Shown piece by piece: positions 1 through 64,000 of a stretch of 64,000 bases of DNA. Within the stretch, counting starts at the first letter, position 1. Every line of letters starts with the position of its first letter. The position numbers and the translations under genes were made by a program. The stretch spans positions 713,468 through 777,467 of the forward strand of contig NZ_JADKYW010000005.1 in the NCBI RefSeq assembly GCF_015355785.1. The letters run 5' to 3'. This stretch comes from Arthrobacter gandavensis (lineage in GTDB: Bacteria; Actinomycetota; Actinomycetes; Actinomycetales; Micrococcaceae). The notes under the pieces are model-generated. The model searched no databases. It saw only the letters and a list, made by a program, of their open reading frames with translations, and was not told where the DNA came from.

Positions 1-750
1 GCACCGGAACGCCGGGACGTGCTCGACGGCGTGAGCCTGGACCTGCGTGCCGGCGAGACTATGGCGCTCGTCGGAATCACCGGCAGCGGAAAGTCCACGC
101 TGCTGCAGCTGGTCCCCCGGCTGTACGACGCCACGGCCGGGCGCATCCGGATCGACGGCGTGGATGTGCGGGACTACCCGCTGCGGGAACTGCGCCGCAT
201 CGTTTCGGTTGCCTTCGAGGAGACCACCCTGTTCTCCAGCTCGGTCCGGGACAATGTGCTTCTCGGCGCGGACGCCGGCAGCGACGCCGAAGCCGAAGAC
301 CTCCTGCGCGAAGCCCTTGACGTGGCGCAGGCCCAGTTCGTCTATTCGCTGCCCGACGGCGTGGACACCCTGATCGGGGAGGAAGGGCTCAGTCTTTCCG
401 GCGGTCAGCGCCAGCGAGTGGCCCTGGCCCGTGCCATTGCTGCCCGGCCCACTGTGCTGGTTCTGGATGATCCGCTCTCCGCGCTGGACGTGCGCACCGA
501 GGAACTGGTGGAGCACCGGCTCCGCGAGGTCCTGGCAGAAACCACTACCCTGGTCGTCGCCCACCGCCCCTCCACAGTTTCCCTGGCGGACCGGGTAGCC
601 CTGATGCAGGACGGCAGGATTGCCGCAGTCGGAACCCACGCCGAGCTGCTGGCAGAGAATGAGCACTACCGCCACGTGATCGCCAGCCTGCCGGCCTCGC
701 CGCAGGACCTGGACAGCGGACTCGAAGATGAAAGCGAGGTTCTCCGGTGA
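1..750 (+). CDS. ABC exporter ATP-binding half, degenerate subunit (5' truncated by window)
   Basis: C-terminal nucleotide-binding domain of an exporter subunit; the membrane part lies before the window, and the frame is open from base 1. Counting from base 1: Walker [10 protein letters not shown] (25-33), signature LSLSGGQ (130-136), Walker B ending LDDPLSALD, and switch histidine H188. The residue after the Walker B aspartate is D157, where hydrolysing sites have glutamate. That substitution is typical of the degenerate half of heterodimeric exporters. The stop overlaps the GTG start of the next gene, which encodes the partner subunit. The transported substrate cannot be read from the sequence. 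Confidence 0.9.
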
Positions 751-2609
751 GCCGGTTCAGCATCCGCCGCGCCGGGGCGCCACTCCCGGACCAGGCACAG
801 GCAGGCAACGCCGTCGGCACGTCCGGAGAAGACAACCTGGACCTGGACCGGGAGCAGAACCGGGCCGTCCGGCGTCGTTCGCTGTCCCTCCTCGCCTCCC
901 TTGTCCGTCCCAACCGCGGCCGGTTCATCTTCACCATCGCACTAGTGGTGTTCTCCCAAGCCGCCCGCGTCGCCGGGCCTGCGATCATCGCCTTTGGCAT
1001 TGACCATGCCCTGCCTGCCCTGCAGGACGGCAGTTCCCTGCCGCTGCTGGCGGCCGGCGGCACCTACCTGCTCGCCGCGGTCCTGGCAGCCGGGCTGACG
1101 GCAGGCTACGTCCGGTCCACTGCACAGCTAAGCCAGGCGATGCTGCTGGACCTGCGGCTGAGGGTTTTCCGGCACACGCAGCGGCTCAGCCTGGAGTTCC
1201 ACGAGCGCTACACCTCGGGCCGGATCATCTCCCGCCAGACCTCGGATCTGGAGGCACTGCGCGAACTGCTGGACTCGGGTATCAGCTCCCTGGCCTCGGG
1301 TGCCATGTACATGGTCTTCGTGGCCGTCAGCATTTTCGCCCTGGATTGGCGCACCGGCGTGCTGCTCTGCGTGGCGTTCGTGCCGATGTTCCTGCTGACC
1401 CGCTGGTACCAGAAGCGTTCCCAGCTTGCGTACCGTGCTTCCCGGGTGACCTCGGCGAAGCTGATCGTGCACTTCGTTGAAACGATGACCGGCATCCGCG
1501 CCGTGAAGGCGTTCCGCCGGGAGACCGTCAACGCCGAGAAGAACGACGAGCTCGCTGAGGACTACCGCCGGGCCACCCTGCGCTCCATCAACCTCAACGG
1601 CGTGTTCCAGCCCGGCCTGATCTTCATCGGCAACGCGACCGTGGCTGTGGTGCTGCTGGCGGGCGGCTACCGCGTGCTCGATGGCGGGCTTGAAGTCGGT
1701 GCGCTGCTGGCCCTGCTGCTCTACGCCAAGCGGTTCTTCCAGCCGGTGGACCAGATGGCCATGTTCTACAACTCGTTCCAGTCCGCTTCCGCGGCCCTTG
1801 AAAAGGTATCCGGTCTGCTGGAAGAAGTCCCGACCGTGCGTCCGCCCCGGCAGCCGGTGACACTGCGGGACGCTGCAGGAGACATAAAATTCGACGGCGT
1901 GGAGTTCCGTTACGGGGACGGCCCGCTGGTCCTGCCCCGCCTGGACCTGCACATCCCCGCCGGGCAGACCGTGGCCCTGGTGGGCCAGACCGGCGCCGGC
2001 AAATCCACCCTGGCCAAGCTGATCGCCCGGTTCTATGACCCGTCGGACGGCGCGGTGCTGCTGGACGGGGTGGATCTGCGGAACCTCACGCAGAGGGACC
2101 TGCGCCGCGCCGTCGTCATGGTGACGCAGGAGGCGTTCCTGTTCAGCGGCTCGGTGGCGGAGAACATCGCTCTGGGCAAGCCCGGGGCATCACGGGAAGA
2201 GATCGAAGCGGCAGCCCGGGCTGTAGGCGCCCACGACTTTGTTGAGTCCCTGCCCGAGGGATACGAGACCGACGTGAACAAGCGCGGCGGCAGGGTCTCC
2301 GCCGGTCAGCGCCAGCTCATCAGCTTTGCCCGCGCGTTCCTCGCGGACCCCGCGGTGCTGATCCTCGATGAGGCAACATCGTCCCTGGATGTGCCCAGCG
2401 AGCGGCTGGTGCAGCAGGGGCTGAAGACCCTGCTGGGCAACCGCACCGCGCTGATCATCGCCCACCGGCTGTCCACGGTCGAAATAGCGGACCGGGTACT
2501 GGTCATGGACGCCGGCGTTGTGGTGGAGGACGGCACGCCCTCCGGGCTCACCAGCGGAAACGGACGCTTTGCGGCGCTCAATGCCGCATGGCAGGACTCG
2601 CTCGTGTAA
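747..2609 (+). CDS. ABC exporter, fused permease and ATPase (heterodimer partner)
   Basis: 620-residue exporter half: a cytoplasmic N-terminus of about 50 residues, six predicted membrane helices (about 60-340), then an ATPase domain. Walker [10 protein letters not shown] is at 413-421. Walker B ends in LDEATSSLD with the catalytic glutamate present. The signature is VSAGQ (517-521) rather than LSGGQ. Together with the Asp-for-Glu change in the upstream subunit, this gives a pair with one canonical and one degenerate ATP site, as in TM287/288. The GTG start overlaps the upstream stop, so the two are translationally coupled. Drug or lipid export is possible but unproven. Confidence 0.92.
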
Positions 2610-2711
2610 CCCGCAGGCCGCTGCGGCGCTGATTTCGCGCTCCCGCAGGTTGTCGAGTACACTTGTAAAGTTGCTTGGCCGGGAGGGAAACCTTCGGATA
2701 AGCAGTGGTTA

Positions 2712-2788
<77 letters not shown>

Positions 2789-2796
2789 AAACAGGA

Positions 2797-2827
2797 AAGG
2801 ACCCATCGTTTTCGGTGGGTCCTTTTT
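2797..2827 (+). terminator. Intrinsic terminator of tRNA-Pro
   Basis: Stem AAAGGACCCA / TGGGTCCTTT around a short T-rich loop, ending in a run of Ts. It starts 8 bases after the tRNA CCA end. Confidence 0.85.
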
Positions 2828-2882
2828 GCTGTGCCGGCGCGTATGCTCTGGAGCATCTCCCACCAAGGCACCAGGAGATCCC

Positions 2883-3521
2883 ATGGCTGTCCGCGTTGAC
2901 CTGAACATCTCCCTTGACGGCTATGCCACCACCACGGACCAGACTCCGGAGAACCCCTTCGGGAAAGACTGGGGCCGGCTGGTTGGACCCTACACAGCCA
3001 CCCGCACCTTTCAGGAACGGGTGCTGCACCAGCCCGGAACGGGAACCACGGGTGTTGATGACAAATATGCCGCCGCCTACTTCGAGGGCATCGGAGCCGA
3101 AATTATGGGAGCCGGGATGTTCGGCCTGCACAACTTCCCGGATGACCCCGGGTGGAGGGGCTGGTGGGGCGACGAGACTCCGTTCGATTACCCGGTCTTC
3201 GTCCTCACCCACTCCGCCCGGGCTCCCATCGACCTGCCCGACGGCACCCGGTTCGAGTTCCTTGCCGCCGCGCCGCAGGAAGCCCTGGACCGGGCCCTGG
3301 ACGCCGCCGGCGGCCGGGATGTGCGGATCGGCGGCGGACCAACGGTCGTTAAGGCGTTCCTCGAAGCAGGGCTGGTGGACCGGATCCACGTGGGCATCAC
3401 GCCGATCCTGCTGGGCCGCGGCGTCAACCTGTGGGAGGGCCTCCGTGGCCTGGAAGACGGCTATGAGGCCAGTTCGGAAGCAGCCGACGACGGCGTCACG
3501 CACCTGACATTCTCGCGCTAG
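2883..3521 (+). CDS. Dihydrofolate reductase family protein (RibD C-terminal like)
   Basis: 212-residue protein of the RibD C-terminal/DHFR fold. It has the N-terminal LNISLDGYA strand, a central stretch rich in Phe, Trp and Asp, and the GGGPTVVKAFLEAGLVDRI segment that binds NADPH in this family. The ATG at 2883 is chosen because AGGAG lies 6 bases upstream; the reading frame is open back through the tRNA, but that part is not coding. It stands alone between a tRNA terminator and the convergent purC. Members are usually annotated only as reductases, and the substrate is unknown. Confidence 0.85.
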   Translation: MAVRVDLNISLDGYATTTDQTPENPFGKDWGRLVGPYTATRTFQERVLHQPGTGTTGVDDKYAAAYFEGIGAEIMGAGMFGLHNFPDDPGWRGWWGDETPFDYPVFVLTHSARAPIDLPDGTRFEFLAAAPQEALDRALDAAGGRDVRIGGGPTVVKAFLEAGLVDRIHVGITPILLGRGVNLWEGLRGLEDGYEASSEAADDGVTHLTFSR

Positions 3522-3567
3522 TGCACACCACCCACCCGTAAAACGGCCCGGGAAACACCTCGGGAAA

Positions 3568-3603
3568 CACTGCAGGCCCCGGGGAAACCCGGGGCCTGCA
3601 GTG
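3568..3603. terminator. Perfect 16-bp hairpin between convergent genes
   Basis: CACTGCAGGCCCCGGG and its exact complement are separated by GAAA, between the DHFR-like gene (+) and purC (-). There is no T-run on either side. It probably ends transcription from both directions. Confidence 0.6.
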
Positions 3604-3614
3604 AACAGCTGAGT

Positions 3615-4508
3615 TTAGGCGAAGCTCTTTCCGGTCAGCCGCTCGTACGCCTCGACATACCGGGCGCGGGTGCGTTCGACGACGTTCTCGGGCAGGGCCG
3701 GCGGCGGGGTATCCGCTGCCTTGTCCCAGCCGGACTCGGCCGAGGTCAGCCAGTCCCGGACGTACTGCTTGTCGAAGGAGGGCTGTGCCTTGCCGGGTTC
3801 GTACAGGGACGCGTCCCAGAAGCGCGATGAGTCCGGGGTCAGCACCTCATCGCCCAGGGTGACCAGGCCGGTGGCCGGATCCAGGCCGAACTCCACCTTG
3901 GTGTCAGCCAGGAGAATTCCGCGGTCCCGCGCAATGGCCTCAGCGGTGGTGTAGATCTCCAGGGTCAGGTCCCGGATCTGCGCTGCCGTGCCGGCACCCA
4001 CTGCGGCCACAACGGCGTCGTAGTTGATGTTCTCATCGTGCTCGCCTACCTCCGCTTTGGCAGAGGGAGTAAAGATGGCCGGTTCGATCCGCGAGCCGTC
4101 CACCAGCCCCGCGGGCAGCGGGACGTCGCACACGGTCTGCGACTGCCGGTACTCAGCCAGTCCGGAGCCGGTGAGGTAGCCGCGGGCAATGGCTTCCACG
4201 GGGTACATTTCAAGCTTCCTGCAGATCATGGCCCGGCCGGCGACTTCTGCCGGCACACCCTCTTCCGCGGAAATAACATGGTTGGGGACGTTGCCCAGCT
4301 GGTCGAACCACCACAGGCTCAGCTGTGTCAGGATCCGGCCCTTGTCCGGGATGACACTGGAGAGGACGTGGTCATAGGCGCTGATCCGGTCGCTGGCCAC
4401 AACCAGCACCCGGTCCTGCGCGGCGTCCGGGCCGGCGGGTACGTACAGGTCCCGTACTTTGCCGGAGTAGATGTGGTTCCAGCCATTGAGCTGCGGGGCG
4501 GTGCTCAT
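3615..4508 (-). CDS. purC: Phosphoribosylaminoimidazole-succinocarboxamide synthase
   Basis: 297 residues, full length for SAICAR synthetase, which joins CAIR and aspartate with ATP in de novo purine synthesis. Family marks include the YSGKVRDLY strand near residue 14, ASDRISAYD near 58, and the KLEMYPVEAIARGYLTGSG segment around 118. The ATG overlaps the purD stop (ATGA), so purD-purC form a coupled leftward pair. Other purine genes, purF and purM, lie 3 kb away on the opposite strand. Confidence 0.96.
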   Translation of the reverse strand: MSTAPQLNGWNHIYSGKVRDLYVPAGPDAAQDRVLVVASDRISAYDHVLSSVIPDKGRILTQLSLWWFDQLGNVPNHVISAEEGVPAEVAGRAMICRKLEMYPVEAIARGYLTGSGLAEYRQSQTVCDVPLPAGLVDGSRIEPAIFTPSAKAEVGEHDENINYDAVVAAVGAGTAAQIRDLTLEIYTTAEAIARDRGILLADTKVEFGLDPATGLVTLGDEVLTPDSSRFWDASLYEPGKAQPSFDKQYVRDWLTSAESGWDKAADTPPPALPENVVERTRARYVEAYERLTGKSFA

Positions 4509-5815
4509 GCCAGATCCTCTTCGCTGCCGGCGCCGGCGCTGCCGGCCGGAACCAGGATGTCGCCCCGCTCGGCCTTCAGGGCAATGTCGCTCCGGTGCTG
4601 GGAACCCTCAAGCTCAATGGCGTCCACTCCCTGGTAAGCGAGTTCCCTCGCCTGCGACAGGTTCTCCCCCAGCGCAACGACGGCAAGGACCCGCCCGCCG
4701 GCGCTCACAATCTCATCGGCCTCGACGGCAGTGCCGGCATGCAGGATGTGCACGCCCCCGATCGCCTCGGCTTCCACCAGCCCCAGGATCGGATCCCCGG
4801 TGCGCGGAGTGTCCGGGTAGTTTTCGGACGCGACGACGACGGCGACTGCCGTGCGCGCGTCCCACTTCAGCTGCTCCATGGCATCCAGTTCACCCTTGGC
4901 GGCAGCCAGGAGCAGGCCGCCGAGCGGAGTCTTCAGCCGGGCCAGCACAGCCTGGGTTTCCGGATCGCCAAAACGGGCGTTGAACTCGATGACGCGCAGT
5001 CCGCGGGAGGTCAGGGCCAGGCCGCAGTACAGCACGCCGACGAAGGGGGTGCCGCGCGAGGCCATCTCATCCACGGTGGGCTGGGCCACGCGGGCAATGA
5101 CGTCATCCACCAGGTTTGCCGGTGCCCACTCCAGCGGGGAGTAGGCACCCATACCGCCGGTGTTGGGGCCCTCGTCGTTGTCGAAGATGCGCTTGAAGTC
5201 CTGGGCCGGTGCCAGCGGCACCACATGCCGTCCGTCGGAGAGAACAAAGAGGGAGACCTCCGGGCCGTCCAGGAACTCTTCGATGACCACTGTTCCACCG
5301 GCATCGAAGCAGGCGAGCGCGTGGGCAAGTGCTTCGTCCCGGCTGGAGGTGACTACCACTCCCTTGCCGGCTGCCAAGCCGTCGTCCTTGACCACGTAGG
5401 GGGCCCCGAAGGTGTCCAGTGCGTCGGCGGCTTCGTCCGCTGTCGCGGCGACCCGGGCCATCGCGGTGGGTACGTTGGCTTCAGCCATGACCTGTTTGGC
5501 GAAAGCCTTCGAGGCTTCCAGCTGCGCTGCCGCCTTGGAGGGACCGAAGACCGGAATGCCGGCTTCCACGAGGGCATCTGAAACACCTGCTGCCAGCGGC
5601 GCTTCCGGGCCCACGACGACGAGGTCGGATTCCAGTTCACGCGCGAGAGCCGTTACGGCTTCCGGATCGCTGGCGTTAATGAAATGGACTGGCACTACCT
5701 GCGCGATTCCTGCATTCCCGGGAGCCGCGTGGACTTCGGAAACGTAGGGGTCGGCCAGCAGGGCCCGGACAATGGCATGTTCGCGGCCGCCGGGGCCAAC
5801 AACGAGAACCTTCAC
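4505..5815 (-). CDS. purD: Phosphoribosylamine-glycine ligase
   Basis: 436-residue GAR synthetase, an ATP-grasp enzyme joining phosphoribosylamine and glycine. The N-terminal VLVVGPGGREHAI is diagnostic; the ATP-grasp core includes VVKDDGLAAGKGVVV and the NTGGMGAYSP loop, followed by EFNARFGDPE. The start is GTG at 5815. No Shine-Dalgarno is visible; a TACTCT hexamer lies 8 bases upstream, which suggests a leaderless or near-leaderless message. It is followed directly by purC. Confidence 0.96.
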   Translation of the reverse strand: MKVLVVGPGGREHAIVRALLADPYVSEVHAAPGNAGIAQVVPVHFINASDPEAVTALARELESDLVVVGPEAPLAAGVSDALVEAGIPVFGPSKAAAQLEASKAFAKQVMAEANVPTAMARVAATADEAADALDTFGAPYVVKDDGLAAGKGVVVTSSRDEALAHALACFDAGGTVVIEEFLDGPEVSLFVLSDGRHVVPLAPAQDFKRIFDNDEGPNTGGMGAYSPLEWAPANLVDDVIARVAQPTVDEMASRGTPFVGVLYCGLALTSRGLRVIEFNARFGDPETQAVLARLKTPLGGLLLAAAKGELDAMEQLKWDARTAVAVVVASENYPDTPRTGDPILGLVEAEAIGGVHILHAGTAVEADEIVSAGGRVLAVVALGENLSQARELAYQGVDAIELEGSQHRSDIALKAERGDILVPAGSAGAGSEEDLA

Positions 5816-5823
5816 AAGAGTTC

Positions 5824-5829
5824 AGAGTA
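5824..5829 (-). promoter_or_regulatory. Candidate -10 box (TACTCT) for purD-purC
   Basis: TACTCT read on the minus strand, 8 bases before the purD GTG. It fits the leaderless pattern seen at other genes here. Confidence 0.45.
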
Positions 5830-5912
5830 CTGGCTGGGATGCACGCCCTGAAAGCCGCCATGGCTCCGTGACGCGGCCGGCGGCGGCACGCGGGACGGGC
5901 GCCGGACTTCCG

Positions 5913-5918
5913 TACACT
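5913..5918 (+). promoter_or_regulatory. Candidate -10 box (TACACT), leaderless asparaginase
   Basis: TACACT ends exactly 6 bases before ATG 5925, which would put transcription start at or next to the start codon. No ribosome binding site is present. Confidence 0.6.
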
Positions 5919-5924
5919 GGCAGT

Positions 5925-6929
5925 ATGTCTGCCACCTTCGCTGCCTCCGATGCCGTCGAACTCGCTGTCCTGGAGCGCAACGGCTTCATTGAATCCCGCC
6001 ACGTGGGTTCCGCCGTCGTGCTGTCCGGTGACGGGTCGGTGGTCACCGCCCTGGGCGACATCACCACGCCGGTGTTCCCGCGTTCGTCCCTGAAGCCGTT
6101 CCAAGCCGTAGCCACGATGCAGGCCGGCGTTCCGCTGCGCGGCCCGCAGGTGGCGCTGGCCGCGGCCAGCCACATCGGCGCGAAGGAACACACCGACGTC
6201 GTCCGTGGAATGCTTGAGGCCGCCGGAGTCACCGAAGAGGATCTGCAGTGCCCGGTGGACTGGCCGCAGGACGAAGAGGCCCGCACCGCGCTGATCCGCT
6301 CGGGCAAGGGCAAGCAGCGCATCGCCTTCAACTGCTCCGGAAAGCATGCAGCGTTCCTGTGGGCGTGCACCGAAAACGGCTGGGACACTGCCACCTACCT
6401 GGATCCGTCCCATCCGCTCCAGCAGGGAATCGCCCGGGTCATTGAGGATTTCTGCGAGGAGAAGCCCGCTCACTGGGCCGTTGACGGCTGCGGCGCTCCC
6501 CTGGCCGCAGTGTCGCTGACCGGGTTGGCCCGTGGAATCGGCAAGCTGGCCAAGGCACCGGCGGACAAGCACGGGGATGCCCGCGCGGCCACCGTAGCAA
6601 CCGCCATGCTGGACTATCCCTGGGCCGTCCATGGCGCCGGCAGGGAAAACACGGTGGTCATGGAAGACCTGGGCATTATCGCCAAGAGCGGCGCCGAAGG
6701 CGTCCTGGTGCTCGGCACCGACACGGGGGCTTCAGTGGCCCTAAAAATGCTCGACGGCAACGGCCGCGCTGCCACCCTGGTGGGCCTGACGCTGCTCGCC
6801 GCCAGCGGTGCCATTGATCCGGAGGGTGTCTTCAAGGTCCTGGCCAAGACCGTTCCCCCGGTACTCGGCGGCGGCGAACCCGTGGGCAGCCTGCGCCTGG
6901 CCGCTCCGGTCACTGCACTGCTGGACTAG
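5925..6929 (+). CDS. Asparaginase (L-asparaginase II family, PF06089)
   Basis: 334-residue protein of the actinobacterial/rhizobial asparaginase family, distinct from the E. coli AnsA/AnsB fold. Marks include the [13 protein letters not shown] opening, [13 protein letters not shown] with the S-x-x-K pair near residue 55, the [13 protein letters not shown] segment and [10 protein letters not shown] near 140. ATG 5925 is chosen because a TACACT box sits 6 bases before it. It probably hydrolyses asparagine to aspartate and ammonia. It lies among purine genes, which use aspartate and glutamine, but a functional link is only a guess. Confidence 0.88.
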
Positions 6930-6931
6930 CG

Positions 6932-7312
6932 ATGGCTCGGCGCAGGATTTCTTCGGCGGACGGCATGGCCGCGCTGAACGCAGCGGTGGCCGGCCCGACG
7001 GACCGGAACACTACCGCGACGGCGGTTCGCTATGCCCTCGAGGAGCTCGCAGAGCGGGTGCCGGGCAACTCGGTGGAGGTGCGGGTGCCGCCCTTCGGCG
7101 TCACCCAGTGCATTCCCGGCCCCCGGCATACCCGGGGCACTCCCCCGAATGTCGTGGAGACGGACGCCGCTACCTGGCTGGGGCTGGTGACCGGCACGCT
7201 GTCGTGGGCAGGTGCGGTGGCTGCCGGGAACGTCTCTGCCTCAGGGCTGCGCGCGGATTTGTCCGAGTGCCTGCCGCTGTTTCCGCGGCTTGCCGGCAGC
7301 GGGACAGCATAA
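6932..7312 (+). CDS. SCP-like (sterol carrier family) protein
   Basis: 126 residues, resembling the bacterial SCP orthologue domain found in actinobacteria. The conserved parts seen are [19 protein letters not shown], a [18 protein letters not shown] stretch and the C-terminal TWLGLVTG...[20 protein letters not shown]. The domain may bind a hydrophobic ligand, but no enzyme activity is known. It starts 2 bases after the asparaginase stop, so the two are probably co-transcribed. Confidence 0.75.
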
Positions 7313-7325
7313 TCTCTACTGCCGG

Positions 7326-7331
7326 TAGAAT
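7326..7331 (+). promoter_or_regulatory. Candidate -10 box (TAGAAT), leaderless gene
   Basis: TAGAAT lies 6 bases before ATG 7338, with no ribosome binding site between. Confidence 0.55.
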
Positions 7332-7337
7332 TTAGGC

Positions 7338-7658
7338 ATGACTTCCGAGCAGCACAGCCCCGAACGCCGCGAGATCACCATCCGCCGCGCTCCCCGCTTT
7401 GTCCCCTTTATGGCGCTGGGCGTGGTCGCTGCCTTCATTGTCGCGCTGGTCATGGCGTACACCGGGGACGAGAATCCGCAGTACACCCGGGAAGCCGTAC
7501 TGGGATTCTTCACGGTGACCTTCGCCCTCCCGGGCGTGGCTTTGGGCTCCATCGCGGCGCTTGTCCTGGACCGGATCAGCATCCGCCGCTCCGAGCATGC
7601 AGTGGTTGAGGCAGCGGACGGCGAGCCCGACAGCACAGGCACCTCCCCCGCCGCGTAA
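7338..7658 (+). CDS. Small two-helix membrane protein, function unknown
   Basis: 106 residues. A charged N-terminus (about 1-22) is followed by two predicted membrane helices, about 25-43 and 58-80, joined by the short polar loop TGDENPQYTRE. The tail is acidic. I do not recognise the family. It sits just upstream of purF and appears to have its own promoter (TAGAAT 6 bases before the ATG). Confidence 0.75.
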   Translation: MTSEQHSPERREITIRRAPRFVPFMALGVVAAFIVALVMAYTGDENPQYTREAVLGFFTVTFALPGVALGSIAALVLDRISIRRSEHAVVEAADGEPDSTGTSPAA

Positions 7659-7696
7659 CGCTCTGTCCCTGAGCCTTTCGAACCCGGCGGGCGTGA

Positions 7697-7702
7697 GAGA
7701 AT
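7697..7702 (+). promoter_or_regulatory. Candidate -10 box (GAGAAT) for purF-purM
   Basis: GAGAAT ends 7 bases before ATG 7710. The alternative ATG at 7701 would overlap this box, so the box also helps decide the start. Confidence 0.45.
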
Positions 7703-7709
7703 GACTTCC

Positions 7710-9263
7710 ATGGCACGCGGTGACGGAATGCTTTCCCACGATCTCATGCCCGGCGAGAAAGGACCGCAGGATGCCTGCGGAGTCTTCGGCGTCTGGGCCC
7801 CCGGCGAAGAGGTAGCGAAGCTTACCTATTACGGTCTGTACGCGCTGCAGCACCGCGGACAGGAATCCGCGGGCATCGCTACAAGCGACGGCGGCCGGAT
7901 CAGCGTCTATAAGGACATGGGACTGGTCTCCCAGGTCTTCGACGAAACCACCTTGAACACTCTCCTGGGCCACATCGCAATTGGGCACTGCCGGTACTCA
8001 ACCACCGGCGCCTCGCACTGGGCGAATGCCCAGCCCACCCTCGGAGCGACCGCCGCCGGCACCGTGGCACTGGCCCACAACGGCAACCTGACCAACTCCG
8101 CCGAACTTTACGAAATGATCCTGGCCCGCCAGGGACGCCCCCGCTCGGGCGAAATCGCACAGGGCAACACCTCGGACACCGCCCTTGTGACGGCCCTGCT
8201 GAACGGCACTGACGGGCGTTCCCTGGAAGAAACCGCGCTGGAGCTGCTGCCCAAGCTGCGCGGCGCCTTCTCCTTCGTTTTCATGGACGAAGGCACCCTG
8301 TACGCGGCCCGCGACACCTACGGTGTCCGCCCGCTGGTACTCGGCCGGCTGAACCGCGGCTGGGTTGTGGCCTCCGAGGGCTCGGCCCTTGCCACCGTCG
8401 GTGCAAGCTTCATCCGGGAGATCAAGCCCGGCGAGTTCATCGCCATCGACGAGAACGGCATCCGCTCCCAGATGTTCGGGGAGCCGACGCCGGCCGGCTG
8501 CGTCTTCGAGTACGTGTACCTGGCGCGTCCGGATGCTTCCATCAACGGCCGCTCGGTGTACGAATCCCGGGTGGAGATGGGCCGCCAGCTGGCCCGCGAA
8601 AACGGTGTCGAAGCGGACATTGTCATTCCGGTCCCCGAATCCGGCACACCCGCTGCGGTGGGCTATGCAGAGCAGTCCGGCATTCCCTTCGCCCACGGGT
8701 TCGTCAAGAACTCCTACGTGGGGCGCACCTTTATCCAGCCGAGCCAGACCCTGCGCCAGCTCGGCATCAAGCTGAAGCTCAACGCCCTCGAATCCGTCAT
8801 CCGCGGAAAGCGCGTGGTAGTCGTGGACGACTCGATTGTCCGCGGCAACACCCAGCGGGCGATCGTGCGCATGCTCCGCGAGGTCGGCGCCAAGGAAGTC
8901 CACGTCAAGATCTCCTCCCCGCCCGTCCAGTGGCCGTGCTTCTACGGCATCGACTTTGCTTCCCGCGCCGAGCTGATTGCCAACGGAGCCAAGGTTGAGG
9001 AAATCTGCACCTCGATCGGCGCCGATTCCCTCGCCTACATCTCGGCAGACGGGATGATCGGCGCCACCCAGCAGCCGCGCGAAAAGCTCTGCACGGCCTG
9101 CTTCACCGGCCGCTACCCCATCGAACTGCCCCCGGCAGACCGGCTGGGCAAGAACCTGCTGGAGACCCCGTCCGATGCGGACGGTTCCAACGGCTGCGAT
9201 CCGGGACCGGACAGTGAATTCGAGACCCTCCTGACCCCAACAGACAAGAAAGAATCGGTATGA
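7710..9263 (+). CDS. purF: Amidophosphoribosyltransferase
   Basis: 517 residues; catalyses the first committed step of purine synthesis, PRPP plus glutamine to phosphoribosylamine. It has a 22-residue propeptide and then the nucleophile C23 in DACGVFGVW. The PRPP loop is VVVVDDSIVRGNTQRAIV. The C-terminal LCTACFTG pair, together with cysteines in GCVFEYVYLARPD and WPCFYGID, fits the [4Fe-4S] type known from Bacillus. ATG 7710 (MARGDG) is preferred to 7701 on likely homologue starts and on the -10 box. The stop overlaps the purM start. Confidence 0.96.
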   Translation: MARGDGMLSHDLMPGEKGPQDACGVFGVWAPGEEVAKLTYYGLYALQHRGQESAGIATSDGGRISVYKDMGLVSQVFDETTLNTLLGHIAIGHCRYSTTGASHWANAQPTLGATAAGTVALAHNGNLTNSAELYEMILARQGRPRSGEIAQGNTSDTALVTALLNGTDGRSLEETALELLPKLRGAFSFVFMDEGTLYAARDTYGVRPLVLGRLNRGWVVASEGSALATVGASFIREIKPGEFIAIDENGIRSQMFGEPTPAGCVFEYVYLARPDASINGRSVYESRVEMGRQLARENGVEADIVIPVPESGTPAAVGYAEQSGIPFAHGFVKNSYVGRTFIQPSQTLRQLGIKLKLNALESVIRGKRVVVVDDSIVRGNTQRAIVRMLREVGAKEVHVKISSPPVQWPCFYGIDFASRAELIANGAKVEEICTSIGADSLAYISADGMIGATQQPREKLCTACFTGRYPIELPPADRLGKNLLETPSDADGSNGCDPGPDSEFETLLTPTDKKESV

Positions 9264-10375
9264 GCGCGAGCGAAAACGCCATCACCTATGCCTCCGCAGG
9301 GGTGGATGTCGAGGCCGGTGACCGGGCCGTCGAACTGATGAAGGCGGCGGTCAAGGCCACCCACAACGACTCAGTCCTTGGCGGGGTGGGCGGGTTCGCC
9401 GGGCTGTACGACGTCTCCCGGCTGCTGACCTACAAGAAGCCGCTGCTGGCGACCTCCACCGACGGCGTCGGAACCAAGGTAGCCATCGCCCAGGCACTGG
9501 ATATCCACTCCACCATCGGGTTCGACCTGGTTGGCATGGTGGTGGACGACATCGTCGTCGTAGGCGCAGAGCCGCTGTTCATGACCGACTACATTGCCTG
9601 CGGCAAGGTGGTGCCGGAACGTATCGCGGACATTGTCCGCGGTATCGCCGCTGCCTGCGAAGTTGCCGGCACAGCACTGGTGGGCGGCGAAACCGCCGAG
9701 CATCCCGGCCTGCTGGGCGTTGACGAATACGACGTCGCCGGTGCCGCAACCGGCGTCGTGGAAGCCGCGGACCTGCTGGGTCCGGAGCGCGTGCGGGAGG
9801 GCGACGTCGTTATTGGCATGGCGTCCTCCGGCATCCACTCCAACGGCTACTCACTGGTGCGCCGCGTCATCAACCACGCCGGCTGGCAGCTTGAACGCCA
9901 GATCCCGGAACTGGGACGCACCCTCGGCGAAGAGCTGCTGGAGCCCACCCGTGTCTACGCAGCCGACTGCCTGGACCTGGCGCGCTACGCGCCCGCCGGA
10001 GTGCACGGCTTCAGCCATGTAACCGGCGGCGGACTCGCCGCCAACCTGGCCCGGGTCCTGCCCAAGGGTCTTGAAGCCACCGTTGACCGTTCAACCTGGG
10101 AACTGCCGCCGATTTTCAAGCTGGTCAGCGAACTCGGCAACGTACCGCTGCCGGACCTGGAGCGCACCCTGAACCTCGGCGTCGGAATGGTGGCGATTGT
10201 TGACGCCGCCGGTGCCGATGCGGCGCTGGAGCGCCTCGGCGAACGCGGCGTTCCGGCCTGGACCATGGGAACCGTCGGAGCTGTCACGGATTCCGAGGCG
10301 AACGATCCCAACTACGTGCAGGGCGCCAAGGGCGTCGATGGCGGAGCAGTCCGCCTGGTGGGCAGCTACGCCTAG
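9260..10375 (+). CDS. purM: Phosphoribosylformylglycinamidine cyclo-ligase
   Basis: 371-residue AIR synthetase, which closes the imidazole ring with ATP. Marks are SVLGGVGGFAGLYD near residue 38, the DGVGTKVAIAQ segment, DLVGMVVDDIVVVGAEPLFMTDY, ETAEHPG and the SSGIHSNGYSLVR loop. The ATG lies within the purF stop (ATGA), so purF and purM are coupled. The gene is followed by a dispersed palindrome that probably ends the operon. Confidence 0.97.
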   Translation: MSASENAITYASAGVDVEAGDRAVELMKAAVKATHNDSVLGGVGGFAGLYDVSRLLTYKKPLLATSTDGVGTKVAIAQALDIHSTIGFDLVGMVVDDIVVVGAEPLFMTDYIACGKVVPERIADIVRGIAAACEVAGTALVGGETAEHPGLLGVDEYDVAGAATGVVEAADLLGPERVREGDVVIGMASSGIHSNGYSLVRRVINHAGWQLERQIPELGRTLGEELLEPTRVYAADCLDLARYAPAGVHGFSHVTGGGLAANLARVLPKGLEATVDRSTWELPPIFKLVSELGNVPLPDLERTLNLGVGMVAIVDAAGADAALERLGERGVPAWTMGTVGAVTDSEANDPNYVQGAKGVDGGAVRLVGSYA

Positions 10376-10406
10376 CGTTTTGGGAGCGTACCTTCCCTCC
10401 ATCCCC

Positions 10407-10467
10407 CATCGAAATCACAGAAACTGCCCGTATCAGCCTTGAAACGGGCAGTTTCTGTCATCTCGAT
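10407..10467. repeat. Dispersed palindromic element, copy 1
   Basis: About 61 bases with inverted arms of 25 bases that differ at two positions; the core is GACAGAAACTGCCCGT and its complement. A near-identical, better preserved copy lies at 50003-50064. Both copies sit between convergent genes, so a role as a two-way terminator is likely. The family has no name that I know. Confidence 0.8.
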
Positions 10468-10526
10468 GGGACGCGGGGGCCGGGCCGGCCGGGAATCCGG
10501 GATTGAAAACGCCGCCCTTAACGCCA

Positions 10527-10560
10527 TTCAGCGGATCCACCGTGATGGTGATCCGCTGAA
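10527..10560. terminator. Stem-loop at the 3' side of the DUF3073 gene
   Basis: TTCAGCGGATC and its complement GATCCGCTGAA, extended inside by CACC/GGTG with a bulge. It lies 40 bases past the DUF3073 stop on the minus strand. Confidence 0.5.
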
Positions 10561-10599
10561 GGAGGGCAATTAATTTGCCGAAGAATGAGTTGCCGGCAT

Positions 10600-10836
10600 C
10601 TATCCGATCCGGCGGGAACCCTCATCATCGTCGTCTTCATCGCCAAATTGATCTGCGTACTTATCCTCGTACGCCGAGTAATCCGGCTCGGCCGGTTCCT
10701 CGGGATATCGACTCGACGGACGGCTCGAGGGTCCTGACAGCTCACGCTGCAGGGCTGAGTAGTCCGTGGCAGGAGTGAAGTACTTCATCTCGCGTGCCTG
10801 CTTGGTTGCTTTTGCCTTTTGACGGCCGCGCCCCAT
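10600..10836 (-). CDS. DUF3073 family protein
   Basis: 78 residues. The basic N-terminus MGRGRQKAKATKQAREMKYF is the signature of DUF3073, a small protein family confined to actinobacteria. The rest is acidic, with DEDDDDEG near the end, and probably disordered. AGGGGG precedes the ATG at a suitable distance. The function is unknown; the basic head could bind nucleic acid. It is divergent from the septum-formation gene across a 274-base gap. Confidence 0.88.
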   Translation of the reverse strand: MGRGRQKAKATKQAREMKYFTPATDYSALQRELSGPSSRPSSRYPEEPAEPDYSAYEDKYADQFGDEDDDDEGSRRIG

Positions 10837-11110
10837 GGCGTGACCCCCTTTTTGCGTCGATCCGGAGGTGGTCGCTCGGGCAGGAGAGCGAGGCCCCGGA
10901 ATATTTGGTCAATTTGTCGTAACTACAGGTTACATGTTTTCCCGCTGGGTTGTGCCCCTCGGGACCCGCAGACGCACTCAACTTCCCAGTTTAGTCCTTC
11001 TCCCGTACAGGCGCGTACTGCGCCGCGACCTGCAAATTCGCTAAAGTCAGGGGGGAACAGATGCCGCGGGACACCTTTGCGGCCATGGACAGGGAGGACC
11101 GGCGTTCACC

Positions 11111-13069
11111 ATGAGCGATCAAAAGAGGACACCGCAGCAGGGAACGGCCCTGCCCGGCGCGTCCCCGCGTTCCTCCGCCTCTAACGGACGTGCCGCCGCA
11201 TCCAAGGGATCCAGCGCCAAGCCGCCGGCACCGAAGAGCGCACCTTCGGTCCGAAACAACCCCGCCACAAGGAGCATTCCAGTTATCAAGCCACAGCCAT
11301 CTGCCTCCAACGGGCGCCCCGTCCCCACCAACCCGGCGGACCGGAGCTCCGGCTCAGCCAAACCTGCCAAACCCGGCAAACCCGCCAAGCCGGGCAAACC
11401 CCTGCGAGGAAAGGGATCCGGAGCCAAGCGCCCGGCTGCCGCCAACCAGGCCGCCGTCCCGAAGGGGCTGCTGGGTTCCAAGGGCGGAGCCAAGCGCCCC
11501 GCTGTCCGTACCGGCCCTGGAGCCAAGAAGAATTCAAGCCCGGCGGACGAACCGTCATCGACTCCGGCCGAATCCCAGGACGCCGGGACGAACCCTGCTC
11601 CCGGGACAGGTGGAAACTCCCCGGCCACAAGCGGCGACAGCCACAAGGCCAGTACCGCACCTGCCCAGTCCAGGGAAGCCGGCACGGACGCCGGGACGAC
11701 GCCGGCTGCTGTTCCCGACCTGTCCGCCCACACGGATGTCCCGGCCTGGCTGTCCACTGACGGCGGGCACGACGCCGAGCTGTGGGACGGCGCGTTTGAC
11801 GCAGAATCGCAGGAGGCTGCCCCGCTGGAGCCCAGTGTCATTCCCGCAGAGGACGTCCACCTCGACGAACCGTCGCTGGAGACGCCGTCCATCAGCACCG
11901 ATGCCGCCGAGGCAGCGTCCCTGCCGGAGACAGCCGCCGAGGTGCGGGCAGTCTCCGAGGAAGCTGCCGAAGCCGGTAAGCAGGCGGGAATCTCCGAGCC
12001 CGCCCCCGAAGGCACGGAAGTCGCCGTCGAGCCGGGAGCAGGGCTCACCGAGCTGGAACCCGCCGAAACGGCTGAGCCGGACAAAGCGGAGGGTCGGCAG
12101 TCGGGCGCATCCGACGCAGATGACAAGCCGAACGTTGAAGAGACTGATCACGAGACCGGCACTGAGACTCCGGAAGAGTCAGCTGACGACGGCGTCGCCC
12201 ATGCCGCAGGCCCGGAGGCCGGCGGCACCGAAGACAACGCCGGCGTTCCCGGGGATGAAACGGCCAGCGGGGATGAAACGGCCAACGCGGATGAAGATGG
12301 GCTGACGGAGTCCGGCGAGGGCACGGAAGCGGAACGGACCAGCACTCAGGACAAAGAGGGTGCTGCATCCCAGGCCGCAGCCCCGCGGATCCACACGTCA
12401 ACGGTCCAGAGCGGCAGCTCCGACGTCGCAGCTCCCGTCACTGACTCTTTCGAGTCGCTGACTCTGAGCAAAAAGGATCCTGATGACACCGGCGTAATCC
12501 ACACGGTGAACCCTTCCGGCGCCAGTGCCGTCCCCGCGGACTCCCGCCGGGCACGACGGACCCGCGAGGCCGAGGAAGCAGCTGCACGCGCCAAGGGGCC
12601 AAGCAAGACCACCCGCACCCTGGTGCTATTGGGGTCGATTCTCATTGTGGTGCTGCTGGGCATCTGGCTCGCCACGGTCATTGCTGACAGCAACCGGGGC
12701 GAGGGAGTCCTGGAGGAATCGGTGTCTCCGGTGGACCTGGAGGCAGGCGCCTGCCTGAAGGACTTCCAGAGCGTGAACTCCGAGGTGACCGTGGTGACCT
12801 GCGAAACGCCGCATAACGCGCAGCTCGTGGCCAGCCAGTCCTATGCCGGCTCCGATGCCTTCCCGGGCACCGATGCGCTGGCGGCAAGGGCCGAGGAGGT
12901 CTGCTCCTCCGTCAACTACAACACCGACGCCGCTTCCAAGTACCCCGACCTGGAATTGAACCGCGCGGTGCCCACCCAGAGTTCCTGGGACACCGGTGAC
13001 CGTCGGGTGGACTGCTTCGTAGTGGCACCGGGCGAAGAGCTGACGGAGTCGCTCATCGTTCAGCCGTAA
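11111..13069 (+). CDS. Septum formation family protein with long disordered N-terminus
   Basis: 652 residues in three parts. Residues 1 to about 495 are low complexity: first basic and Pro/Ala/Lys rich with KPAKPGK repeats (about 85-100), then strongly acidic with GDETA repeats (near 380-395). One membrane helix follows at about 500-523. The C-terminal domain (about 535-650) is a Septum_form domain with cysteines in GACLKDF, VTCETPHNAQ, EEVCSSVN and RRVDCFVV that could form disulphides outside the cell. The layout implies a cytoplasmic disordered tail and an exported domain. GGAGG lies about 12 bases before the ATG. The exact role is unknown. Confidence 0.8.
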   Translation: MSDQKRTPQQGTALPGASPRSSASNGRAAASKGSSAKPPAPKSAPSVRNNPATRSIPVIKPQPSASNGRPVPTNPADRSSGSAKPAKPGKPAKPGKPLRGKGSGAKRPAAANQAAVPKGLLGSKGGAKRPAVRTGPGAKKNSSPADEPSSTPAESQDAGTNPAPGTGGNSPATSGDSHKASTAPAQSREAGTDAGTTPAAVPDLSAHTDVPAWLSTDGGHDAELWDGAFDAESQEAAPLEPSVIPAEDVHLDEPSLETPSISTDAAEAASLPETAAEVRAVSEEAAEAGKQAGISEPAPEGTEVAVEPGAGLTELEPAETAEPDKAEGRQSGASDADDKPNVEETDHETGTETPEESADDGVAHAAGPEAGGTEDNAGVPGDETASGDETANADEDGLTESGEGTEAERTSTQDKEGAASQAAAPRIHTSTVQSGSSDVAAPVTDSFESLTLSKKDPDDTGVIHTVNPSGASAVPADSRRARRTREAEEAAARAKGPSKTTRTLVLLGSILIVVLLGIWLATVIADSNRGEGVLEESVSPVDLEAGACLKDFQSVNSEVTVVTCETPHNAQLVASQSYAGSDAFPGTDALAARAEEVCSSVNYNTDAASKYPDLELNRAVPTQSSWDTGDRRVDCFVVAPGEELTESLIVQP

Positions 13070-13112
13070 TGCAGGACAACGTGTAGGAAAGGCAACAAAC
13101 ACAGCAGGAAAC

Positions 13113-13152
13113 ACTGCAGGGAGGGAGACCCCCGGGGCTCCCTCCCTGCAGT
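13113..13152. terminator. Perfect 15-bp hairpin between convergent genes
   Basis: ACTGCAGGGAGGGAG and its exact complement enclose a C/G-rich loop, between the septum gene (+) and clpB (-). There is no clear T-run. Confidence 0.6.
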
Positions 13153-13179
13153 ACTGCCGCCCCTGGAGGGAACCCGGGA

Positions 13180-15804
13180 TTAGCGGACGGCTGCTGCAGC
13201 CTCGACAGTCAGTCCCGGTTCCGCCAGTTCATCGCCCACGGCCTCCGGACGGTCTACCAGCACGGTGTCTCCGTCGGAGATCCGCCCGGCAAGGATTCCC
13301 TTGGCCAGTTTGTCCCCAATCTCGCGCTGCACCAGGCGGCGGAGCGGCCGGGCGCCGTAAGCCGGGTCGTATCCGGTCAGCGCCAGCCATTCGCGGGCAG
13401 CATTGGTGACGTCCAGGGTAAGGCGGCGGTCCCGCAGGCGTGCGGCCAGCGCCCGGACCTGCAGGTCCACAATCTCCGAAAGCTCTTCGAGGTTCAGCGG
13501 ATCGAAGAGGATCACGTCATCCAGGCGGTTCAGGAACTCGGGCTTGAAGTTGGCGTTGACCATGGACATCACCGACTCGCGCTTCTGCTCCTCCGTCAGC
13601 CCGGGGTCCACCAGGAACTGCGAACCCAGGTTTGAGGTGAGGATCAGGATCACGTTGCGGAAGTCCACCGTGCGTCCCTGACCGTCCGTGAGCCTGCCGT
13701 CGTCGAGGACCTGCAGCAGGATGTCGAAGACATCCGGGTGCGCCTTTTCAACCTCATCCAGCAGGATCACTGAGTACGGGCGCCGCCGGACCGCTTCCGT
13801 GAGCTGGCCTCCCTCTTCGTATCCCACATATCCGGGAGGGGCGCCAACCAGGCGGGAGACGGTGTGCTTCTCTGCGTATTCACTCATGTCCAGCCGGACC
13901 ATGGCCCGCTCATCGTCGAAGATGAACTCCGCGAGGGCCTTGGCCAACTCGGTCTTCCCGACGCCGGTGGGGCCCAGGAAGAGGAAGGAACCAGTGGGGC
14001 GGTCCGGGTCGGCAACCCCTGCGCGGGAACGCCGCACCGCGTCCGATACGGCAGCAACTGCCTTGGTCTGGCCGATCAGCCGCGATCCGATGACCGATTC
14101 CATATCCAGCAGCTTCTGCGATTCACCCTGCAGCATCCGTCCCGCGGGAATACCTGTCCAGGATGAGACCACCTCGGCGATGTCGTCCGCGGTGACTTCC
14201 TCCGAGACCATCAGTTCACGGGCTCCGTCACCGTACTTGTCCTCCTCGGCTTCCTGCGCGGCGTCGAGCTCCTTCTGCATCGCCGGGATCTCGCCGTACA
14301 GGATACGGGAGGCTTCCGTGAGGTCGCCGTCGCGCTGTGCCTTCTCTGCCAGGGACCGAAGTTCATCAATGCGGGCCTTGATATCACCCACCCGGTTCAG
14401 CCCGGCCTTTTCTGCTTCCCAGCGGGCGTTGAGGGCGGCGAGCTGTTCCTTCTTGTTCGCCATGTCTTCACGCAGGACTTCCAGCCGTTCCAGCGACGCT
14501 TCGTCTGTTTCTCCGCTGATGGCCAGTTCTTCCATGGTCAGGCGGTCGACGGCGCGGCGCAGTTCATCGATCTCCTCCGGCGCGGAGTCGATCTCCATCC
14601 GCAGCCGGGATGCCGCCTCATCGACCAGGTCAATCGCCTTGTCCGGGAGCTGGCGGCCGGTGATGTAGCGGTTGGACAGGTTGGCCGCTGCCACGAGCGC
14701 GGAGTCGGCAATTGCCACCTTGTGGTGGGCTTCGTAGCGCTCCTTGAGGCCGCGCAGGATGCCAATGGTATCCGGGACGCTCGGTTCACCGACAAAGACC
14801 TGCTGGAAGCGGCGTTCCAGGGCGGCATCCTTCTCGATATTCTCCCGGTACTCGTTCAGGGTGGTGGCGCCGATGAGGCGGAGTTCCCCGCGGGCCAGCA
14901 TTGGCTTGAGCATGTTCCCGGCGTCCATCGAGCCCTCTGCGGCACCGGCGCCGACGACGGTGTGGAGTTCGTCGATAAAGGTGACGATCTGACCCTCGGA
15001 GCTGGAGATTTCCTCAAGGACTGCCTTGAAGCGTTCCTCGAATTCGCCGCGGTATTTGGCACCGGCAACCATGGACCCAAGGTCAAGCGAGAGCAGCGTC
15101 TTGCCGCTGAGGCTCTCCGGGACGTCCCCGGCGACAATGCGCTGGGCGAGTCCTTCCACCACGGCCGTCTTACCCACCCCGGGCTCGCCGATGAGGACCG
15201 GGTTGTTCTTGGTGCGCCGGCTCAGCACCTGGATCACTCGGCGAATCTCCGAGTCCCGCCCTATCACGGGATCCAGTTTTCCGGCCCGGGCCATCTCGGT
15301 GAGGTCGGTGCTGAACTTCTCCAGCGCCTGCAGGGTGTTTTCCGGATCAGCATTGGTCACTTTGCGGTCTCCTCGCACGCTGGGAAGGGCGCTGGCCAGC
15401 GCGTCGTGGCCGGCATTGTTGTCCCGCAGGGCCTTGCCGGCGGGTCCGTTGTCCACCGACAGCGCCAGCAGCAGGTGCTCGGTGGATACGTAGGCGTCTC
15501 CAAGCTGGGCTGCCTCCTGCTGCGCAGTGTTTATCACCTGCAGCAGCGGCCGTGAGAACTGCGGCTGCTGGACGGACGATCCGGAGCTTGAGGGAAGATC
15601 GTGGATGGCGTTGCTGGCGGCGACGCTCACCGCATCGGGGTTGGCGCCCGCTGCCTTAAGCAGCGCTACTGCTACGCCCTGGCGCTGGTCCATGAGCGCC
15701 TTCAGCAGGTGTGCGGGCTCAATCTGGGGATTTCCGGCGGTGGACGCGTTCATGGCTGCTGCCTGGAGCGCTTCCTGGCTCTTGTTGGTGAATTTGGTTT
15801 CCAC
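13180..15804 (-). CDS. clpB: ATP-dependent chaperone ClpB
   Basis: 874-residue Hsp100 disaggregase that works with DnaK. In order: N-terminal Clp domain; first AAA+ module with [13 protein letters not shown]; a coiled-coil middle domain (about 410-520) rich in Glu, Arg and Leu; second AAA+ module with [14 protein letters not shown]; and the C-terminal domain. The GTG start at 15804 gives the expected [20 protein letters not shown] lies 6 bases upstream, whereas the longer frame has no ribosome site and would overlap the promoter region. An HspR operator overlaps its promoter. Confidence 0.96.
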
Positions 15805-15949
15805 GGCGGGCTCCTTCTCGGGCTCTGGTAAACCGTTCAAGCTCCTGGCGGACTCGGCCTTGTCCCGCACGAACGGGCTAGTTGGGCCACGTGTCCGGGT
15901 CCTGACGGAACACTTGGCCCACTCGCTTCATCCCACCGAACTCAACTAA

Positions 15950-15970
15950 CTTGAGTGTAGTTCACTCAAC
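15950..15970. promoter_or_regulatory. HAIR operator (HspR site) of clpB
   Basis: CTTGAGT-N7-ACTCAAC, one base from the HAIR consensus CTTGAGT-N7-ACTCAAG. It overlaps the -10 box and spacer of the clpB promoter. A further ACTCAA half site is next to it at 15940. Confidence 0.85.
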
Positions 15971-15982
15971 CCTGCCTGTAAA
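15954..15982 (-). promoter_or_regulatory. clpB promoter (TTTACA, 17 bases, TACACT)
   Basis: On the minus strand, -35 TTTACA (15982-15977) and -10 TACACT (15959-15954) have a 17-base spacer. The HAIR site covers the -10 box, so bound HspR would block RNA polymerase. The leader to the GTG is about 140 bases. Confidence 0.7.
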
Positions 15983-16029
15983 GTTTTCCACAGGCCGAGC
16001 ACGGACCGCAACACTGTTCTGATCTGCGG

Positions 16030-16632
16030 TTATTCGGGACCAGGGAGCGGCGCGTGCTGCCGCTCGAACTCCTCCCAGAGCCGCTCCCATTCGGCGTTGC
16101 GCGCATGGTAGAGATCGCGCTCCTCCGCCTCCATCTGATTCCAGCTGACCAGGTTCGGTGTCGTCTCCCTGCCATGGATATGGGCGTCGAGACGGTCCAG
16201 GAAAAACTCCCACCCCGGCCCTGCGGCCCATTCGAAGGCTTCCGGGTCGATGACGGCGAACTTCCTCCGGACCGAAGCGTAGAGCAGCTCCACGCGGGTC
16301 GATCCGTCGATGTCAGTCAGGTGGATCTCCAGTTCCCCTGGGTTGCCGTGTGGCGGAACCCAAGTCACTGTCAGCATGCGCGGGGGGTCGCAGCGCATAA
16401 TCGTCCCCTTGGAAAAGCCCGCGACTTCATAGTCGCCGCCGCGGCGAAGCTCCCCGCTCGGCTGGGCGAAATAGTCAGCTATCCGGGCTGGATCAGTCAG
16501 TGCGTTCCAGACTTCACCAATTGGCTGGTGCAGGTCCCGTCCGATGACCAGCATCCGCGCGTGCCCGGCCTGGATCTGGCGGAGGCCAAAAGACCGTTCT
16601 GTTTTCGATAGCAACACGTCCAACTCGGACAT
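16030..16632 (-). CDS. SRPBCC (START/AHSA1-like) domain protein
   Basis: 200 residues. The AHSA1-type ligand-binding fold is indicated by the opening strand and PIGEVWNALTDPARIADYF (about 38-56), then GGDYEVAG, PPRMLTVTW and STRVELLY. A charged helical C-terminus rich in Glu, Arg and Trp follows. GAAGGAG lies 7 bases before the ATG. Such proteins bind hydrophobic ligands or act as Hsp90-activator-like proteins; the ligand is unknown. It lies beside clpB but reads from its own start. Confidence 0.8.
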   Translation of the reverse strand: MSELDVLLSKTERSFGLRQIQAGHARMLVIGRDLHQPIGEVWNALTDPARIADYFAQPSGELRRGGDYEVAGFSKGTIMRCDPPRMLTVTWVPPHGNPGELEIHLTDIDGSTRVELLYASVRRKFAVIDPEAFEWAAGPGWEFFLDRLDAHIHGRETTPNLVSWNQMEAEERDLYHARNAEWERLWEEFERQHAPLPGPE

Positions 16633-16830
16633 TCCCGCTCCTTCAGCTTGCCGTCTTCACGGTCCCAGAGAAGGCTTCCGGATCGATCCAGCGGTCCGGC
16701 CGGGCTTTTCCGGAACCGGTCAATGTGAGGTGGAACACGTGCGTGCCCTTTCTTGGAGATTAGCAGGCGAGCGCCCGCACAGACAGGCCGGAAGGCCGGG
16801 TTCCGTCAGCGGACCCGGCAGCTTTGTCCA

Positions 16831-16899
16831 CCGCCGTACGGCGGCCGTGTTTGAGCCAGGTCACACAAATCTGCCCGCCACAAGGGCGCTTGCTAGGCT
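16831..16899 (+). promoter_or_regulatory. betT upstream region: palindromes and candidate -10 box
   Basis: The 321-base gap before betT (16633-16953) holds no gene. I see a perfect palindrome CCGCCGTACGGCGG (16831-16844), a CRP/GlxR-like site TTTGA-N6-TCACA (16850-16865, one mismatch to TGTGA-N6-TCACA), and a candidate -10 TAGGCT (16894-16899). No betI gene is nearby. Confidence 0.4.
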
Positions 16900-16953
16900 A
16901 AAAGCGACGACTAAGGGACCTTACTTTTTATTCCCACAGCCTTGAAGGACGTT

Positions 16954-19062
16954 ATGACCAAGACTGCAGAATCCGAAGCGCCGCCCGCGGCCGTAGAGAA
17001 AACCCGCACGAACAAGGTTGTCTTCACCGGCTCAGCCGTAGGAATCACGGCCATCGCCCTCTGGGCAATGATCTCCACCGAATCCGCCGAGAAAGTCATC
17101 GGGACCATGGTTGGCTGGGTCTCCACCAACATGGGCTGGTACTACTTCCTCGTTGTGACCATGGTCGTTGTCTTTGTCCTGGTCATCGCCCTTTCCAACA
17201 TCGGCAGGACCAAGCTCGGACCAGATCATTCCAAGCCGCAGTTCGGCCTGTTCACCTGGGGAGCCATGCTGTTTGCTGCGGGCATCGGCATCGACCTGAT
17301 GTTCTTCTCGGTCTCCGAGCCGGTTACCCAGTACCTTGCCCCTCCCTCAGGTGACGGCTCCACCGCAGAAGCCGCACGCCAGGCCCTGGTGTGGACGCTG
17401 TTCCACTACGGCATCACCGGCTGGGCGCTCTATGCGCTCATGGGCCTGGCACTGGGCTACTTCGCCTACCGCCACAACCTCCCGCTGAGCATACGTTCAG
17501 CGCTTTATCCAATTTTCGGCAGGAAGATCGACGGACCGCTGGGCCATGGCGTGGACATCGCCGCCCTGCTGGGTACCATCTTCGGCATCGCCACGTCGCT
17601 GGGCATCGGCGTCGTCCAGTTGAACTATGGCCTGAGCTTCATGTTCGGCCTGCCCGAGAACCTCACCGTGCAGATCGCGCTCATTGCCCTGTCAGTGCTC
17701 ATGGCAACTGTTTCAGTAGTCTCCGGCGTGGAGAAGGGCATCCGCCGGCTCTCCGAACTCAACGTCATCCTGGCTCTGGGCCTGATGCTCTTCATCCTCA
17801 TCGCGGGCAAGACGAGCTTCCTGTTCGACGGCATCGTCCAGAACATCGGCGACGTGCTCAGCCGTTTCCCGGCGATGACCCTCGACACCATGGCCTATGA
17901 CCGCCCCGATGAATGGCTCTCTGCCTGGACGCTGTTCTTCTGGGCCTGGTGGATCGCCTGGGCACCGTTCGTAGGCCTGTTCCTCGCCCGCATCTCCCGC
18001 GGCCGCACCATCCGCCAGTTCGTGCTCGGTGTCATGATCGTGCCGTTCGCCTTCATCCTGCTGTGGATCTCCATCTTCGGCAACAGCGCCCTGGAACTGG
18101 TCATGGGCGGCAACGCCGCGTTTGGCGAAGTGGCAATGAACCAGCCGGAGCGAGCCTTCTACGGCCTGCTGGAGCAGTTCCCCTGGCTGCCGGCCACCGC
18201 GGCGATCGCCACCTTCACCGGTCTGCTGTTCTACGTAACTTCGGCAGACTCCGGTGCCCTGGTAATGGCCAACTTCACCTCCCACCTGAAGGACGCCGAT
18301 TCGGATGCCCCGAAGTGGATGCGCGTCTTCTGGGCCGTCATCACCGGCCTGCTAACCCTGGCCATGCTGATGGTAGGCGGTGTGACCACACTGCAGAACG
18401 CCACGATCATCATGGGGCTCCCGCTCTCCATCCTGCTGCTGTTCATCATGCTCGGTGTCTACAAGGCGCTGCGGGTTGAGCATTCCCTGGCCGCAAGCTT
18501 CCGGGCATCCCTGCCGAGCATGATCGCCGGCCGCAGCCCGGACCCGCGCGGCGGACGCACCTGGCGCCAGCGGCTGACCCGGGCCATGTCCTATCCCGGC
18601 CGCAGGCAGGCAGCCCGCTTCGTGGAAGTCGTGGCCTGCCCCGCCCTGGCCGAAGTCCACGACGAACTCGAGTCCAAGGGAGCCGAAGTCTCCCTCAGCC
18701 AGACCGAGGCGGGGAACGGAATCCTGACAGCGGACCTGACTGTCGGACTGGGCGATGAACGCCCCTTCAAGTACCAGGTCTATCCAGTGGAGTATGAGAC
18801 GCCCTCCTACGCCCTGCGCAGCGCCTCCGCTGAGACGAAGTACTTCCGCATGGAGGTGTTCTCACTGGAGGGCAGCCACGGCTACGACGTCATGGGCTAC
18901 ACCAAGGACCAGCTCATTACCGACGTCCTGGACCACTACGAACGCCACCTCGAATTCCTGCACCTCAACCGTGAGGCGCCGGGAAACACTGCAATCACCG
19001 AAGACCCCGTTGTCAAGGACAACTGGGACGCCGACTTTGTCGGCGAGGAGGAGAAACGATGA
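16954..19062 (+). CDS. betT: BCCT-family choline/betaine transporter
   Basis: 702 residues with about 12 predicted membrane helices (roughly 30-530) and the BCCT tryptophan-rich segment FFWAWWIAWAPFVGLFLARIS, which forms the betaine-type binding site. A cytoplasmic C-terminal domain of some 170 residues resembles that of BetT-type choline carriers, where it senses osmotic stress. ATG 16954 is preferred over the upstream TTG because AAGGA lies 4-5 bases before it. The stop overlaps betB (ATGA). The two next genes oxidise choline, so choline is the likely substrate, imported with H+ or Na+. Confidence 0.9.
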   Translation: MTKTAESEAPPAAVEKTRTNKVVFTGSAVGITAIALWAMISTESAEKVIGTMVGWVSTNMGWYYFLVVTMVVVFVLVIALSNIGRTKLGPDHSKPQFGLFTWGAMLFAAGIGIDLMFFSVSEPVTQYLAPPSGDGSTAEAARQALVWTLFHYGITGWALYALMGLALGYFAYRHNLPLSIRSALYPIFGRKIDGPLGHGVDIAALLGTIFGIATSLGIGVVQLNYGLSFMFGLPENLTVQIALIALSVLMATVSVVSGVEKGIRRLSELNVILALGLMLFILIAGKTSFLFDGIVQNIGDVLSRFPAMTLDTMAYDRPDEWLSAWTLFFWAWWIAWAPFVGLFLARISRGRTIRQFVLGVMIVPFAFILLWISIFGNSALELVMGGNAAFGEVAMNQPERAFYGLLEQFPWLPATAAIATFTGLLFYVTSADSGALVMANFTSHLKDADSDAPKWMRVFWAVITGLLTLAMLMVGGVTTLQNATIIMGLPLSILLLFIMLGVYKALRVEHSLAASFRASLPSMIAGRSPDPRGGRTWRQRLTRAMSYPGRRQAARFVEVVACPALAEVHDELESKGAEVSLSQTEAGNGILTADLTVGLGDERPFKYQVYPVEYETPSYALRSASAETKYFRMEVFSLEGSHGYDVMGYTKDQLITDVLDHYERHLEFLHLNREAPGNTAITEDPVVKDNWDADFVGEEEKR

Positions 19063-20549
19063 GTACGCCCGCAACCCTTTTCATCGACGGAGCCTGGGTA
19101 CCCGCATCAGACGGAGGCACCCGTGAAATCCGCAACCCCGCCGACGGCGAGCTGGTCGCCGTCGTATCCGAGGCGACGGCGCAGGACGCCGTAAAGGCCA
19201 TTGCCGCTGCCCGGTCCGCGTTCGACCGCGGCGAATGGGCTTCCGTTCCCGCCCCCGAGCGCGGAAACTTCCTGCTCCGGGTCGCTGCGGAGCTCGAGGC
19301 CCGCAAGGCCGACTTCGCCCGGGCCGAGACGCTGGACACCGGGAAGCGGCTGGTCGAGAGCGAAATCGACATGGACGATATCGCTGCGTGCTTCACCTAC
19401 TTCGGGAAGATCGCCGGCCAGAACGCAGGCCGGATCGTGGATGCTGGAAACCCCGACGTCGTCTCCCGCATCGAGTACGAGCCCGTTGGCGTGTGCGGGC
19501 TGATCGCTCCGTGGAACTACCCGCTGCTGCAGGCCGCCTGGAAGATCGCTCCGGCCCTGGCTGCCGGCTGCAGCTTCGTGCTCAAGCCCTCGGAGCTGAC
19601 GCCGTCCACATCCATCCTGATGATGAAGGTCCTTGAGGATCTGGGCCTGCCGCGCGGCACGGCCAACCTGGTGCTCGGCGCCGGCGCCGTGGCGGGTGCG
19701 CCGCTGGCCGAGTCGCCCGACGTCGATTTGGTTTCCTTCACCGGCGGCGTTGCCACCGGCAAGACCATTGCCGCCGCGGCGGCGGGAACGGTCAAGAAGG
19801 TTGCGCTCGAACTCGGCGGCAAGAACCCCAACGTGGTCTTTGCCGACGCCGATTTCGACGCCGCCCTGGACAATGCCCTGAACGCCGCCTTCGTCCACTC
19901 GGGACAGGTGTGCTCCGCCGGTGCCCGCCTGATCGTCGAAGAGCCCATTGCCGAACGCTTCATCGCCGAGCTGGTCCGCCGCGCCGAGCAGATCCGCATG
20001 GGCGGTCCGTTCGATGAAAACGCGGAAACCGGTCCGCTGATTTCCGAGGCGCACCGGAACAAGGTCACCGCCTACGTGAAAAAGGCCGAAGAAGAAGGCG
20101 CCCGAATCCGCTGCGGCGGCACCTGGGGAACCGGTGAGCTTGAAAAGGGCTACTACTACGCTCCCACCATCCTGGACAACGTCCAGCGCGGCAGCTCCGC
20201 TCTCCTGGATGAGGCCTTTGGCCCAGTGGTCACGGTGGAGACCTTCAACGGCGAAGACGAGGCCGTTGAACTCGCCAATGACACCTCCTACGGCCTGGCC
20301 GGTGCGGTCTGGTCAGCCGACGCCGGCAGGACCCAGCGGGTTGCCCGCCGCCTGCGCCACGGCACCATCTGGATCAACGACTTCCATCCCTACCTGCCGC
20401 AGGCCGAATGGGGCGGCTTCGGCATCTCCGGCGTCGGGCGGGAGCTCGGCCCCACCGGCCTCGGTGAGTACCAGGAAGCAAAGCATATCTACCAGAACAT
20501 CAATCCCCAGGTGACCGGCTGGTTCACCGATCACGGAAAGGTCAACTAG
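19059..20549 (+). CDS. betB: Betaine aldehyde dehydrogenase
   Basis: 496-residue NAD(P)-dependent aldehyde dehydrogenase. The general base is E251 in LELGGKNP and the nucleophile is C285 in HSGQVCSAG; the NAD motif FTGGVATG precedes them. Oxidises betaine aldehyde to glycine betaine, an osmoprotectant; the assignment rests on its place between a BCCT carrier and a GMC choline oxidoreductase. A strong GGAGGAG lies before the ATG, which overlaps the betT stop. Confidence 0.92.
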   Translation: MSTPATLFIDGAWVPASDGGTREIRNPADGELVAVVSEATAQDAVKAIAAARSAFDRGEWASVPAPERGNFLLRVAAELEARKADFARAETLDTGKRLVESEIDMDDIAACFTYFGKIAGQNAGRIVDAGNPDVVSRIEYEPVGVCGLIAPWNYPLLQAAWKIAPALAAGCSFVLKPSELTPSTSILMMKVLEDLGLPRGTANLVLGAGAVAGAPLAESPDVDLVSFTGGVATGKTIAAAAAGTVKKVALELGGKNPNVVFADADFDAALDNALNAAFVHSGQVCSAGARLIVEEPIAERFIAELVRRAEQIRMGGPFDENAETGPLISEAHRNKVTAYVKKAEEEGARIRCGGTWGTGELEKGYYYAPTILDNVQRGSSALLDEAFGPVVTVETFNGEDEAVELANDTSYGLAGAVWSADAGRTQRVARRLRHGTIWINDFHPYLPQAEWGGFGISGVGRELGPTGLGEYQEAKHIYQNINPQVTGWFTDHGKVN

Positions 20550-20554
20550 GTTCC

Positions 20555-22168
20555 ATGACTGATCTGCAGAACACCGAATTCGACTACATCGTCATCGGCG
20601 GAGGATCCGCCGGGGCGGCAGTCGCCTCCCGGCTCAGCGAGGACCCGTCCGTCGAGGTCGCCCTGGTAGAGGCCGGCCCGGATGACCGCGGACTGGAGGA
20701 GATCCTGCAGCTGGACCGCTGGATGGAACTGCTCGAATCCGGGTACGACTGGGACTACCCGATCGAGCCCCAGGAGAACGGCAACTCCTTCATGCGCCAC
20801 GCCCGTGCCAAGGTCATGGGCGGCTGCTCCAGCCACAACTCCTGCATCGCCTTCTGGGCACCCCGCGAGGACATTGACGAGTGGGAAACCAGGTTCGGCG
20901 CCGAAGGCTGGAACTCGAACATGGCTTTCCGCCTGTTCAAGCAGCTGGAAAAGAACGAGGACGCCGGGCCGGACGCTCCGCACCACGGGGACAGCGGCCC
21001 GGTGCACCTGATGAACATTCCGCCGAGCGACCCCTGCGGCGTGGCACTGCTGGATGCCTGCGAACGGGCCGGCATTCCCCGCGTGAAGTTCAATACCGGA
21101 GACACCGTCATCAACGGCGCGAACTTCTTCCAGATCAACCGCCGCGCGGACGGCACCCGTTCGTCGTCGTCGGTCTCCTACGTCCACCCGGTCATGGACC
21201 GGCCCAACTTCACGCTGCTGACGGACCTGCGCGCCCGCGAGCTGAAGTTCGACGAAAACAACCGCTGCACCGGCGTCGACGTGGTGGACGGGCAGTTTGC
21301 CCGCACCCACGCCCTCAACGCCCGCACGGAGGTCATCCTCTCCGCCGGCGCCATCGATTCCCCCAAGCTGCTCATGCTTTCCGGCATCGGCCCAGCTGCG
21401 CACCTGGCCGAGCATGGCATCGATGTGCGCGTGGACTCCGCCGGTGTCGGCGAAAACCTGCAGGACCACCCTGAGGGCGTCATCCAGTGGGAAGCCAGGC
21501 AGCCCATGCCCGAGTCCTCAACACAGTGGTGGGAAATCGGCATCTTCACGCCCACCGAGGAAGGCCTGGACCGTCCGGACCTGATGTTCCACTACGGTTC
21601 GGTACCCTTCGACATGCACACGCTGCGCCAGGGCTACCCCACCACGGAGAACGGTTTCTGCCTGACCCCGAACGTCACCCACGCCCGCTCCCGCGGCACG
21701 GTGCGCCTGCGCAGCCGGGACTTCCGTGACAAGCCCATGGTGGATCCGCGGTACTTCACCGATCCGCATGACATGCGGGTGATGGTCTACGGGATCAAGA
21801 AGGCCCGGGAGATCGTGGCCTCCCCGGCCATGGCGGAGTGGGCCGGCCGGGAACTCTACCCCGGACCGGACGTGCAGACGGACGAGGAAATCACCGAGTA
21901 CATCAAGAAGACCCACAACACCGTCTACCACCCGGCCGGCACCGTCCGGATGGGAGCGCCCGACGACGCATCGTCGCCGCTTGACCCGCAGCTGCGGGTC
22001 AAGGGCGTCACCGGCCTGCGCGTCGCGGACGCCTCGGTCATGCCGGAGCTGACCACGGTAAACCCGAACATCACCACCATGATGATTGGCGAGCGCTGCG
22101 CCGAACTGGTCCGCGAGGCCCGCAGCGGATCTGTTGGTGCCGCGGCTGCCGGCGCCTCCGCCGGCTAG
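20555..22168 (+). CDS. betA: Choline dehydrogenase (GMC oxidoreductase)
   Basis: 537-residue FAD enzyme. The N-terminal dinucleotide fold reads DYIVIGGGSAGAAVASRL; the GMC signature NARTEVILSAGAIDSPKLL lies near residue 260; the catalytic histidine is in HPAGTVRMG, followed by VNPNITTMMIGERCAEL at the end. It should oxidise choline to betaine aldehyde, which BetB takes further. It starts 5 bases after betB with only a weak ribosome site, so expression probably depends on coupling. A T-rich terminator follows. Other alcohols cannot be excluded as substrates. Confidence 0.88.
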   Translation: MTDLQNTEFDYIVIGGGSAGAAVASRLSEDPSVEVALVEAGPDDRGLEEILQLDRWMELLESGYDWDYPIEPQENGNSFMRHARAKVMGGCSSHNSCIAFWAPREDIDEWETRFGAEGWNSNMAFRLFKQLEKNEDAGPDAPHHGDSGPVHLMNIPPSDPCGVALLDACERAGIPRVKFNTGDTVINGANFFQINRRADGTRSSSSVSYVHPVMDRPNFTLLTDLRARELKFDENNRCTGVDVVDGQFARTHALNARTEVILSAGAIDSPKLLMLSGIGPAAHLAEHGIDVRVDSAGVGENLQDHPEGVIQWEARQPMPESSTQWWEIGIFTPTEEGLDRPDLMFHYGSVPFDMHTLRQGYPTTENGFCLTPNVTHARSRGTVRLRSRDFRDKPMVDPRYFTDPHDMRVMVYGIKKAREIVASPAMAEWAGRELYPGPDVQTDEEITEYIKKTHNTVYHPAGTVRMGAPDDASSPLDPQLRVKGVTGLRVADASVMPELTTVNPNITTMMIGERCAELVREARSGSVGAAAAGASAG

Positions 22169-22181
22169 CGGTCCGCGCACC

Positions 22182-22223
22182 AAAAAGCGGACACGGGCGC
22201 CCAGCGCCTGTGTCCGCTTTTTT
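22182..22223 (+). terminator. Intrinsic terminator of betT-betB-betA
   Basis: GC-rich stem: AAAAAGCGGACAC pairs with its complement downstream, and the hairpin ends in TTTTTT. It separates the bet operon from the penicillin-binding genes. Confidence 0.9.
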
Positions 22224-22234
22224 GGCGGCGCCGG

Positions 22235-22240
22235 TACTCT
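22235..22240 (+). promoter_or_regulatory. Candidate -10 box (TACTCT) for the PBP-lipo gene
   Basis: TACTCT lies 6 bases before ATG 22247 and just after the bet terminator. It supports the ATG at 22247 over that at 22241. Confidence 0.55.
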
Positions 22241-22246
22241 ATGCGG

Positions 22247-24184
22247 ATGGGGAAAAACCGCTGGCTTGCGCCCGTCCTGTCCGCCGCCGTTCTGGGGCTT
22301 GCCCTTACGGCCTGCTCACCGGAGGAAGGCCCCTCCCCGGAGGAAGCAGCGAATATCCTCGCTGAAGGCCTGGCTGAACTGGACGTCTCGGACAGCGTCT
22401 TTGCCGAATCCACGGCCGAGGAAGCCAACACCCGGCTCGCGGACTGGACCTCCGGAATGGCCCCGCTGAAGCCTTCGGTCAGTGTGTCCTCGGTAGAGGA
22501 AACCGATGACGGTGCCGTGGTTGCCACCCTGTCCTATGTCTGGGACGTCAATGCCTCGGACAATGACTACCGCTATGACACCACCGTCGCACTGCAGCGC
22601 GGGAACGACGACGAGTGGCAGGTCCGGCTCACATCCACCGCAGTCCATCCCGACCTGGCACCGGAAGACCACCTGGTGCTGGAGGTGTCCCCGGCTCCGC
22701 GCGGAAACATCCTCGGCGCAGGCGGCGAGGTGCTGGTCACCGAGCGGCCCGTGTGGCGGGTCGGGATCGACAAGACCCGGATCTCGGAGGCGGAACTCGA
22801 ATCTTCCGCCGCCGCACTGGCTACGTTCCTGGAAATGGACCCGGCACCGTTCACCGAGCAGGTCCTCGCCGCCGGCCCGCAGGCCTTCGTGGAAGCGATT
22901 ACGCTCCGCCAGGACTCGGTGAGCCCTCCTGCCGTCTTCCAGGCCGAAGTCGCGGCAATACCGGGTGCCGCTGCCCTGAGCTCCACCCTGTCCCTCGCCC
23001 CCACCCGCACCTTCGCCCGTGCCCTGCTGGGTTCGGCCGGGGAGGCCACCGCGGAGCTCATCGAAAACTCCGACGGCGCACTCACCGCCGGAGACATCAC
23101 CGGCCTGTCAGGGCTCCAGCGTGAATACGACGAGCTGCTGCGCGGCACGGATTCGGTGACCGTCGCAACCGCGACTGCCGACGACGTACGCTCCGCTCCC
23201 CTCTTCAAGGACGCGGGAAGCAGCGGCGAGCTTCGCACGACGCTGGATCCGAAAGTTCAGACCCTGGCGGAATCCGTGCTGGAAGACGAACCGTCCGCCT
23301 CCGCACTGGTTGCCGTCCAGCCCTCCACCGGTAACGTCCTCGCCGTGGCCAACGGCCCCGGCAGCCAGGGGCAGCAGACTGCCCTCCTGGGACAGTACGC
23401 CCCGGGATCCACGTTCAAGCTGGTTACTACCCTGGCCATGCTCCGCACCGGGGCCACGGCCCAAACCACGGTGGACTGCCCGGCCGAGTTGAACGTGGAC
23501 GGTCGCAAGTTCAACAACGCCAGCACCTATCCTGCCCAGTTCCTGGGCGAAATCCCCCTGACTCAGGCCTTTGCACAATCCTGCAATACGGCGTTCATCA
23601 ACGCCCGCGGCGACGTTTCGCAGGCGTCCCTCTCGGAGGCTGCCCGCAGCCTGGGCATCGGCGTCGAATCTTCCATCGGCACGGGGACCTACAACGGGTC
23701 AGTTCCTGACAGCGCGGAAGGCACGGCGCACGCCGCCTCGATGATTGGCCAGGGACAGGTACTGGTATCCCCGTTCACGCTGGCCACAGCCGCAGCCTCC
23801 ATCGGCAAGGGCAGCCGGATCTCCCCCGTCCTGGTGGAGGACCCGGGCACCGAAACAGAGCAGTCCGCGCCGGCCTCACCGTCCGCCCCGGCCGGAACTC
23901 CGCTGACGGAAGCGGAAGCTGCGGCACTGCGGGAGATGATGCGGGCGGTGGTGACCGACGGCGGTGTGCAGCTCCTGGGGTCCGTGCCGGGAGAACCGGT
24001 GCTCGCCAAGACCGGAACGGCCGAGTTCGGTTCCGATGTTCCGCCGCGGACCCACGCCTGGGTGGTGGCGCTCCAGGGCGACCTTGCCGTGGCCCTGTTT
24101 ATCGAGGAAGGCGAGCTTGGGTCTACTTCCGGCGGACCTGTCATGAAGGCGTTCCTGGACGGACTGGCCGGAAACAGCCAATAG
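22247..24184 (+). CDS. Penicillin-binding lipoprotein (PBP-lipo type transpeptidase)
   Basis: 645 residues. A lipoprotein signal with lipobox LTAC (C23) is followed by an NTF2-like MecA_N domain (about 30-145), a dimerisation region and a transpeptidase domain (about 335-645). All three catalytic motifs are present: S388-T-F-K391, S445-C-N447 and K588-T-G-T591. It should cross-link peptidoglycan outside the membrane and resembles mycobacterial PBP-lipo (Rv2864c). The next gene is a tandem paralogue lacking these residues. Probably leaderless (TACTCT box 6 bases before the ATG). Confidence 0.92.
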   Translation: MGKNRWLAPVLSAAVLGLALTACSPEEGPSPEEAANILAEGLAELDVSDSVFAESTAEEANTRLADWTSGMAPLKPSVSVSSVEETDDGAVVATLSYVWDVNASDNDYRYDTTVALQRGNDDEWQVRLTSTAVHPDLAPEDHLVLEVSPAPRGNILGAGGEVLVTERPVWRVGIDKTRISEAELESSAAALATFLEMDPAPFTEQVLAAGPQAFVEAITLRQDSVSPPAVFQAEVAAIPGAAALSSTLSLAPTRTFARALLGSAGEATAELIENSDGALTAGDITGLSGLQREYDELLRGTDSVTVATATADDVRSAPLFKDAGSSGELRTTLDPKVQTLAESVLEDEPSASALVAVQPSTGNVLAVANGPGSQGQQTALLGQYAPGSTFKLVTTLAMLRTGATAQTTVDCPAELNVDGRKFNNASTYPAQFLGEIPLTQAFAQSCNTAFINARGDVSQASLSEAARSLGIGVESSIGTGTYNGSVPDSAEGTAHAASMIGQGQVLVSPFTLATAAASIGKGSRISPVLVEDPGTETEQSAPASPSAPAGTPLTEAEAAALREMMRAVVTDGGVQLLGSVPGEPVLAKTGTAEFGSDVPPRTHAWVVALQGDLAVALFIEEGELGSTSGGPVMKAFLDGLAGNSQ

Positions 24185-24239
24185 GCCGCGCGGACACCGG
24201 TTTTCGCTTAATCCTGTGCCGTTTTTGGAGGCGGGCAGT

Positions 24240-24245
24240 TAATCT
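24240..24245 (+). promoter_or_regulatory. Candidate -10 box (TAATCT) for the pseudo-PBP gene
   Basis: TAATCT lies 6 bases before ATG 24252, with no ribosome site between. It suggests the paralogue has its own promoter. Confidence 0.5.
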
Positions 24246-24251
24246 TCCGGA

Positions 24252-26018
24252 ATGGGGAAGAACCGCCTGCTGGCTGCCGTTGCAGCTTTCTCACTCCTGG
24301 GCCCCGCACTGGCCGGATGTTCTCCTGAAGAACGCCCGGGTCCGGAGCAGTCCGCCGCCGCGCTGGCGGAGGGCCTGTCCCGTCTGGACGTCACCGGAAA
24401 CGAGTTTGCAGGGTCCACCGTCGAGGCGGTGAACGGGATGCTTGAGTACGAAGTCTCCGGCATGAACATCACCCCTTCCGTAACGGTCGCCGGGATCGAC
24501 GAGGTCTCCTCCAACGAGGCCGTAGCCACGCTGAAGTATGTCTGGGACGTCAACGCATCGCCGGATGATTTCAGCTACGAGACCACGGTGACGCTGGAAC
24601 GCGGCCCGGGCAGCAGGTGGCAGACCCGTTTCCGGTCCACCACCGTGCATCCGGATCTGCTCCCCGGACAGCGGCTGGTCCGCAAGGCCAGCCCGCCGCC
24701 GCGCGCGGACATACTTGGAGCCGGCGGCTCCGTGCTGATGCGGCACTGGCCCGTGTGGCGCGTGGGCCTGGATAAGTCAGTGCTGGGCGCACACGAGTAC
24801 GCATCCTCCGTCTTTTACCTTTCGCTCTATCTGGGGCTGGACGCGGACGCGCTTGCCGAGAAGGTGCAGGCAGCCGCCCCGGACGCGTTCATCGAGGCCG
24901 TCACCGTGCGGCAGGACAAGGTATCACCGGCGTTCGAAACCGACATCGCCACCATTCCGGGCGCTGCGGCCCTGCCGGAGAGGCAGGTGCTTGCCCCAAG
25001 TCCCGGTTTCGCGGCTGAACTGCTGGGAAGTGTGGGACCGGCAACCGAGGAGATGGCCGCTGACGGCCCGCTTGCGCCCGGGGACCTGGCCGGAATCTCG
25101 GGGCTCCAGCGCGAATACGATTCCCTGCTGCGTGGTTCAGACGCCGTAACTGTTCGCATCCTGAACGCGGACAACACCGCGTCAGCTCCGCTCTTTGAAG
25201 CTCCCTCGGAACCCGGCGAAGCACTGGAGACCACCCTCGACCTGGGGATCCAGTCCCGCGCTGACGCCGTGCTGGCTGATTCCCCCGGCGCCTCGCTCGT
25301 GGCACTCCAGCCTTCTACCGGCAATCTCCTGGCCGCCGGCGGCGGTCCCGGGACGGACGGGACGCAGACGGCTCTCCGGGCCGAGTTTTCGCTTGACACC
25401 GGCTTCGAGCCCGCCGATGCCCTGGCCCGGCTGCGTGCCGGAGGCTCGGATGCCGCCGATGATGCGGCGCTCGGTGCTGCCGCGGAAGCCCTGGGCCTGG
25501 GCGTCGCCTCCGGACTTGGAACAGAGGCCTTCTATGGAGCAGTGACGGAAGGCTCCGATGGAACTCAGCAGGCCGAAGCCGCAGGCGCCGGAGACCAGGT
25601 GCTGGCATCACCACTCGCCGCAGCAGTTGCTGCGGCAACCGTTGCCAGGGGCGAACGGGTTTCACCGGTCCTGGTCCTCAACACTGAGGCACGCGGCGGA
25701 GGCGGAGGCGGCCCGTCGCCGTCGGCCAGCGGTGACGGGCCGCCTGCCCTCAGCCCGGAAGAAGCCGCATCGCTGCGCAGGACGCTGCGCGCAAACGTGG
25801 CCGGGGACAGCGCCGGAGAAACGTTTGGAGCCCTGCAGTCAGTATCCGGTGAACCCGTCCTGGCGGCAGCGGGAACCGCCGGAACCGGAGGAGGAAAGCC
25901 CGGCCATGGCTGGGTAACGGCCATCCAGGGTGACATTGCCGTAGCGGTGTTCGTCCAGGGCAGCAGCGCGGACGCGGCAGCTCTGGCCGCTTCGTTCCTG
26001 GACGGGTCGTCAGGCTAG
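24252..26018 (+). CDS. Catalytically dead PBP-lipo paralogue (pseudo-transpeptidase lipoprotein)
   Basis: 588 residues, alignable with the upstream protein almost throughout: MGKNR start, lipobox LAGC (C23), YVWDVNAS, HPDL, ILGAGG, GLQREYD.LLRG, LVALQPSTGN. The catalytic motifs are gone: STFK aligns without gaps to T383-G-F-E386; a stretch of about 50 residues including the SxN motif is deleted; and KTGT aligns to A539-A-G-T. The frame is intact and the exported fold seems kept, so it is not simply decaying. It may scaffold or regulate its active sister. The stop overlaps the convergent yccF stop. Confidence 0.88.
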   Translation: MGKNRLLAAVAAFSLLGPALAGCSPEERPGPEQSAAALAEGLSRLDVTGNEFAGSTVEAVNGMLEYEVSGMNITPSVTVAGIDEVSSNEAVATLKYVWDVNASPDDFSYETTVTLERGPGSRWQTRFRSTTVHPDLLPGQRLVRKASPPPRADILGAGGSVLMRHWPVWRVGLDKSVLGAHEYASSVFYLSLYLGLDADALAEKVQAAAPDAFIEAVTVRQDKVSPAFETDIATIPGAAALPERQVLAPSPGFAAELLGSVGPATEEMAADGPLAPGDLAGISGLQREYDSLLRGSDAVTVRILNADNTASAPLFEAPSEPGEALETTLDLGIQSRADAVLADSPGASLVALQPSTGNLLAAGGGPGTDGTQTALRAEFSLDTGFEPADALARLRAGGSDAADDAALGAAAEALGLGVASGLGTEAFYGAVTEGSDGTQQAEAAGAGDQVLASPLAAAVAAATVARGERVSPVLVLNTEARGGGGGGPSPSASGDGPPALSPEEAASLRRTLRANVAGDSAGETFGALQSVSGEPVLAAAGTAGTGGGKPGHGWVTAIQGDIAVAVFVQGSSADAAALAASFLDGSSG

Positions 26019-26458
26019 CGGTAGTACGGGCCCGGATACGTGCCGTAGGAAGCGCTGCGGTCGTAGGGCACCAGTCCGGAACCGGACGTTGGCACAATCC
26101 GCTTGCCCAGTGGCACGAGTGAAATGGGGATCATCTTCAGGTTGGCGATGCCCAGCGGAATGCCGATGATGCTCAGGAACATGGGGATTGCCGTAGCCAC
26201 GTGACCGAAGGCGATCCAAATGCCGGCAAAGACCACCCAAATGACGTTTCCCACAGTAGCCAGCGCGCCCGTTCCCCGGCCGCTGTCCACCACGGTGCGG
26301 CCAAACGGCCAGAGGGCGTAGGAGGCGATCCGGAAGGACGCTATGCCAAACGGGATGGTCACGATCAGCAGGCAGCAGACGATTCCGGCCAGAACATAGC
26401 CCAGGGCCAGCCAAATACCGCCGAACAGGAGCCAAATGACGTTCAGGATTGCCTTCAT
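26015..26458 (-). CDS. YccF family inner membrane protein
   Basis: 147 residues with two copies of the YccF repeat: NVIWLLFGGIWLALGY with IPFGIASFRIASYALWPFG, then NVIWVVFAGIWIAFGH with IPLGIANLKM. Four predicted membrane helices result. The tail is polar. ATG 26458 (MKAIL) matches the family start; an ATG 18 bases earlier is possible. The function is unknown. It converges on the PBP paralogue with overlapping stops. Confidence 0.85.
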   Translation of the reverse strand: MKAILNVIWLLFGGIWLALGYVLAGIVCCLLIVTIPFGIASFRIASYALWPFGRTVVDSGRGTGALATVGNVIWVVFAGIWIAFGHVATAIPMFLSIIGIPLGIANLKMIPISLVPLGKRIVPTSGSGLVPYDRSASYGTYPGPYYR

Positions 26459-26526
26459 GGACCCATTGTTCTCCATTTGCTCCGCGGAGTCACGGGCGCC
26501 TGCTCCTGCTGTGCTGCGCTTGCGCC

Positions 26527-26532
26527 TAGACT
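26527..26532 (+). promoter_or_regulatory. Candidate -10 box (TAGACT), leaderless PNPOx-like gene
   Basis: TAGACT lies 6 bases before ATG 26539; no ribosome site fits between them. Confidence 0.6.
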
Positions 26533-26538
26533 GGTGAC

Positions 26539-27009
26539 ATGCCGCCAACCAATGATGCAGGTGCACCCGTCGAGCTCGGATCCAGGGAATGCTGGGACTA
26601 TATCCGCCAAGCGTCCGTGGGGCGGCTGGCCGTGGTGGTCGAAGGACACCCCGATATCTTCCCCATCAACTTCGCCGTGGACCATGGAACCCTGGTGTTC
26701 CGGACCGCTGAAGGCACCAAGCTCGCCGCAGCTCTGGACGGGTCCGCCGTTGCGTTCGAAATTGACGGCTACGACGACCGCCTCGGCTACGCATGGAGCG
26801 TCGTTGCCAAGGGAACGGCATCCCGCCTCGAATCCATCGAAGATGTCCTGGACTCCGCAGACCTTGAGCTCTTCCCGTGGCAGGCCGGCGAAAAGAACAA
26901 CTTCATTCGGATTGTCCCGGCCGAGACCACGGGCCGCCGTTTCCAGATCACCAACGCCGCACGGCGGCACATTCTTGAAGCCCGACGCCGCCAGGCGCTC
27001 ATCGAGTAG
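26539..27009 (+). CDS. Pyridoxamine 5'-phosphate oxidase family protein
   Basis: 156 residues of the split-barrel flavin-binding fold. Marks are CWDYIRQASVGRLAVVVEGHPDIFPINF near residue 17, VFRTAEGTKL near 55, and the FIRIVPAETTGRRF strand near 115. Relatives bind FMN, F420 or haem and often act as reductases; the cofactor cannot be told from this sequence. The HutD-like gene starts 2 bases after its stop. Confidence 0.82.
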   Translation: MPPTNDAGAPVELGSRECWDYIRQASVGRLAVVVEGHPDIFPINFAVDHGTLVFRTAEGTKLAAALDGSAVAFEIDGYDDRLGYAWSVVAKGTASRLESIEDVLDSADLELFPWQAGEKNNFIRIVPAETTGRRFQITNAARRHILEARRRQALIE

Positions 27010-27011
27010 GC

Positions 27012-27581
27012 ATGACTGGTTCCCTGGTGCGGTTCGCATCCCTTCCTTCCCGCTCCTGGGGGTCGAATTCCGGCCGCGCCAAGGACCTGGCCTCCGGCCC
27101 GGCAGATCCGTCAGGCAGCCCCGGGTGGCGCCTGTCCGCTGCAACCGTCGAGAAGTCCGGGCCGTTCACCGTGTTCCCGGGCGTTGACCGGATCACGGTT
27201 CCGGTGGAGGGCGAGCTGCTGGTCCTGGACGTCGACGGCACTGAGCACGCCATGGAGCGGCTACGGCCCCTGCGCTACCCCGGCGACGTTCCCGTGCAGG
27301 CGTCCTTGCCCACGGGTGAGGTCACGGTGCTGAACACCCTCGCGAGGAGGGACAGCTACGGCGCCGCCGTGATGGTGGTGGAACTGTCCAAAAAGAATTC
27401 TCCGTCCCTTGGACCGGACCAGTTCCTGGTCCTGCTGCAGGGGTCGGCGAAAGCAGCACTGGACGGCGGAGAAGCCACCGAGGACCTCGGACTGCTGGAC
27501 ACGGTAGCCGGCGGCCCGGATCAGCCCCAAGTGTTCGGCCGCGGTTTTGCCGCCGTCGTCAGTTTCTATCCGGTGGGCTGA
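27012..27581 (+). CDS. HutD/Ves family protein
   Basis: 189 residues, a cupin-like HutD fold. The family pattern is seen in WRLSAATVEKSGPFTVFPGVDRI (about 43-65), a hydrophobic strand GELLVLDVDG, then RYPGDVPVQASLPTGEVTVLNTLARR. HutD proteins accompany histidine-use genes in pseudomonads, but no hut gene is visible here. It follows the PNPOx-like gene by 2 bases and is probably co-transcribed. Confidence 0.75.
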   Translation: MTGSLVRFASLPSRSWGSNSGRAKDLASGPADPSGSPGWRLSAATVEKSGPFTVFPGVDRITVPVEGELLVLDVDGTEHAMERLRPLRYPGDVPVQASLPTGEVTVLNTLARRDSYGAAVMVVELSKKNSPSLGPDQFLVLLQGSAKAALDGGEATEDLGLLDTVAGGPDQPQVFGRGFAAVVSFYPVG

Positions 27582-27641
27582 ACGTCCCCCAGCCGGGCAG
27601 TGAAGCCCGGTGGGTCTGGGCTCCCGGCCCCCCCCGGTGCC

Positions 27642-27647
27642 TAGCAT
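27642..27647 (+). promoter_or_regulatory. Candidate -10 box (TAGCAT), leaderless HhH gene
   Basis: TAGCAT lies 6 bases before ATG 27654. A run of eight Cs (27628-27635) sits just upstream, in the expected spacer. Confidence 0.55.
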
Positions 27648-27653
27648 CGAGGC

Positions 27654-27857
27654 ATGAGCACATCACCGACGTCGCTGAATGAGCTGCCGAGGATCGGCGC
27701 ACCTGCCTCCCGGGGCCTGGGAGCAGCGGGGTTCACGGCGCTGCGGCAGCTGGCCGGCATGCCCCGGGAGGAACTGGCGCAGCTGCACGGCGTTGGCCCC
27801 AAGGCGCTGGACCTCATTGAGGCGGCCCTGAACGAGCACGGGCTGGGCCTTCGATAG
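27654..27857 (+). CDS. Small helix-hairpin-helix protein
   Basis: 67 residues. Two HhH-like units are visible: LNELPRIGAPASRGLGAAGF and the canonical LAQLHGVGPKALDLIEAAL with the GVGPKA hairpin. Such units bind DNA backbone or proteins, as in the C-terminal part of RNA polymerase alpha or DNA ligase. Small free-standing versions are common in actinobacteria and have no defined role. It is probably leaderless, with TAGCAT before the ATG. Confidence 0.8.
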   Translation: MSTSPTSLNELPRIGAPASRGLGAAGFTALRQLAGMPREELAQLHGVGPKALDLIEAALNEHGLGLR

Positions 27858-27864
27858 GCCGGTG

Positions 27865-27870
27865 TACACT
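27865..27870 (+). promoter_or_regulatory. Candidate -10 box (TACACT), leaderless DUF4232 gene
   Basis: TACACT lies 7 bases before ATG 27878. Confidence 0.55.
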
Positions 27871-27877
27871 TCGGCAA

Positions 27878-29146
27878 ATGGCGAACCTTGGGGGCGGAGA
27901 AACCGGCGAACCATCCGCGGATGAACCCGGCTCCCGGCATTCGGAGGCAGAAGACGACCGGGCCCGGCAAACCCGGCTCCTGGCCGCCGCGCTGGCAGGA
28001 GCCCTATGGGTGGCATCCGGGACACTAGCTTCCGTTCTGGCCGCCCTCCCACAGGCACCGGAACTCACCTGGGTTGTCTTTCCGCGGACTGTCGAGCTCA
28101 GTCCTGGTGCCGGACTATCCGGTCCGCCGCCGGGAGACCATTGGGTGGCTGCCCTCGCGGGGGCCGTCCTGGTGTCCGCACTGACCGTGATGCTGCTGCG
28201 GCGGCTGGCCCGGCGCAGAACGGTGCCGTGGCTTTCCCCGCTTCAGGCCTCGTGGCTGTGCATTATCCTCGCTTCTGCAGCCGGTTCAGGCTCCCTGGGT
28301 CTGCGTGGCCTTCTGGTCGGCTGGCCGCCGGAGCAGCCCGAATTCCTCGTCGGCTCCCTGGTTCCACCCGTGACGGCCGGGATCTACTGGGGTTTCCTGT
28401 GGGGATGGCTGCCTGCGTTGGCCGCAGCCCGCCACGCGAATCCAAGTACTGTGCCCGCCGTGTCCGGCTCCGCGCTTCGCATCGGAGGCCGGTTCTTCGT
28501 CCCCCTGGCCGCTGCAGTGCTGGCAGGCACGGCAGCGTTGGCCTTCCTTCCGTCGTGGCAGCCTCCCGGCCCGCTCGAGGAGCGGGAGTATGTGCCGGAG
28601 GCCGCCGCGCCGCCGGGGCCGCAACCCGTGCAGGACCCGGAGCCCGTGGTGATCGGGGCCCCGGAATTCGGCCACGCGTTTGAAGAGCCCGACCCCGCGT
28701 GGTGCACAGGAGACGAAGTCCGGATGGGCATAGACGGCTTCGACGCGGCACTGGGAAGCAGGGGTGCCCGCATCACGCTGGAAGTGACCGGCAGCCGCAG
28801 CTGTGTTGTGCACGCGTATCCCGACCTGGATTTCAACCGGACCGACGGATGGGTCATGGACATCACGGCTGTCCACGGAGGGTCCATGATGACCACGGAT
28901 ACTGGCCACCAGGACCCGTTCATCATTGAGCCAGGCCAGTTCGCCGAAGCGGGCATCGGCTGGCGCGCTACGGCCGGGGCCGGGATGAGCAGGGTGGGCA
29001 CGCTGCTGGTCGCCCCCTACTCCGGTACCCTCCGCCAGAGCCTGGCAGTGGACTTCGACCTTACGGAACCCGGCTTCCTGACGGTTACTTCCTGGACTCC
29101 CGCCGGCCCCGGCGCACCACCGCCCGGAAGCCTGCCCATTCCCTGA
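27878..29146 (+). CDS. Membrane protein with extracellular DUF4232 domain
   Basis: 422 residues. A charged head (1-30) is followed by five or so predicted membrane helices between about 32 and 225, a Pro/Glu-rich linker (about 230-265), and a C-terminal domain of about 150 residues. That domain has the DUF4232 pattern: C in AWCTGDEV, then VTGSRSCVVHAYPDLDF and IEPGQFAEAGIGWR. DUF4232 domains are exported and of unknown function. The protein was probably anchored with this domain outside. Confidence 0.7.
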   Translation: MANLGGGETGEPSADEPGSRHSEAEDDRARQTRLLAAALAGALWVASGTLASVLAALPQAPELTWVVFPRTVELSPGAGLSGPPPGDHWVAALAGAVLVSALTVMLLRRLARRRTVPWLSPLQASWLCIILASAAGSGSLGLRGLLVGWPPEQPEFLVGSLVPPVTAGIYWGFLWGWLPALAAARHANPSTVPAVSGSALRIGGRFFVPLAAAVLAGTAALAFLPSWQPPGPLEEREYVPEAAAPPGPQPVQDPEPVVIGAPEFGHAFEEPDPAWCTGDEVRMGIDGFDAALGSRGARITLEVTGSRSCVVHAYPDLDFNRTDGWVMDITAVHGGSMMTTDTGHQDPFIIEPGQFAEAGIGWRATAGAGMSRVGTLLVAPYSGTLRQSLAVDFDLTEPGFLTVTSWTPAGPGAPPPGSLPIP

Positions 29147-29166
29147 CCACGGTCGACAAGGCCCAA

Positions 29167-29208
29167 AAGCATAGGCCCTGCCCCAAAACGGGGACAGGGC
29201 CTATGCTT
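29167..29208. terminator. Long hairpin between the convergent DUF4232 and helicase genes
   Basis: AAGCATAGGCCCTG pairs perfectly with CAGGGCCTATGCTT, extended inside by CCCC/GGGG around AAAAC. Short A and T runs flank it. It probably works in both directions. Confidence 0.75.
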
Positions 29209-29219
29209 ATGCGCTGAAG

Positions 29220-30821
29220 TTAGCGTCCGCGGCGTTCGTTCGAGGCCGGAGCCGTGGCCCGCCGAGGGCCGGCGGAGCGGGCCGGGCGGCCGCTGGATGC
29301 CGGCGCAGCCGAACGGGAGCTGCCGGAACGGTGCGTGCCGGCTGCTGCCACGTCTCCGGCGCGCTGGCCGGTGGCGGGGCGTCGGTTGCGGCCCTGCGAA
29401 GTGGCTGCGGCTGCCGAACCGCGGCGGCCTTCGGGGCTGCGCTGGGCGCGGGGAGCGTCTGCGGAAGCAGTTCGCTCCGCGGAGACGCGGCCGCGGCCGC
29501 CTGCACCGCCGCGACCGCCGGCCCGGGTTCCGGCGCCGGAACCCGAACGGGCTGCGCGCTTGCGCTGGGCGTTCGCACCGGTGGAGCGTCCTGCGCCCTG
29601 CTGCGGAGACTTGGCCGCCAGCTGGGCGGCACGGACGTGCGGCTCCACCACGGCTGCGCGCTCACCGATGAGCTTGGCGATGGATAGGGAGTTGTGGGAG
29701 ACCTTCTCGATCGAGACGTCGACGCCGGCAGCCTTCATCAGCTTGGACACCTCACCCTTCTGCTCAGGCAGGGTCACCGTGACCACGGTTCCGTCTGAGC
29801 CCGCACGCGCGGTGCGGCCGGAGCGGTGCAGGTATGCCTTGTGCTCCGTGGGCGGATCGATGTGGACAACCAGCTCGACGTCGTTCACGTGGACGCCGCG
29901 GGCGGCGACGTCGGTGGCAACCAGGACGCGGACGTCGCCGGAGGCGAACTCGGCGAGGTTCCGGTCACGGGCGTTCTGCGAGAGGTTGCCGTGGAGGTCA
30001 ACCGCGGGGATGCCGCTGTCCGTCAGGAATTTGGCCATCTTGCGGGCGTGGTGCTTGGTACGCATAAACATGATGCGGCGGCCGTGCCCGGAGGCAAGTT
30101 CCTTGACCAGGAGCTTCTTGGCGGTCTGGTCCTGGACCAGCAGCACGTGGTGCTCCATGGTGCTGACTGCTGCCTGCGGCTCGTCCACGGAGTGCGTGAG
30201 CGGGTTGGAGAGGTAGCGGCGGACCAGCTTGTCCACGCCGTTGTCCAGAGTGGCGGAGAACAGCAGGCGCTGACCCTTTTCCGGGGTGCGGTCCAGCAGG
30301 CGCTGCACTACCGGAAGGAAGCCAAGGTCCGCCATGTGGTCGGCCTCGTCCAGCACGGTGATTTCAACTGATTCAAGGCTGATGATTTTCTGCTTCATCA
30401 GGTCCTCGAGGCGGCCGGGGCAGGCAATGACAATATCGACGCCGGCGGCCAGCGCCTTTTCCTGGCGCTGCTGGGAAACGCCGCCGTAGATCACGGTGGT
30501 GTTCAGGCCCAGCTCGCCGGCCAGGGGCTCAATGACATTGTTGATCTGGGTTGCCAGTTCACGGGTCGGCGCCAGCACCAGTGCCAGCGGGCGGTTCGGC
30601 CGGCGGCGGTAGGCGGCTTCGCCCTCGGCCAGGCGGGCGACGAGGGGAAGCGAGAAGGCAAGGGTCTTGCCGGAACCGGTGCGTCCGCGGCCCAGTACGT
30701 CCCGGCCCTTGAGGGTGTCCGGCAGGGTCTGCACCTGGATGGGGAACGGCTCAGCGATTCCCTGGGCAGAAAGAACAGAAACAAGTGCCTTGGGTACGCC
30801 AAGGGCAGCAAAAGTAGTCAT
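29220..30821 (-). CDS. DEAD-box RNA helicase
   Basis: 533 residues. RecA-like core of about 380 residues with motif I GRTGSGKT, Ia PTRELA, II DEADHM (the DEAD box), III SATL and VI HRSGRTARAG. The tail of about 150 residues is basic, Arg/Gly/Ala/Ser rich and probably disordered, as in cold-shock type helicases, where it binds RNA. It should unwind RNA during ribosome assembly or mRNA decay. The 273-base gap upstream, shared with trmB, allows a long leader. Confidence 0.93.
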   Translation of the reverse strand: MTTFAALGVPKALVSVLSAQGIAEPFPIQVQTLPDTLKGRDVLGRGRTGSGKTLAFSLPLVARLAEGEAAYRRRPNRPLALVLAPTRELATQINNVIEPLAGELGLNTTVIYGGVSQQRQEKALAAGVDIVIACPGRLEDLMKQKIISLESVEITVLDEADHMADLGFLPVVQRLLDRTPEKGQRLLFSATLDNGVDKLVRRYLSNPLTHSVDEPQAAVSTMEHHVLLVQDQTAKKLLVKELASGHGRRIMFMRTKHHARKMAKFLTDSGIPAVDLHGNLSQNARDRNLAEFASGDVRVLVATDVAARGVHVNDVELVVHIDPPTEHKAYLHRSGRTARAGSDGTVVTVTLPEQKGEVSKLMKAAGVDVSIEKVSHNSLSIAKLIGERAAVVEPHVRAAQLAAKSPQQGAGRSTGANAQRKRAARSGSGAGTRAGGRGGAGGRGRVSAERTASADAPRAQRSPEGRRGSAAAATSQGRNRRPATGQRAGDVAAAGTHRSGSSRSAAPASSGRPARSAGPRRATAPASNERRGR

Positions 30822-31080
30822 AAAGAGACAGGCAACTTTCGGTAAGTGGCCCCCCGTGCCATCTGGCGCAGTGGGTTCGCCGAAGAAAAGTCAGACAGTG
30901 TCCACCGCCCCGTAGCTAACGGGCGGGACAAAAGAAAGCGTTCATCGACGCAGGTTGCGCTGCTTACACACGCGGTTTTTAGGCGCGGCAGTCGCAACAA
31001 CTTCCCCCAGTTTACCGGATCGGTGCCAGTAACCTAATTAGGGGTGCTTACCGTGCAGGCTGGCTCTCTCCTGGCGCGGG

Positions 31081-31086
31081 TAGCAT
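31081..31086 (+). promoter_or_regulatory. Candidate -10 box (TAGCAT) for trmB
   Basis: TAGCAT ends 8 bases before ATG 31095 and favours that start over the upstream one at 31044. Confidence 0.45.
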
Positions 31087-31094
31087 TAGCACCG

Positions 31095-31949
31095 ATGACT
31101 ACTGACCCAGCCCTGCCCGTTTCCGACGCAGCCGACGGGCCCGAGAGCCCCGATGCCGCGCATTTCCGGGCCCCGGTGTCCTTTGTCCGCAGGGGCTCCC
31201 GCCTGCAGGGACGGCGTCAGCAGGCCTGGGACGACCTCTCGGACGACTTCGTCATCGACGTTCCGCGTGTGCACTCGGATACTTCGGTGGATCCGGATTA
31301 CGTGTTCGACGCCGATGCGGCCTTTGGGCGCAAGGCTCCCCTCGTCGTCGAAATCGGCTCCGGCCTCGGCGAAGCCATTACGCACGCGGCGGAACAGAAT
31401 CCGGACAAGAACTTCCTGGCCGTCGAGGTGTACCTCCCCGGCCTTGCCCAGACGCTGCAGCGCATCGGGCAGAAGAGCCTGACAAACGTGCGCGTGGTGC
31501 AGGCCAACGCACCCGAGGTCCTCACGACCATGCTGCCGGCCGGCTCCGTTGACGAGCTCTGGGTCTTCTTCCCCGACCCCTGGCACAAGACCCGGCACCA
31601 CAAGCGGCGCATGGTCAAGGACACCTTCGCCGAACTCGCCGCCCGGGCACTGGTGCCCGGCGGGCTGTGGCGGCTCGCCACCGACTGGTCCGACTACGCT
31701 GTCCAGATGCGCGAGGTCCTGGATGCCTCCGCACGGTTCGAAAGCCTGCATCCCGGAGAGCGTTCCGGCGCCGAAAGTCCGCTGACCCAGGTCCGCTGCC
31801 AGGGACTGGAAGGCAAGGAGGCGTCCGACGACGTCGACACGCACGGCGGGTGGGCACCGCGATTTGAGGGCAGGATCCTTACCAGCTTCGAGAACAAGGC
31901 ACACCAGGCCGGCCGGCTCATTTTCGACCTGACCTACCGCCGCATTTAG
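31095..31949 (+). CDS. trmB: tRNA (guanine-N7-)-methyltransferase
   Basis: 284 residues. Transfers a methyl group from SAM to N7 of G46 in the variable loop of tRNA. SAM motif VVEIGSGLGEAITHAA is near residue 93; the catalytic and tRNA-binding segment VFFPDPWHKTRHHKRRM is near 157. The first 70 or so residues are an actinobacterial extension with the conserved RRGSRLQGRRQQAWD. ATG 31095 (MTTDP) is chosen from the -10 box position. Confidence 0.94.
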   Translation: MTTDPALPVSDAADGPESPDAAHFRAPVSFVRRGSRLQGRRQQAWDDLSDDFVIDVPRVHSDTSVDPDYVFDADAAFGRKAPLVVEIGSGLGEAITHAAEQNPDKNFLAVEVYLPGLAQTLQRIGQKSLTNVRVVQANAPEVLTTMLPAGSVDELWVFFPDPWHKTRHHKRRMVKDTFAELAARALVPGGLWRLATDWSDYAVQMREVLDASARFESLHPGERSGAESPLTQVRCQGLEGKEASDDVDTHGGWAPRFEGRILTSFENKAHQAGRLIFDLTYRRI

Positions 31950-32040
31950 CCGCCGCACCCGGTGGTGCCGCACCGGGCGCTATCTTCCTCCGGGCGGTCG
32001 CTGAGTAACCGGCCCTGGAACTAACGCAAAGGAACAGACG

Positions 32041-32502
32041 ATGACCCTGAAGGAACAGCTCCAGGCCGATGTAACGGCCCACATGAAGGCCGGCCGGAAG
32101 CTGGAACTGACGACGGTCCGCAACGTCCTGGGCGAAATCGGCACCCGCGAGAAATCCGGGAAGACCCCTGTGGACCTCACGGACCAGGAGATCATCCCAC
32201 TGCTGCAGAAGGAAGCTGCCAAGCGCCGTGACACTGCCCGCATCTACGCTGATGCCGGCCAGCAGGACCGGGCTGACGCGGAGGTCGCCGAGGCAGAGGT
32301 GATCGAGGCCTACCTGCCAGAGGCGCTGAGCAGGGAAGAGGTCACAGCTATTGCGGACGGCGTCATAGCCGAGCTCAGGGCCGGCGGCACCGAGCTGAAC
32401 ATGCGCTCGATGGGGCAGGTCATGAAGCCCGTTACTGCCAAGGTTGCCGGCCGGTTCGACGGCAAGGCCGTCAGCGACATCGTCCGTTCGAGGCTCGCTT
32501 AG
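32041..32502 (+). CDS. GatB/YqeY domain protein
   Basis: 153 residues, the complete YqeY fold: LKEQLQADVTAHMKAGRKLELTTVRNVL at the start, KEAAKRRDTARIYADAGQQDRADAEVAE in the middle and the conserved MRSMGQVMKPVTAKVAGRFDGKAVSDIV at the end. The fold is shared with the tail of GatB, which binds tRNA, but YqeY proteins have no settled role. AAAGGAA precedes the ATG. Confidence 0.9.
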   Translation: MTLKEQLQADVTAHMKAGRKLELTTVRNVLGEIGTREKSGKTPVDLTDQEIIPLLQKEAAKRRDTARIYADAGQQDRADAEVAEAEVIEAYLPEALSREEVTAIADGVIAELRAGGTELNMRSMGQVMKPVTAKVAGRFDGKAVSDIVRSRLA

Positions 32503-32616
32503 CTGTTCACAGCGCCCCGCACAGCCACGCAGCACTCCGCGTCGCCGCACCGCTGCGTTCCCGGCAGCCAGGTTTGCAGGCAGCCAAGCACCCAGGACAG
32601 ACCCGCACGGGCACCG

Positions 32617-32654
32617 CTTGCACGCAAGAGGTTTGTAGTGCAAACTACTTTGCA
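32617..32654. promoter_or_regulatory. Cluster of inverted repeats before the membrane-HTH-ABC operon
   Basis: CTTGC-AC-GCAAG (32617-32628), GTTTG-TAGTG-CAAAC (32631-32645) and TGCAAA-CTAC-TTTGCA (32639-32654). The last reaches the ATG of the first gene. This is a likely operator for the HTH protein encoded second in the operon. Confidence 0.5.
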
Positions 32655-33364
32655 TGAGCAAAAACGAAACGGGTGCGTACCCATCGGCCGCGCCGAAACT
32701 GTCCGGCGCACACACGGACCCCGCGGCGGCGGAAGAGCTGCCACTGGACCTGCACTCAGCACTTCGGGTCGTCCAGGACGCAGAGCGTTCCGCCCGCCGA
32801 AACCTGGGCGGCAACACCGCGCTGGTCTACCTGATCTGGGGCATCACCTGGATCGTCGGGTACGGGTCGCTTTGGGGAACCCAGCAGGGGCGCCTTGACC
32901 TGGCCCCCTCCGCAGCCCTTGGCATCCTGGGAACGGCTCTCGCGGCAGCAACCGTCGCTACCATCGTCCTGTTTGCCCGCAGCAGCCGCGGCGTCCGCGG
33001 ACAGTCCGCCTTCCAGGGCGGCATGTACGGCCTGGCCTGGACGCTGGGCTTCACCGTCATGGCAGCCATGAGCGCCGTGATCGGCAGGGCGATGGAAGAT
33101 TTCTGGCTTCGCGGCCTGCTGGTCAACTCCATTGCCGTCCTGGTTGTCGGCCTGCTGTACATCACCGGCGGAATCATCTTCAATGACAAGGCCCAGTCCC
33201 TGCTGGGCATCTGGCTGCTGCTCGTGGCCATTGCGGCACTGGTTTCAGGTCCGGAATTCTTCCTGGCAGTGTTCCTGTTCCTGGGTGCAACCGGCCTGCT
33301 GGCCGGATCCGCCGTCGAGTACGTGCGCACGCGCCGGCAGCGGAACGGCCGGACCGGTGCCTGA
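32654..33364 (+). CDS. Six-helix membrane protein, function unknown
   Basis: 236 residues. A polar N-terminus of about 50 residues leads into six predicted helices (about 56-75, 86-110, 120-140, 150-172, 178-195 and 200-220). I recognise no named family. The stop overlaps the start of an HTH regulator gene by 8 bases, followed by an ABC ATPase and permease; the protein may sense a signal for this set. Inverted repeats reach into its start codon. Confidence 0.75.
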   Translation: MSKNETGAYPSAAPKLSGAHTDPAAAEELPLDLHSALRVVQDAERSARRNLGGNTALVYLIWGITWIVGYGSLWGTQQGRLDLAPSAALGILGTALAAATVATIVLFARSSRGVRGQSAFQGGMYGLAWTLGFTVMAAMSAVIGRAMEDFWLRGLLVNSIAVLVVGLLYITGGIIFNDKAQSLLGIWLLLVAIAALVSGPEFFLAVFLFLGATGLLAGSAVEYVRTRRQRNGRTGA

Positions 33365-33653
33365 GCTCGATCCCGTCATCCACGCCGAGTCCCGCCTGCG
33401 AGCCCTCACCACGCTGAATGAAGTTGGTGAGAACAACCAGATTGCCTTCACCAAGCTGCAGAAGATGCTGGAGATGACGGCAGGCAACCTTTCGACCCAT
33501 CTGCGGAAGCTTGAGGCCGCCGGCTACGTGGAAGTAACCAAAACGATCGAAGGCCGCACGCCCGCCACCTACGTGGGCATCACCCCCGAGGGGAAAGCCG
33601 CCTACGCCCGCTACCGCAAGAACCTCCACGATCTGCTCTCAGGCCTGGCCTGA
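33357..33653 (+). CDS. Winged-helix transcriptional regulator (HTH_34/MarR-like)
   Basis: 98 residues. The winged helix shows HAESRLRALTTLNEVGENNQIAF, recognition region MLEMTAGNLSTHLRKLEAAGYVEV and wing KTIEGRTPATYVGITPEGKAAY. The GTG start at 33357 overlaps the preceding gene and begins VPELDPVIH; no strong ribosome site is seen, so coupling is likely. It probably binds the TGCAAA-type inverted repeats before the operon and controls the ABC exporter that follows. Confidence 0.85.
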   Translation: MPELDPVIHAESRLRALTTLNEVGENNQIAFTKLQKMLEMTAGNLSTHLRKLEAAGYVEVTKTIEGRTPATYVGITPEGKAAYARYRKNLHDLLSGLA

Positions 33654-33688
33654 CCGCCCCGCCTCCCCGCTGCCAGGAGTAACCCGCC

Positions 33689-34651
33689 ATGACCGTTCCC
33701 CCCTTCCCACCCGGTGAAGTCCTCTCGGGTGCCTACGGCGTCCGCAAAAGCTACGGCCCGGTCCCTGCCCTGGACGGTGTCGACTTCACCGTCACCGCCG
33801 GTGAGACGGTTGGCCTGCTGGGCCCCAACGGCGCTGGCAAGTCCACACTGCTGAACCTGCTCAGCGGGCTCCGCCAGCCGGATTCCGGCCGCGTCGAGCT
33901 CTTTGGCCGGAACCCGCGGAATCCGCGGGCCCGCCAGCAGCTGGGCATCACGCCGCAGGCCACCTCGGTGCCCGCGACGCTGCGGGTACGGGAAACGGTG
34001 GACTTCGTCGGCTCGCACTATGCCAACCCGGTACCCACCGCCGAGCTGCTGGACGGGTTTGGCCTGGGCCCGGCAGCGGGCAAGCAGTGCGGCGGCCTCT
34101 CCGGCGGACAGCAGCGCCGCCTGCTGGTGGCCCTTGCCCTGGTGGGACGGCCGCGGCTGGTGATCCTGGACGAGCCCACCACCGGCCTGGACGTCGAAGC
34201 CAGGGAGAACCTCTGGGAACGGCTCGCCGATTACCGTGCCGCAGGGGGAACACTGCTGATCACCAGCCATTACCTGGACGAGATCCAGACCCTGGCCAGC
34301 CGGGTGGTGGTCATCAACAGCGGTGCCGTAGTGGCAGACGGCCAGGTGGACGAAATCCGAAGCCGGGTCAGCGCCAGCCGGGTCTCCTTCCACACTGCCC
34401 TGCCGCCGTCGTTCTTCGAGTCCCTGCCGGATACCGTTTCAGTCAACCTGTCGCCATCGGGCGCCACCACCATCCTCACGCACGACGCCGATGCAACGGT
34501 TCGGACGCTGGTGCGGGATCAGGTGGATTTCCGCGGGCTCGAGGTCCACGCCGCGAGCCTGGAAGAAGCATTCATTTCCCTTACCCACTCCCCCGCCGGA
34601 GACGGCAGGGCTCCGCAGGGCCCCGCCATGGACAGGAAGGCAGCCGGATGA
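33689..34651 (+). CDS. ABC transporter ATP-binding protein (ABC-2 type)
   Basis: 320 residues. Walker A GPNGAGKST near residue 47, signature LSGGQQRRLL near 139, Walker B LVILDEPTTGLD near 156, and switch histidine in TSHYLDEI. A C-terminal region of about 90 residues is typical of the DrrA/CcmA class. AGGAG precedes the ATG. The stop overlaps the permease start (ATGA). The substrate is unknown; relatives export drugs, lipids or antimicrobial peptides. Confidence 0.92.
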   Translation: MTVPPFPPGEVLSGAYGVRKSYGPVPALDGVDFTVTAGETVGLLGPNGAGKSTLLNLLSGLRQPDSGRVELFGRNPRNPRARQQLGITPQATSVPATLRVRETVDFVGSHYANPVPTAELLDGFGLGPAAGKQCGGLSGGQQRRLLVALALVGRPRLVILDEPTTGLDVEARENLWERLADYRAAGGTLLITSHYLDEIQTLASRVVVINSGAVVADGQVDEIRSRVSASRVSFHTALPPSFFESLPDTVSVNLSPSGATTILTHDADATVRTLVRDQVDFRGLEVHAASLEEAFISLTHSPAGDGRAPQGPAMDRKAAG

Positions 34652-35469
34652 GCGCCGCCCCAGCAGTTCACGCGCACTCTGAACTCCCCGCCACTAAGCC
34701 GCTGTTCGCGCTGATCCGGATCCACACCCGGGCGCAGGTACTCGAACAGCTGCGGATTCCGGTGGCGGTGCTGTCCTCCACGGTTTTCCCCACCCTCGCG
34801 CTGGTTTTCTTTGTCCTGCCGCAGACGGCCGTGACGTCCGATCCGCAGGCATCGCTGATGTCCATCGCGCAGCTGGCGGTCTTCGGCGTGATGAGTGCGT
34901 TCCTGTTCAACTACGGAATCGGCGTGGCCGAAGAACGGGCCAACCCGTGGAGCAGCTATGTCCGCACCCTGCCGGCCGGGGCTTTCCCCGCCACGGTGGC
35001 TCGCGCCGTGACCGCCATGATGTTCGCGTTCTTCGCGCTGATCCCGGTCCTGGCCGTCGGTGCCACCACCACCGCCGGGCTGCAGCTGTATACGGACGGG
35101 ACCCTTTCCTGGTGGCGGATCCCGGCGTCCGTGCTGGTGTGGCTGCTGTGCGGCCTGCCGTTCCTGTTCCTGGGACTGCTGATCGGCTATCTGTGCACAT
35201 CAAAGGTGGCGATCGCCCTCACCCAGGTGGTGTTCTTCCCGCTGGCCTTCGCGGGAGGAATGATGCTGCCGCCGGCGATTTTCTCTCCCGGGCTGAACAG
35301 CCTCTCGTTGTTCCTGCCGTCGCGGGCCGCCCGGGACATCTCCGTGTCGGTTTTCTCCGGAGCGGAGCTGGCACCGGCATCGGTCATCTGCTTCCTTGCA
35401 TGGACCGTCCTGCTGGGCGCGGCCGCGGTGTGGGCCAATCGGCGGGACCAGGGCCGGCGCTTCCGCTGA
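34648..35469 (+). CDS. ABC-2 type transporter permease
   Basis: 273 residues with six predicted membrane helices (about 38-60, 70-90, 115-140, 150-180, 190-212 and 238-258) and the hydrophobic core FPLAFAGGMMLPPAIFSPGLNSLSLFLPSR typical of ABC-2 permeases. ATG 34648 overlaps the ATPase stop. With that ATPase it should form a homodimeric exporter. It converges on hspR with only 6 bases between stops. Confidence 0.88.
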   Translation: MSAAPAVHAHSELPATKPLFALIRIHTRAQVLEQLRIPVAVLSSTVFPTLALVFFVLPQTAVTSDPQASLMSIAQLAVFGVMSAFLFNYGIGVAEERANPWSSYVRTLPAGAFPATVARAVTAMMFAFFALIPVLAVGATTTAGLQLYTDGTLSWWRIPASVLVWLLCGLPFLFLGLLIGYLCTSKVAIALTQVVFFPLAFAGGMMLPPAIFSPGLNSLSLFLPSRAARDISVSVFSGAELAPASVICFLAWTVLLGAAAVWANRRDQGRRFR

Positions 35470-35475
35470 GCGCGG

Positions 35476-36003
35476 CTAGTTTGCGCGGAAAAAGTCCCCG
35501 CGGTCGGCAGTGTAGCCGAGCTCGGTTTCAACGGCCGCGCCCTTGCCTGCCGGCAGTGCCATGACCCGGCGGCTGCGGGCAACCAGTGCCGCCAGTCCGG
35601 TGCGCGAGGCCGCTTTGGAGGCGGGCGGGCGCTGGCCGCGGGAAAGCGTAACGACGTCTCCGGCCAAGCCGGCGGCGAAGACCCGTCCCATGTCAGAGCT
35701 GCGCTGCTGCACCTGGTCCAGCTCTGCCGAGAGCTGGTCCACACGCTGGCGGAGTCCGTTCACCTGCTGCTGCAGCTGCATGATCCGTTTGATGCCCTCG
35801 AGCGAGACGCCCTCCTGGGACAGGCGCTGGACCTCCCGCAGCATCTCAATGTCCCGCTGCGAGTACCGGCGGGACCGGCCGGGTGCACGGCTGGGGCTGA
35901 CAATGCCCAGCCGGTCGTACTGGCGGAGCGTCTGCGGGTGCATGTCCGCCAGTTCTGCGGCGACCGAGATCACGAAGATCGGCGCGTTGACGTCGATGCC
36001 CAC
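35476..36003 (-). CDS. hspR: Heat-shock repressor HspR (MerR family)
   Basis: 175 residues. MerR-type winged helix at the N-terminus: VISVAAELADMHPQTLRQYDRLGIVSPSR, then SRRYSQRDIEML, then a coiled coil (QQQVNGLRQRVDQLSAELDQ). The GTG at 36003 is chosen because GAAGGAG lies 6 bases upstream. Last gene of dnaK-grpE-dnaJ-hspR. In Streptomyces, HspR with DnaK as co-repressor binds HAIR repeats; such sites are present before both dnaK and clpB here. The C-terminal part is longer than in many HspR proteins. Confidence 0.93.
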   Translation of the reverse strand: MGIDVNAPIFVISVAAELADMHPQTLRQYDRLGIVSPSRAPGRSRRYSQRDIEMLREVQRLSQEGVSLEGIKRIMQLQQQVNGLRQRVDQLSAELDQVQQRSSDMGRVFAAGLAGDVVTLSRGQRPPASKAASRTGLAALVARSRRVMALPAGKGAAVETELGYTADRGDFFRAN

Positions 36004-36074
36004 TGCCCTCTCCTTCGTTTCCTGGGTGTTCCCGTTATAGTAACTGCGCGCCCGGCGCATAGGCTGCTGCCGCG

Positions 36075-37067
36075 CTAAAGGCGTGCCTTGGCTGCGAGCC
36101 CTGCCCGCGGATCCTCTCCCCTGGTCGCCTCCGCGAAAGCTTCCACCGCCGCTTTGGCGTCCTTGTTCAGATGCGAGGGAACCGCGACGTCGACTGTCAC
36201 CAGAAGGTCGCCGTTGCCCTTGGACGTGTGGACGCCGCGGCCCTTGACCCGCAGCGTGCGCCCGGACGGAGTGCCGGCCGGAACCTTGAGCTTGACCTTG
36301 TCCGCGGTCAGCGTGGGCACCTCGATGGTGGCACCGAGGGCCGCTTCCGGGAAGGTGATGGGAACGTGGATGCGGATGTTGTTTCCGTCCCGCACAAAGA
36401 AGTCATGCGGGGTGACGTGAACGGTGACCATGAGGTCCCCGTTGCCGGCCGCTCCCGGCATCCCCTTGCCCCGCACCCGGATGCGCTGGCCGTCCTTGAC
36501 CCCGGCGGGAACACGGACTTCGACCACTTCGCCGCTGGGTTCCCGCAGTCCAATGACGGTTCCGTTGATGGAACCGGCAAAGGAGATGGTGGTGCTGGCC
36601 GTGCGGTCCGCACCCTTTTGGGGCGGCGCTGAGCCGAAGCCTCCGCCGCCAAAACCGCCGCCGCCAAACAGGTCGGCAAACTCCGGCGGGATGTTGCTTC
36701 CGCCGGTGCTGTACGTGGTGCGGCGTGAACGCCCGGAGGACTGGTTGAACAGTCCGCCGAAGATGTCCTCAAATCCGGCGCCGGCGCCGCCTGCGGGACC
36801 GCCTCCGCCGCCGGCGGAGAACCGGGCGCCGCCGCCCATGGCGCGGATGGCGTCATACTGCTGGCGTTCCTCGGCGTCGGAAAGCACCGAATATGCCTCG
36901 GACACGTCCTTGAACATCTTCTCCGCGGACGGATCATTCTGGTTCTGGTCCGGGTGGTACTTGCGGGCGAGCTTCCGGTACGACTTCTTGATGTCGGCGT
37001 CGGAAGCGTCCTTGGGAACACCCAGAATCTTGTAGAAATCCTTGTCGACCCAATCCTGGCTAGCCAA
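36075..37067 (-). CDS. dnaJ: DnaJ-type co-chaperone without zinc finger
   Basis: 330 residues. J domain at the start with [22 protein letters not shown] and the HPD tripeptide, a Gly/Phe-rich linker, then two C-terminal beta domains ([41 protein letters not shown]). The cysteine-rich CxxCxGxG zinc finger is absent, so it is of the CbpA class. The TTG start at 37067 gives [12 protein letters not shown] and has GAAGGGG 8 bases upstream; the longer ATG frame lacks such a site. It stimulates DnaK ATPase. Confidence 0.92.
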
Positions 37068-37165
37068 TTGGTGTCCCCTTCCTGTGTCTTGCATAAACAA
37101 CGCTTAGGCCTGCTCCGGTACGGAGCCGCCAGGGACCGCCTCGCGGCGGCCCCTGGCGTAGAGTG

Positions 37166-37783
37166 CTACTGCTCCGGAACGGAGACAATCACCTGTGCCG
37201 CACGCAGCACCCGCTCGTTAGCCCTGTAGCCGGTGCGCAGGATCTGCGTGACGGTGTCGAAGGTGACGTCCGGGCTTTGCTGCTGGATCAGTGCTTCGTG
37301 GATGTTCGGGTCGAACTCCACTCCGGTCTCGTCGATCCGGCTCAGGCCGTAGCCCTTGAGCGTGTTTTCCAGCTTGACGGAGATCGAGGCGAAAGGCCCC
37401 TCTTCCAGGTCGCCGTGCTTGCGGGCAGCCTCGATGTCATCCAGGACCGGCAGGATGGAATTGAGCATTCCGACCACTGCCATCTCGCGGGCCACATCCC
37501 GGTCCCGTTCCACGCGGCGGCGGTAGTTCACGTACTCGGCCTGCAGGCGCAGCAGGTCGTTGCGCAGTTCCGCGGCTTCCGGGGATCCCGCGGCGGCGGG
37601 CGCCTCGGCTCCGGCCGTGTTCAGGATTTCCTCGGCCTGGGACAGTGCGTCGCCTTCAGCGCCGCCCTCCGGGGCGGGCTGGGCGCCCTCCCCGGAGGAC
37701 CCTGCCTGCTGTGACTGGGGGTCCAGGTTGTCCTCAGGCTCATTGCCCGGGGTCTGGTTTCCGTTAGCGTCCTCAGCAGCCAT
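37166..37783 (-). CDS. grpE: Nucleotide exchange factor GrpE
   Basis: 205 residues: a disordered acidic head (about 1-60), a long coiled coil (AELRNDLLRLQAEYVNYRRRVERDRD) and the beta domain with GYGLSRIDETGVEFDPNIHEALIQ near 135. Releases ADP from DnaK. The ATG lies 2 bases after the dnaK stop, so the genes are co-transcribed and probably coupled. Confidence 0.95.
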   Translation of the reverse strand: MAAEDANGNQTPGNEPEDNLDPQSQQAGSSGEGAQPAPEGGAEGDALSQAEEILNTAGAEAPAAAGSPEAAELRNDLLRLQAEYVNYRRRVERDRDVAREMAVVGMLNSILPVLDDIEAARKHGDLEEGPFASISVKLENTLKGYGLSRIDETGVEFDPNIHEALIQQQSPDVTFDTVTQILRTGYRANERVLRAAQVIVSVPEQ

Positions 37784-37785
37784 GG

Positions 37786-39729
<1,944 letters not shown>

Positions 39730-39768
39730 TCAAGCCGGACGCTTCCCGTTGCGCCACCCGTAGCGCAT

Positions 39769-39789
39769 ATTGAGCGTTCTGCACTCAAC
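39769..39789. promoter_or_regulatory. HAIR operator 2 of dnaK (over the -10 box)
   Basis: ATTGAGC-N7-ACTCAAC, an imperfect HAIR repeat that touches the -10 box and covers the likely transcription start of dnaK. Confidence 0.7.
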
Positions 39790-39815
39790 TTTACTCGCGG
39801 GCAGTTTTTTGTCAA
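39788..39815 (-). promoter_or_regulatory. dnaK operon promoter (TTGACA, 16 bases, TAAAGT)
   Basis: Minus-strand -35 TTGACA (39815-39810) and -10 TAAAGT (39793-39788), 16-base spacer. It lies between two HAIR sites. The leader to the dnaK ATG is about 110 bases. Confidence 0.75.
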
Positions 39816-39819
39816 CAAA

Positions 39820-39840
39820 GTTGAGTCATATCCACTCAAC
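39820..39840. promoter_or_regulatory. HAIR operator 1 of dnaK (upstream of the -35 box)
   Basis: GTTGAGT-N7-ACTCAAC, a perfectly symmetric HAIR repeat 4 bases from the -35 box. Confidence 0.88.
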
Positions 39841-39864
39841 CCTTGGTTGACGGATCTGTCCCGC

Positions 39865-40311
39865 TCAGCGGCCGACGGCGTGGAGCAGCGAACGCCCCCA
39901 GAACTGGGCCTTCTCGATCTCCCCGGCCAGGAGCGGACCTTCCATGCCCTTCACGTAGAAGGGCTGCGGCGCAGCCACTATCTCCGCCCCGCGGCGGCGA
40001 AGCCCTTCAGTGAGTTTCCCCGCAGCGTCACCGTGGATGAACAGGCGGACCCGGGTATCGAAGGCAGCGGCCCGAATTCCCCGGAGCTGGTCCCTTTCCA
40101 GCGCTTCCAGTGCGGCCGTGATGACAGGGGTGGGCCGCCAGCCGTTGATCGGGCTTCCCACCACCAGCAGGTCACCCGCCCTGAGGGTTTCCGGACGGAA
40201 GCCAGGGACCTGCGTTGCTTCTCCGTCCACCTCCTGGAGGGAACCGGCGATCGCTTCGGCTATGCGGCGTGTGTTGCCGTAGGCAGAGTCGTAGAGGACA
40301 ACGGCCTTCAT
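39865..40311 (-). CDS. Flavodoxin domain protein
   Basis: 148 residues with the flavodoxin fold: opening VVLYDSAYGNTRRIAEAI holds the FMN phosphate loop (residues about 8-14, SAYGNT), then LLVVGSPINGWRPT. No iron-sulphur or reductase domain is attached. ATG 40311 is chosen because AAAGGAA lies 5 bases upstream. It is probably a small electron carrier or protoporphyrinogen-oxidase-like protein; the partner is unknown. Confidence 0.82.
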   Translation of the reverse strand: MKAVVLYDSAYGNTRRIAEAIAGSLQEVDGEATQVPGFRPETLRAGDLLVVGSPINGWRPTPVITAALEALERDQLRGIRAAAFDTRVRLFIHGDAAGKLTEGLRRRGAEIVAAPQPFYVKGMEGPLLAGEIEKAQFWGRSLLHAVGR

Positions 40312-40472
40312 CCGGGTTCCTTTCCTGCGCCCCCCTGTTCTATGAAGGCACCGCCGCCGCGGGGCGCACAAGGGGTTGCCTGAATCGGCCGGGCCGGGCA
40401 GACGATTCCGCCCGATATGACACAGCATGACCTTCAGCGCCTGCACTGCGGGGATTCGGGGCCGGGTCCGCG

Positions 40473-40478
40473 TATCGT
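40473..40478 (+). promoter_or_regulatory. Candidate -10 box (TATCGT), leaderless methyltransferase
   Basis: TATCGT lies 6 bases before ATG 40485. Confidence 0.5.
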
Positions 40479-40484
40479 CCTGCT

Positions 40485-41288
40485 ATGCCCCAGGACACGT
40501 ACTCGCACGGACACCACCGAAGCGTAGTGAGCGCGCACGCCGCCCGCAGTGCCGCCGATTCGGCTGCCTACCTGCTCCCGCACCTGCGGCCCGGGCTGCG
40601 GGTCCTCGACGTTGGCTGCGGACCCGGCAGCATCACCCTGGACCTCGCAGCACTCGCGGCACCCGGCCTGGTCACCGGACTGGACCGGTCCGAGGACGTG
40701 CTGGTCCGTGCCCGGACGCTGGCAGCCGAGCGCGGCGCGGACAACGTGGAGTTCCGACCGGGAAATGTCTACGACCTCGATTTCCCGGACGACACGTTCG
40801 ACGTGGTTCACGCCCACCAGGTACTCCAGCACCTCACGGACCCGGTGGCGGCCCTGCATGAAATGCGCCGCGTCACCCGTCCCGGCGGTCTGGTGGCAGT
40901 GCGCGACGCCGACTACCGCGCCATGAGCTGGTATCCGGACGTTCCCGAACTCCAGGAGTGGATGGAGACGTACCAGCTGATTGCCCGCGGAAACCGGGCG
41001 GAGCCGGATGCGGGCCGCCGGCTGGTCGCCTGGGCCTTGGAGGCCGGGTTCACCGAGCTGGAGCCGTCGTCGTCGAACTGGCTGTACGCAACCGACGAGC
41101 GCCGCCGCTGGCACGCAGCCGCCTGGGCTGACCGGGTGCTCCATTCCGCCTACGCCGAACAGGCCCTGGAACGCGGCCTTGCCACCACGGATGACCTGGC
41201 CAGGATCGCCGGGGGCTGGAAGCGCTGGGCGGAGTCTCCGGACGGCTGGTTCCTGATGCCCAACGGGGAGTTGCTGGCCCGGGCCTGA
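40485..41288 (+). CDS. Class I SAM-dependent methyltransferase
   Basis: 267 residues. SAM motif I is VLDVGCGPGSITLDLA (near 43-58), acidic loop LDRSEDVL, and post-motif stretch FDVVHAHQVLQHLTDPVAALHEMRRVTRPGG. The fold matches the UbiE/COQ5 type, but there is no quinone-pathway neighbour, so the substrate is unknown. The upstream open stretch is not coding, since no ribosome site is present and a -10 box fits this ATG. Confidence 0.88.
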   Translation: MPQDTYSHGHHRSVVSAHAARSAADSAAYLLPHLRPGLRVLDVGCGPGSITLDLAALAAPGLVTGLDRSEDVLVRARTLAAERGADNVEFRPGNVYDLDFPDDTFDVVHAHQVLQHLTDPVAALHEMRRVTRPGGLVAVRDADYRAMSWYPDVPELQEWMETYQLIARGNRAEPDAGRRLVAWALEAGFTELEPSSSNWLYATDERRRWHAAAWADRVLHSAYAEQALERGLATTDDLARIAGGWKRWAESPDGWFLMPNGELLARA

Positions 41289-41359
41289 CGGGCTGCGCTG
41301 AGGACAGACCTGGGCCAAGGACAGATGTGCACCGGGAACGGACGGCATCCGGCGCTGGG

Positions 41360-41365
41360 TAGGCT
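41360..41365 (+). promoter_or_regulatory. Candidate -10 box (TAGGCT), leaderless phosphatase
   Basis: TAGGCT lies 6 bases before ATG 41372. Confidence 0.6.
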
Positions 41366-41371
41366 GGAAGC

Positions 41372-41881
41372 ATGTACCGAATCATCACGGTGTGCACCGG
41401 CAATATCTGCCGCTCGCCCATGGCCCAGTTCTGCCTTGAACGCGCCCTGGCCGAAGCCGGCCTTGGAACTCGGGCCGAGGTGGACTCCGCCGGTGTGACG
41501 GGATGGGAAGCAGGGCGTCCCATGGACCCCCGAACTGCCGCCGAACTGCGGAAACACGGATATCCGGAGCCTGCCCTGGACAGTTTCCGGGCCCGGCCCT
41601 TCGAGGCGGAGTGGTACGGCTCCCGGGACCTTATCCTGGCCCTCGACCACGGGCATCTGGCCCACCTGCAGGCCGAGGCACCATCAGGCAACCAGGACGG
41701 AATCCGCATGCTTCGCAGCTTTGATCCGGCTGCGGCGAATCTTTCGGCGAGTGCGCAGGGGATAACCGACCCCTGGTACGGGGACATGACCGATTTCGAC
41801 GCTTCCTACGAACTGATCCAGGCTGCCGTTCCCGGTGTGGTGGAGTACGTTCGCGCGGCCCTGGCGGACCGCAGCAGATGA
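41372..41881 (+). CDS. Low-molecular-weight protein-tyrosine phosphatase
   Basis: 169 residues. The P-loop C8-TGNIC-R14 follows an initial strand, MYRIITV, and the general acid aspartate is in ITDPWYGDM near 130. It removes phosphate from tyrosines, as PtpA does in mycobacteria. The stop overlaps the start of the kinase-PabB gene (ATGA), an unusual pairing. No tyrosine kinase gene is nearby. Confidence 0.92.
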   Translation: MYRIITVCTGNICRSPMAQFCLERALAEAGLGTRAEVDSAGVTGWEAGRPMDPRTAAELRKHGYPEPALDSFRARPFEAEWYGSRDLILALDHGHLAHLQAEAPSGNQDGIRMLRSFDPAAANLSASAQGITDPWYGDMTDFDASYELIQAAVPGVVEYVRAALADRSR

Positions 41882-44025
41882 CCGCCGCCGCCGGGCGACC
41901 GCTGCTGATCGGCATCGACGGCTTCTCCGGGGCAGGGAAGACCAGCCTTGCGCTGGAACTGGCTGCCGCGCTGCGTGTTCACCGCTCCGTGGCCGTGTTC
42001 CATTTGGAAGACGTGTATCCGGGCTGGGACGGGCTGCAGCGGGGCATGGACTACTACCGCCGCGAAGTCCTGGCCCCGCTTGCCGTTGGACGGGAGGCAA
42101 CCTGGCGGGCCTGGGACTGGGACGTCGGAAGCTACGGCAGGCCGCGGCGGACTGAACCGGCCGAGATCATCATTTTTGAAGGCGTCGGCGCGGCGCACCG
42201 AGCCGCACGCACACTCCTCGATGCCGTGGTGTGGGTGCAGGCTCCCGAAGAGCTCCGCAAGGAACGGGCCCTGGCCCGCGACGGTGAGACGTATGCGCCG
42301 CATTGGGACCGCTGGGCCCGGCAGGAGGCCGCCTGGGCTGCCGCAGACCCGGCTGCCGCAGACGCGGGAGTCATCCTCTCCAGCGGCCCCTCGCATTTCC
42401 CCCTCTACCGGTACGCCCTGCGCGCGCTGCAGTCCCTTCCCCTTCCTGCCCCCGGCCTCGGCCTGACTGCCCGGCCGGGCCCGTCAGTCTCCGTCCACAC
42501 GCTGCCGGGCGCACCGGATCCGCAGGCGCTTTTCGGCACTCTGTTCGGAAACAGTCCCAACGCGGTGTGGCTGGACAGCTCCGACGCCGGTACTGCAGGC
42601 GCCGGTGGCAGCCCGCCGGAACGCAGCCGGTTCAGCATCATGGCGGACGACGGCGGCGCCCTGGGCCGCCATGCCGTCCATGCATCCGGGACCACCCGGG
42701 TGGCCTGGGGCCCGGTGACCATGAACATCCCCGGGCCGTTCTTCCGCTGGCTTGATTCCGAGTGGGGCAGGACGCCGGTGAGTGTCCCTGCCACCTATCC
42801 CTGTCCGTTTGCCCTCGGCTGGATGGGAGCGCTGGGCTACGGGTTGAAACGGGAGACAGGTGCTGCTGCTGCTGCCGCCCGGCGGGCAGGCCAAGAACCC
42901 GGAACCGATGCTGATGCCGCACTCATTTTCGCTGCCCGCGCGGTAGTACTGGACCATGCCCGCGCCGAGGTCCATGTGCTCCTCCTGCACGATCCGGACC
43001 TCGATGATCCCGCGGCAGCAGCCGGCCCGGAACACCAGGCTGCGGTCATCCCGGAGCCCGGCACCCCGGAGGCCCGCTGGCTCCGAACGGCCCTGGACGC
43101 CGTCGACGGTGCGCGGAACCCGGCCGGAACCCCGTCCCGCACGGAACGCACCGACAGTCCGGTGTTCAGCTTCCGTGACAGCCGTGCCGGATACCTGGCT
43201 AAGGTCCTCCTGGCCCAGGACGAGATCCGGGACGGCAACAGCTACGAAATCTGCCTGACCACGGCACTCGAGGCCACCCTGCCGGGTTCTCTGTCACCCC
43301 GGCAGGAGCTGGAACTCTACGGCGTGATGCGGCGCCGAAGCCCGGCCCCCTTCGCGTCGCTGCTGCGCATCGGCGGCCTGGCGCTCCTTGGCACTTCCCC
43401 GGAACGTTTCCTCCGGATCAGTGCCGGCGGGAACCTGCGGGCTGAACCCATCAAAGGCACCCGGCCGCGCGGCACTGCCCCGGCTGAAGACGACGCTCTC
43501 CGCCGGGACCTCCTGGAAAGCACCAAGGACCGTGCGGAGAACATCATGATCGTCGATCTGATGCGTAATGACCTTTCCCGGCTGGCCGTTCCCGGAACCG
43601 TGGCGGTTCCACGGCTGTGCGTGGTGGAAAGCTACGCCACGGTCCACCAGCTGGTGAGCACCATCGACGCCCGGCTGGCCCCGGGAGCCAGCTGGGCAGA
43701 AGCCGTGGCCGCCGCGTTTCCCGCCGGCTCCATGACGGGCGCGCCCAAGGTCAGCACCATGGAGATCCTGGACCGGCTGGAGTCCGGGCCCCGCGGTTTC
43801 TATTCCGGGGTGCTTGGCTACTTCTCGCTGACCGGAGCCGCGGATCTTTCGGTGGTGATCCGCACCCTGGAGCTGCGCCCGGACGGAGCCGGGGGGACTT
43901 CGGTCCGCCTCGGCGTCGGCGGCGCCGTGACATCCGGGTCCGACCCGGCAGCGGAATGGGAGGAAGTCAGGACCAAGTCCAGGGGCGTCCTGGGTGCGCT
44001 GGGCTCGGAGGTTCCCGCCGGATAG
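41878..44025 (+). CDS. pabB: Kinase-like P-loop domain fused to aminodeoxychorismate synthase I
   Basis: 715 residues. Residues 1 to about 200 form a uridine-kinase-like P-loop domain: Walker A GIDGFSGAGKTSLA near 11-24 and IIIFEGVGAAHRAARTLLDAVVWV near 97. The rest is a chorismate-binding enzyme: SYEICLTT near 455, PIKGTRPRG with K526, and FPAGSMTGAPKVSTMEI near 618. Lysine in PIKGT marks aminodeoxychorismate synthase; anthranilate synthase has alanine there. With a PabA glutaminase it makes 4-amino-4-deoxychorismate for folate. The role of the kinase-like part is unknown. Confidence 0.88.
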   Translation: MTAAAGRPLLIGIDGFSGAGKTSLALELAAALRVHRSVAVFHLEDVYPGWDGLQRGMDYYRREVLAPLAVGREATWRAWDWDVGSYGRPRRTEPAEIIIFEGVGAAHRAARTLLDAVVWVQAPEELRKERALARDGETYAPHWDRWARQEAAWAAADPAAADAGVILSSGPSHFPLYRYALRALQSLPLPAPGLGLTARPGPSVSVHTLPGAPDPQALFGTLFGNSPNAVWLDSSDAGTAGAGGSPPERSRFSIMADDGGALGRHAVHASGTTRVAWGPVTMNIPGPFFRWLDSEWGRTPVSVPATYPCPFALGWMGALGYGLKRETGAAAAAARRAGQEPGTDADAALIFAARAVVLDHARAEVHVLLLHDPDLDDPAAAAGPEHQAAVIPEPGTPEARWLRTALDAVDGARNPAGTPSRTERTDSPVFSFRDSRAGYLAKVLLAQDEIRDGNSYEICLTTALEATLPGSLSPRQELELYGVMRRRSPAPFASLLRIGGLALLGTSPERFLRISAGGNLRAEPIKGTRPRGTAPAEDDALRRDLLESTKDRAENIMIVDLMRNDLSRLAVPGTVAVPRLCVVESYATVHQLVSTIDARLAPGASWAEAVAAAFPAGSMTGAPKVSTMEILDRLESGPRGFYSGVLGYFSLTGAADLSVVIRTLELRPDGAGGTSVRLGVGGAVTSGSDPAAEWEEVRTKSRGVLGALGSEVPAG

Positions 44026-44031
44026 GTGCCG

Positions 44032-45498
44032 CTACTGGAGGGTTGCTGTGAGGCGTGCCACGTTGTCCACGTAGCGCTGCCATACCGGGCGGTTGCGCCA
44101 CTCCTCGAGGATCAGTTCCTTCGAGAGGCTGCGGTAGGTGTCCTCCACCTGGCGCATATTCTCAACGATGTCACCGCCGAACATCATCATCGAGACTTCC
44201 AGGTTCAGCGAGAAGGACCGCATGTCCATATTGGAGGAGCCCAGGACGGCGACGTCGTTGTCCACGGTGAAGTGCTTGGCGTGCAGTACCAGCGGTGCAG
44301 GGTACTGCCAGATCCGAATCCCGGACTCCATCAGCGCCTCGTAATAGGAACGCTGGGCGTGATCTACCAGGAACTGGTCGCCGCGTTCGGAGACGAAAAG
44401 CTCGACCTGCACTCCGCGCTGTGCCGCCGTCGTGATTGCGTAGAGCAGCGAATCATCCGGGACGAAGTAGGGACTGGTGATGGAGATGCGCTCGGAAGCG
44501 GAATACAGCAGCGACGTGAAGAGGCGCAGGTTGTTCTCGGTGGTGAATCCCGGGCCGGAAGGAACCACCTGGCAGGTTACTTCGCCGGGCTTGGAGGTCC
44601 ACTCGTAGAGGCTGAGCTCCTGTTCAAGGTTCTCATCCGTCTCCATGTTCCAGTCCGTCGCGAACACCACGTTGATTTCATCCACCACCGGGCCTTCAAG
44701 CCGGCTCATGAGCTCCACCCACTTGCGGCCCGTCCTGTGGTTCCCGGGTTTGCGGTAGCCGGGCTCGACCAGGTTCTGCGAACCCGTGAAACCAAGCACG
44801 CCGTCTACCACGAGGATCTTGCGGTGGTTGCGCAGGTCCGGACGCCGCCAGTGGCCGCGGAACGGCTGGATCGGCAGCATTGGGTGCCACTGGATCCTGC
44901 TGCTTTTCAGTTGTTTGAGCAGCTGGCGGTAGCCCTTCACCCGGAGCGTTCCAATGTGGTCGAAGAGCAGGCGGACGGTTACGCCCCGTTCGGCGGCGTC
45001 GCGCAGTGCGGTGAAGAACTCCCGGGTGACGGCGTCGTAACTCATGATGTAGAACTCGACGTGCACGTATTTGGTGGCGCCGCGGACGGCATCGGTCATC
45101 TGCCGGATGGATTCCTCATAGTCGCGCTGGAGCTCCACCTTGTTGCCGTCCAGGCTGGGCAGTGAACCGAGGCGCCGGTTGAGTTCCACGGCAGAGAGCA
45201 CCCAGTCCGGACCGGAGTAGGAGGATGATTCAGCCTCAAGCTCGCGCGTATTTTCGCGGACCCTCTTGTTGATCTGTGTCTGGCGGTCCACCCGCTGCTC
45301 GGAAAGGCGGTGGTTGCCGAAGAGCGTGAACAGGATGATTCCCGGAACCGGCAGGAAGAAGATCGCCAGCAGCCAGGCCATGGCCGTGGTGGGACGACGG
45401 TTTCCGGGCACTACACCGAGGGCGATGATCCGGATGGCGAAGTCCAGGATTGTCAGGCTCGTCGCGAGCCAGTTTGGAGCAGTAACCGTCCACCACAC
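44032..45498 (-). CDS. cls: Cardiolipin synthase (phospholipase D family)
   Basis: 488 residues. Two membrane helices (about 8-28 and 40-62) are followed by two PLD domains. Each has an HKD motif: NHRKILVVDGVLGFTGSQN near 225 and HAKHFTVDNDVAVLGSSNMD near 405. It should condense phosphatidylglycerol units to cardiolipin at the inner membrane. GTG 45498 is used; AGGGA lies some 9 bases upstream. It converges on pabB with 6 bases between stops. Confidence 0.92.
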   Translation of the reverse strand: MWWTVTAPNWLATSLTILDFAIRIIALGVVPGNRRPTTAMAWLLAIFFLPVPGIILFTLFGNHRLSEQRVDRQTQINKRVRENTRELEAESSSYSGPDWVLSAVELNRRLGSLPSLDGNKVELQRDYEESIRQMTDAVRGATKYVHVEFYIMSYDAVTREFFTALRDAAERGVTVRLLFDHIGTLRVKGYRQLLKQLKSSRIQWHPMLPIQPFRGHWRRPDLRNHRKILVVDGVLGFTGSQNLVEPGYRKPGNHRTGRKWVELMSRLEGPVVDEINVVFATDWNMETDENLEQELSLYEWTSKPGEVTCQVVPSGPGFTTENNLRLFTSLLYSASERISITSPYFVPDDSLLYAITTAAQRGVQVELFVSERGDQFLVDHAQRSYYEALMESGIRIWQYPAPLVLHAKHFTVDNDVAVLGSSNMDMRSFSLNLEVSMMMFGGDIVENMRQVEDTYRSLSKELILEEWRNRPVWQRYVDNVARLTATLQ

Positions 45499-45567
45499 GT
45501 GCGCTTTTCCCTCCGACCACCCAACCTTCCCTTCAGCCTAGCGCCCGGAATGGGCCCGGACGGCCAC

Positions 45568-45573
45568 TAGGCT
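45568..45573 (+). promoter_or_regulatory. Candidate -10 box (TAGGCT), leaderless pabC
   Basis: TAGGCT lies 6 bases before ATG 45580. Confidence 0.6.
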
Positions 45574-45579
45574 TGCTGT

Positions 45580-46455
45580 ATGACTGTTTTGGTTTTCCTG
45601 GATCCCGCATATCCCGCTGGACGCATCGCGGATGCGTCCAGGCCGCAGCTGCTGGCAACGGACCTCGGGGCCACCCGCGGCGATGGAGTCTTCGAGTCGA
45701 TGCTTGCCGTGGACGGGCACGCCCGGAAAGTGGACATGCATTTGGAGAGGATGGCTTCCTCCGCTGCGGCCCTGCAGCTGGACTTCCCTTCCCCGCAGGT
45801 CTGGGAACCGGCAATAGCGACGGCGCTTGCCGAGTTTGCCCGCGTGCACGGGGACGTGCCCGCGGTCGTAAAGCTCATACTCACCCGCGGACCCGAGGGC
45901 GCCGGATCCCCGACGGCGTGGGTGGCGGCCTCCCCCGTTCCCGAGTCCACGGCCCGCCAGCGGGAGGAAGGCCTGGACGTGCTGCTGCTGGACCGCGGCT
46001 ACGACTCCTCGGTGGCAGAGCGTGCTCCCTGGCTGCTGCTGGGTTCCAAGACGCTGTCCTACGCGGTGAACATGGCGGCCATTCGGTTCGCCAACCAGGA
46101 CGGCGCGGATGACGTCATCTTCACGTCTTCTGACGGCAAGGTGCTGGAGGGGCCCACTTCCACCGTGGTACTGGCCGTGGTGGAGGACGGAGTGAAGACG
46201 CTGCTTACTCCGGAGCTTGAAAGCGGCATCCTGCCAGGGACCACGCAGAGCGCCCTGTTCGCTGCCGCAGAAAAGGAAGGCTGGCAGCTGGGCTACGGCC
46301 CGCTGGAGCCCACCCACCTCATGCAGGCCGACGGCGTGTGGCTGATTTCGAGTATTCGTCTGCTCGCCCCGGTGAAATCGATCGACGGCAACCCGGTGCC
46401 CGTTTCCCGCGAGCTGACCGAGGAGCTGGCAGCCCTGGTGGAAACCGTCCTCTAA
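45580..46455 (+). CDS. pabC: Aminodeoxychorismate lyase (class IV aminotransferase)
   Basis: 291 residues of the PLP-dependent fold-type IV family. GDGVFESMLAVDGHA opens the first domain; the PLP lysine is in LGSKTLSYAVN near 160; the phosphate-binding loop is EGPTSTVVLAV near 190. Fold-type IV members include branched-chain aminotransferases, but the nearby PabB makes PabC the best call: it splits aminodeoxychorismate to p-aminobenzoate and pyruvate. Confidence 0.86.
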   Translation: MTVLVFLDPAYPAGRIADASRPQLLATDLGATRGDGVFESMLAVDGHARKVDMHLERMASSAAALQLDFPSPQVWEPAIATALAEFARVHGDVPAVVKLILTRGPEGAGSPTAWVAASPVPESTARQREEGLDVLLLDRGYDSSVAERAPWLLLGSKTLSYAVNMAAIRFANQDGADDVIFTSSDGKVLEGPTSTVVLAVVEDGVKTLLTPELESGILPGTTQSALFAAAEKEGWQLGYGPLEPTHLMQADGVWLISSIRLLAPVKSIDGNPVPVSRELTEELAALVETVL

Positions 46456-46475
46456 TGGCTTGAGCACATTGATCT

Positions 46476-46510
46476 CAGGCGGGCGCAGCCTTTCCGGCTG
46501 CGCCCGCCTG
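46476..46510. terminator. Perfect 15-bp hairpin between pabC and ykoC
   Basis: CAGGCGGGCGCAGCC, loop TTTCC, and the exact complement, between convergent genes. Only a short T-run follows. Confidence 0.7.
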
Positions 46511-46514
46511 CGTT

Positions 46515-47333
46515 TCAGGACAGGATGAAGTTGAATGTCCCCGCCGCTGCGGCCGCGGATATGGCCGCTGCCGCGAGTCCGACGCCGTAGGCAAGGACCC
46601 ACAGGTCGATGCGGCTGAACGTGGATGCACGCGCCCAGGTCCGTTCGCTGCCGCCGAACCCGCGGGCTTCCATGGCGACGGCCAGCCGGGTGGCGCGCCT
46701 CATCGCCTGGATCAGCAGGGCAAGGCCCTGGCCCAGGAAGTTTCGGAACTTCCCCAGCGGCGAGGCGGCGGCGTCGGCCCCGCGCGCGTGCCGGGCCAGT
46801 CCGAGGGTGCGCCATTCCTGGACCAGCAGTCCTACCAGCCGCATTGCGGCCAGGGCACCGAGGACAAACCGGGAAGGCAGCCGCAGCCGCTGGGCCAGTG
46901 CGTCAGCGAGGTCCGTCGCGTCCACCGTGACGAGCAGGAAGATCCCCGGCAGCGCGATCGCCAGTCCGCGCAGCCCAATCGCGATACCGGCCGCTGCCGA
47001 GTCCGTGGTGACCAGCAGCGGTCCGGCATCCAGCAGCACGTCGCCCGTTTTTTCGGCCAGCAGGGCGGTCCCGTAGGCCCCCACGGCGGCAGCGATGAGC
47101 AGCGGCCAGATCCGCTTTGCCAGCGTCCAGGGACTGATCCGCAGCAGCGGCAGCAGCGCCAGCTCCCCTGCCAGCACCACGGTGGCACTGACCCAGTCCA
47201 CCGTCAGCAGCACGGCGATGGTGACCGCCACGGCGGCGCCGAGGGTGGATAGCGGGTTCGCGGCGCTGAGCCGGGAACCCTGCGGGCCGGGGAGGGTTCC
47301 TGCGGCGGCAGGCCGCACGGCCGGGGCGCTCAT
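46515..47333 (-). CDS. ykoC: ECF transporter T component (CbiQ/YkoC family)
   Basis: 272 residues with about five to six predicted membrane helices (31-75, 85-105, 118-140 and further). Two coupling-helix motifs of the CbiQ family are seen: LGLARHARG near 177 and VAMEARGFGGS near 218; they contact the ATPases. ATG 47333 overlaps the ATPase stop (ATGA). Last gene of the riboswitch-led operon. Confidence 0.88.
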   Translation of the reverse strand: MSAPAVRPAAAGTLPGPQGSRLSAANPLSTLGAAVAVTIAVLLTVDWVSATVVLAGELALLPLLRISPWTLAKRIWPLLIAAAVGAYGTALLAEKTGDVLLDAGPLLVTTDSAAAGIAIGLRGLAIALPGIFLLVTVDATDLADALAQRLRLPSRFVLGALAAMRLVGLLVQEWRTLGLARHARGADAAASPLGKFRNFLGQGLALLIQAMRRATRLAVAMEARGFGGSERTWARASTFSRIDLWVLAYGVGLAAAAISAAAAAGTFNFILS

Positions 47334-48838
47334 GCTGCCGCCCCGGTGGGTTCGGCCGGATGCAGGCTTGCACGGCCCTCCTGCACTTGGAGGATGCGGC
47401 CGCCCAGTGCCGCAGTGAACTCGCGGTCGTGCGTCACCGAGACGACGGCGCAGCCCGCGTCCCGGCGCTGCTGCGCGAGCAGCGAGACCAGTTCCCGCCA
47501 GGTGTTGGCATCTTGGCCGAAGGTGGGCTCGTCCAGGAGCAGGATGTCCGGCGAGGTTGCGAGCATGGTAGCCACCGAGAGCCTGCGCTTCTCTCCGCCG
47601 GAGAGCGTGAACGGGTTTGCCTGGAGCAGCCCGGACAGCTTCAGCCGGTGCGCCAGTTCTTCCACGGTATCCCTGACATCGGTTTCGCTGCGCCCGGCGC
47701 GGCGCGGGCCGAAAGCCAGCTCCTCCCGGACCGAGCCGGTGAGGAACTGGTGCTCCGGCTCCTGGAACACGGTCCCGATCCGTGTCACCAGCTGGGCCGA
47801 CTTCCATTTGGACGGGGTGTTTCCCGCTTCCCGAGCCAGCGCCGGGGAAGCAGTTAGTTTCCCGGCGCGGGGACGCAGCAGCCCTCCCAGCGTCAACGCC
47901 AAGGTTGACTTCCCGGCTCCGTTGGCTCCGGTGATTCCCAGGGCATCCCCGGCCTTCAGGGCCAGATCGACCCCGGTGAGCACTGCCGGTCCGCGGGGTG
48001 TGCGTGCCACCTCGAGTCCGTCGGCGGTAAGCAGGTCCTCTGCTGCCGGCATGGCGGGCAGGGGCGGCGGAACATCCACCGCTGCGCCGGGCAGCCAAAC
48101 ACCGGCTTCAGCCAGGCGGGAGCGCGTTCGTTCGGCGGTGAGGACCTCCCGGGGCGGGCCGTCCGCCAGCAGTCCCCCGCCGGCGTCGAGCACTATGACC
48201 CGGTCCACCAGCTGCGCCCACGCTGCGACGCGGTGTTCCACCACAATAAGGGTGGCGCCGGTCCGGTCCAGGACCCGTTCAACGGAGTCCCGGATTTCCA
48301 GTACACCGGCGGGGTCGAGGTTGGCAGTAGGTTCGTCCAGCAGCAGCAGCCCCGGAGCCATCGCCAGGATCGAGGCCAGTGCCAGGCGCTGCTTCTGGCC
48401 GCCGGAGAGCGCCGCGGTTGAATGCCCCAGCGGCACCCGGAGTCCAACGTCGTCCAGGGCCGCGTGTACCCGTTCCCAGATCTCCGCGCGGGGAACACCG
48501 AGGTTCTCGGCCCCGAAAGCCACCTCGTCGCCCACCCGGGAGAGCACAATCTGCGAGTCGGGGTCCTGCAGCAGCAGGCCGGCACGCCCCCGCGCCCCCT
48601 GGGGATGGGCACCGTCGAGCCGCAGCGTGCCGCTTTCGGTCCCGCCGGTGTCCTCGCCCAGGACTCCCGCCAGGGCGTGCAGCAGGGTGGACTTGCCTGC
48701 TCCGGAAGCCCCCAGCAGGAGCACCCGCTCCCCGGGGTTGATGTCGAAGGAAACGCCGGCAACCGCCTGGGCTTTGCGCCCGGCGTGCCGCCACCCCCAG
48801 TCCCGGGCAGCAACGGCCACGGGGTTGGCTGCGGCCAT
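47330..48838 (-). CDS. ykoD: ECF transporter duplicated ATPase (YkoD type)
   Basis: 502 residues with two ABC domains in one chain. Domain 1: GASGAGKST, LSGGQKQRLAL, LLLLDEPTANLD. Domain 2: GANGAGKST, LSGGEKRRLSV, ILLLDEPTFGQD. Both catalytic glutamates are present. The chain provides the two ATPases (EcfA and EcfA') that power the S and T components. It starts 3 bases after the ykoE stop. Confidence 0.93.
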   Translation of the reverse strand: MAAANPVAVAARDWGWRHAGRKAQAVAGVSFDINPGERVLLLGASGAGKSTLLHALAGVLGEDTGGTESGTLRLDGAHPQGARGRAGLLLQDPDSQIVLSRVGDEVAFGAENLGVPRAEIWERVHAALDDVGLRVPLGHSTAALSGGQKQRLALASILAMAPGLLLLDEPTANLDPAGVLEIRDSVERVLDRTGATLIVVEHRVAAWAQLVDRVIVLDAGGGLLADGPPREVLTAERTRSRLAEAGVWLPGAAVDVPPPLPAMPAAEDLLTADGLEVARTPRGPAVLTGVDLALKAGDALGITGANGAGKSTLALTLGGLLRPRAGKLTASPALAREAGNTPSKWKSAQLVTRIGTVFQEPEHQFLTGSVREELAFGPRRAGRSETDVRDTVEELAHRLKLSGLLQANPFTLSGGEKRRLSVATMLATSPDILLLDEPTFGQDANTWRELVSLLAQQRRDAGCAVVSVTHDREFTAALGGRILQVQEGRASLHPAEPTGAAA

Positions 48839-48841
48839 CGT

Positions 48842-49441
48842 CTACACGTCCGCCGTGCGTCCGGAGGCGAAGGCCGAAAGCACACCGGTCTTTGCCAGCG
48901 CCCGCACCGCCAGCCAGGACAGCAGTCCGGCGAGAATCAGTCCGGACACCATCGCGAAGACGGTGTACAGCGCCTGCCACTGGAAGGCCCATTCCGGCAT
49001 GTACAGGATGGATTCACTCACCCCCAGGAAGAGTCCGGAGCCGAGACCCGCCAGCAGCGCCACGGGCAGGGTGAACTTCCGGTACAGGAAGAGCAGGAAC
49101 ACCAGTTCGGCGCCCAGGCCCTGGATTGCACCGGAGAGCAGCACGGAAAGGCCGAACTGGGTTCCCAGCACGCCGGAAACGGCAGAGGCAAGGACTTCAC
49201 AGTAAAGCGCGGCTCCGGGTTTGCGGATGATCAAAGCGCCCAGGACGCCGGCAATCAGCCAGCCGCCGGTGTAGAGGCCCGCCAGGGGCGGGAAGGCAAC
49301 GAAGGCTGCGGCGACTCCGCCGTAAGCCAGGGACCAGGCCCAGAAAACCACCCCGGTGGCTACGGCCAGGACGGAGGCGACGACGATGTCCACCACCCGC
49401 CAGGATGAGCGGACGGGCCGGATGGATTGGGTTTCCTGCAT
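48842..49441 (-). CDS. ykoE: ECF transporter substrate-binding S component (YkoE family)
   Basis: 199 residues with about six predicted membrane helices and the YkoE-like stretch GGVAAAFVAFPPLAGLYTGGWLIAGVLGALIIRKPGAALYCEV. YkoE binds thiamine or a precursor such as hydroxymethylpyrimidine. The TPP riboswitch directly upstream supports a thiamine-related substrate. AGGAGG lies 7 bases before the ATG, in a hairpin that can hide it. No YkoF-like gene is present. Confidence 0.88.
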   Translation of the reverse strand: MQETQSIRPVRSSWRVVDIVVASVLAVATGVVFWAWSLAYGGVAAAFVAFPPLAGLYTGGWLIAGVLGALIIRKPGAALYCEVLASAVSGVLGTQFGLSVLLSGAIQGLGAELVFLLFLYRKFTLPVALLAGLGSGLFLGVSESILYMPEWAFQWQALYTVFAMVSGLILAGLLSWLAVRALAKTGVLSAFASGRTADV

Positions 49442-49449
49442 GAAATGTT

Positions 49450-49467
49450 CCTCCTGGATTCAGGAGG
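49450..49467 (-). promoter_or_regulatory. Shine-Dalgarno hairpin, riboswitch expression platform
   Basis: CCTCCTG and CAGGAGG pair perfectly (7 bp) around a 4-base loop on the ykoE leader. The right arm is the ribosome binding site, so folding would block translation when TPP is bound. Confidence 0.65.
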
Positions 49468-49504
49468 GGAGGGAAAACCGCCGGCGGCGGTGCACCCCTG
49501 AGAT

Positions 49505-49630
49505 CTCGACTCCCTTCGCCGGTACTAACCGGAGCAGGTTCGAGGGTCTGCGGCTTGGTCCGCACTCTCAGCGCCCGAAAACCGGCGTCCGGATTGCCTC
49601 CGGAGCCGGGAAGCGGCGCTCCCCTGTCGT
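49505..49630 (-). ncRNA. TPP (thiamine pyrophosphate) riboswitch
   Basis: Minus strand. In order: P1 arm CGAC with GGGGAGCG, the pyrimidine-sensor loop GCTGAGAGTG, the ACCCTCGAACCTG segment, then CCGGTTAGTACCGGCGAAGG and the closing GGGAGTCG. These match the conserved TPP aptamer (THI element). It controls the ykoE-D-C operon that begins 64 bases downstream. Confidence 0.95.
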
Positions 49631-49728
49631 GTGTATGCGTGGTCCACTGTACACGCAGTGCCGCGTGGAATCCGGGCGCGGCAGGTAGCGTAGGGGGAAA
49701 CACCATCGCACAAGACCAAGGAGCACTA

Positions 49729-49992
49729 ATGAACCTGATCCTGAAACTGCTGGGTACCGGTGTCAGTGTGGGCGCCGGACTGGCCTCGGCAAAGATCCTG
49801 GACTTCGTCTGGACCAAGGCCACGGGCAATGAGCCTCCCAAGGACAAGGACGGCGCGCTTGAAGCGAGCCTTCGTTCGGCGGTCGTCTTCGCGCTGGTTT
49901 CCGGCGCGGTCAGCCAGGTTATCCGGGTGCTTACCAACCGCGGTACGCAGCGCGCGATCGCCCGTTACAGCCGCACCCCCGAGGTCGTCTAG
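49729..49992 (+). CDS. DUF4235 family membrane protein
   Basis: 87 residues. Two predicted helices, LLGTGVSVGAGLASAKILDFVW (about 6-27) and SLRSAVVFALVSGAVSQVIRVL (about 47-68), joined by the polar loop GNEPPKDKDGALE. This matches DUF4235, common in actinobacteria and of unknown function. AAGGAG lies 6 bases before the ATG. It reads away from the riboswitch and ends at a dispersed palindrome. Confidence 0.88.
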   Translation: MNLILKLLGTGVSVGAGLASAKILDFVWTKATGNEPPKDKDGALEASLRSAVVFALVSGAVSQVIRVLTNRGTQRAIARYSRTPEVV

Positions 49993-50002
49993 CTCCCCCC
50001 TT

Positions 50003-50064
50003 CATCGAGATGACAGAAACTGCCCGTATGAGCGTTCATACGGGCAGTTTCTGTCATCTCGATG
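50003..50064. repeat. Dispersed palindromic element, copy 2
   Basis: Perfect inverted repeat with arms of 29 bases and a 4-base centre, GCGT; core GACAGAAACTGCCCGT. Copy 1 is at 10407-10467. It lies between convergent DUF4235 and mnhG genes, 10 and 11 bases from their stops, and probably stops transcription both ways. Confidence 0.85.
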
Positions 50065-50075
50065 TGTCGTCGGGG

Positions 50076-50606
50076 TCAGCCTTCGCGGCTGCGTCCGGGC
50101 GGCAGCTTGTCCGCTTCAGCCCGTGTCCGCGCCAGTTCCTCGTCGCTGAGGTCGCCGGTGTAGTAGGTCCCGTCCGGTTCGTGGCCGGGATCGTCATCCA
50201 CCAGCGGATCTGCAGCTGAGTCCGCGGCGGCCTTTTCCTCCCTGGCCTCGAACATCAGCTGCTGTGCGCGCTCAACGACGTCGTCCAGCTCGTCAATGGT
50301 TAGCAGCTCGGGACGCAGGTGCTTGGTACGGTACCCGGCGCGGCCCACCATGTGGGCGGACACCGGCGCAGTGAGCAGCATGAAGATCCAGCACAGCGCC
50401 AGGACCGGGAGCAGGACCCAGCTGCGGAATTCAACCGCCATGGCCAGCAGGAAGAGCAGCAGGCCAAGCACCTGCGGCTTGGACGCGGCGTGCATCCGGC
50501 TCATCAGGTCAGGGAAGCGGGCCAGGCCGATCGCCGCGGCAAGGGACATGGTGGCACCGCCCAGCAGCAGGGCCGCCACAATAACGTCAATCGCGGTTTC
50601 GTTCAT
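50076..50606 (-). CDS. mnhG: Mrp Na+/H+ antiporter subunit G
   Basis: 176 residues. Three predicted helices (about 8-28, 40-60 and 66-86) with the MnhG pattern GGATMSLAAAIGLARFPDLMSRMHAASKPQVLG. The tail of some 80 residues is hydrophilic and much longer than usual for MnhG (about 110 residues in total); it is acidic and probably cytoplasmic. Last gene of the operon; it starts 2 bases after mnhF. Confidence 0.9.
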   Translation of the reverse strand: MNETAIDVIVAALLLGGATMSLAAAIGLARFPDLMSRMHAASKPQVLGLLLFLLAMAVEFRSWVLLPVLALCWIFMLLTAPVSAHMVGRAGYRTKHLRPELLTIDELDDVVERAQQLMFEAREEKAAADSAADPLVDDDPGHEPDGTYYTGDLSDEELARTRAEADKLPPGRSREG

Positions 50607-50608
50607 GG

Positions 50609-50866
50609 CTACCTCCGGTCCGTTACGAAGCGGGCAACCGTCACGGAGCCGATGAAGCCGATCAGCGAAATCGCAATCAGCAGGGCCAGGTAGTCCAGGT
50701 TCCGGTTCACGACCATGTCCACCACCAGGGCGCCGCCCACAATCGCCAGCAGGACGTCTGCGGCAAGCACGCGGTCAAGGATGGATGGTCCCCGTACTAT
50801 GCGGAAGATGGCACCGGCCGCAGAAACGGCCAGCATGATGGCCACGATGATGATGGCAACAGTCAT
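50609..50866 (-). CDS. mnhF: Mrp Na+/H+ antiporter subunit F
   Basis: 85 residues and three predicted helices, with the family segment RIVRGPSILDRVLAADVLLAIVGGALVV. ATG 50866 overlaps the mnhE stop; the longer open frame upstream is not coding. Forms part of the membrane complex with subunits A-G. Confidence 0.92.
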   Translation of the reverse strand: MTVAIIIVAIMLAVSAAGAIFRIVRGPSILDRVLAADVLLAIVGGALVVDMVVNRNLDYLALLIAISLIGFIGSVTVARFVTDRR

Positions 50867-51462
50867 CGGCTGACCTCCCCTTCGCGCAGTTCCTTCAGGT
50901 CTTTCTGCTCCGCCCGGACAAGCGCCAGCTCTTCCTTGGTGCCCATCATGCGGATCAGCCATGACTCTGTGGCACGCACGTCGTCACGGACCTTCTCGGC
51001 AGCCTTCTGGGTGTCCACGCCCAGGCAGTGCAGGTACAGCGTGGACGTTGACCGGTCTACCTCCACCACCAGTGAACCGGGAATCAGGGAAAGTGCGTGG
51101 CCGGTGGCTGTAACAAGCAGGTCCGAGTGGCTGCGCAGCTTCACCGCAACTACAGCATTCTTGATCCGCGGCCCCTGGACGACGGCGAGCCACAGCACGT
51201 GGACGCTGGCAATCACCAGTTTCCAGAGGAACCGCACGCTGAAGCCCGCGGCGTAGAAGACGTTGAAACGGCCGGACAGGTCAACCGGCGGCAGGTAGAA
51301 AATGTTCGTGACAACAAACGCGATGATGGCGCCGAACACCAGGTTGCCCGGGCTGAAGTCCTGCCAGAGCGCACCCCAGAGCAGCACCAGCCAGATGATC
51401 AGCGGCAGTTCCTTGAGCAGGGGAATCCGCGGGTGGTTGCGCATGCGCGCTTTCTTCGTCAC
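50863..51462 (-). CDS. mnhE: Mrp Na+/H+ antiporter subunit E
   Basis: 199 residues. Helices at about 16-55 and 66-95 lead into a conserved cytoplasmic domain: VKLRSHSDLLVTATGHALSLIPGSLVVEVD, then LYLHCLGV. A charged C-terminus follows. The start overlaps the mnhD stop. Confidence 0.92.
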   Translation of the reverse strand: MTKKARMRNHPRIPLLKELPLIIWLVLLWGALWQDFSPGNLVFGAIIAFVVTNIFYLPPVDLSGRFNVFYAAGFSVRFLWKLVIASVHVLWLAVVQGPRIKNAVVAVKLRSHSDLLVTATGHALSLIPGSLVVEVDRSTSTLYLHCLGVDTQKAAEKVRDDVRATESWLIRMMGTKEELALVRAEQKDLKELREGEVSR

Positions 51463-53069
51463 GGTGCGCTCCCTTCACCGAGCACTGCCTCGATGTAGGG
51501 CGTGCGGTCCAGCAGGTCCTGTGCGGCGTTGTCGCTCAGTGAAAACAGCGGCCCGGCCAGGATGGTAAGGGAGACTCCCAGGGCGACCAGCCCCACCGTG
51601 GGGTACACCATGGTCTTCGGCAGCAGGTCCACGGTCGAGCGGCCGCCAAAGCGTCCGCTGCTGTGCCCGCTCACGTTGCCGGAGTCCCGGACGGTGCTGC
51701 CGTCCGTAGTGGTGGCTAGGAGGATCGGGTCCGGGTGGACTGCGTCCTCCGGGGTGCGCCAGAACGCGCGGTTCCAGACCCGCGCCATCACCAGCAGGGT
51801 CAGCAGCGAGGTCAGGACGGACGCGGCCACCAGGACGTAGGCCAGCGGCGTACCCAGCTCCACGCCGGCCTGCATCAGGCCAAGCTTGCCCAGGAACCCG
51901 GAGAACGGCGGGATACCGGCAAGGTTGATTGCCGGTATGAAGTACAGGACTGCCAGCAGCGGAGACAACCGTGCCAGTCCGCCCAGGCGGTCCATGTTGG
52001 CTGTCCCGCCGCGCCGCTCGATCAGGCCCGTCACTAGGAAGAGGCTGGTCTGGACGGTGATGTGGTGGACCACGTAGAACACCGCCGCGCCGATGCCCAC
52101 GATTGAAGCGACCGCCAGCCCAAACACCATGTAGCCGATGTGGCTCACCAGCGTGAAGGACAGCATTCGCTTGATGTCCGTCTGCGCCAGTGCACCCAGT
52201 ATGCCCACGAGCATGGTCAGACCGGCGACAACCATCAGCAGCGTATTGATCCGGTCTCCCGGGAACAGGAGCGTCTCTGTCCGGACCATGGCGTAGACGC
52301 CCACCTTGGTCAGCAGGCCGGCGAACACCGCGGTAACGGGAGCCGGGGCCGTGGGGTAGGAGTCCGGCAGCCAGAAGGAGAGCGGGAACACGGCGGCCTT
52401 GATGCCGAACGCGACCAGGAGCATCAGGTGCAGCATCATCTGCGTTCCGGGGTCCAGTTCACCGAGCTTGATCGCAAGGTCCGCCATATTCACCGTTCCC
52501 GTTGCGGCGTAGATCATGCCGATGGCGGTGAGGAACAGGACGGAGGAAATGACGCTGACGACGACGTAGGTCACGCCGGCGCGGATGCGCGGCGTAGTGC
52601 CGCCAAGGGTCATCAGCACGTAGCTGGCGGTCAGCAGGATTTCGAAGCCGACGTAGAGGTTGAAGAGGTCTCCGGCCAGGAAGGCGTTGGAAACGCCGGC
52701 CACGAGGATGAGGTAGGTCGGATGGAAGATTGAAATCGGACCGTCTTCATCGCCGTCTGCCATGCCCTGGCCGGCTGCGTAGATCAGCACCGCGAGGCTG
52801 ATGGCTGAGGAGACCACCAGCATCAGGGCGGAGAACTGGTCCACCACCATGGTGATGCCGAACGGCGGCATCCAGCCGCCCAGGTTGACTGCCTGGGCTC
52901 CGGTCTCCCAGACCGCTGCCAGCAGGAAGCACTCGAGCACCAGGGTCAGGGTGAGCACGCTGATCGACACGATGCGCTGGGAACGCTGGTGCCGGATGAG
53001 CAGGAAGGCCAGCGCCGCGCCGAGGAACGGCAGGACGACGGCGAGGGGGGCAAAACTGGAAGCGTTCAT
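51459..53069 (-). CDS. mnhD: Mrp Na+/H+ antiporter subunit D
   Basis: 536 residues with about 14 predicted helices, related to the NuoM/N proton-pumping subunits of complex I. The key segments FGIKAAVFPLSFWLPDSYPTAPAPVTAVFAGLLTKVGVYA and the lysines in it belong to the proton path of this family. The start overlaps the mnhC stop. Confidence 0.95.
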   Translation of the reverse strand: MNASSFAPLAVVLPFLGAALAFLLIRHQRSQRIVSISVLTLTLVLECFLLAAVWETGAQAVNLGGWMPPFGITMVVDQFSALMLVVSSAISLAVLIYAAGQGMADGDEDGPISIFHPTYLILVAGVSNAFLAGDLFNLYVGFEILLTASYVLMTLGGTTPRIRAGVTYVVVSVISSVLFLTAIGMIYAATGTVNMADLAIKLGELDPGTQMMLHLMLLVAFGIKAAVFPLSFWLPDSYPTAPAPVTAVFAGLLTKVGVYAMVRTETLLFPGDRINTLLMVVAGLTMLVGILGALAQTDIKRMLSFTLVSHIGYMVFGLAVASIVGIGAAVFYVVHHITVQTSLFLVTGLIERRGGTANMDRLGGLARLSPLLAVLYFIPAINLAGIPPFSGFLGKLGLMQAGVELGTPLAYVLVAASVLTSLLTLLVMARVWNRAFWRTPEDAVHPDPILLATTTDGSTVRDSGNVSGHSSGRFGGRSTVDLLPKTMVYPTVGLVALGVSLTILAGPLFSLSDNAAQDLLDRTPYIEAVLGEGSAP

Positions 53070-53554
53070 TGTTTTGCCTCTCCTGTGGATCCGGTGCCCG
53101 CGCCGCGCTGCGAACCGGGTGCTTCTTCGGCTTCCTCAGCCGGCGTGAACTCGGTCGTGTCCTCGGGGACATCGGCGTCGTCTTCCGCGTCGTAGCTGCT
53201 CTGGCTGGCCACGCGGCGGTCTTCGATGTCGTCCTGGACCTCGTCCTGGCGCCCCAGCACCCAGGACCGGTAAATGATGCCCAGCATGAAGGCGGTTACG
53301 GAGAAGGAGATGACGATCGAGGTGAGGATAAACGCCTGCGGGAGCGGGTCGTTGTAGTCTTCCGGCGGTATCTCGGAGCCGAACAGCGGAGCCAGCCCTG
53401 CGAACCCTCCGGTGGTCAGCAGCAGCAGGTTGGTGGCGTTGGCCATCATAGCCAGGCCCAGCACCACACGGGTGAGGCTGCGTTCCAGAACCAGGTAGAT
53501 CCCGGCCGCATAGAGGGCGCCCATGATGAGCAGCAGCGTGATGTTGACGCTCAT
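53066..53554 (-). CDS. mnhC: Mrp Na+/H+ antiporter subunit C
   Basis: 162 residues. Three predicted helices homologous to NuoK, with GIYLVLERSLTRVVLGLAMMANATNLLLL and DPLPQAFILTSIVISFSVTAFML. The acidic tail of about 45 residues is longer than in most MnhC proteins. Starts and stops overlap both neighbours. Confidence 0.94.
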   Translation of the reverse strand: MSVNITLLLIMGALYAAGIYLVLERSLTRVVLGLAMMANATNLLLLTTGGFAGLAPLFGSEIPPEDYNDPLPQAFILTSIVISFSVTAFMLGIIYRSWVLGRQDEVQDDIEDRRVASQSSYDAEDDADVPEDTTEFTPAEEAEEAPGSQRGAGTGSTGEAKQ

Positions 53555-56500
53555 CGGGACACTCCTTCCGTTTCAAGCATTTCGGGTTCGGGTTCCACCA
53601 GGTCCTCGTCGTCGTCAGTGTCTGACCCGCCCTCGGAGCGTTCGTCAATCTCCGAGCCGAGGCTGCGCAGGACGTCCAGCACCAGGCCAACCACCACCAG
53701 GTACACGCCGATGTCGAAGATGGTGGACGTGACGAACTTGATGTCGCCGAAGACCGGCCAGGTCAACTCGATGATGGCGCTCTGCAGCACCTGCCCGCCG
53801 AAGAACAGCGGCGCGGCTGCGGAGAGTGCTGCCAGGCCCAGGCCGCCACCCAGCAGGGTTCCGGCGCTGACCGGGGTGGCCTCGGCGAGTTCGAAACGTC
53901 CGCCTGCAAGGTAGCGGATGGTCAGCGCCAGGCCTGCCATCAGACCGCCGGCGAACCCGCCGCCCGGGGTGTTGTGGCCGGCGAGGAGCAGGTAGATGGA
54001 GAAGATGATTACCGAGTGGAACAGCAGCCGGGTAACCACTTCGAAGATGATGGACCGGCGTTCCGGGGCCAGCGTACGGCCAGCTACCAGCCACGCCTCG
54101 CGGGCAACGGAAGAGAACTTCCGGGCCAGTGCCAGGGTGGCTGCTTCCCGCTCGGAGGAAGCGAAGTGTTCACGCCCGCGGTCCACGGACCCGGTGGCCA
54201 CCTCGTCGGCGCGGCGGCGCTTGTCACCCCGGCCCCGGATGAAGATCAGGGAGGCAACACCGGTGGCCGCCATGGCCAGCACGGACAGCTCACCGAAGGT
54301 GTCCCACGCGCGGATGTCCACGAGGGTCACGTTGACGATGTTCAGTCCGCCTCCGCCCTTGTAGGCGAGTTCCGGATAGGACAGCGAAATTGGTTCAGCC
54401 ACGCGGGACGCCATGGCGGTCATGGCGAAGAACACCATTGCGGCACCGAACGCGATTCCCAGCCCGGCCCGCAGCAGCCGCTGGCCGGTGGGCTCGCGCT
54501 TCCAAAGCCGGGCCGGCAGGGAACGCAGCGCCAGGACGAAGGCGACGAGGACAATGGTTTCGACCAGCATCTGGGTCAGTGCCAGGTCAGGAGCACCCTG
54601 CAGGGCGAAGATCAGGGCGAGGCCGTAGCCGCTGACACTGACCATGAGCACGGCCAGGAACCGCTTGTTGGCGCGGGCCGCGCCGACGGCGCCGATCACC
54701 ATCGCTGCGCCGATCACGGCCTGCAGCGGTGAATCGAACCAGTGGAACTGCTCAGGCAGCGGCGCTCCGCGGAGCAGGACGACGCTCAGCGGCGTGACGA
54801 TCGCCATGCTCAGGATGACGAACAGGTAGAAGGTCAGCGAACCGCGCTGCGTACGTCCGGTAACCCACACCGCGACGTCGTCAAGGATGCCGATTAGGCC
54901 ACGGTAGGAACGTTCCGCGTCGAGCGGGCTGGCCATGCTGGCCTGGATCTTCTCCACCCGGGTGCGCTGGAAGAACAGCAGTGTTCCGGCAGCGATCGTC
55001 AGGGCGGTCAGGCCCAGGGCAAGGGTGAAACCGTGCCAGAGCGCCAGGTGCGTGGCCTCGCCTTCAAGGGGGTACAGGTCCGCGTACGGGGCGATGATCG
55101 TATCCAGCGGCTTGGGCCAAAGGCCGAAAAAGACCGTGACGGCGGCCAGGATGGCGGGGGGTGCCAGGAACGGCCACGGAATCGCTTTGAACGCCGTCGG
55201 CTTGCAGGACTCCTTGGAGGCGAACCCGCCCCACACGAACCGGCAGCTGTACGCGAAGGTCAGGATGGCGCCCGCAACCACGCCAACGAGCAGGACGATC
55301 GCCGTGGGCGTGCCCTGTTCCTCGGCGAAGTGGACGTAGGTCTCGTAGACCGATTCCTTGGCCACAAACCCGAGCAGCGGAGGCAGCCCGGCCATGGAGG
55401 CAGCCCCGATGGCGGCCACAACGGCCAGGATGGGAGCTGAACGCCCGACGCCGGAGAGCTTGCGGATGTCCCGGGTTCCGGCCTGATGGTCAATGATGCC
55501 CACCACCAGGAATAGCGTTGCCTTGAAGAAGCCGTGTGCAAGGAGCAGCCCCATGCCTGCCAGGGCTGCCTCGTGGTTGCCCAGGCCCACCACCAGGGTG
55601 AGGAACCCAAGCTGGCTGACGGTGCCGTAGGCGAGCATCAGCTTCAGGTCATGCTGGCGAAGTGCCCGCCAGCCACCCAGCAGCAGGGTGGCCAGCCCCA
55701 GCACGGTGACGACGGGGGTCCAGTAGGCGGTCTCCCAGAAACCGGGGGCAAGCCGGGCCACCAGGTAGATGCCTGCCTTGACCATTGCTGCGGCGTGCAG
55801 GTAGGCACTGACCGGGGTGGGCGCAGCCATCGCCGCGGGGAGCCAGAAGTGGAAGGGGAACAGCGCAGACTTGGACACCGCACCGAGCAGCAGCAGCACC
55901 ACCGCGACATCGACGATGACGCCGCTGGCTGCAAGCTCCGGCGCCATGGCCATGATCTCGGAGATTCGGTAGGTTCCGGCTGCCGAGCCGAGCATGATCA
56001 TGCCCACCAGCATTGCCAGGCCGCCGAAAGTGGTCACGATCAGCGCCTGCAGTGCTGCGCGGCGGGCCGAAAGGCGGTGCGCTGCGTAACCGATCAGCAG
56101 GTAGGACAGGATTGTTGTCAGTTCCCAGAAGATGAACAGCAGGATCAGGTCATCCGCCGTCACCAAACCGAACATTGCCGCCGCGAAGGCCAGCAGCTGT
56201 GCACCGAAACTGCCCATCTTGGGATCTTCAGGGCGGAAGTAGCGGGCGCAGTAGAACAGGACCAGTGAGCCGACGCCCAGGATGAGGATCGCCAGGACTG
56301 CGGAGAGCGCGTCCATGCGGAACGCCAGTTCAACGCGCAGGTCCGGGATCCAGTTGAGGATGACCGACGGCGGCGCATTGGGAGCACCGGAGGCGAGGGA
56401 CTGGTCCGAGTCGATGTACCGGGGGTACGTGGCCATGAGCCACATGAACGCTCCGGCGGGAACCGCAGCCAGCAGGTAAAAGGCAGACCTGCCCATTCGG

Positions 56501-56559
56501 CGGAAGAATAAGGGCGCCACGAGTGCCACCGCAAATAGAACGGTGAGCACAAACAGCAC
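53551..56559 (-). CDS. mnhA: Mrp Na+/H+ antiporter subunit A fused to subunit B
   Basis: 1002 residues. The N-terminal part (about 1-760) is MrpA, related to NuoL, with [46 protein letters not shown] and the MrpA C-terminal region. The last 170 or so residues are MrpB ([23 protein letters not shown]). So mnhB is not separate. First gene of a six-gene operon A/B-C-D-E-F-G with ATGA-type overlaps. The complex exchanges Na+ for H+ at high pH or salt. GTG 56559 has GGGAGA before it. Confidence 0.94.
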   Translation of the reverse strand: [1002 protein letters not shown]

Positions 56560-56727
56560 GTAGATCTCCCGGGTTCTCTAATGGGCCTTACAGGTCAGAA
56601 CACAGCTTTAGTTATCAACGTCGGGTCAAGGGCTTTGTTTATTCTACCGGAGGCATACGCACCGGTCATATTCAGCCCAAGAACACAGAGGACCGCGTCC
56701 GTTCACCTCTCATCCGCGTTTGCCCGT

Positions 56728-56733
56728 TAGCAT
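56728..56733 (+). promoter_or_regulatory. Candidate -10 box (TAGCAT), leaderless MFS gene
   Basis: TAGCAT lies 7 bases before ATG 56741. Confidence 0.55.
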
Positions 56734-56740
56734 CTGGAAC

Positions 56741-58105
56741 ATGGCTTCGATGACGCACGCAACCCCCGGGCACCCAGGCGCCCCCGCACAGGCGCGCCGG
56801 CGGGAGGTCTGGGCGTGGGCCTCCTGGGACTGGGGATCGGCTGCCTTCAACGCCGTCATGACCACGTTCGTGTTCACCGTCTACCTCACCTCGGATTCAT
56901 TTGGTGGCGAAGATCACGCATCAGCCGTCCTCGGGGCAGGTCTGGCCGTGGCCGGTGTCCTGGTGGCGGTGCTCGCTCCCGTAGCGGGGCAGCGTTCCGA
57001 TGCCGGCGGGCGGCGGAAGCTCTGGCTGGGCGTCAACACAGTGGCCGTGTGTATTGCCACCGGCCTGTGTTTCTTCGTCTATCCGAGCGAGAATTTCCTG
57101 CTGCTCGGCGTCGCGCTGATCGCCCTGGCGAACGTGTTCTTCGAATTCGCCAACGTCAACTACTTCGCCATGCTCAAGCAGGTTTCGACGCCGTCAACCA
57201 TCGGCAAGGTCAGCGGGTTCGGCTGGGCCATGGGCTACGTGGGCGGAATCGCGGCCCTGGCGCTGGTTCTCGTGGGATTCATCAATCCGGACGTCGGCTG
57301 GTTTGGCGTCACGTCCGAGGACGGCCAGAACATCCGGGCGGTAGCGCTCTTCTCCGCCGTATGGTTCCTGATCTTTTCACTGCCCATCTTCTTCACGGTT
57401 CCAGAGGTTCCGCGGACCCGCGCGGCGAAGATCGGCTTCATCGCGTCCTACGGCCTGCTGTTCCGCCGCATCAGGGCCATCTACAGAACCAGCCCGCACA
57501 CGATCTATTTCCTGCTGGCCAGCGCCGTGTTCCGGGACGGCCTCGCCGCCGTGTTCACCTTCGGCGGGGTCATCGCAGCCGGGACGTTCGGCTGGGAGCT
57601 GTCCCAGGTGATCATGTTCGCCATCTTCGGAAACATTGTGGCAGCGGCAGGCTCCTTTGCCGGTGGTTTCCTCGATGACCGGATCGGCCCCAAACCCGTG
57701 ATCGTTGGAGCCCTGACCGGCCTGCTGCTGGCCGGCTCCACCATTGCCCTCCTCGGCGCCGGAGACGTAAGCCTCTTTGGGCTCGAGTGGACCGGGGACA
57801 CCACGTTCTGGATCTTCGGCCTGTTGCTGTGCCTCTTCGTGGGGCCAGCCCAATCCGCCTCGCGCGCCTTCCTGGCAAGGCTCGCCCCGGACGGAGAGGA
57901 GTCGGAGCTGTTTGGGCTCTATGCCACCACGGGCCGCGCGGTCAGTTTCCTGGCCCCTTCGCTGTTCGCCGCTTTCATCGCCGTCTTCGGGGCGCAGCGC
58001 TACGGCATCATCGGGATCCTGCTCGTCCTGCTGCTGGGGCTGCTGGCGCTGCTGCCCGTGCGGGCCCCGGGGCAAACACCCAAGGCCGTGGTCCCGGAGG
58101 TCTAG
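56741..58105 (+). CDS. MFS transporter, UMF1/Atg22-like
   Basis: 454 residues with 12 predicted helices. The N-terminus REVWAWASWDWGSAAFNAVMTTFVFTVYL is the Atg22-like signature; YLTSDSFG and SGFGWAMGYVGGIAAL follow. In yeast Atg22 exports amino acids from the vacuole; the bacterial substrate is unknown. ATG 56741 is chosen because a -10 box lies 7 bases before it. Its stop is 3 bases from that of the convergent DUF1801 gene. Confidence 0.87.
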   Translation: MASMTHATPGHPGAPAQARRREVWAWASWDWGSAAFNAVMTTFVFTVYLTSDSFGGEDHASAVLGAGLAVAGVLVAVLAPVAGQRSDAGGRRKLWLGVNTVAVCIATGLCFFVYPSENFLLLGVALIALANVFFEFANVNYFAMLKQVSTPSTIGKVSGFGWAMGYVGGIAALALVLVGFINPDVGWFGVTSEDGQNIRAVALFSAVWFLIFSLPIFFTVPEVPRTRAAKIGFIASYGLLFRRIRAIYRTSPHTIYFLLASAVFRDGLAAVFTFGGVIAAGTFGWELSQVIMFAIFGNIVAAAGSFAGGFLDDRIGPKPVIVGALTGLLLAGSTIALLGAGDVSLFGLEWTGDTTFWIFGLLLCLFVGPAQSASRAFLARLAPDGEESELFGLYATTGRAVSFLAPSLFAAFIAVFGAQRYGIIGILLVLLLGLLALLPVRAPGQTPKAVVPEV

Positions 58106-58108
58106 CGG

Positions 58109-58498
58109 TTATTCGAGCTGGGCCACCCACTGACGGACGACGTCGGTGAAGTCACCCATCGCTGCTTCGGCAGCCGCCCGGTTGGAGAGAGTTATTACTC
58201 CCCTGTTCCGACCGGCCATCCGGAGCATCTTGCGCGGATCGGTAACGGTGATTTCACGGTGGTCGGGCTTCGGCCGGGCACCGGTGTGAAGGACAACCTG
58301 GATGTTCTCCGGGCGCCTGAGGCTGAAGGTCGCAAAGTCATCATGCAGGGCGAAGTTCGGAGCGCCCCACTTGATGTTCTCGTGAATCCGGGGATCCACG
58401 GAGAGTATGGCCGCACGAAGGTGACGCACCACGGAGGACATCGGGTGATCCAGGGCTGCCAGGTAATCCGTTAGCTCTTCTGGTTCTGCAGGTTCCAT
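58109..58498 (-). CDS. DUF1801 (YdhG-like) domain protein
   Basis: 129 residues. The family pattern is ELTDYLAALDHPMSSVVRHLRAAILSVDPRIHENIKWGAPNFAL near the start, with FATFSLRRPENIQVVLHTGA next. The fold is small and alpha/beta; the function is unknown. ATG 58498 is used; a GTG two codons earlier is possible. Confidence 0.82.
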   Translation of the reverse strand: MEPAEPEELTDYLAALDHPMSSVVRHLRAAILSVDPRIHENIKWGAPNFALHDDFATFSLRRPENIQVVLHTGARPKPDHREITVTDPRKMLRMAGRNRGVITLSNRAAAEAAMGDFTDVVRQWVAQLE

Positions 58499-58564
58499 GC
58501 GCACAATCTTTCACCGTGCCGTGCCGGTGTCCACAGTGCGGGAGCTCCCGCAGCCTTCCCGCCC

Positions 58565-59140
58565 CTAGATGCTGGTGCGGTGGAAGTTCTGGTAGCTGCG
58601 CGACGCCGTCGGGCCCCGCTGGCCCTGGTAACGGTTACCGTACGCACCGGAGCCGTAGGCGTGCTCAGCCGGGGAGGAGAGGCGGAAGAAGCACAGCTGG
58701 CCAATCTTCGAGCCCGGCCACAGTTTGATGGGGAGGGTGGCCATGTTGGAGAGCTCGAGGGTTACGTGGCCGGAGAAGCCGGGGTCGATGAACCCTGCGG
58801 TCGAGTGGGTCAGCAGCCCGAGCCGGCCCAGCGAGGATTTACCCTCAAGCCGGGCGGCGACGTCATCGGGAAGGGTGACCTGCTCATACGTCGAACCAAG
58901 GACGAACTCACCCGGGTGCAGGATGAAGGGCTCGTCCGGAGCCACCTCCACCAGCCTGGTGAGGTCCGGCTGGTCCAGGGACGGGTCGATGTGAGCGTAC
59001 TTGTGGTTGTCGAAAAGGCGGAAGTAGCGGTCGATCCGCACGTCAACGCTGGAGGGCTGGACCATTGCCGGGTCATAGGGATCAAGGACGATCCGCTCGT
59101 CGGCAATTTCGGCTCGAATGTCGCGGTCAGATATCAGCAC
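58565..59140 (-). CDS. dcd: dCTP deaminase
   Basis: 191 residues, the usual length. [17 protein letters not shown] near 28, the active-site stretch [23 protein letters not shown] with the catalytic glutamate just before it (ARLEGKSS) and then GQLCFFRL are diagnostic. It deaminates dCTP to dUTP, or directly to dUMP in the bifunctional actinobacterial type. The start is GTG; a TATTTT box lies 6 bases upstream, so it is probably leaderless. Confidence 0.94.
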
Positions 59141-59146
59141 CTTCTA

Positions 59147-59152
59147 AAAATA
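59147..59152 (-). promoter_or_regulatory. Candidate -10 box (TATTTT), leaderless dcd
   Basis: TATTTT on the minus strand, 6 bases before GTG 59140; there is no room for a ribosome site. Confidence 0.6.
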
Positions 59153-59160
59153 GCGCATCC

Positions 59161-60012
59161 TCAAGTCTGCTTAATTTCGGTGCGGACGGCATAGAGCTCG
59201 GGGAAAAACGTCAGGTCAAGTGCACTGCGCAGGAAGTGGGCGCCGGAGGATCCCCCGGTGCCCCGCTTCATGCCGATGGTGCGCTGCACGGTAAGCAGGT
59301 GGCGGAAGCGCCACAGCTGAAAATTGTCCTCCAGGTCCACGAGCTCTTCGCAGGCCTCATAGATGTCCCAGTTCTCCGCGGGGTTCTCATACACGCTGCG
59401 AAATATGTCCATCAGGGATGCGTCGAAGACGTGCGCCTGTGTGACGTCCCGTTCCAGCAGGCTCTGCGGCACGGGATAGCCGCGCCGGGCCAGAGCCGCA
59501 ATGAATTCGTCGTACACGCTGGTTTCCGAGAGCAGCTCCGCGAGCAGTTCCTGCGCCTGCGGGTCCGAACGGAAAACCTCCAGCATGGCCGCGTTCTTGT
59601 TGCCCAGCAGGAACTCCACGGCACGGTACTGGTAGGACTGGAAACCTGAGGAAGCGCCAAGTTCGCCCCGGAACCCGGCGTACTCCGACGGCGTCAGCGT
59701 TGCCAGCACGGACCACTGTTCGGTCAGCGAGCGCTGGATGTGCTTAATGCGGGCGATGCCTTTCATGGCCGAGCGGAGGTCATCAGCCATCAGCCGCGAC
59801 CGCACGCCCCTGAGCTCATGCAGCACCAGCTTCAGCCACAGCTCTGAGGTCTGGTGCTGGATGATGAAGAGCATCTCGTCATGGTGGCTGCTGACCGGAT
59901 GCTGTGCGGAGAGCAGCTCGTCGAGTCCCAGATAAGACCCGTAGCTCATTTTCCGGCTGAAATCCCGCTCGATTTCCGGTTCCAGGTCCCTTGTATTCCG
60001 GTCTACGCTCAT
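59161..60012 (-). CDS. kynA: Tryptophan 2,3-dioxygenase
   Basis: 283 residues, typical for the haem enzyme that opens the indole ring of tryptophan to N-formylkynurenine. Marks: [17 protein letters not shown] (with the substrate-site histidine) near 24, [19 protein letters not shown] near 44, [19 protein letters not shown] near 125, and [23 protein letters not shown] near 235 with the haem-ligand histidine. ATG 60012 has GGAG 5 bases upstream. No other kynurenine gene is in the window. Confidence 0.94.
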
Positions 60013-60168
60013 CGCTGCTCCATAGGTAGCTGGTTGGCGGGCCCACGCCCTGAGTACTGCGGTGCTGGGATTCACGGTAACCGCAGCTCCCTGCCTGCAG
60101 CTTCTGCGCCACGGCAGGGCTGTGGAAGACTGGCGGTTTATGCATCCGACCCTCCAGAGGAGGTCCCC

Positions 60169-60672
60169 TTGGACAACGGCACCGAGAACAGCAACGCCGG
60201 CATGGACGGCACCGCGCAGGAAACCGGCACCGGAGCAGATTCCCGGCCCAGCGCTCCCGAGCCCGCCACGGCACTGGAAGAAGCCATCGTCTCCGGACAG
60301 TCCGGCGCGATCAGCAACCATGACGTCATCACGGCCATCTGGAACTCCGAACTGCTCAGCGTCGGCCGGCTGACTGTCGAGGATGACCCGGCAAGTTTCC
60401 AGGCGCTGGTCCTGAAGTCCCCCGAGGGCGCCGCCCCCGTCGCTGCCACCTTCACCGACGCGCAGCGGATTCCGCAGCGCATCCGGGACACCGCCCCCAT
60501 CATGGTGAAGGCATCCGGTGAGGCGACGCTGCGCAGCATCGCTCCGGGTTACGGACTGGCCATCAATCCCGGAAATTCCCTGGGACTGGAGCTCGGCCCC
60601 GAAGGCGTCCAGGCCGTCGTCGCCGCTTTTGGCGGCGGCCCCGCTGAGGGAACGGATCCGGGCGGAGCCTAG
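60169..60672 (+). CDS. SseB family protein
   Basis: 167 residues. After a disordered head (about 1-35), [35 protein letters not shown] and [13 protein letters not shown] match the SseB N-terminal domain; the tail has [25 protein letters not shown]. The TTG at 60169 is chosen because GAGGAGG lies 5-6 bases upstream and no ATG in this frame fits. The function is unknown. It is divergent from kynA. Confidence 0.7.
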
Positions 60673-60803
60673 TCCCTGCGGCTGAGCGGGCACCGTTTAG
60701 GTAGTCCTTTGGCCAATGCGGCCCGGTTTTGCCCGCCTCGGCCTTGCCGTGTGGGTGGCGGCGTCTACTCTGGGGAAACTCACTACAGATGGAGGGCTGT
60801 AAA

Positions 60804-61868
60804 GTGACCTGTTTCCCAGCATCCGCAACGAAATGCTCGATCGTTCCGCCGTATCTGCTCTCCCGGATAGCGGAACGTCCCGACCGGCTGGCTGCTGCCG
60901 CCGAGGCTGCCCGGCGCACGCTTATGGAGTTCACCTCCGTGGCCGAAACCAGGCAGCTCGGCCGTACTGCCAAGGCGCCGTCGCCCGGCACCGCCTTCAG
61001 CCCCAAGCTCCGCCGCACTGTCTTCGACGCCATGCAGCGGCAGGAACTGCCCGGCAGGGAGGTACGCCCCGAAGGCTCCGCGCCGAGCGGGGATCCCGCC
61101 GTCGATGAGACCTATGACGGCCTGGGAGCCACTTACGCACTGTTTGAGGACGCCTATGGGCGTTCCTCCGTTGACGGTGCGGGCCAGCCGCTCCTGGCGA
61201 CTGTGCACTACGGCCGCGACTATGACAACGCGTTCTGGGACGGGGCACAGATGGTCCTGGGCGACGGTGACGGCGAGGTCTTCGAAAGGTTCAGCAAATC
61301 GCTGACCGTGATCGGCCACGAACTGACCCACGGCGTCATCCAGTACACCGCCAAACTGGTGTACCAGGACCAGGCCGGGGCGCTGAACGAATCGGTAGCG
61401 GACGTTTTCGGCAGCCTGGTGGAGCAGAAGCTCCTGGGACAAACCGCCGCCGAAGCGTCGTGGCTGGTCGGCGAGGGCCTGTTCACGCCGGAAGTCAGCG
61501 GCTCTGCGCTCCGGTCCCTGGCTGCTCCGGGAACCGCGTACGACGACGACGTGCTGGGTAAGGATCCCCAGCCTGCGGACATGTCCGGTTTTATTGAAAC
61601 AGCATCGGATAACGGCGGCGTGCACCTGAATTCGGGAATCCCGAACCACGCTTTCTACCTCGCCTCGGTGCGGCTGGGCGGCTATGCCTGGGAACGGGCA
61701 GGCCAGGTTTGGTATGACACGATCACGGAGCCCAACTTTCCGGCGGACTGCACGTTTTCAGTCTTCGCTGCGGCGACCATTACGGCGGCTGAAAAGCGCT
61801 ATGGGGCCGGGAGCGAAGAAAGTTCCGCTGTGCAGGCCGCATGGCAAGAGGTTAATGTCATGGTATGA
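60804..61868 (+). CDS. M4-family neutral metalloprotease, protealysin type
   Basis: 354 residues. The short propeptide carries IVPPYLLSRIA near 14, the PPYLL motif of protealysin-like proteases; no signal peptide is visible. Zinc site H172-E-L-T-H176 with third ligand E196 in NESVADVFG; the catalytic H274 is in GGVHLNSGIPNHAF. GTG 60804 has GGAGGG 7 bases upstream. The stop overlaps the start of the emfourin gene, so enzyme and inhibitor are made together, as in Serratia. Confidence 0.94.
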   Translation: MTCFPASATKCSIVPPYLLSRIAERPDRLAAAAEAARRTLMEFTSVAETRQLGRTAKAPSPGTAFSPKLRRTVFDAMQRQELPGREVRPEGSAPSGDPAVDETYDGLGATYALFEDAYGRSSVDGAGQPLLATVHYGRDYDNAFWDGAQMVLGDGDGEVFERFSKSLTVIGHELTHGVIQYTAKLVYQDQAGALNESVADVFGSLVEQKLLGQTAAEASWLVGEGLFTPEVSGSALRSLAAPGTAYDDDVLGKDPQPADMSGFIETASDNGGVHLNSGIPNHAFYLASVRLGGYAWERAGQVWYDTITEPNFPADCTFSVFAAATITAAEKRYGAGSEESSAVQAAWQEVNVMV

Positions 61869-62128
61869 GACTGGTTGTGGTGCGTACCGGAGGCATGGCT
61901 GGAATGCGGCGCACCTGGAGCAGCGAGGTGAGTTCCGAGGAAGCCGAGGAACGCTGGCTTCCCCTGCTCCGGGAGCCGCCGGAAGAATCTGCCGGCGGCC
62001 CGGACCGATTCACGTATGAGATCAGCGTGGGCCAGCAGGCCGTCACCATTCCCGAGACATCCCTCAAAGGGCGCTGGCGGGAACTGGTAGAGCGGGCACG
62101 GGACGGCGAAGAGGCCCGTCCGGCCTAG
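61865..62128 (+). CDS. Emfourin-like protealysin inhibitor
   Basis: 87 residues: MRLVVVRTGGMAGMRRTW at the start, then RFTYEISVGQQAVTIPE. This matches emfourin, the small protein inhibitor of protealysin-like M4 proteases. It overlaps the protease stop (ATGA) and so is coupled to it. It probably keeps the protease inactive inside the cell. Confidence 0.85.
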   Translation: MRLVVVRTGGMAGMRRTWSSEVSSEEAEERWLPLLREPPEESAGGPDRFTYEISVGQQAVTIPETSLKGRWRELVERARDGEEARPA

Positions 62129-62219
62129 GACACCACGTCAGGCCAGCCGAGACGGCTTTATGCTGCTGGTGCCAAAGACATGTAAAGTGGTTTGTTGTGC
62201 CGGTGCTTCACCGGCCAGT

Positions 62220-62290
62220 GCGGGCGTAGCTCAATGGTAGAGCGCTAGCTTCCCAAGCTCGATACGCGGGTTCGATTCCCGTCGCCCGCT
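62220..62290 (+). tRNA. tRNA-Gly (anticodon CCC)
   Basis: 71-nt cloverleaf without an encoded CCA (CCC follows). Acceptor GCGGGCG/CGCCCGC, D arm GCTC/GAGC, loop TTCCCAA giving anticodon CCC (reads GGG), T arm GCGGG TTCGATT CCCGT. The anticodon stem CTAGC/GCTCG has one T-C mismatch (62246 with 62260). A TAAAGT box lies at 62183-62188. Confidence 0.94.
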
Positions 62291-62309
62291 CCCATGTGTT
62301 GTCTTGCCA

Positions 62310-62344
62310 GCGACTCCGGCCCGGGCCGGAGTCGCTTTTCTTTG
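62310..62344 (+). terminator. Intrinsic terminator of tRNA-Gly
   Basis: Perfect 26-base palindrome beginning GCGACTCCGG, followed by TTTTCTTT. Confidence 0.88.
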
Positions 62345-62386
62345 TCCTTCGGGAAGTACCGGGCCGGGCGTAGACTTGAACACGCT

Positions 62387-62806
62387 ATGAACCGCAAAAT
62401 GTTTAAGTCGAAGATCCACCGTGCCACCGTGACCCATTCCAACCTCCACTACGTAGGCTCCGTGACCGTGGATGTGGACCTGCTTGAAGCAGCGGACATT
62501 CTTCCCGGCGAACTGGTTTCGATCGTGGATGTAGACAACGGTTCCCGGCTCGAAACGTACACTATCGCCGGTGAACGCGGTTCCGGTGTCCTCGGCATCA
62601 ACGGGGCGGCAGCGCACCTGGTCAACATCGGGGACAAGGTCATCCTGATCACCTACGCGGATATGAGTACCGAAGAGGCACGCGCCTACGTTCCCGTGGT
62701 GGTCCATGTTGACGGCAGCAACCGCATCATCGAGCTCGGCACCGATCCCGCCGAGGCGATCACCCCCGGCACACAGCGCCCGCCGCTCGCTGCCTCCGTT
62801 TCCTGA
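62387..62806 (+). CDS. panD: Aspartate 1-decarboxylase
   Basis: 139 residues. Self-cleaves between G24 and S25 in HYVGSVTVD to form the pyruvoyl cofactor; makes beta-alanine for pantothenate and Co[17 protein letters not shown] and [22 protein letters not shown] are the usual later motifs. ATG 62387 ([17 protein letters not shown]) matches the family start; a TAGACT box lies 10 bases upstream. Confidence 0.96.
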
Positions 62807-62854
62807 GCCTCCCGCCTCCCGCCTCCCCGTACCGGCCTACGGGCGCACCACTTG

Positions 62855-62872
62855 GTTTCCGCGCGCGGAAAC
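62855..62872. promoter_or_regulatory. Perfect 18-bp palindrome upstream of the sugar-binding gene
   Basis: GTTTCCGCGCGCGGAAAC, 200 bases before the lipoprotein start. It could be an operator of a LacI-type regulator, but that is a guess. Confidence 0.35.
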
Positions 62873-63073
62873 GCCTCCCGCGGACTGTTTACCCGCCCCG
62901 GACACGGTTGGATAACGGTTCGTTCCCCTGCAACCTGCGCTTTAGCGGGTTTGCCTCCAGAACTGTGGCGCAATGCACCTCGTTGGGCATATGGTCGATC
63001 GAAAGGTTGCTGAGCTTCCTTTCGCGGAACATCACTGAAGTCCGTGCCTACGACGAGGTGGAGGCATATACCC

Positions 63074-64000
63074 ATGCCACAAGGTGCAAAACATCACGGC
63101 AGACACCGGATGAAAAAGTCTGCAGCTGCGGGGTTCGCCCTCGCCGTCGGCGCCACGCTGCTGGCGGGCTGCAGTTCGGATTCCGGCTCAACGCCTACCC
63201 TGACGTGGTACATCAACCCGGACGACGGCGGCCAGGCCGAGCTGGCGAAGCGCTGCACTGACGCTTCGAACGGGGAGTACACCATCGAGACTTCACTCCT
63301 TCCCAACGATGCCCCGTCGCAGAGGGAGCAGCTGGCGCGGCGGCTCGCTGCGGGTGACACCAGCATGGACATCATGAGCCTGGATCCGCCCAACGTCCCT
63401 GAATACGCGGAACCGGGCTACCTGGCGCCGATCCCCGATGATGTACGCGAGCGCACCACCGCCAACGTCCTGGAAGGCGCCCTTGCCGGCGCTACCTGGA
63501 AGGACGAGGTAGTCGCCGTACCGTTCTGGGCCAACACGCAGATTCTCTGGTACCGCAAGTCAGTGGCGGAGGCGGCCGGCCTGGATATGAGCCAGCCCGT
63601 CACCTGGGACCAACTGATGGAGGCCGTAGCCAGCCAGGACAAGTACCTCAGCGTCCAGGGCGCCCGGGCCGAGTCAATGACCGTCTGGGTCAACGCGCTG
63701 ATCGAATCGGCAGGCGGGCAGATCGTGGAGAACCCGGACGCCCCTGCCGACGAGATCCAGCTCGGGATCGATTCCGACGCAGGCAGGAAGGCGGCGGAGA
63801 TCGTCTCAGCCATCGGCAAGGAGGGCCTCGGCGGTCCGGGCCTTCCAACCCAGACCGAGAACTTCTCCATGATCCAGTTCCAGGGCGACAAGGGCGCCTT
63901 CATGGTCAACTACCCCTTCGTCTGGCCGGCGACCAACGCGGCTGTCGAGGAAGGGGCGCTGCCTGCTTCCCTGATCGACGACATTGGGTGGGCCCTCTAT
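63074..64000 (+). CDS. LpqY-like trehalose/sugar ABC transporter binding lipoprotein (3' end cut by window)
   Basis: 309 residues in the window, open to the last base. Lipoprotein signal KKSAAAGFALAVGATLLAGC with the modified cysteine C33, then an extracellular solute-binding fold. ELAKRC, REQLARRLAAGDTSMDIMSLD, WANTQILWYR and VWVNALIESAGG resemble mycobacterial LpqY, the binding protein of the LpqY-SugABC trehalose importer. ATG 63074 has GGAGG 9 bases upstream; ATG 63110 gives a shorter signal but no ribosome site. Permease genes should follow beyond the window. Confidence 0.85.
   Translation, partial: MPQGAKHHGRHRMKKSAAAGFALAVGATLLAGCSSDSGSTPTLTWYINPDDGGQAELAKRCTDASNGEYTIETSLLPNDAPSQREQLARRLAAGDTSMDIMSLDPPNVPEYAEPGYLAPIPDDVRERTTANVLEGALAGATWKDEVVAVPFWANTQILWYRKSVAEAAGLDMSQPVTWDQLMEAVASQDKYLSVQGARAESMTVWVNALIESAGGQIVENPDAPADEIQLGIDSDAGRKAAEIVSAIGKEGLGGPGLPTQTENFSMIQFQGDKGAFMVNYPFVWPATNAAVEEGALPASLIDDIGWALY

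Follow-up and report, generated by a model that had tools for sequence, protein, structure and literature searches.

The 64,000 nucleotides of Arthrobacter gandavensis DNA analysed here (contig NZ_JADKYW010000005.1, positions 713,468 to 777,467; hereafter the window) contain a tandem pair of paralogous genes, an active PBP-lipo-like transpeptidase gene (A) and behind it a paralogue (D) that has lost every catalytic motif (Table 1). Judged by comparison with the corresponding genes in related genomes, D is a true pseudoenzyme that has been conserved and not a decaying gene, as it has neither the broken frames nor the omega near 1 by which pseudogenes are recognised. It probably serves a purpose for which the chemistry of the enzyme is not required.

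Table 1. Features of the A-D pair and its surroundings; positions are those of the window.
Feature	Start	End	Strand	Basis or remark
Putative leaderless -10 box TACTCT of A, 12 to 7 bases before ATG	22235	22240	+	
A, active PBP-lipo-like class B3 transpeptidase, 645 aa predicted lipoprotein	22247	24184	+	Pfam, motifs
STFK of A, residues 388-391	23408	23419	+	
SCN of A, residues 445-447	23579	23587	+	
KTGT of A, residues 588-591	24008	24019	+	
Putative leaderless -10 box TAATCT of D, 12 to 7 bases before ATG	24240	24245	+	
D, catalytically dead PBP-lipo paralogue, 588 aa, open frame	24252	26018	+	
Signal peptide and lipobox (LAGC, Cys23) of D	24252	24320	+	
NTF2-like (MecA_N-like) domain of D, residues 25-135	24324	24656	+	
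Residues 57-63 (VEAVNGM) of D, start of predicted helix 57-67	24420	24440	+	
PBP dimerisation (pedestal) domain of D, residues 136-310	24657	25181	+	Pfam PBP_dimer
Shortened transpeptidase domain of D, residues 320-588	25209	26015	+	Fold still predicted
TGFE of D, residues 383-386, replacing STFK	25398	25409	+	
Approximate site of in-frame loss of ~50 residues including SxN in D	25443	25457	+	Alignment
AAGT of D, residues 539-542, replacing KTGT	25866	25877	+	
yccF-like gene, convergent with D and overlapping its end	26015	26566	-	Pfam YccF

The protein encoded by A, which is named PBP-lipo by its layout, exceeds the Pfam cut-offs for MecA_N, PBP_dimer, and Transpeptidase. In BLASTP, D aligned with it over the whole length with 289 of 652 positions identical (44%, E 1e-152), which bears out the description of D in a first-pass annotation of the window as an open frame with a near full-length match to its neighbour. 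The motif differences noted there were also recovered, with STFK, SCN, and KTGT in A facing TGFE and AAGT in D, and with the approximately 50 residues bearing SxN missing from D. Among the domains that had been described as kept, the lipobox was found and the NTF2-like region was recovered in the structural model, but not by Pfam, whose MecA_N domain was detected in A and in 8 of 13 D proteins and fell below detection in the D of the window. Cys23 of the lipobox, as read by eye, is invariant in all 13 D proteins, which are predicted lipoproteins on this basis. The yccF-like gene stands beside A or the A-D pair in all nine home loci compared (of 29) and is regarded as a neighbour outside the proposed function. 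Directly before A (16942-22168) lie genes of a BCCT transporter, an aldehyde dehydrogenase, and a GMC oxidoreductase (Pfam), which look like a choline-to-betaine set and keep their order in seven of the nine home loci. A 422-aa protein with a C-terminal DUF4232 domain, encoded at 27878-29146, was found in two of them.

The distribution of D was determined in a sample of 29 genomes of the genus, to which the counts given here refer. D is present in 13 and absent from 16 of these genomes, and the same gene occurs in A. koreensis DSM 16760 (83% identity), A. citreus DSM 20133 (76%), and Arthrobacter sp. ATA002 (72%). Tandem placement is not universal: D follows A in eight genomes, and in the other five (G001, G006, G010, G013, and G021) it is located on a different contig or at a distance from A of at least about 1 Mb. 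Maximum-likelihood analysis of 45 proteins united the 13 D sequences in one clade (support 100/99), to which the A copies of the eight tandem genomes were nearest (96/93) within a node supported at 100/100. The position of the D clade beside these eight A copies places the duplication in the ancestor of the eight genomes, which make up the A. koreensis/A. citreus clade. All eight have retained the A-D arrangement, and the pair is thus conserved in this founding clade, as the first-pass annotation had expected of a functional gene.

Active copies of A carry STFK in 28 genomes and STLK in one. At the aligned place in D, the catalytic Lys of SxxK is found in none of the 13 proteins, with the first Ser left in eight (for example SAFQ or SMFE). 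The SxN motif is deleted in ten and reads SCD or SCS in three (G005, G024, and G017), and a few SxN triplets occur elsewhere in D, off the aligned place. No D has K[T/S]G[T/S]; three read KNGA or KNGT, and the others AAGT, LAGT, AEGT, or a gap followed by GT, the AAGT of G013 being read in its second frame, behind the break. The full-length D proteins of G005, G024, and G017 combine SAFQ or AAFQ with SCD or SCS and KNGA or KNGT, and at the first motif the ten proteins with a deleted SxN region show SSFL, RSFL, STF-gap, SAFT, SMFE, TGFQ, or TGFE. Comparison of these remains therefore indicates that the loss of Lys is common to all D and that the shortening is confined to one branch. According to tree and alignment, then, D arose by one tandem duplication and lost the Lys before the D lineages split.

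Repeated independent deaths of PBP-lipo copies within the genus were rejected, as D formed one clade in 100% of 200 bootstrap trees. A lone decaying duplicate with frameshifts, which the first-pass annotation had put forward as the outcome that would speak against a function, is likewise rejected by the occurrence of D in 13 of 29 genomes, its single clade, and its low omega; 12 of the 13 frames are intact. The one frameshifted copy, in G013, is broken near the C-terminus. This assembly is 94% complete and also has splits in nei and pepN nearby, for which reason the frameshift is read as a probable sequencing error. Outside the genus, a search of 395 genomes of the family (E 1e-70) gave single matches confined to one genus, with 40-42% identity and about as strong as A genes. 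In a family search with A (129 genomes), two separate full-length or near-full-length PBP-lipo relatives were observed each in G085 (contigs 24 and 11) and in G170 (contigs 93 and 18). Contig 1 of G075, a genome of another genus of the family, contains at 523420-523731 a PBP-lipo fragment (63% identity, residues 417-519) that lies approximately 1.4 kb downstream of the complete gene and may be a decaying tandem duplicate of separate origin.

Selection on D was assessed by pairwise GY94 estimates of omega for nine of the 78 possible D pairs and the matching A pairs. A fifth pair of the tandem clade (G000-G016) was saturated, and the ranges given are those of the four unsaturated pairs. Whole-gene omega in these pairs was 0.113, 0.145, 0.115, and 0.077 for D and 0.067, 0.092, 0.065, and 0.082 for A, and omega = 1 was rejected for D in all four (2dlnL 223-392), so that the purifying selection anticipated for the pair was found in the founding clade at D omega values of 0.077-0.145. 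By domain, omega of D and A was 0.043-0.106 versus 0.078-0.162 in the NTF2-like domain, 0.040-0.071 versus 0.058-0.098 in the dimerisation domain, and 0.112-0.316 versus 0.055-0.082 in the transpeptidase domain. Since dS is noisy in short domains, dN was compared alongside omega. The D/A ratio of dN was 0.85, 1.14, 1.46, and 0.51 for the NTF2-like domain, 1.10, 2.47, 2.78, and 0.71 for the dimerisation domain (where low omega goes with high dS in two pairs), and 2.39, 2.34, 3.60, and 2.47 for the transpeptidase domain. Invariant positions in the 13 D compared with the 8 tandem-clade A numbered 48 versus 49 of 111, 61 versus 95 of 175, and 55 versus 167 of 269 in the three domains, respectively. 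Together, dN and invariant sites thus indicate that constraint matches that of A in the NTF2-like domain, falls short of it in the dimerisation domain, and is weakest in the transpeptidase domain. This gradient contradicts a relaxation across the whole gene, the second outcome that had been named as speaking for decay, but it also corrects the statement that the loss is limited to the catalytic parts, because the transpeptidase domain is relaxed two- to fourfold throughout and the dimerisation domain partly. At nine positions D has a residue that never varies among its copies but is rare in A; four of these residues (V57, A59, G62, and M63) open the predicted helix at residues 57-67.

The copies located away from A, which seem to have been transferred between species (see below), differ in this respect. 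Among recipients omega of D was 0.28-0.35 versus 0.063-0.110 in A (2dlnL 22-51 in the four recipient pairs among the nine), and either the constraint is therefore weaker there or the copies are young. When neutral evolution was simulated with substitutions only, at divergences of 0.05, 0.1, 0.2, 0.4, and 0.8 substitutions per site, 80, 20, 3, 0, and 0 of 400 copies, respectively, remained open. This argues strongly against drift for the founding clade and weakly against it for the young transferred copies. A competing explanation on this evidence is that D is a slowly decaying duplicate, in which the transpeptidase is going and the remainder is held because a misfolded lipoprotein would be harmful. 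We consider this unlikely. The relaxed transpeptidase domain, the motif remains that differ by lineage, the frameshift in 1 of 13 copies, and the omega of about 0.3 among transferred copies all fit such a process, and the 20 and 3 neutral copies still open at 0.1 and 0.2 make drift possible at the dS of the latter; however, decay does not sit well with retention in the whole founding clade, an NTF2-like domain conserved as in A, a promoter motif kept before all 13 copies, and the absence of any open frame in the simulations at 0.4 or 0.8, and the frameshift itself comes from the assembly with other split genes.

The overall class B3 fold is still predicted for D. AlphaFold2 gave a model with a mean pLDDT of 82 and a pTM of 0.75 (38 sequences, D and A rows together), compared with 88 and 0.81 for A (35 sequences), and most of the NTF2-like region of the window D had a pLDDT above 90. 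Pfam PBP_dimer was present in all 13 D proteins and Transpeptidase was matched by ten at E up to 0.001 and by three not at all, the match of the window D being partial and barely over the cut-off (22.9 versus 22.1 bits). The best Foldseek matches of the D model were B. subtilis PBP3 (7bn9; E 1.2e-28, TM 0.62 by query), E. faecium PBP5 (6g0k; TM 0.70), and S. aureus PBP2a, all of them class B3 low-affinity PBPs, and the top matches of a profile search with D and A together agreed on this class. In the fold comparison with VIA-align, residues before approximately 139 were barely covered. As far as the model and these matches indicate, D is a class B3 PBP by descent, with domain order, overall fold, and transpeptidase core retained. 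PBP3, PBP5, and PBP2a share this domain order and fold with D, but they are active transpeptidases, whereas D is without the three motifs and about 50 transpeptidase residues.

A retained fold could also mean that D acts as a sensor or sink through non-reactive binding of muropeptides, glycan strands, or beta-lactams, which we regard as improbable. The transpeptidase core is still predicted, and one of the structural matches is a PBP2a (3zg5) whose allosteric site is occupied by a peptidoglycan analogue, so that a ligand-binding pedestal is plausible. On the other hand, the Lys of SxxK is missing from all 13 proteins and SxN is deleted in ten and altered in three, the transpeptidase domain is the least conserved part, and Pfam named no signalling domain in the D of the window. 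Covalent binding of beta-lactams depends on the chemistry of SxxK enzymes, and with the transpeptidase reaction this binding should therefore have been lost as well; covalent beta-lactam binding by D is thus unlikely. The beta-lactam sensor or decoy suggested in the first-pass annotation is weakened accordingly by the lack of the catalytic Lys in every D.

Both genes appear to carry their own promoters. The sequence TANNNT occupies exactly positions -12 to -7 before all 13 D and before 28 of 29 A, the true start of the 29th (G004) not having been located; it is present there in none of four relatives from other genera (some of whose starts are uncertain), and its background frequency in eight of these loci is 0.0017 per position. 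The box of D was kept although much of the A-D spacer has diverged. TANNNT at this place is a mark of leaderless actinobacterial genes according to PMC3160421, and D therefore seems to have its own transcription start, retained after its move to other sites, under a putative leaderless promoter. As A and D are both apparently leaderless (41 of 42 genes), the pair is probably not a simple operon.

All five non-tandem copies of D are inserted at the same place, 3' of tRNA-Gly(TCC), which together with tig and tRNA-Pro flanks the insert at one end; the gene at the other end encodes a nei-type glycosylase (tig and nei being names from Pfam domains). Of the 24 genomes that lack D at this site, 22, including all eight tandem genomes, have tig and nei next to each other; the two exceptions, G003 and G004, hold other DNA there. 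The stretch between tRNA-Gly(TCC) and nei is an insertion hotspot (L026 8160-8427; L032 5388-7804; L094 3873-5723; L093 3934-5680), which contains an HNH endonuclease gene in G004, approximately 1.7 kb without a clear gene in G003, and in G013, besides D, an HNH/DUF222 gene and a FUR-like gene between D and nei. The A copies of the five recipient genomes sit in another clade, and their D nest within the tandem D, where they adjoin those of G000, G025, and G022. In G013, D is preceded by the 3'-terminal part of an A gene together with the A-D spacer, with 80% identity over 201 bases to G022 and 86% over 133 bases to G025; this A remnant is just 71-76% identical to the own A genes of the five genomes. 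Shorter remains of A precede D in G006 and G010 and scarcely anything beyond the spacer in G001 and G021, and the insert in these four genomes comprises little beyond D and its leader. By eye, approximately 25 bases behind the recipient D are similar to the terminal part of yccF, the gene convergent with D in the tandem loci. With an A tail, the A-D spacer, and a yccF-like end flanking D, the segment was therefore cut from a tandem locus. An origin of the recipient D as a jump of the resident A was rejected, since these copies nest among the tandem D and the A remnant is closer to G025 and G022.

Silent sites were compared in six pairs of four recipient species, with G013 left out. Recipient D had a dS of 0.10-0.20, compared with 0.37-1.93 for A, 0.46-1.22 for pepN, 0.56-1.14 for clpX, 0.47-1.02 for valS, 0.66 to saturation for nei, 0.25-0.77 for clpP2, and 0.21-0.53 for tig in the same pairs; for G001-G021 the tig value (0.21) is little over that of D (0.16). 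Slow silent change in D is an unlikely reason, because in three pairs of the tandem clade the dS of D (0.84, 0.98, and 1.23) was at least that of A (0.85, 0.77, and 0.77) within 0.01. The entry of D, or a sweep, was thus later than the split of the species. The branching order of D among the recipients is weakly supported and partly like that of A, and a single older entry would give the same order. From these comparisons, related species seem to have gained D by gene transfer.

No second copy of the tRNA end was found at the five loci and no direct repeat at the two loci tested (G001 and G021), and site-specific integration into tRNA-Gly was rejected for these reasons; of the neighbouring genes that were searched, none was named as an integrase or transposase. 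Carriage of D on plasmids was also rejected, the search having given no close match and just two distant ones of 33-35%. That D is a passenger of mobile DNA at the tRNA site, without a cell-wall role in the recipients, has little probability: the shared position of the five copies between tig and nei and the other genes and DNA found in the same stretch in G004, G013, and G003 would agree with it, but the lack of named integrases or transposases and of direct repeats, the inserts that hardly extend beyond D and its leader, and the fact that D of the founding clade has remained behind A do not. The A proteins of the recipient species and of the tandem clade are 57-62% identical. D thus moved into species with a rather different A and is independent of adjacency to it, and if it needs A at all, it tolerates a distant one. 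The target of D may be something more conserved than A.

The reading we prefer, although held tentatively and somewhat short of an even chance, is that D is a pseudoenzyme kept for what its membrane-proximal half binds, and that it docks on the partners of PBP-lipo and sets the level of cross-linking. Its target would probably be the cell-wall machinery, that is, PBP-lipo or its partners. The lipid anchor would place D at the membrane, where the NTF2-like domain above all, together with the dimerisation domain, would do the binding. D could thereby occupy the surface at which active PBP-lipo docks on its partners. Such a partner might be a SEDS polymerase or divisome protein, the glycan strand, or even PBP-lipo, and D might adjust in this way the amount or place of cross-linking by PBP-lipo. 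Class B PBPs activate SEDS polymerases through their pedestal. As described in PMC5656894, PBP2B of B. subtilis continues to support divisome assembly when it is inactive, and for both reasons we propose that D docks where PBP-lipo does and tunes it. The same source reports no significant effect of inactive PBP3 (class B3) as a competitor in B. subtilis, and PMC9170245 reports that inactive M. abscessus PBP-lipo (S364A) does not complement, from which it follows that the non-catalytic half alone may do little. Its absence from 16 of 29 genomes also makes D dispensable in general. The candidate roles listed in the first-pass annotation are hence narrowed and not settled on one.

There is a small chance that the effect of D goes further, and that it dominates or shields its active cousin, acts on the PBP-lipo pathway of other species, and has spread as a useful, near-minimal cassette. 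Such a cassette would consist of the gene and its leaderless promoter and could be of benefit, for example, against beta-lactams, bacteriocins, or phages that target division PBPs. A related idea, that D is a decoy shielding PBP-lipo from a hostile binder outside the active site, such as a bacteriocin, phage factor, or toxin of a competitor, would explain the spread between species, which was recent among four of them (dS 0.10-0.20 versus 0.21 to saturation in seven other genes), as well as the retention of the N-terminal half with catalysis lost, but it is very unlikely given that slow N-terminal evolution is equally expected of a scaffold, that D and A share just 44% overall identity, and that we know of no hostile agent of this kind here.

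D can be set against known systems. PBP-lipo of M. abscessus (MAB_3167c) is a predicted class B lipoprotein with the lipobox Cys at position 23, a layout that A shares, and it requires its active-site serine, as described in PMC9170245, whereas D is without an active site. B. subtilis PBP2B S309A and C. difficile SpoVD S311A are class B PBPs that function without catalysis (PMC5656894 and PMC12713402); these are engineered point mutants, whereas D is a natural, old, and separate gene beside an intact active copy. A natural dead PBP-lipo was not reported among the papers listed in searches of the open-access literature, where absence is weak evidence. Non-catalytic action of class B PBPs is thus already known from engineered mutants. 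D would add a system for learning what the non-catalytic half of these proteins, including that of the MRSA protein PBP2a, binds and controls without cross-linking. Since intermediates have survived, first of full length with the motifs lost and then shortened, the route from enzyme to pseudoenzyme can be read in this family.
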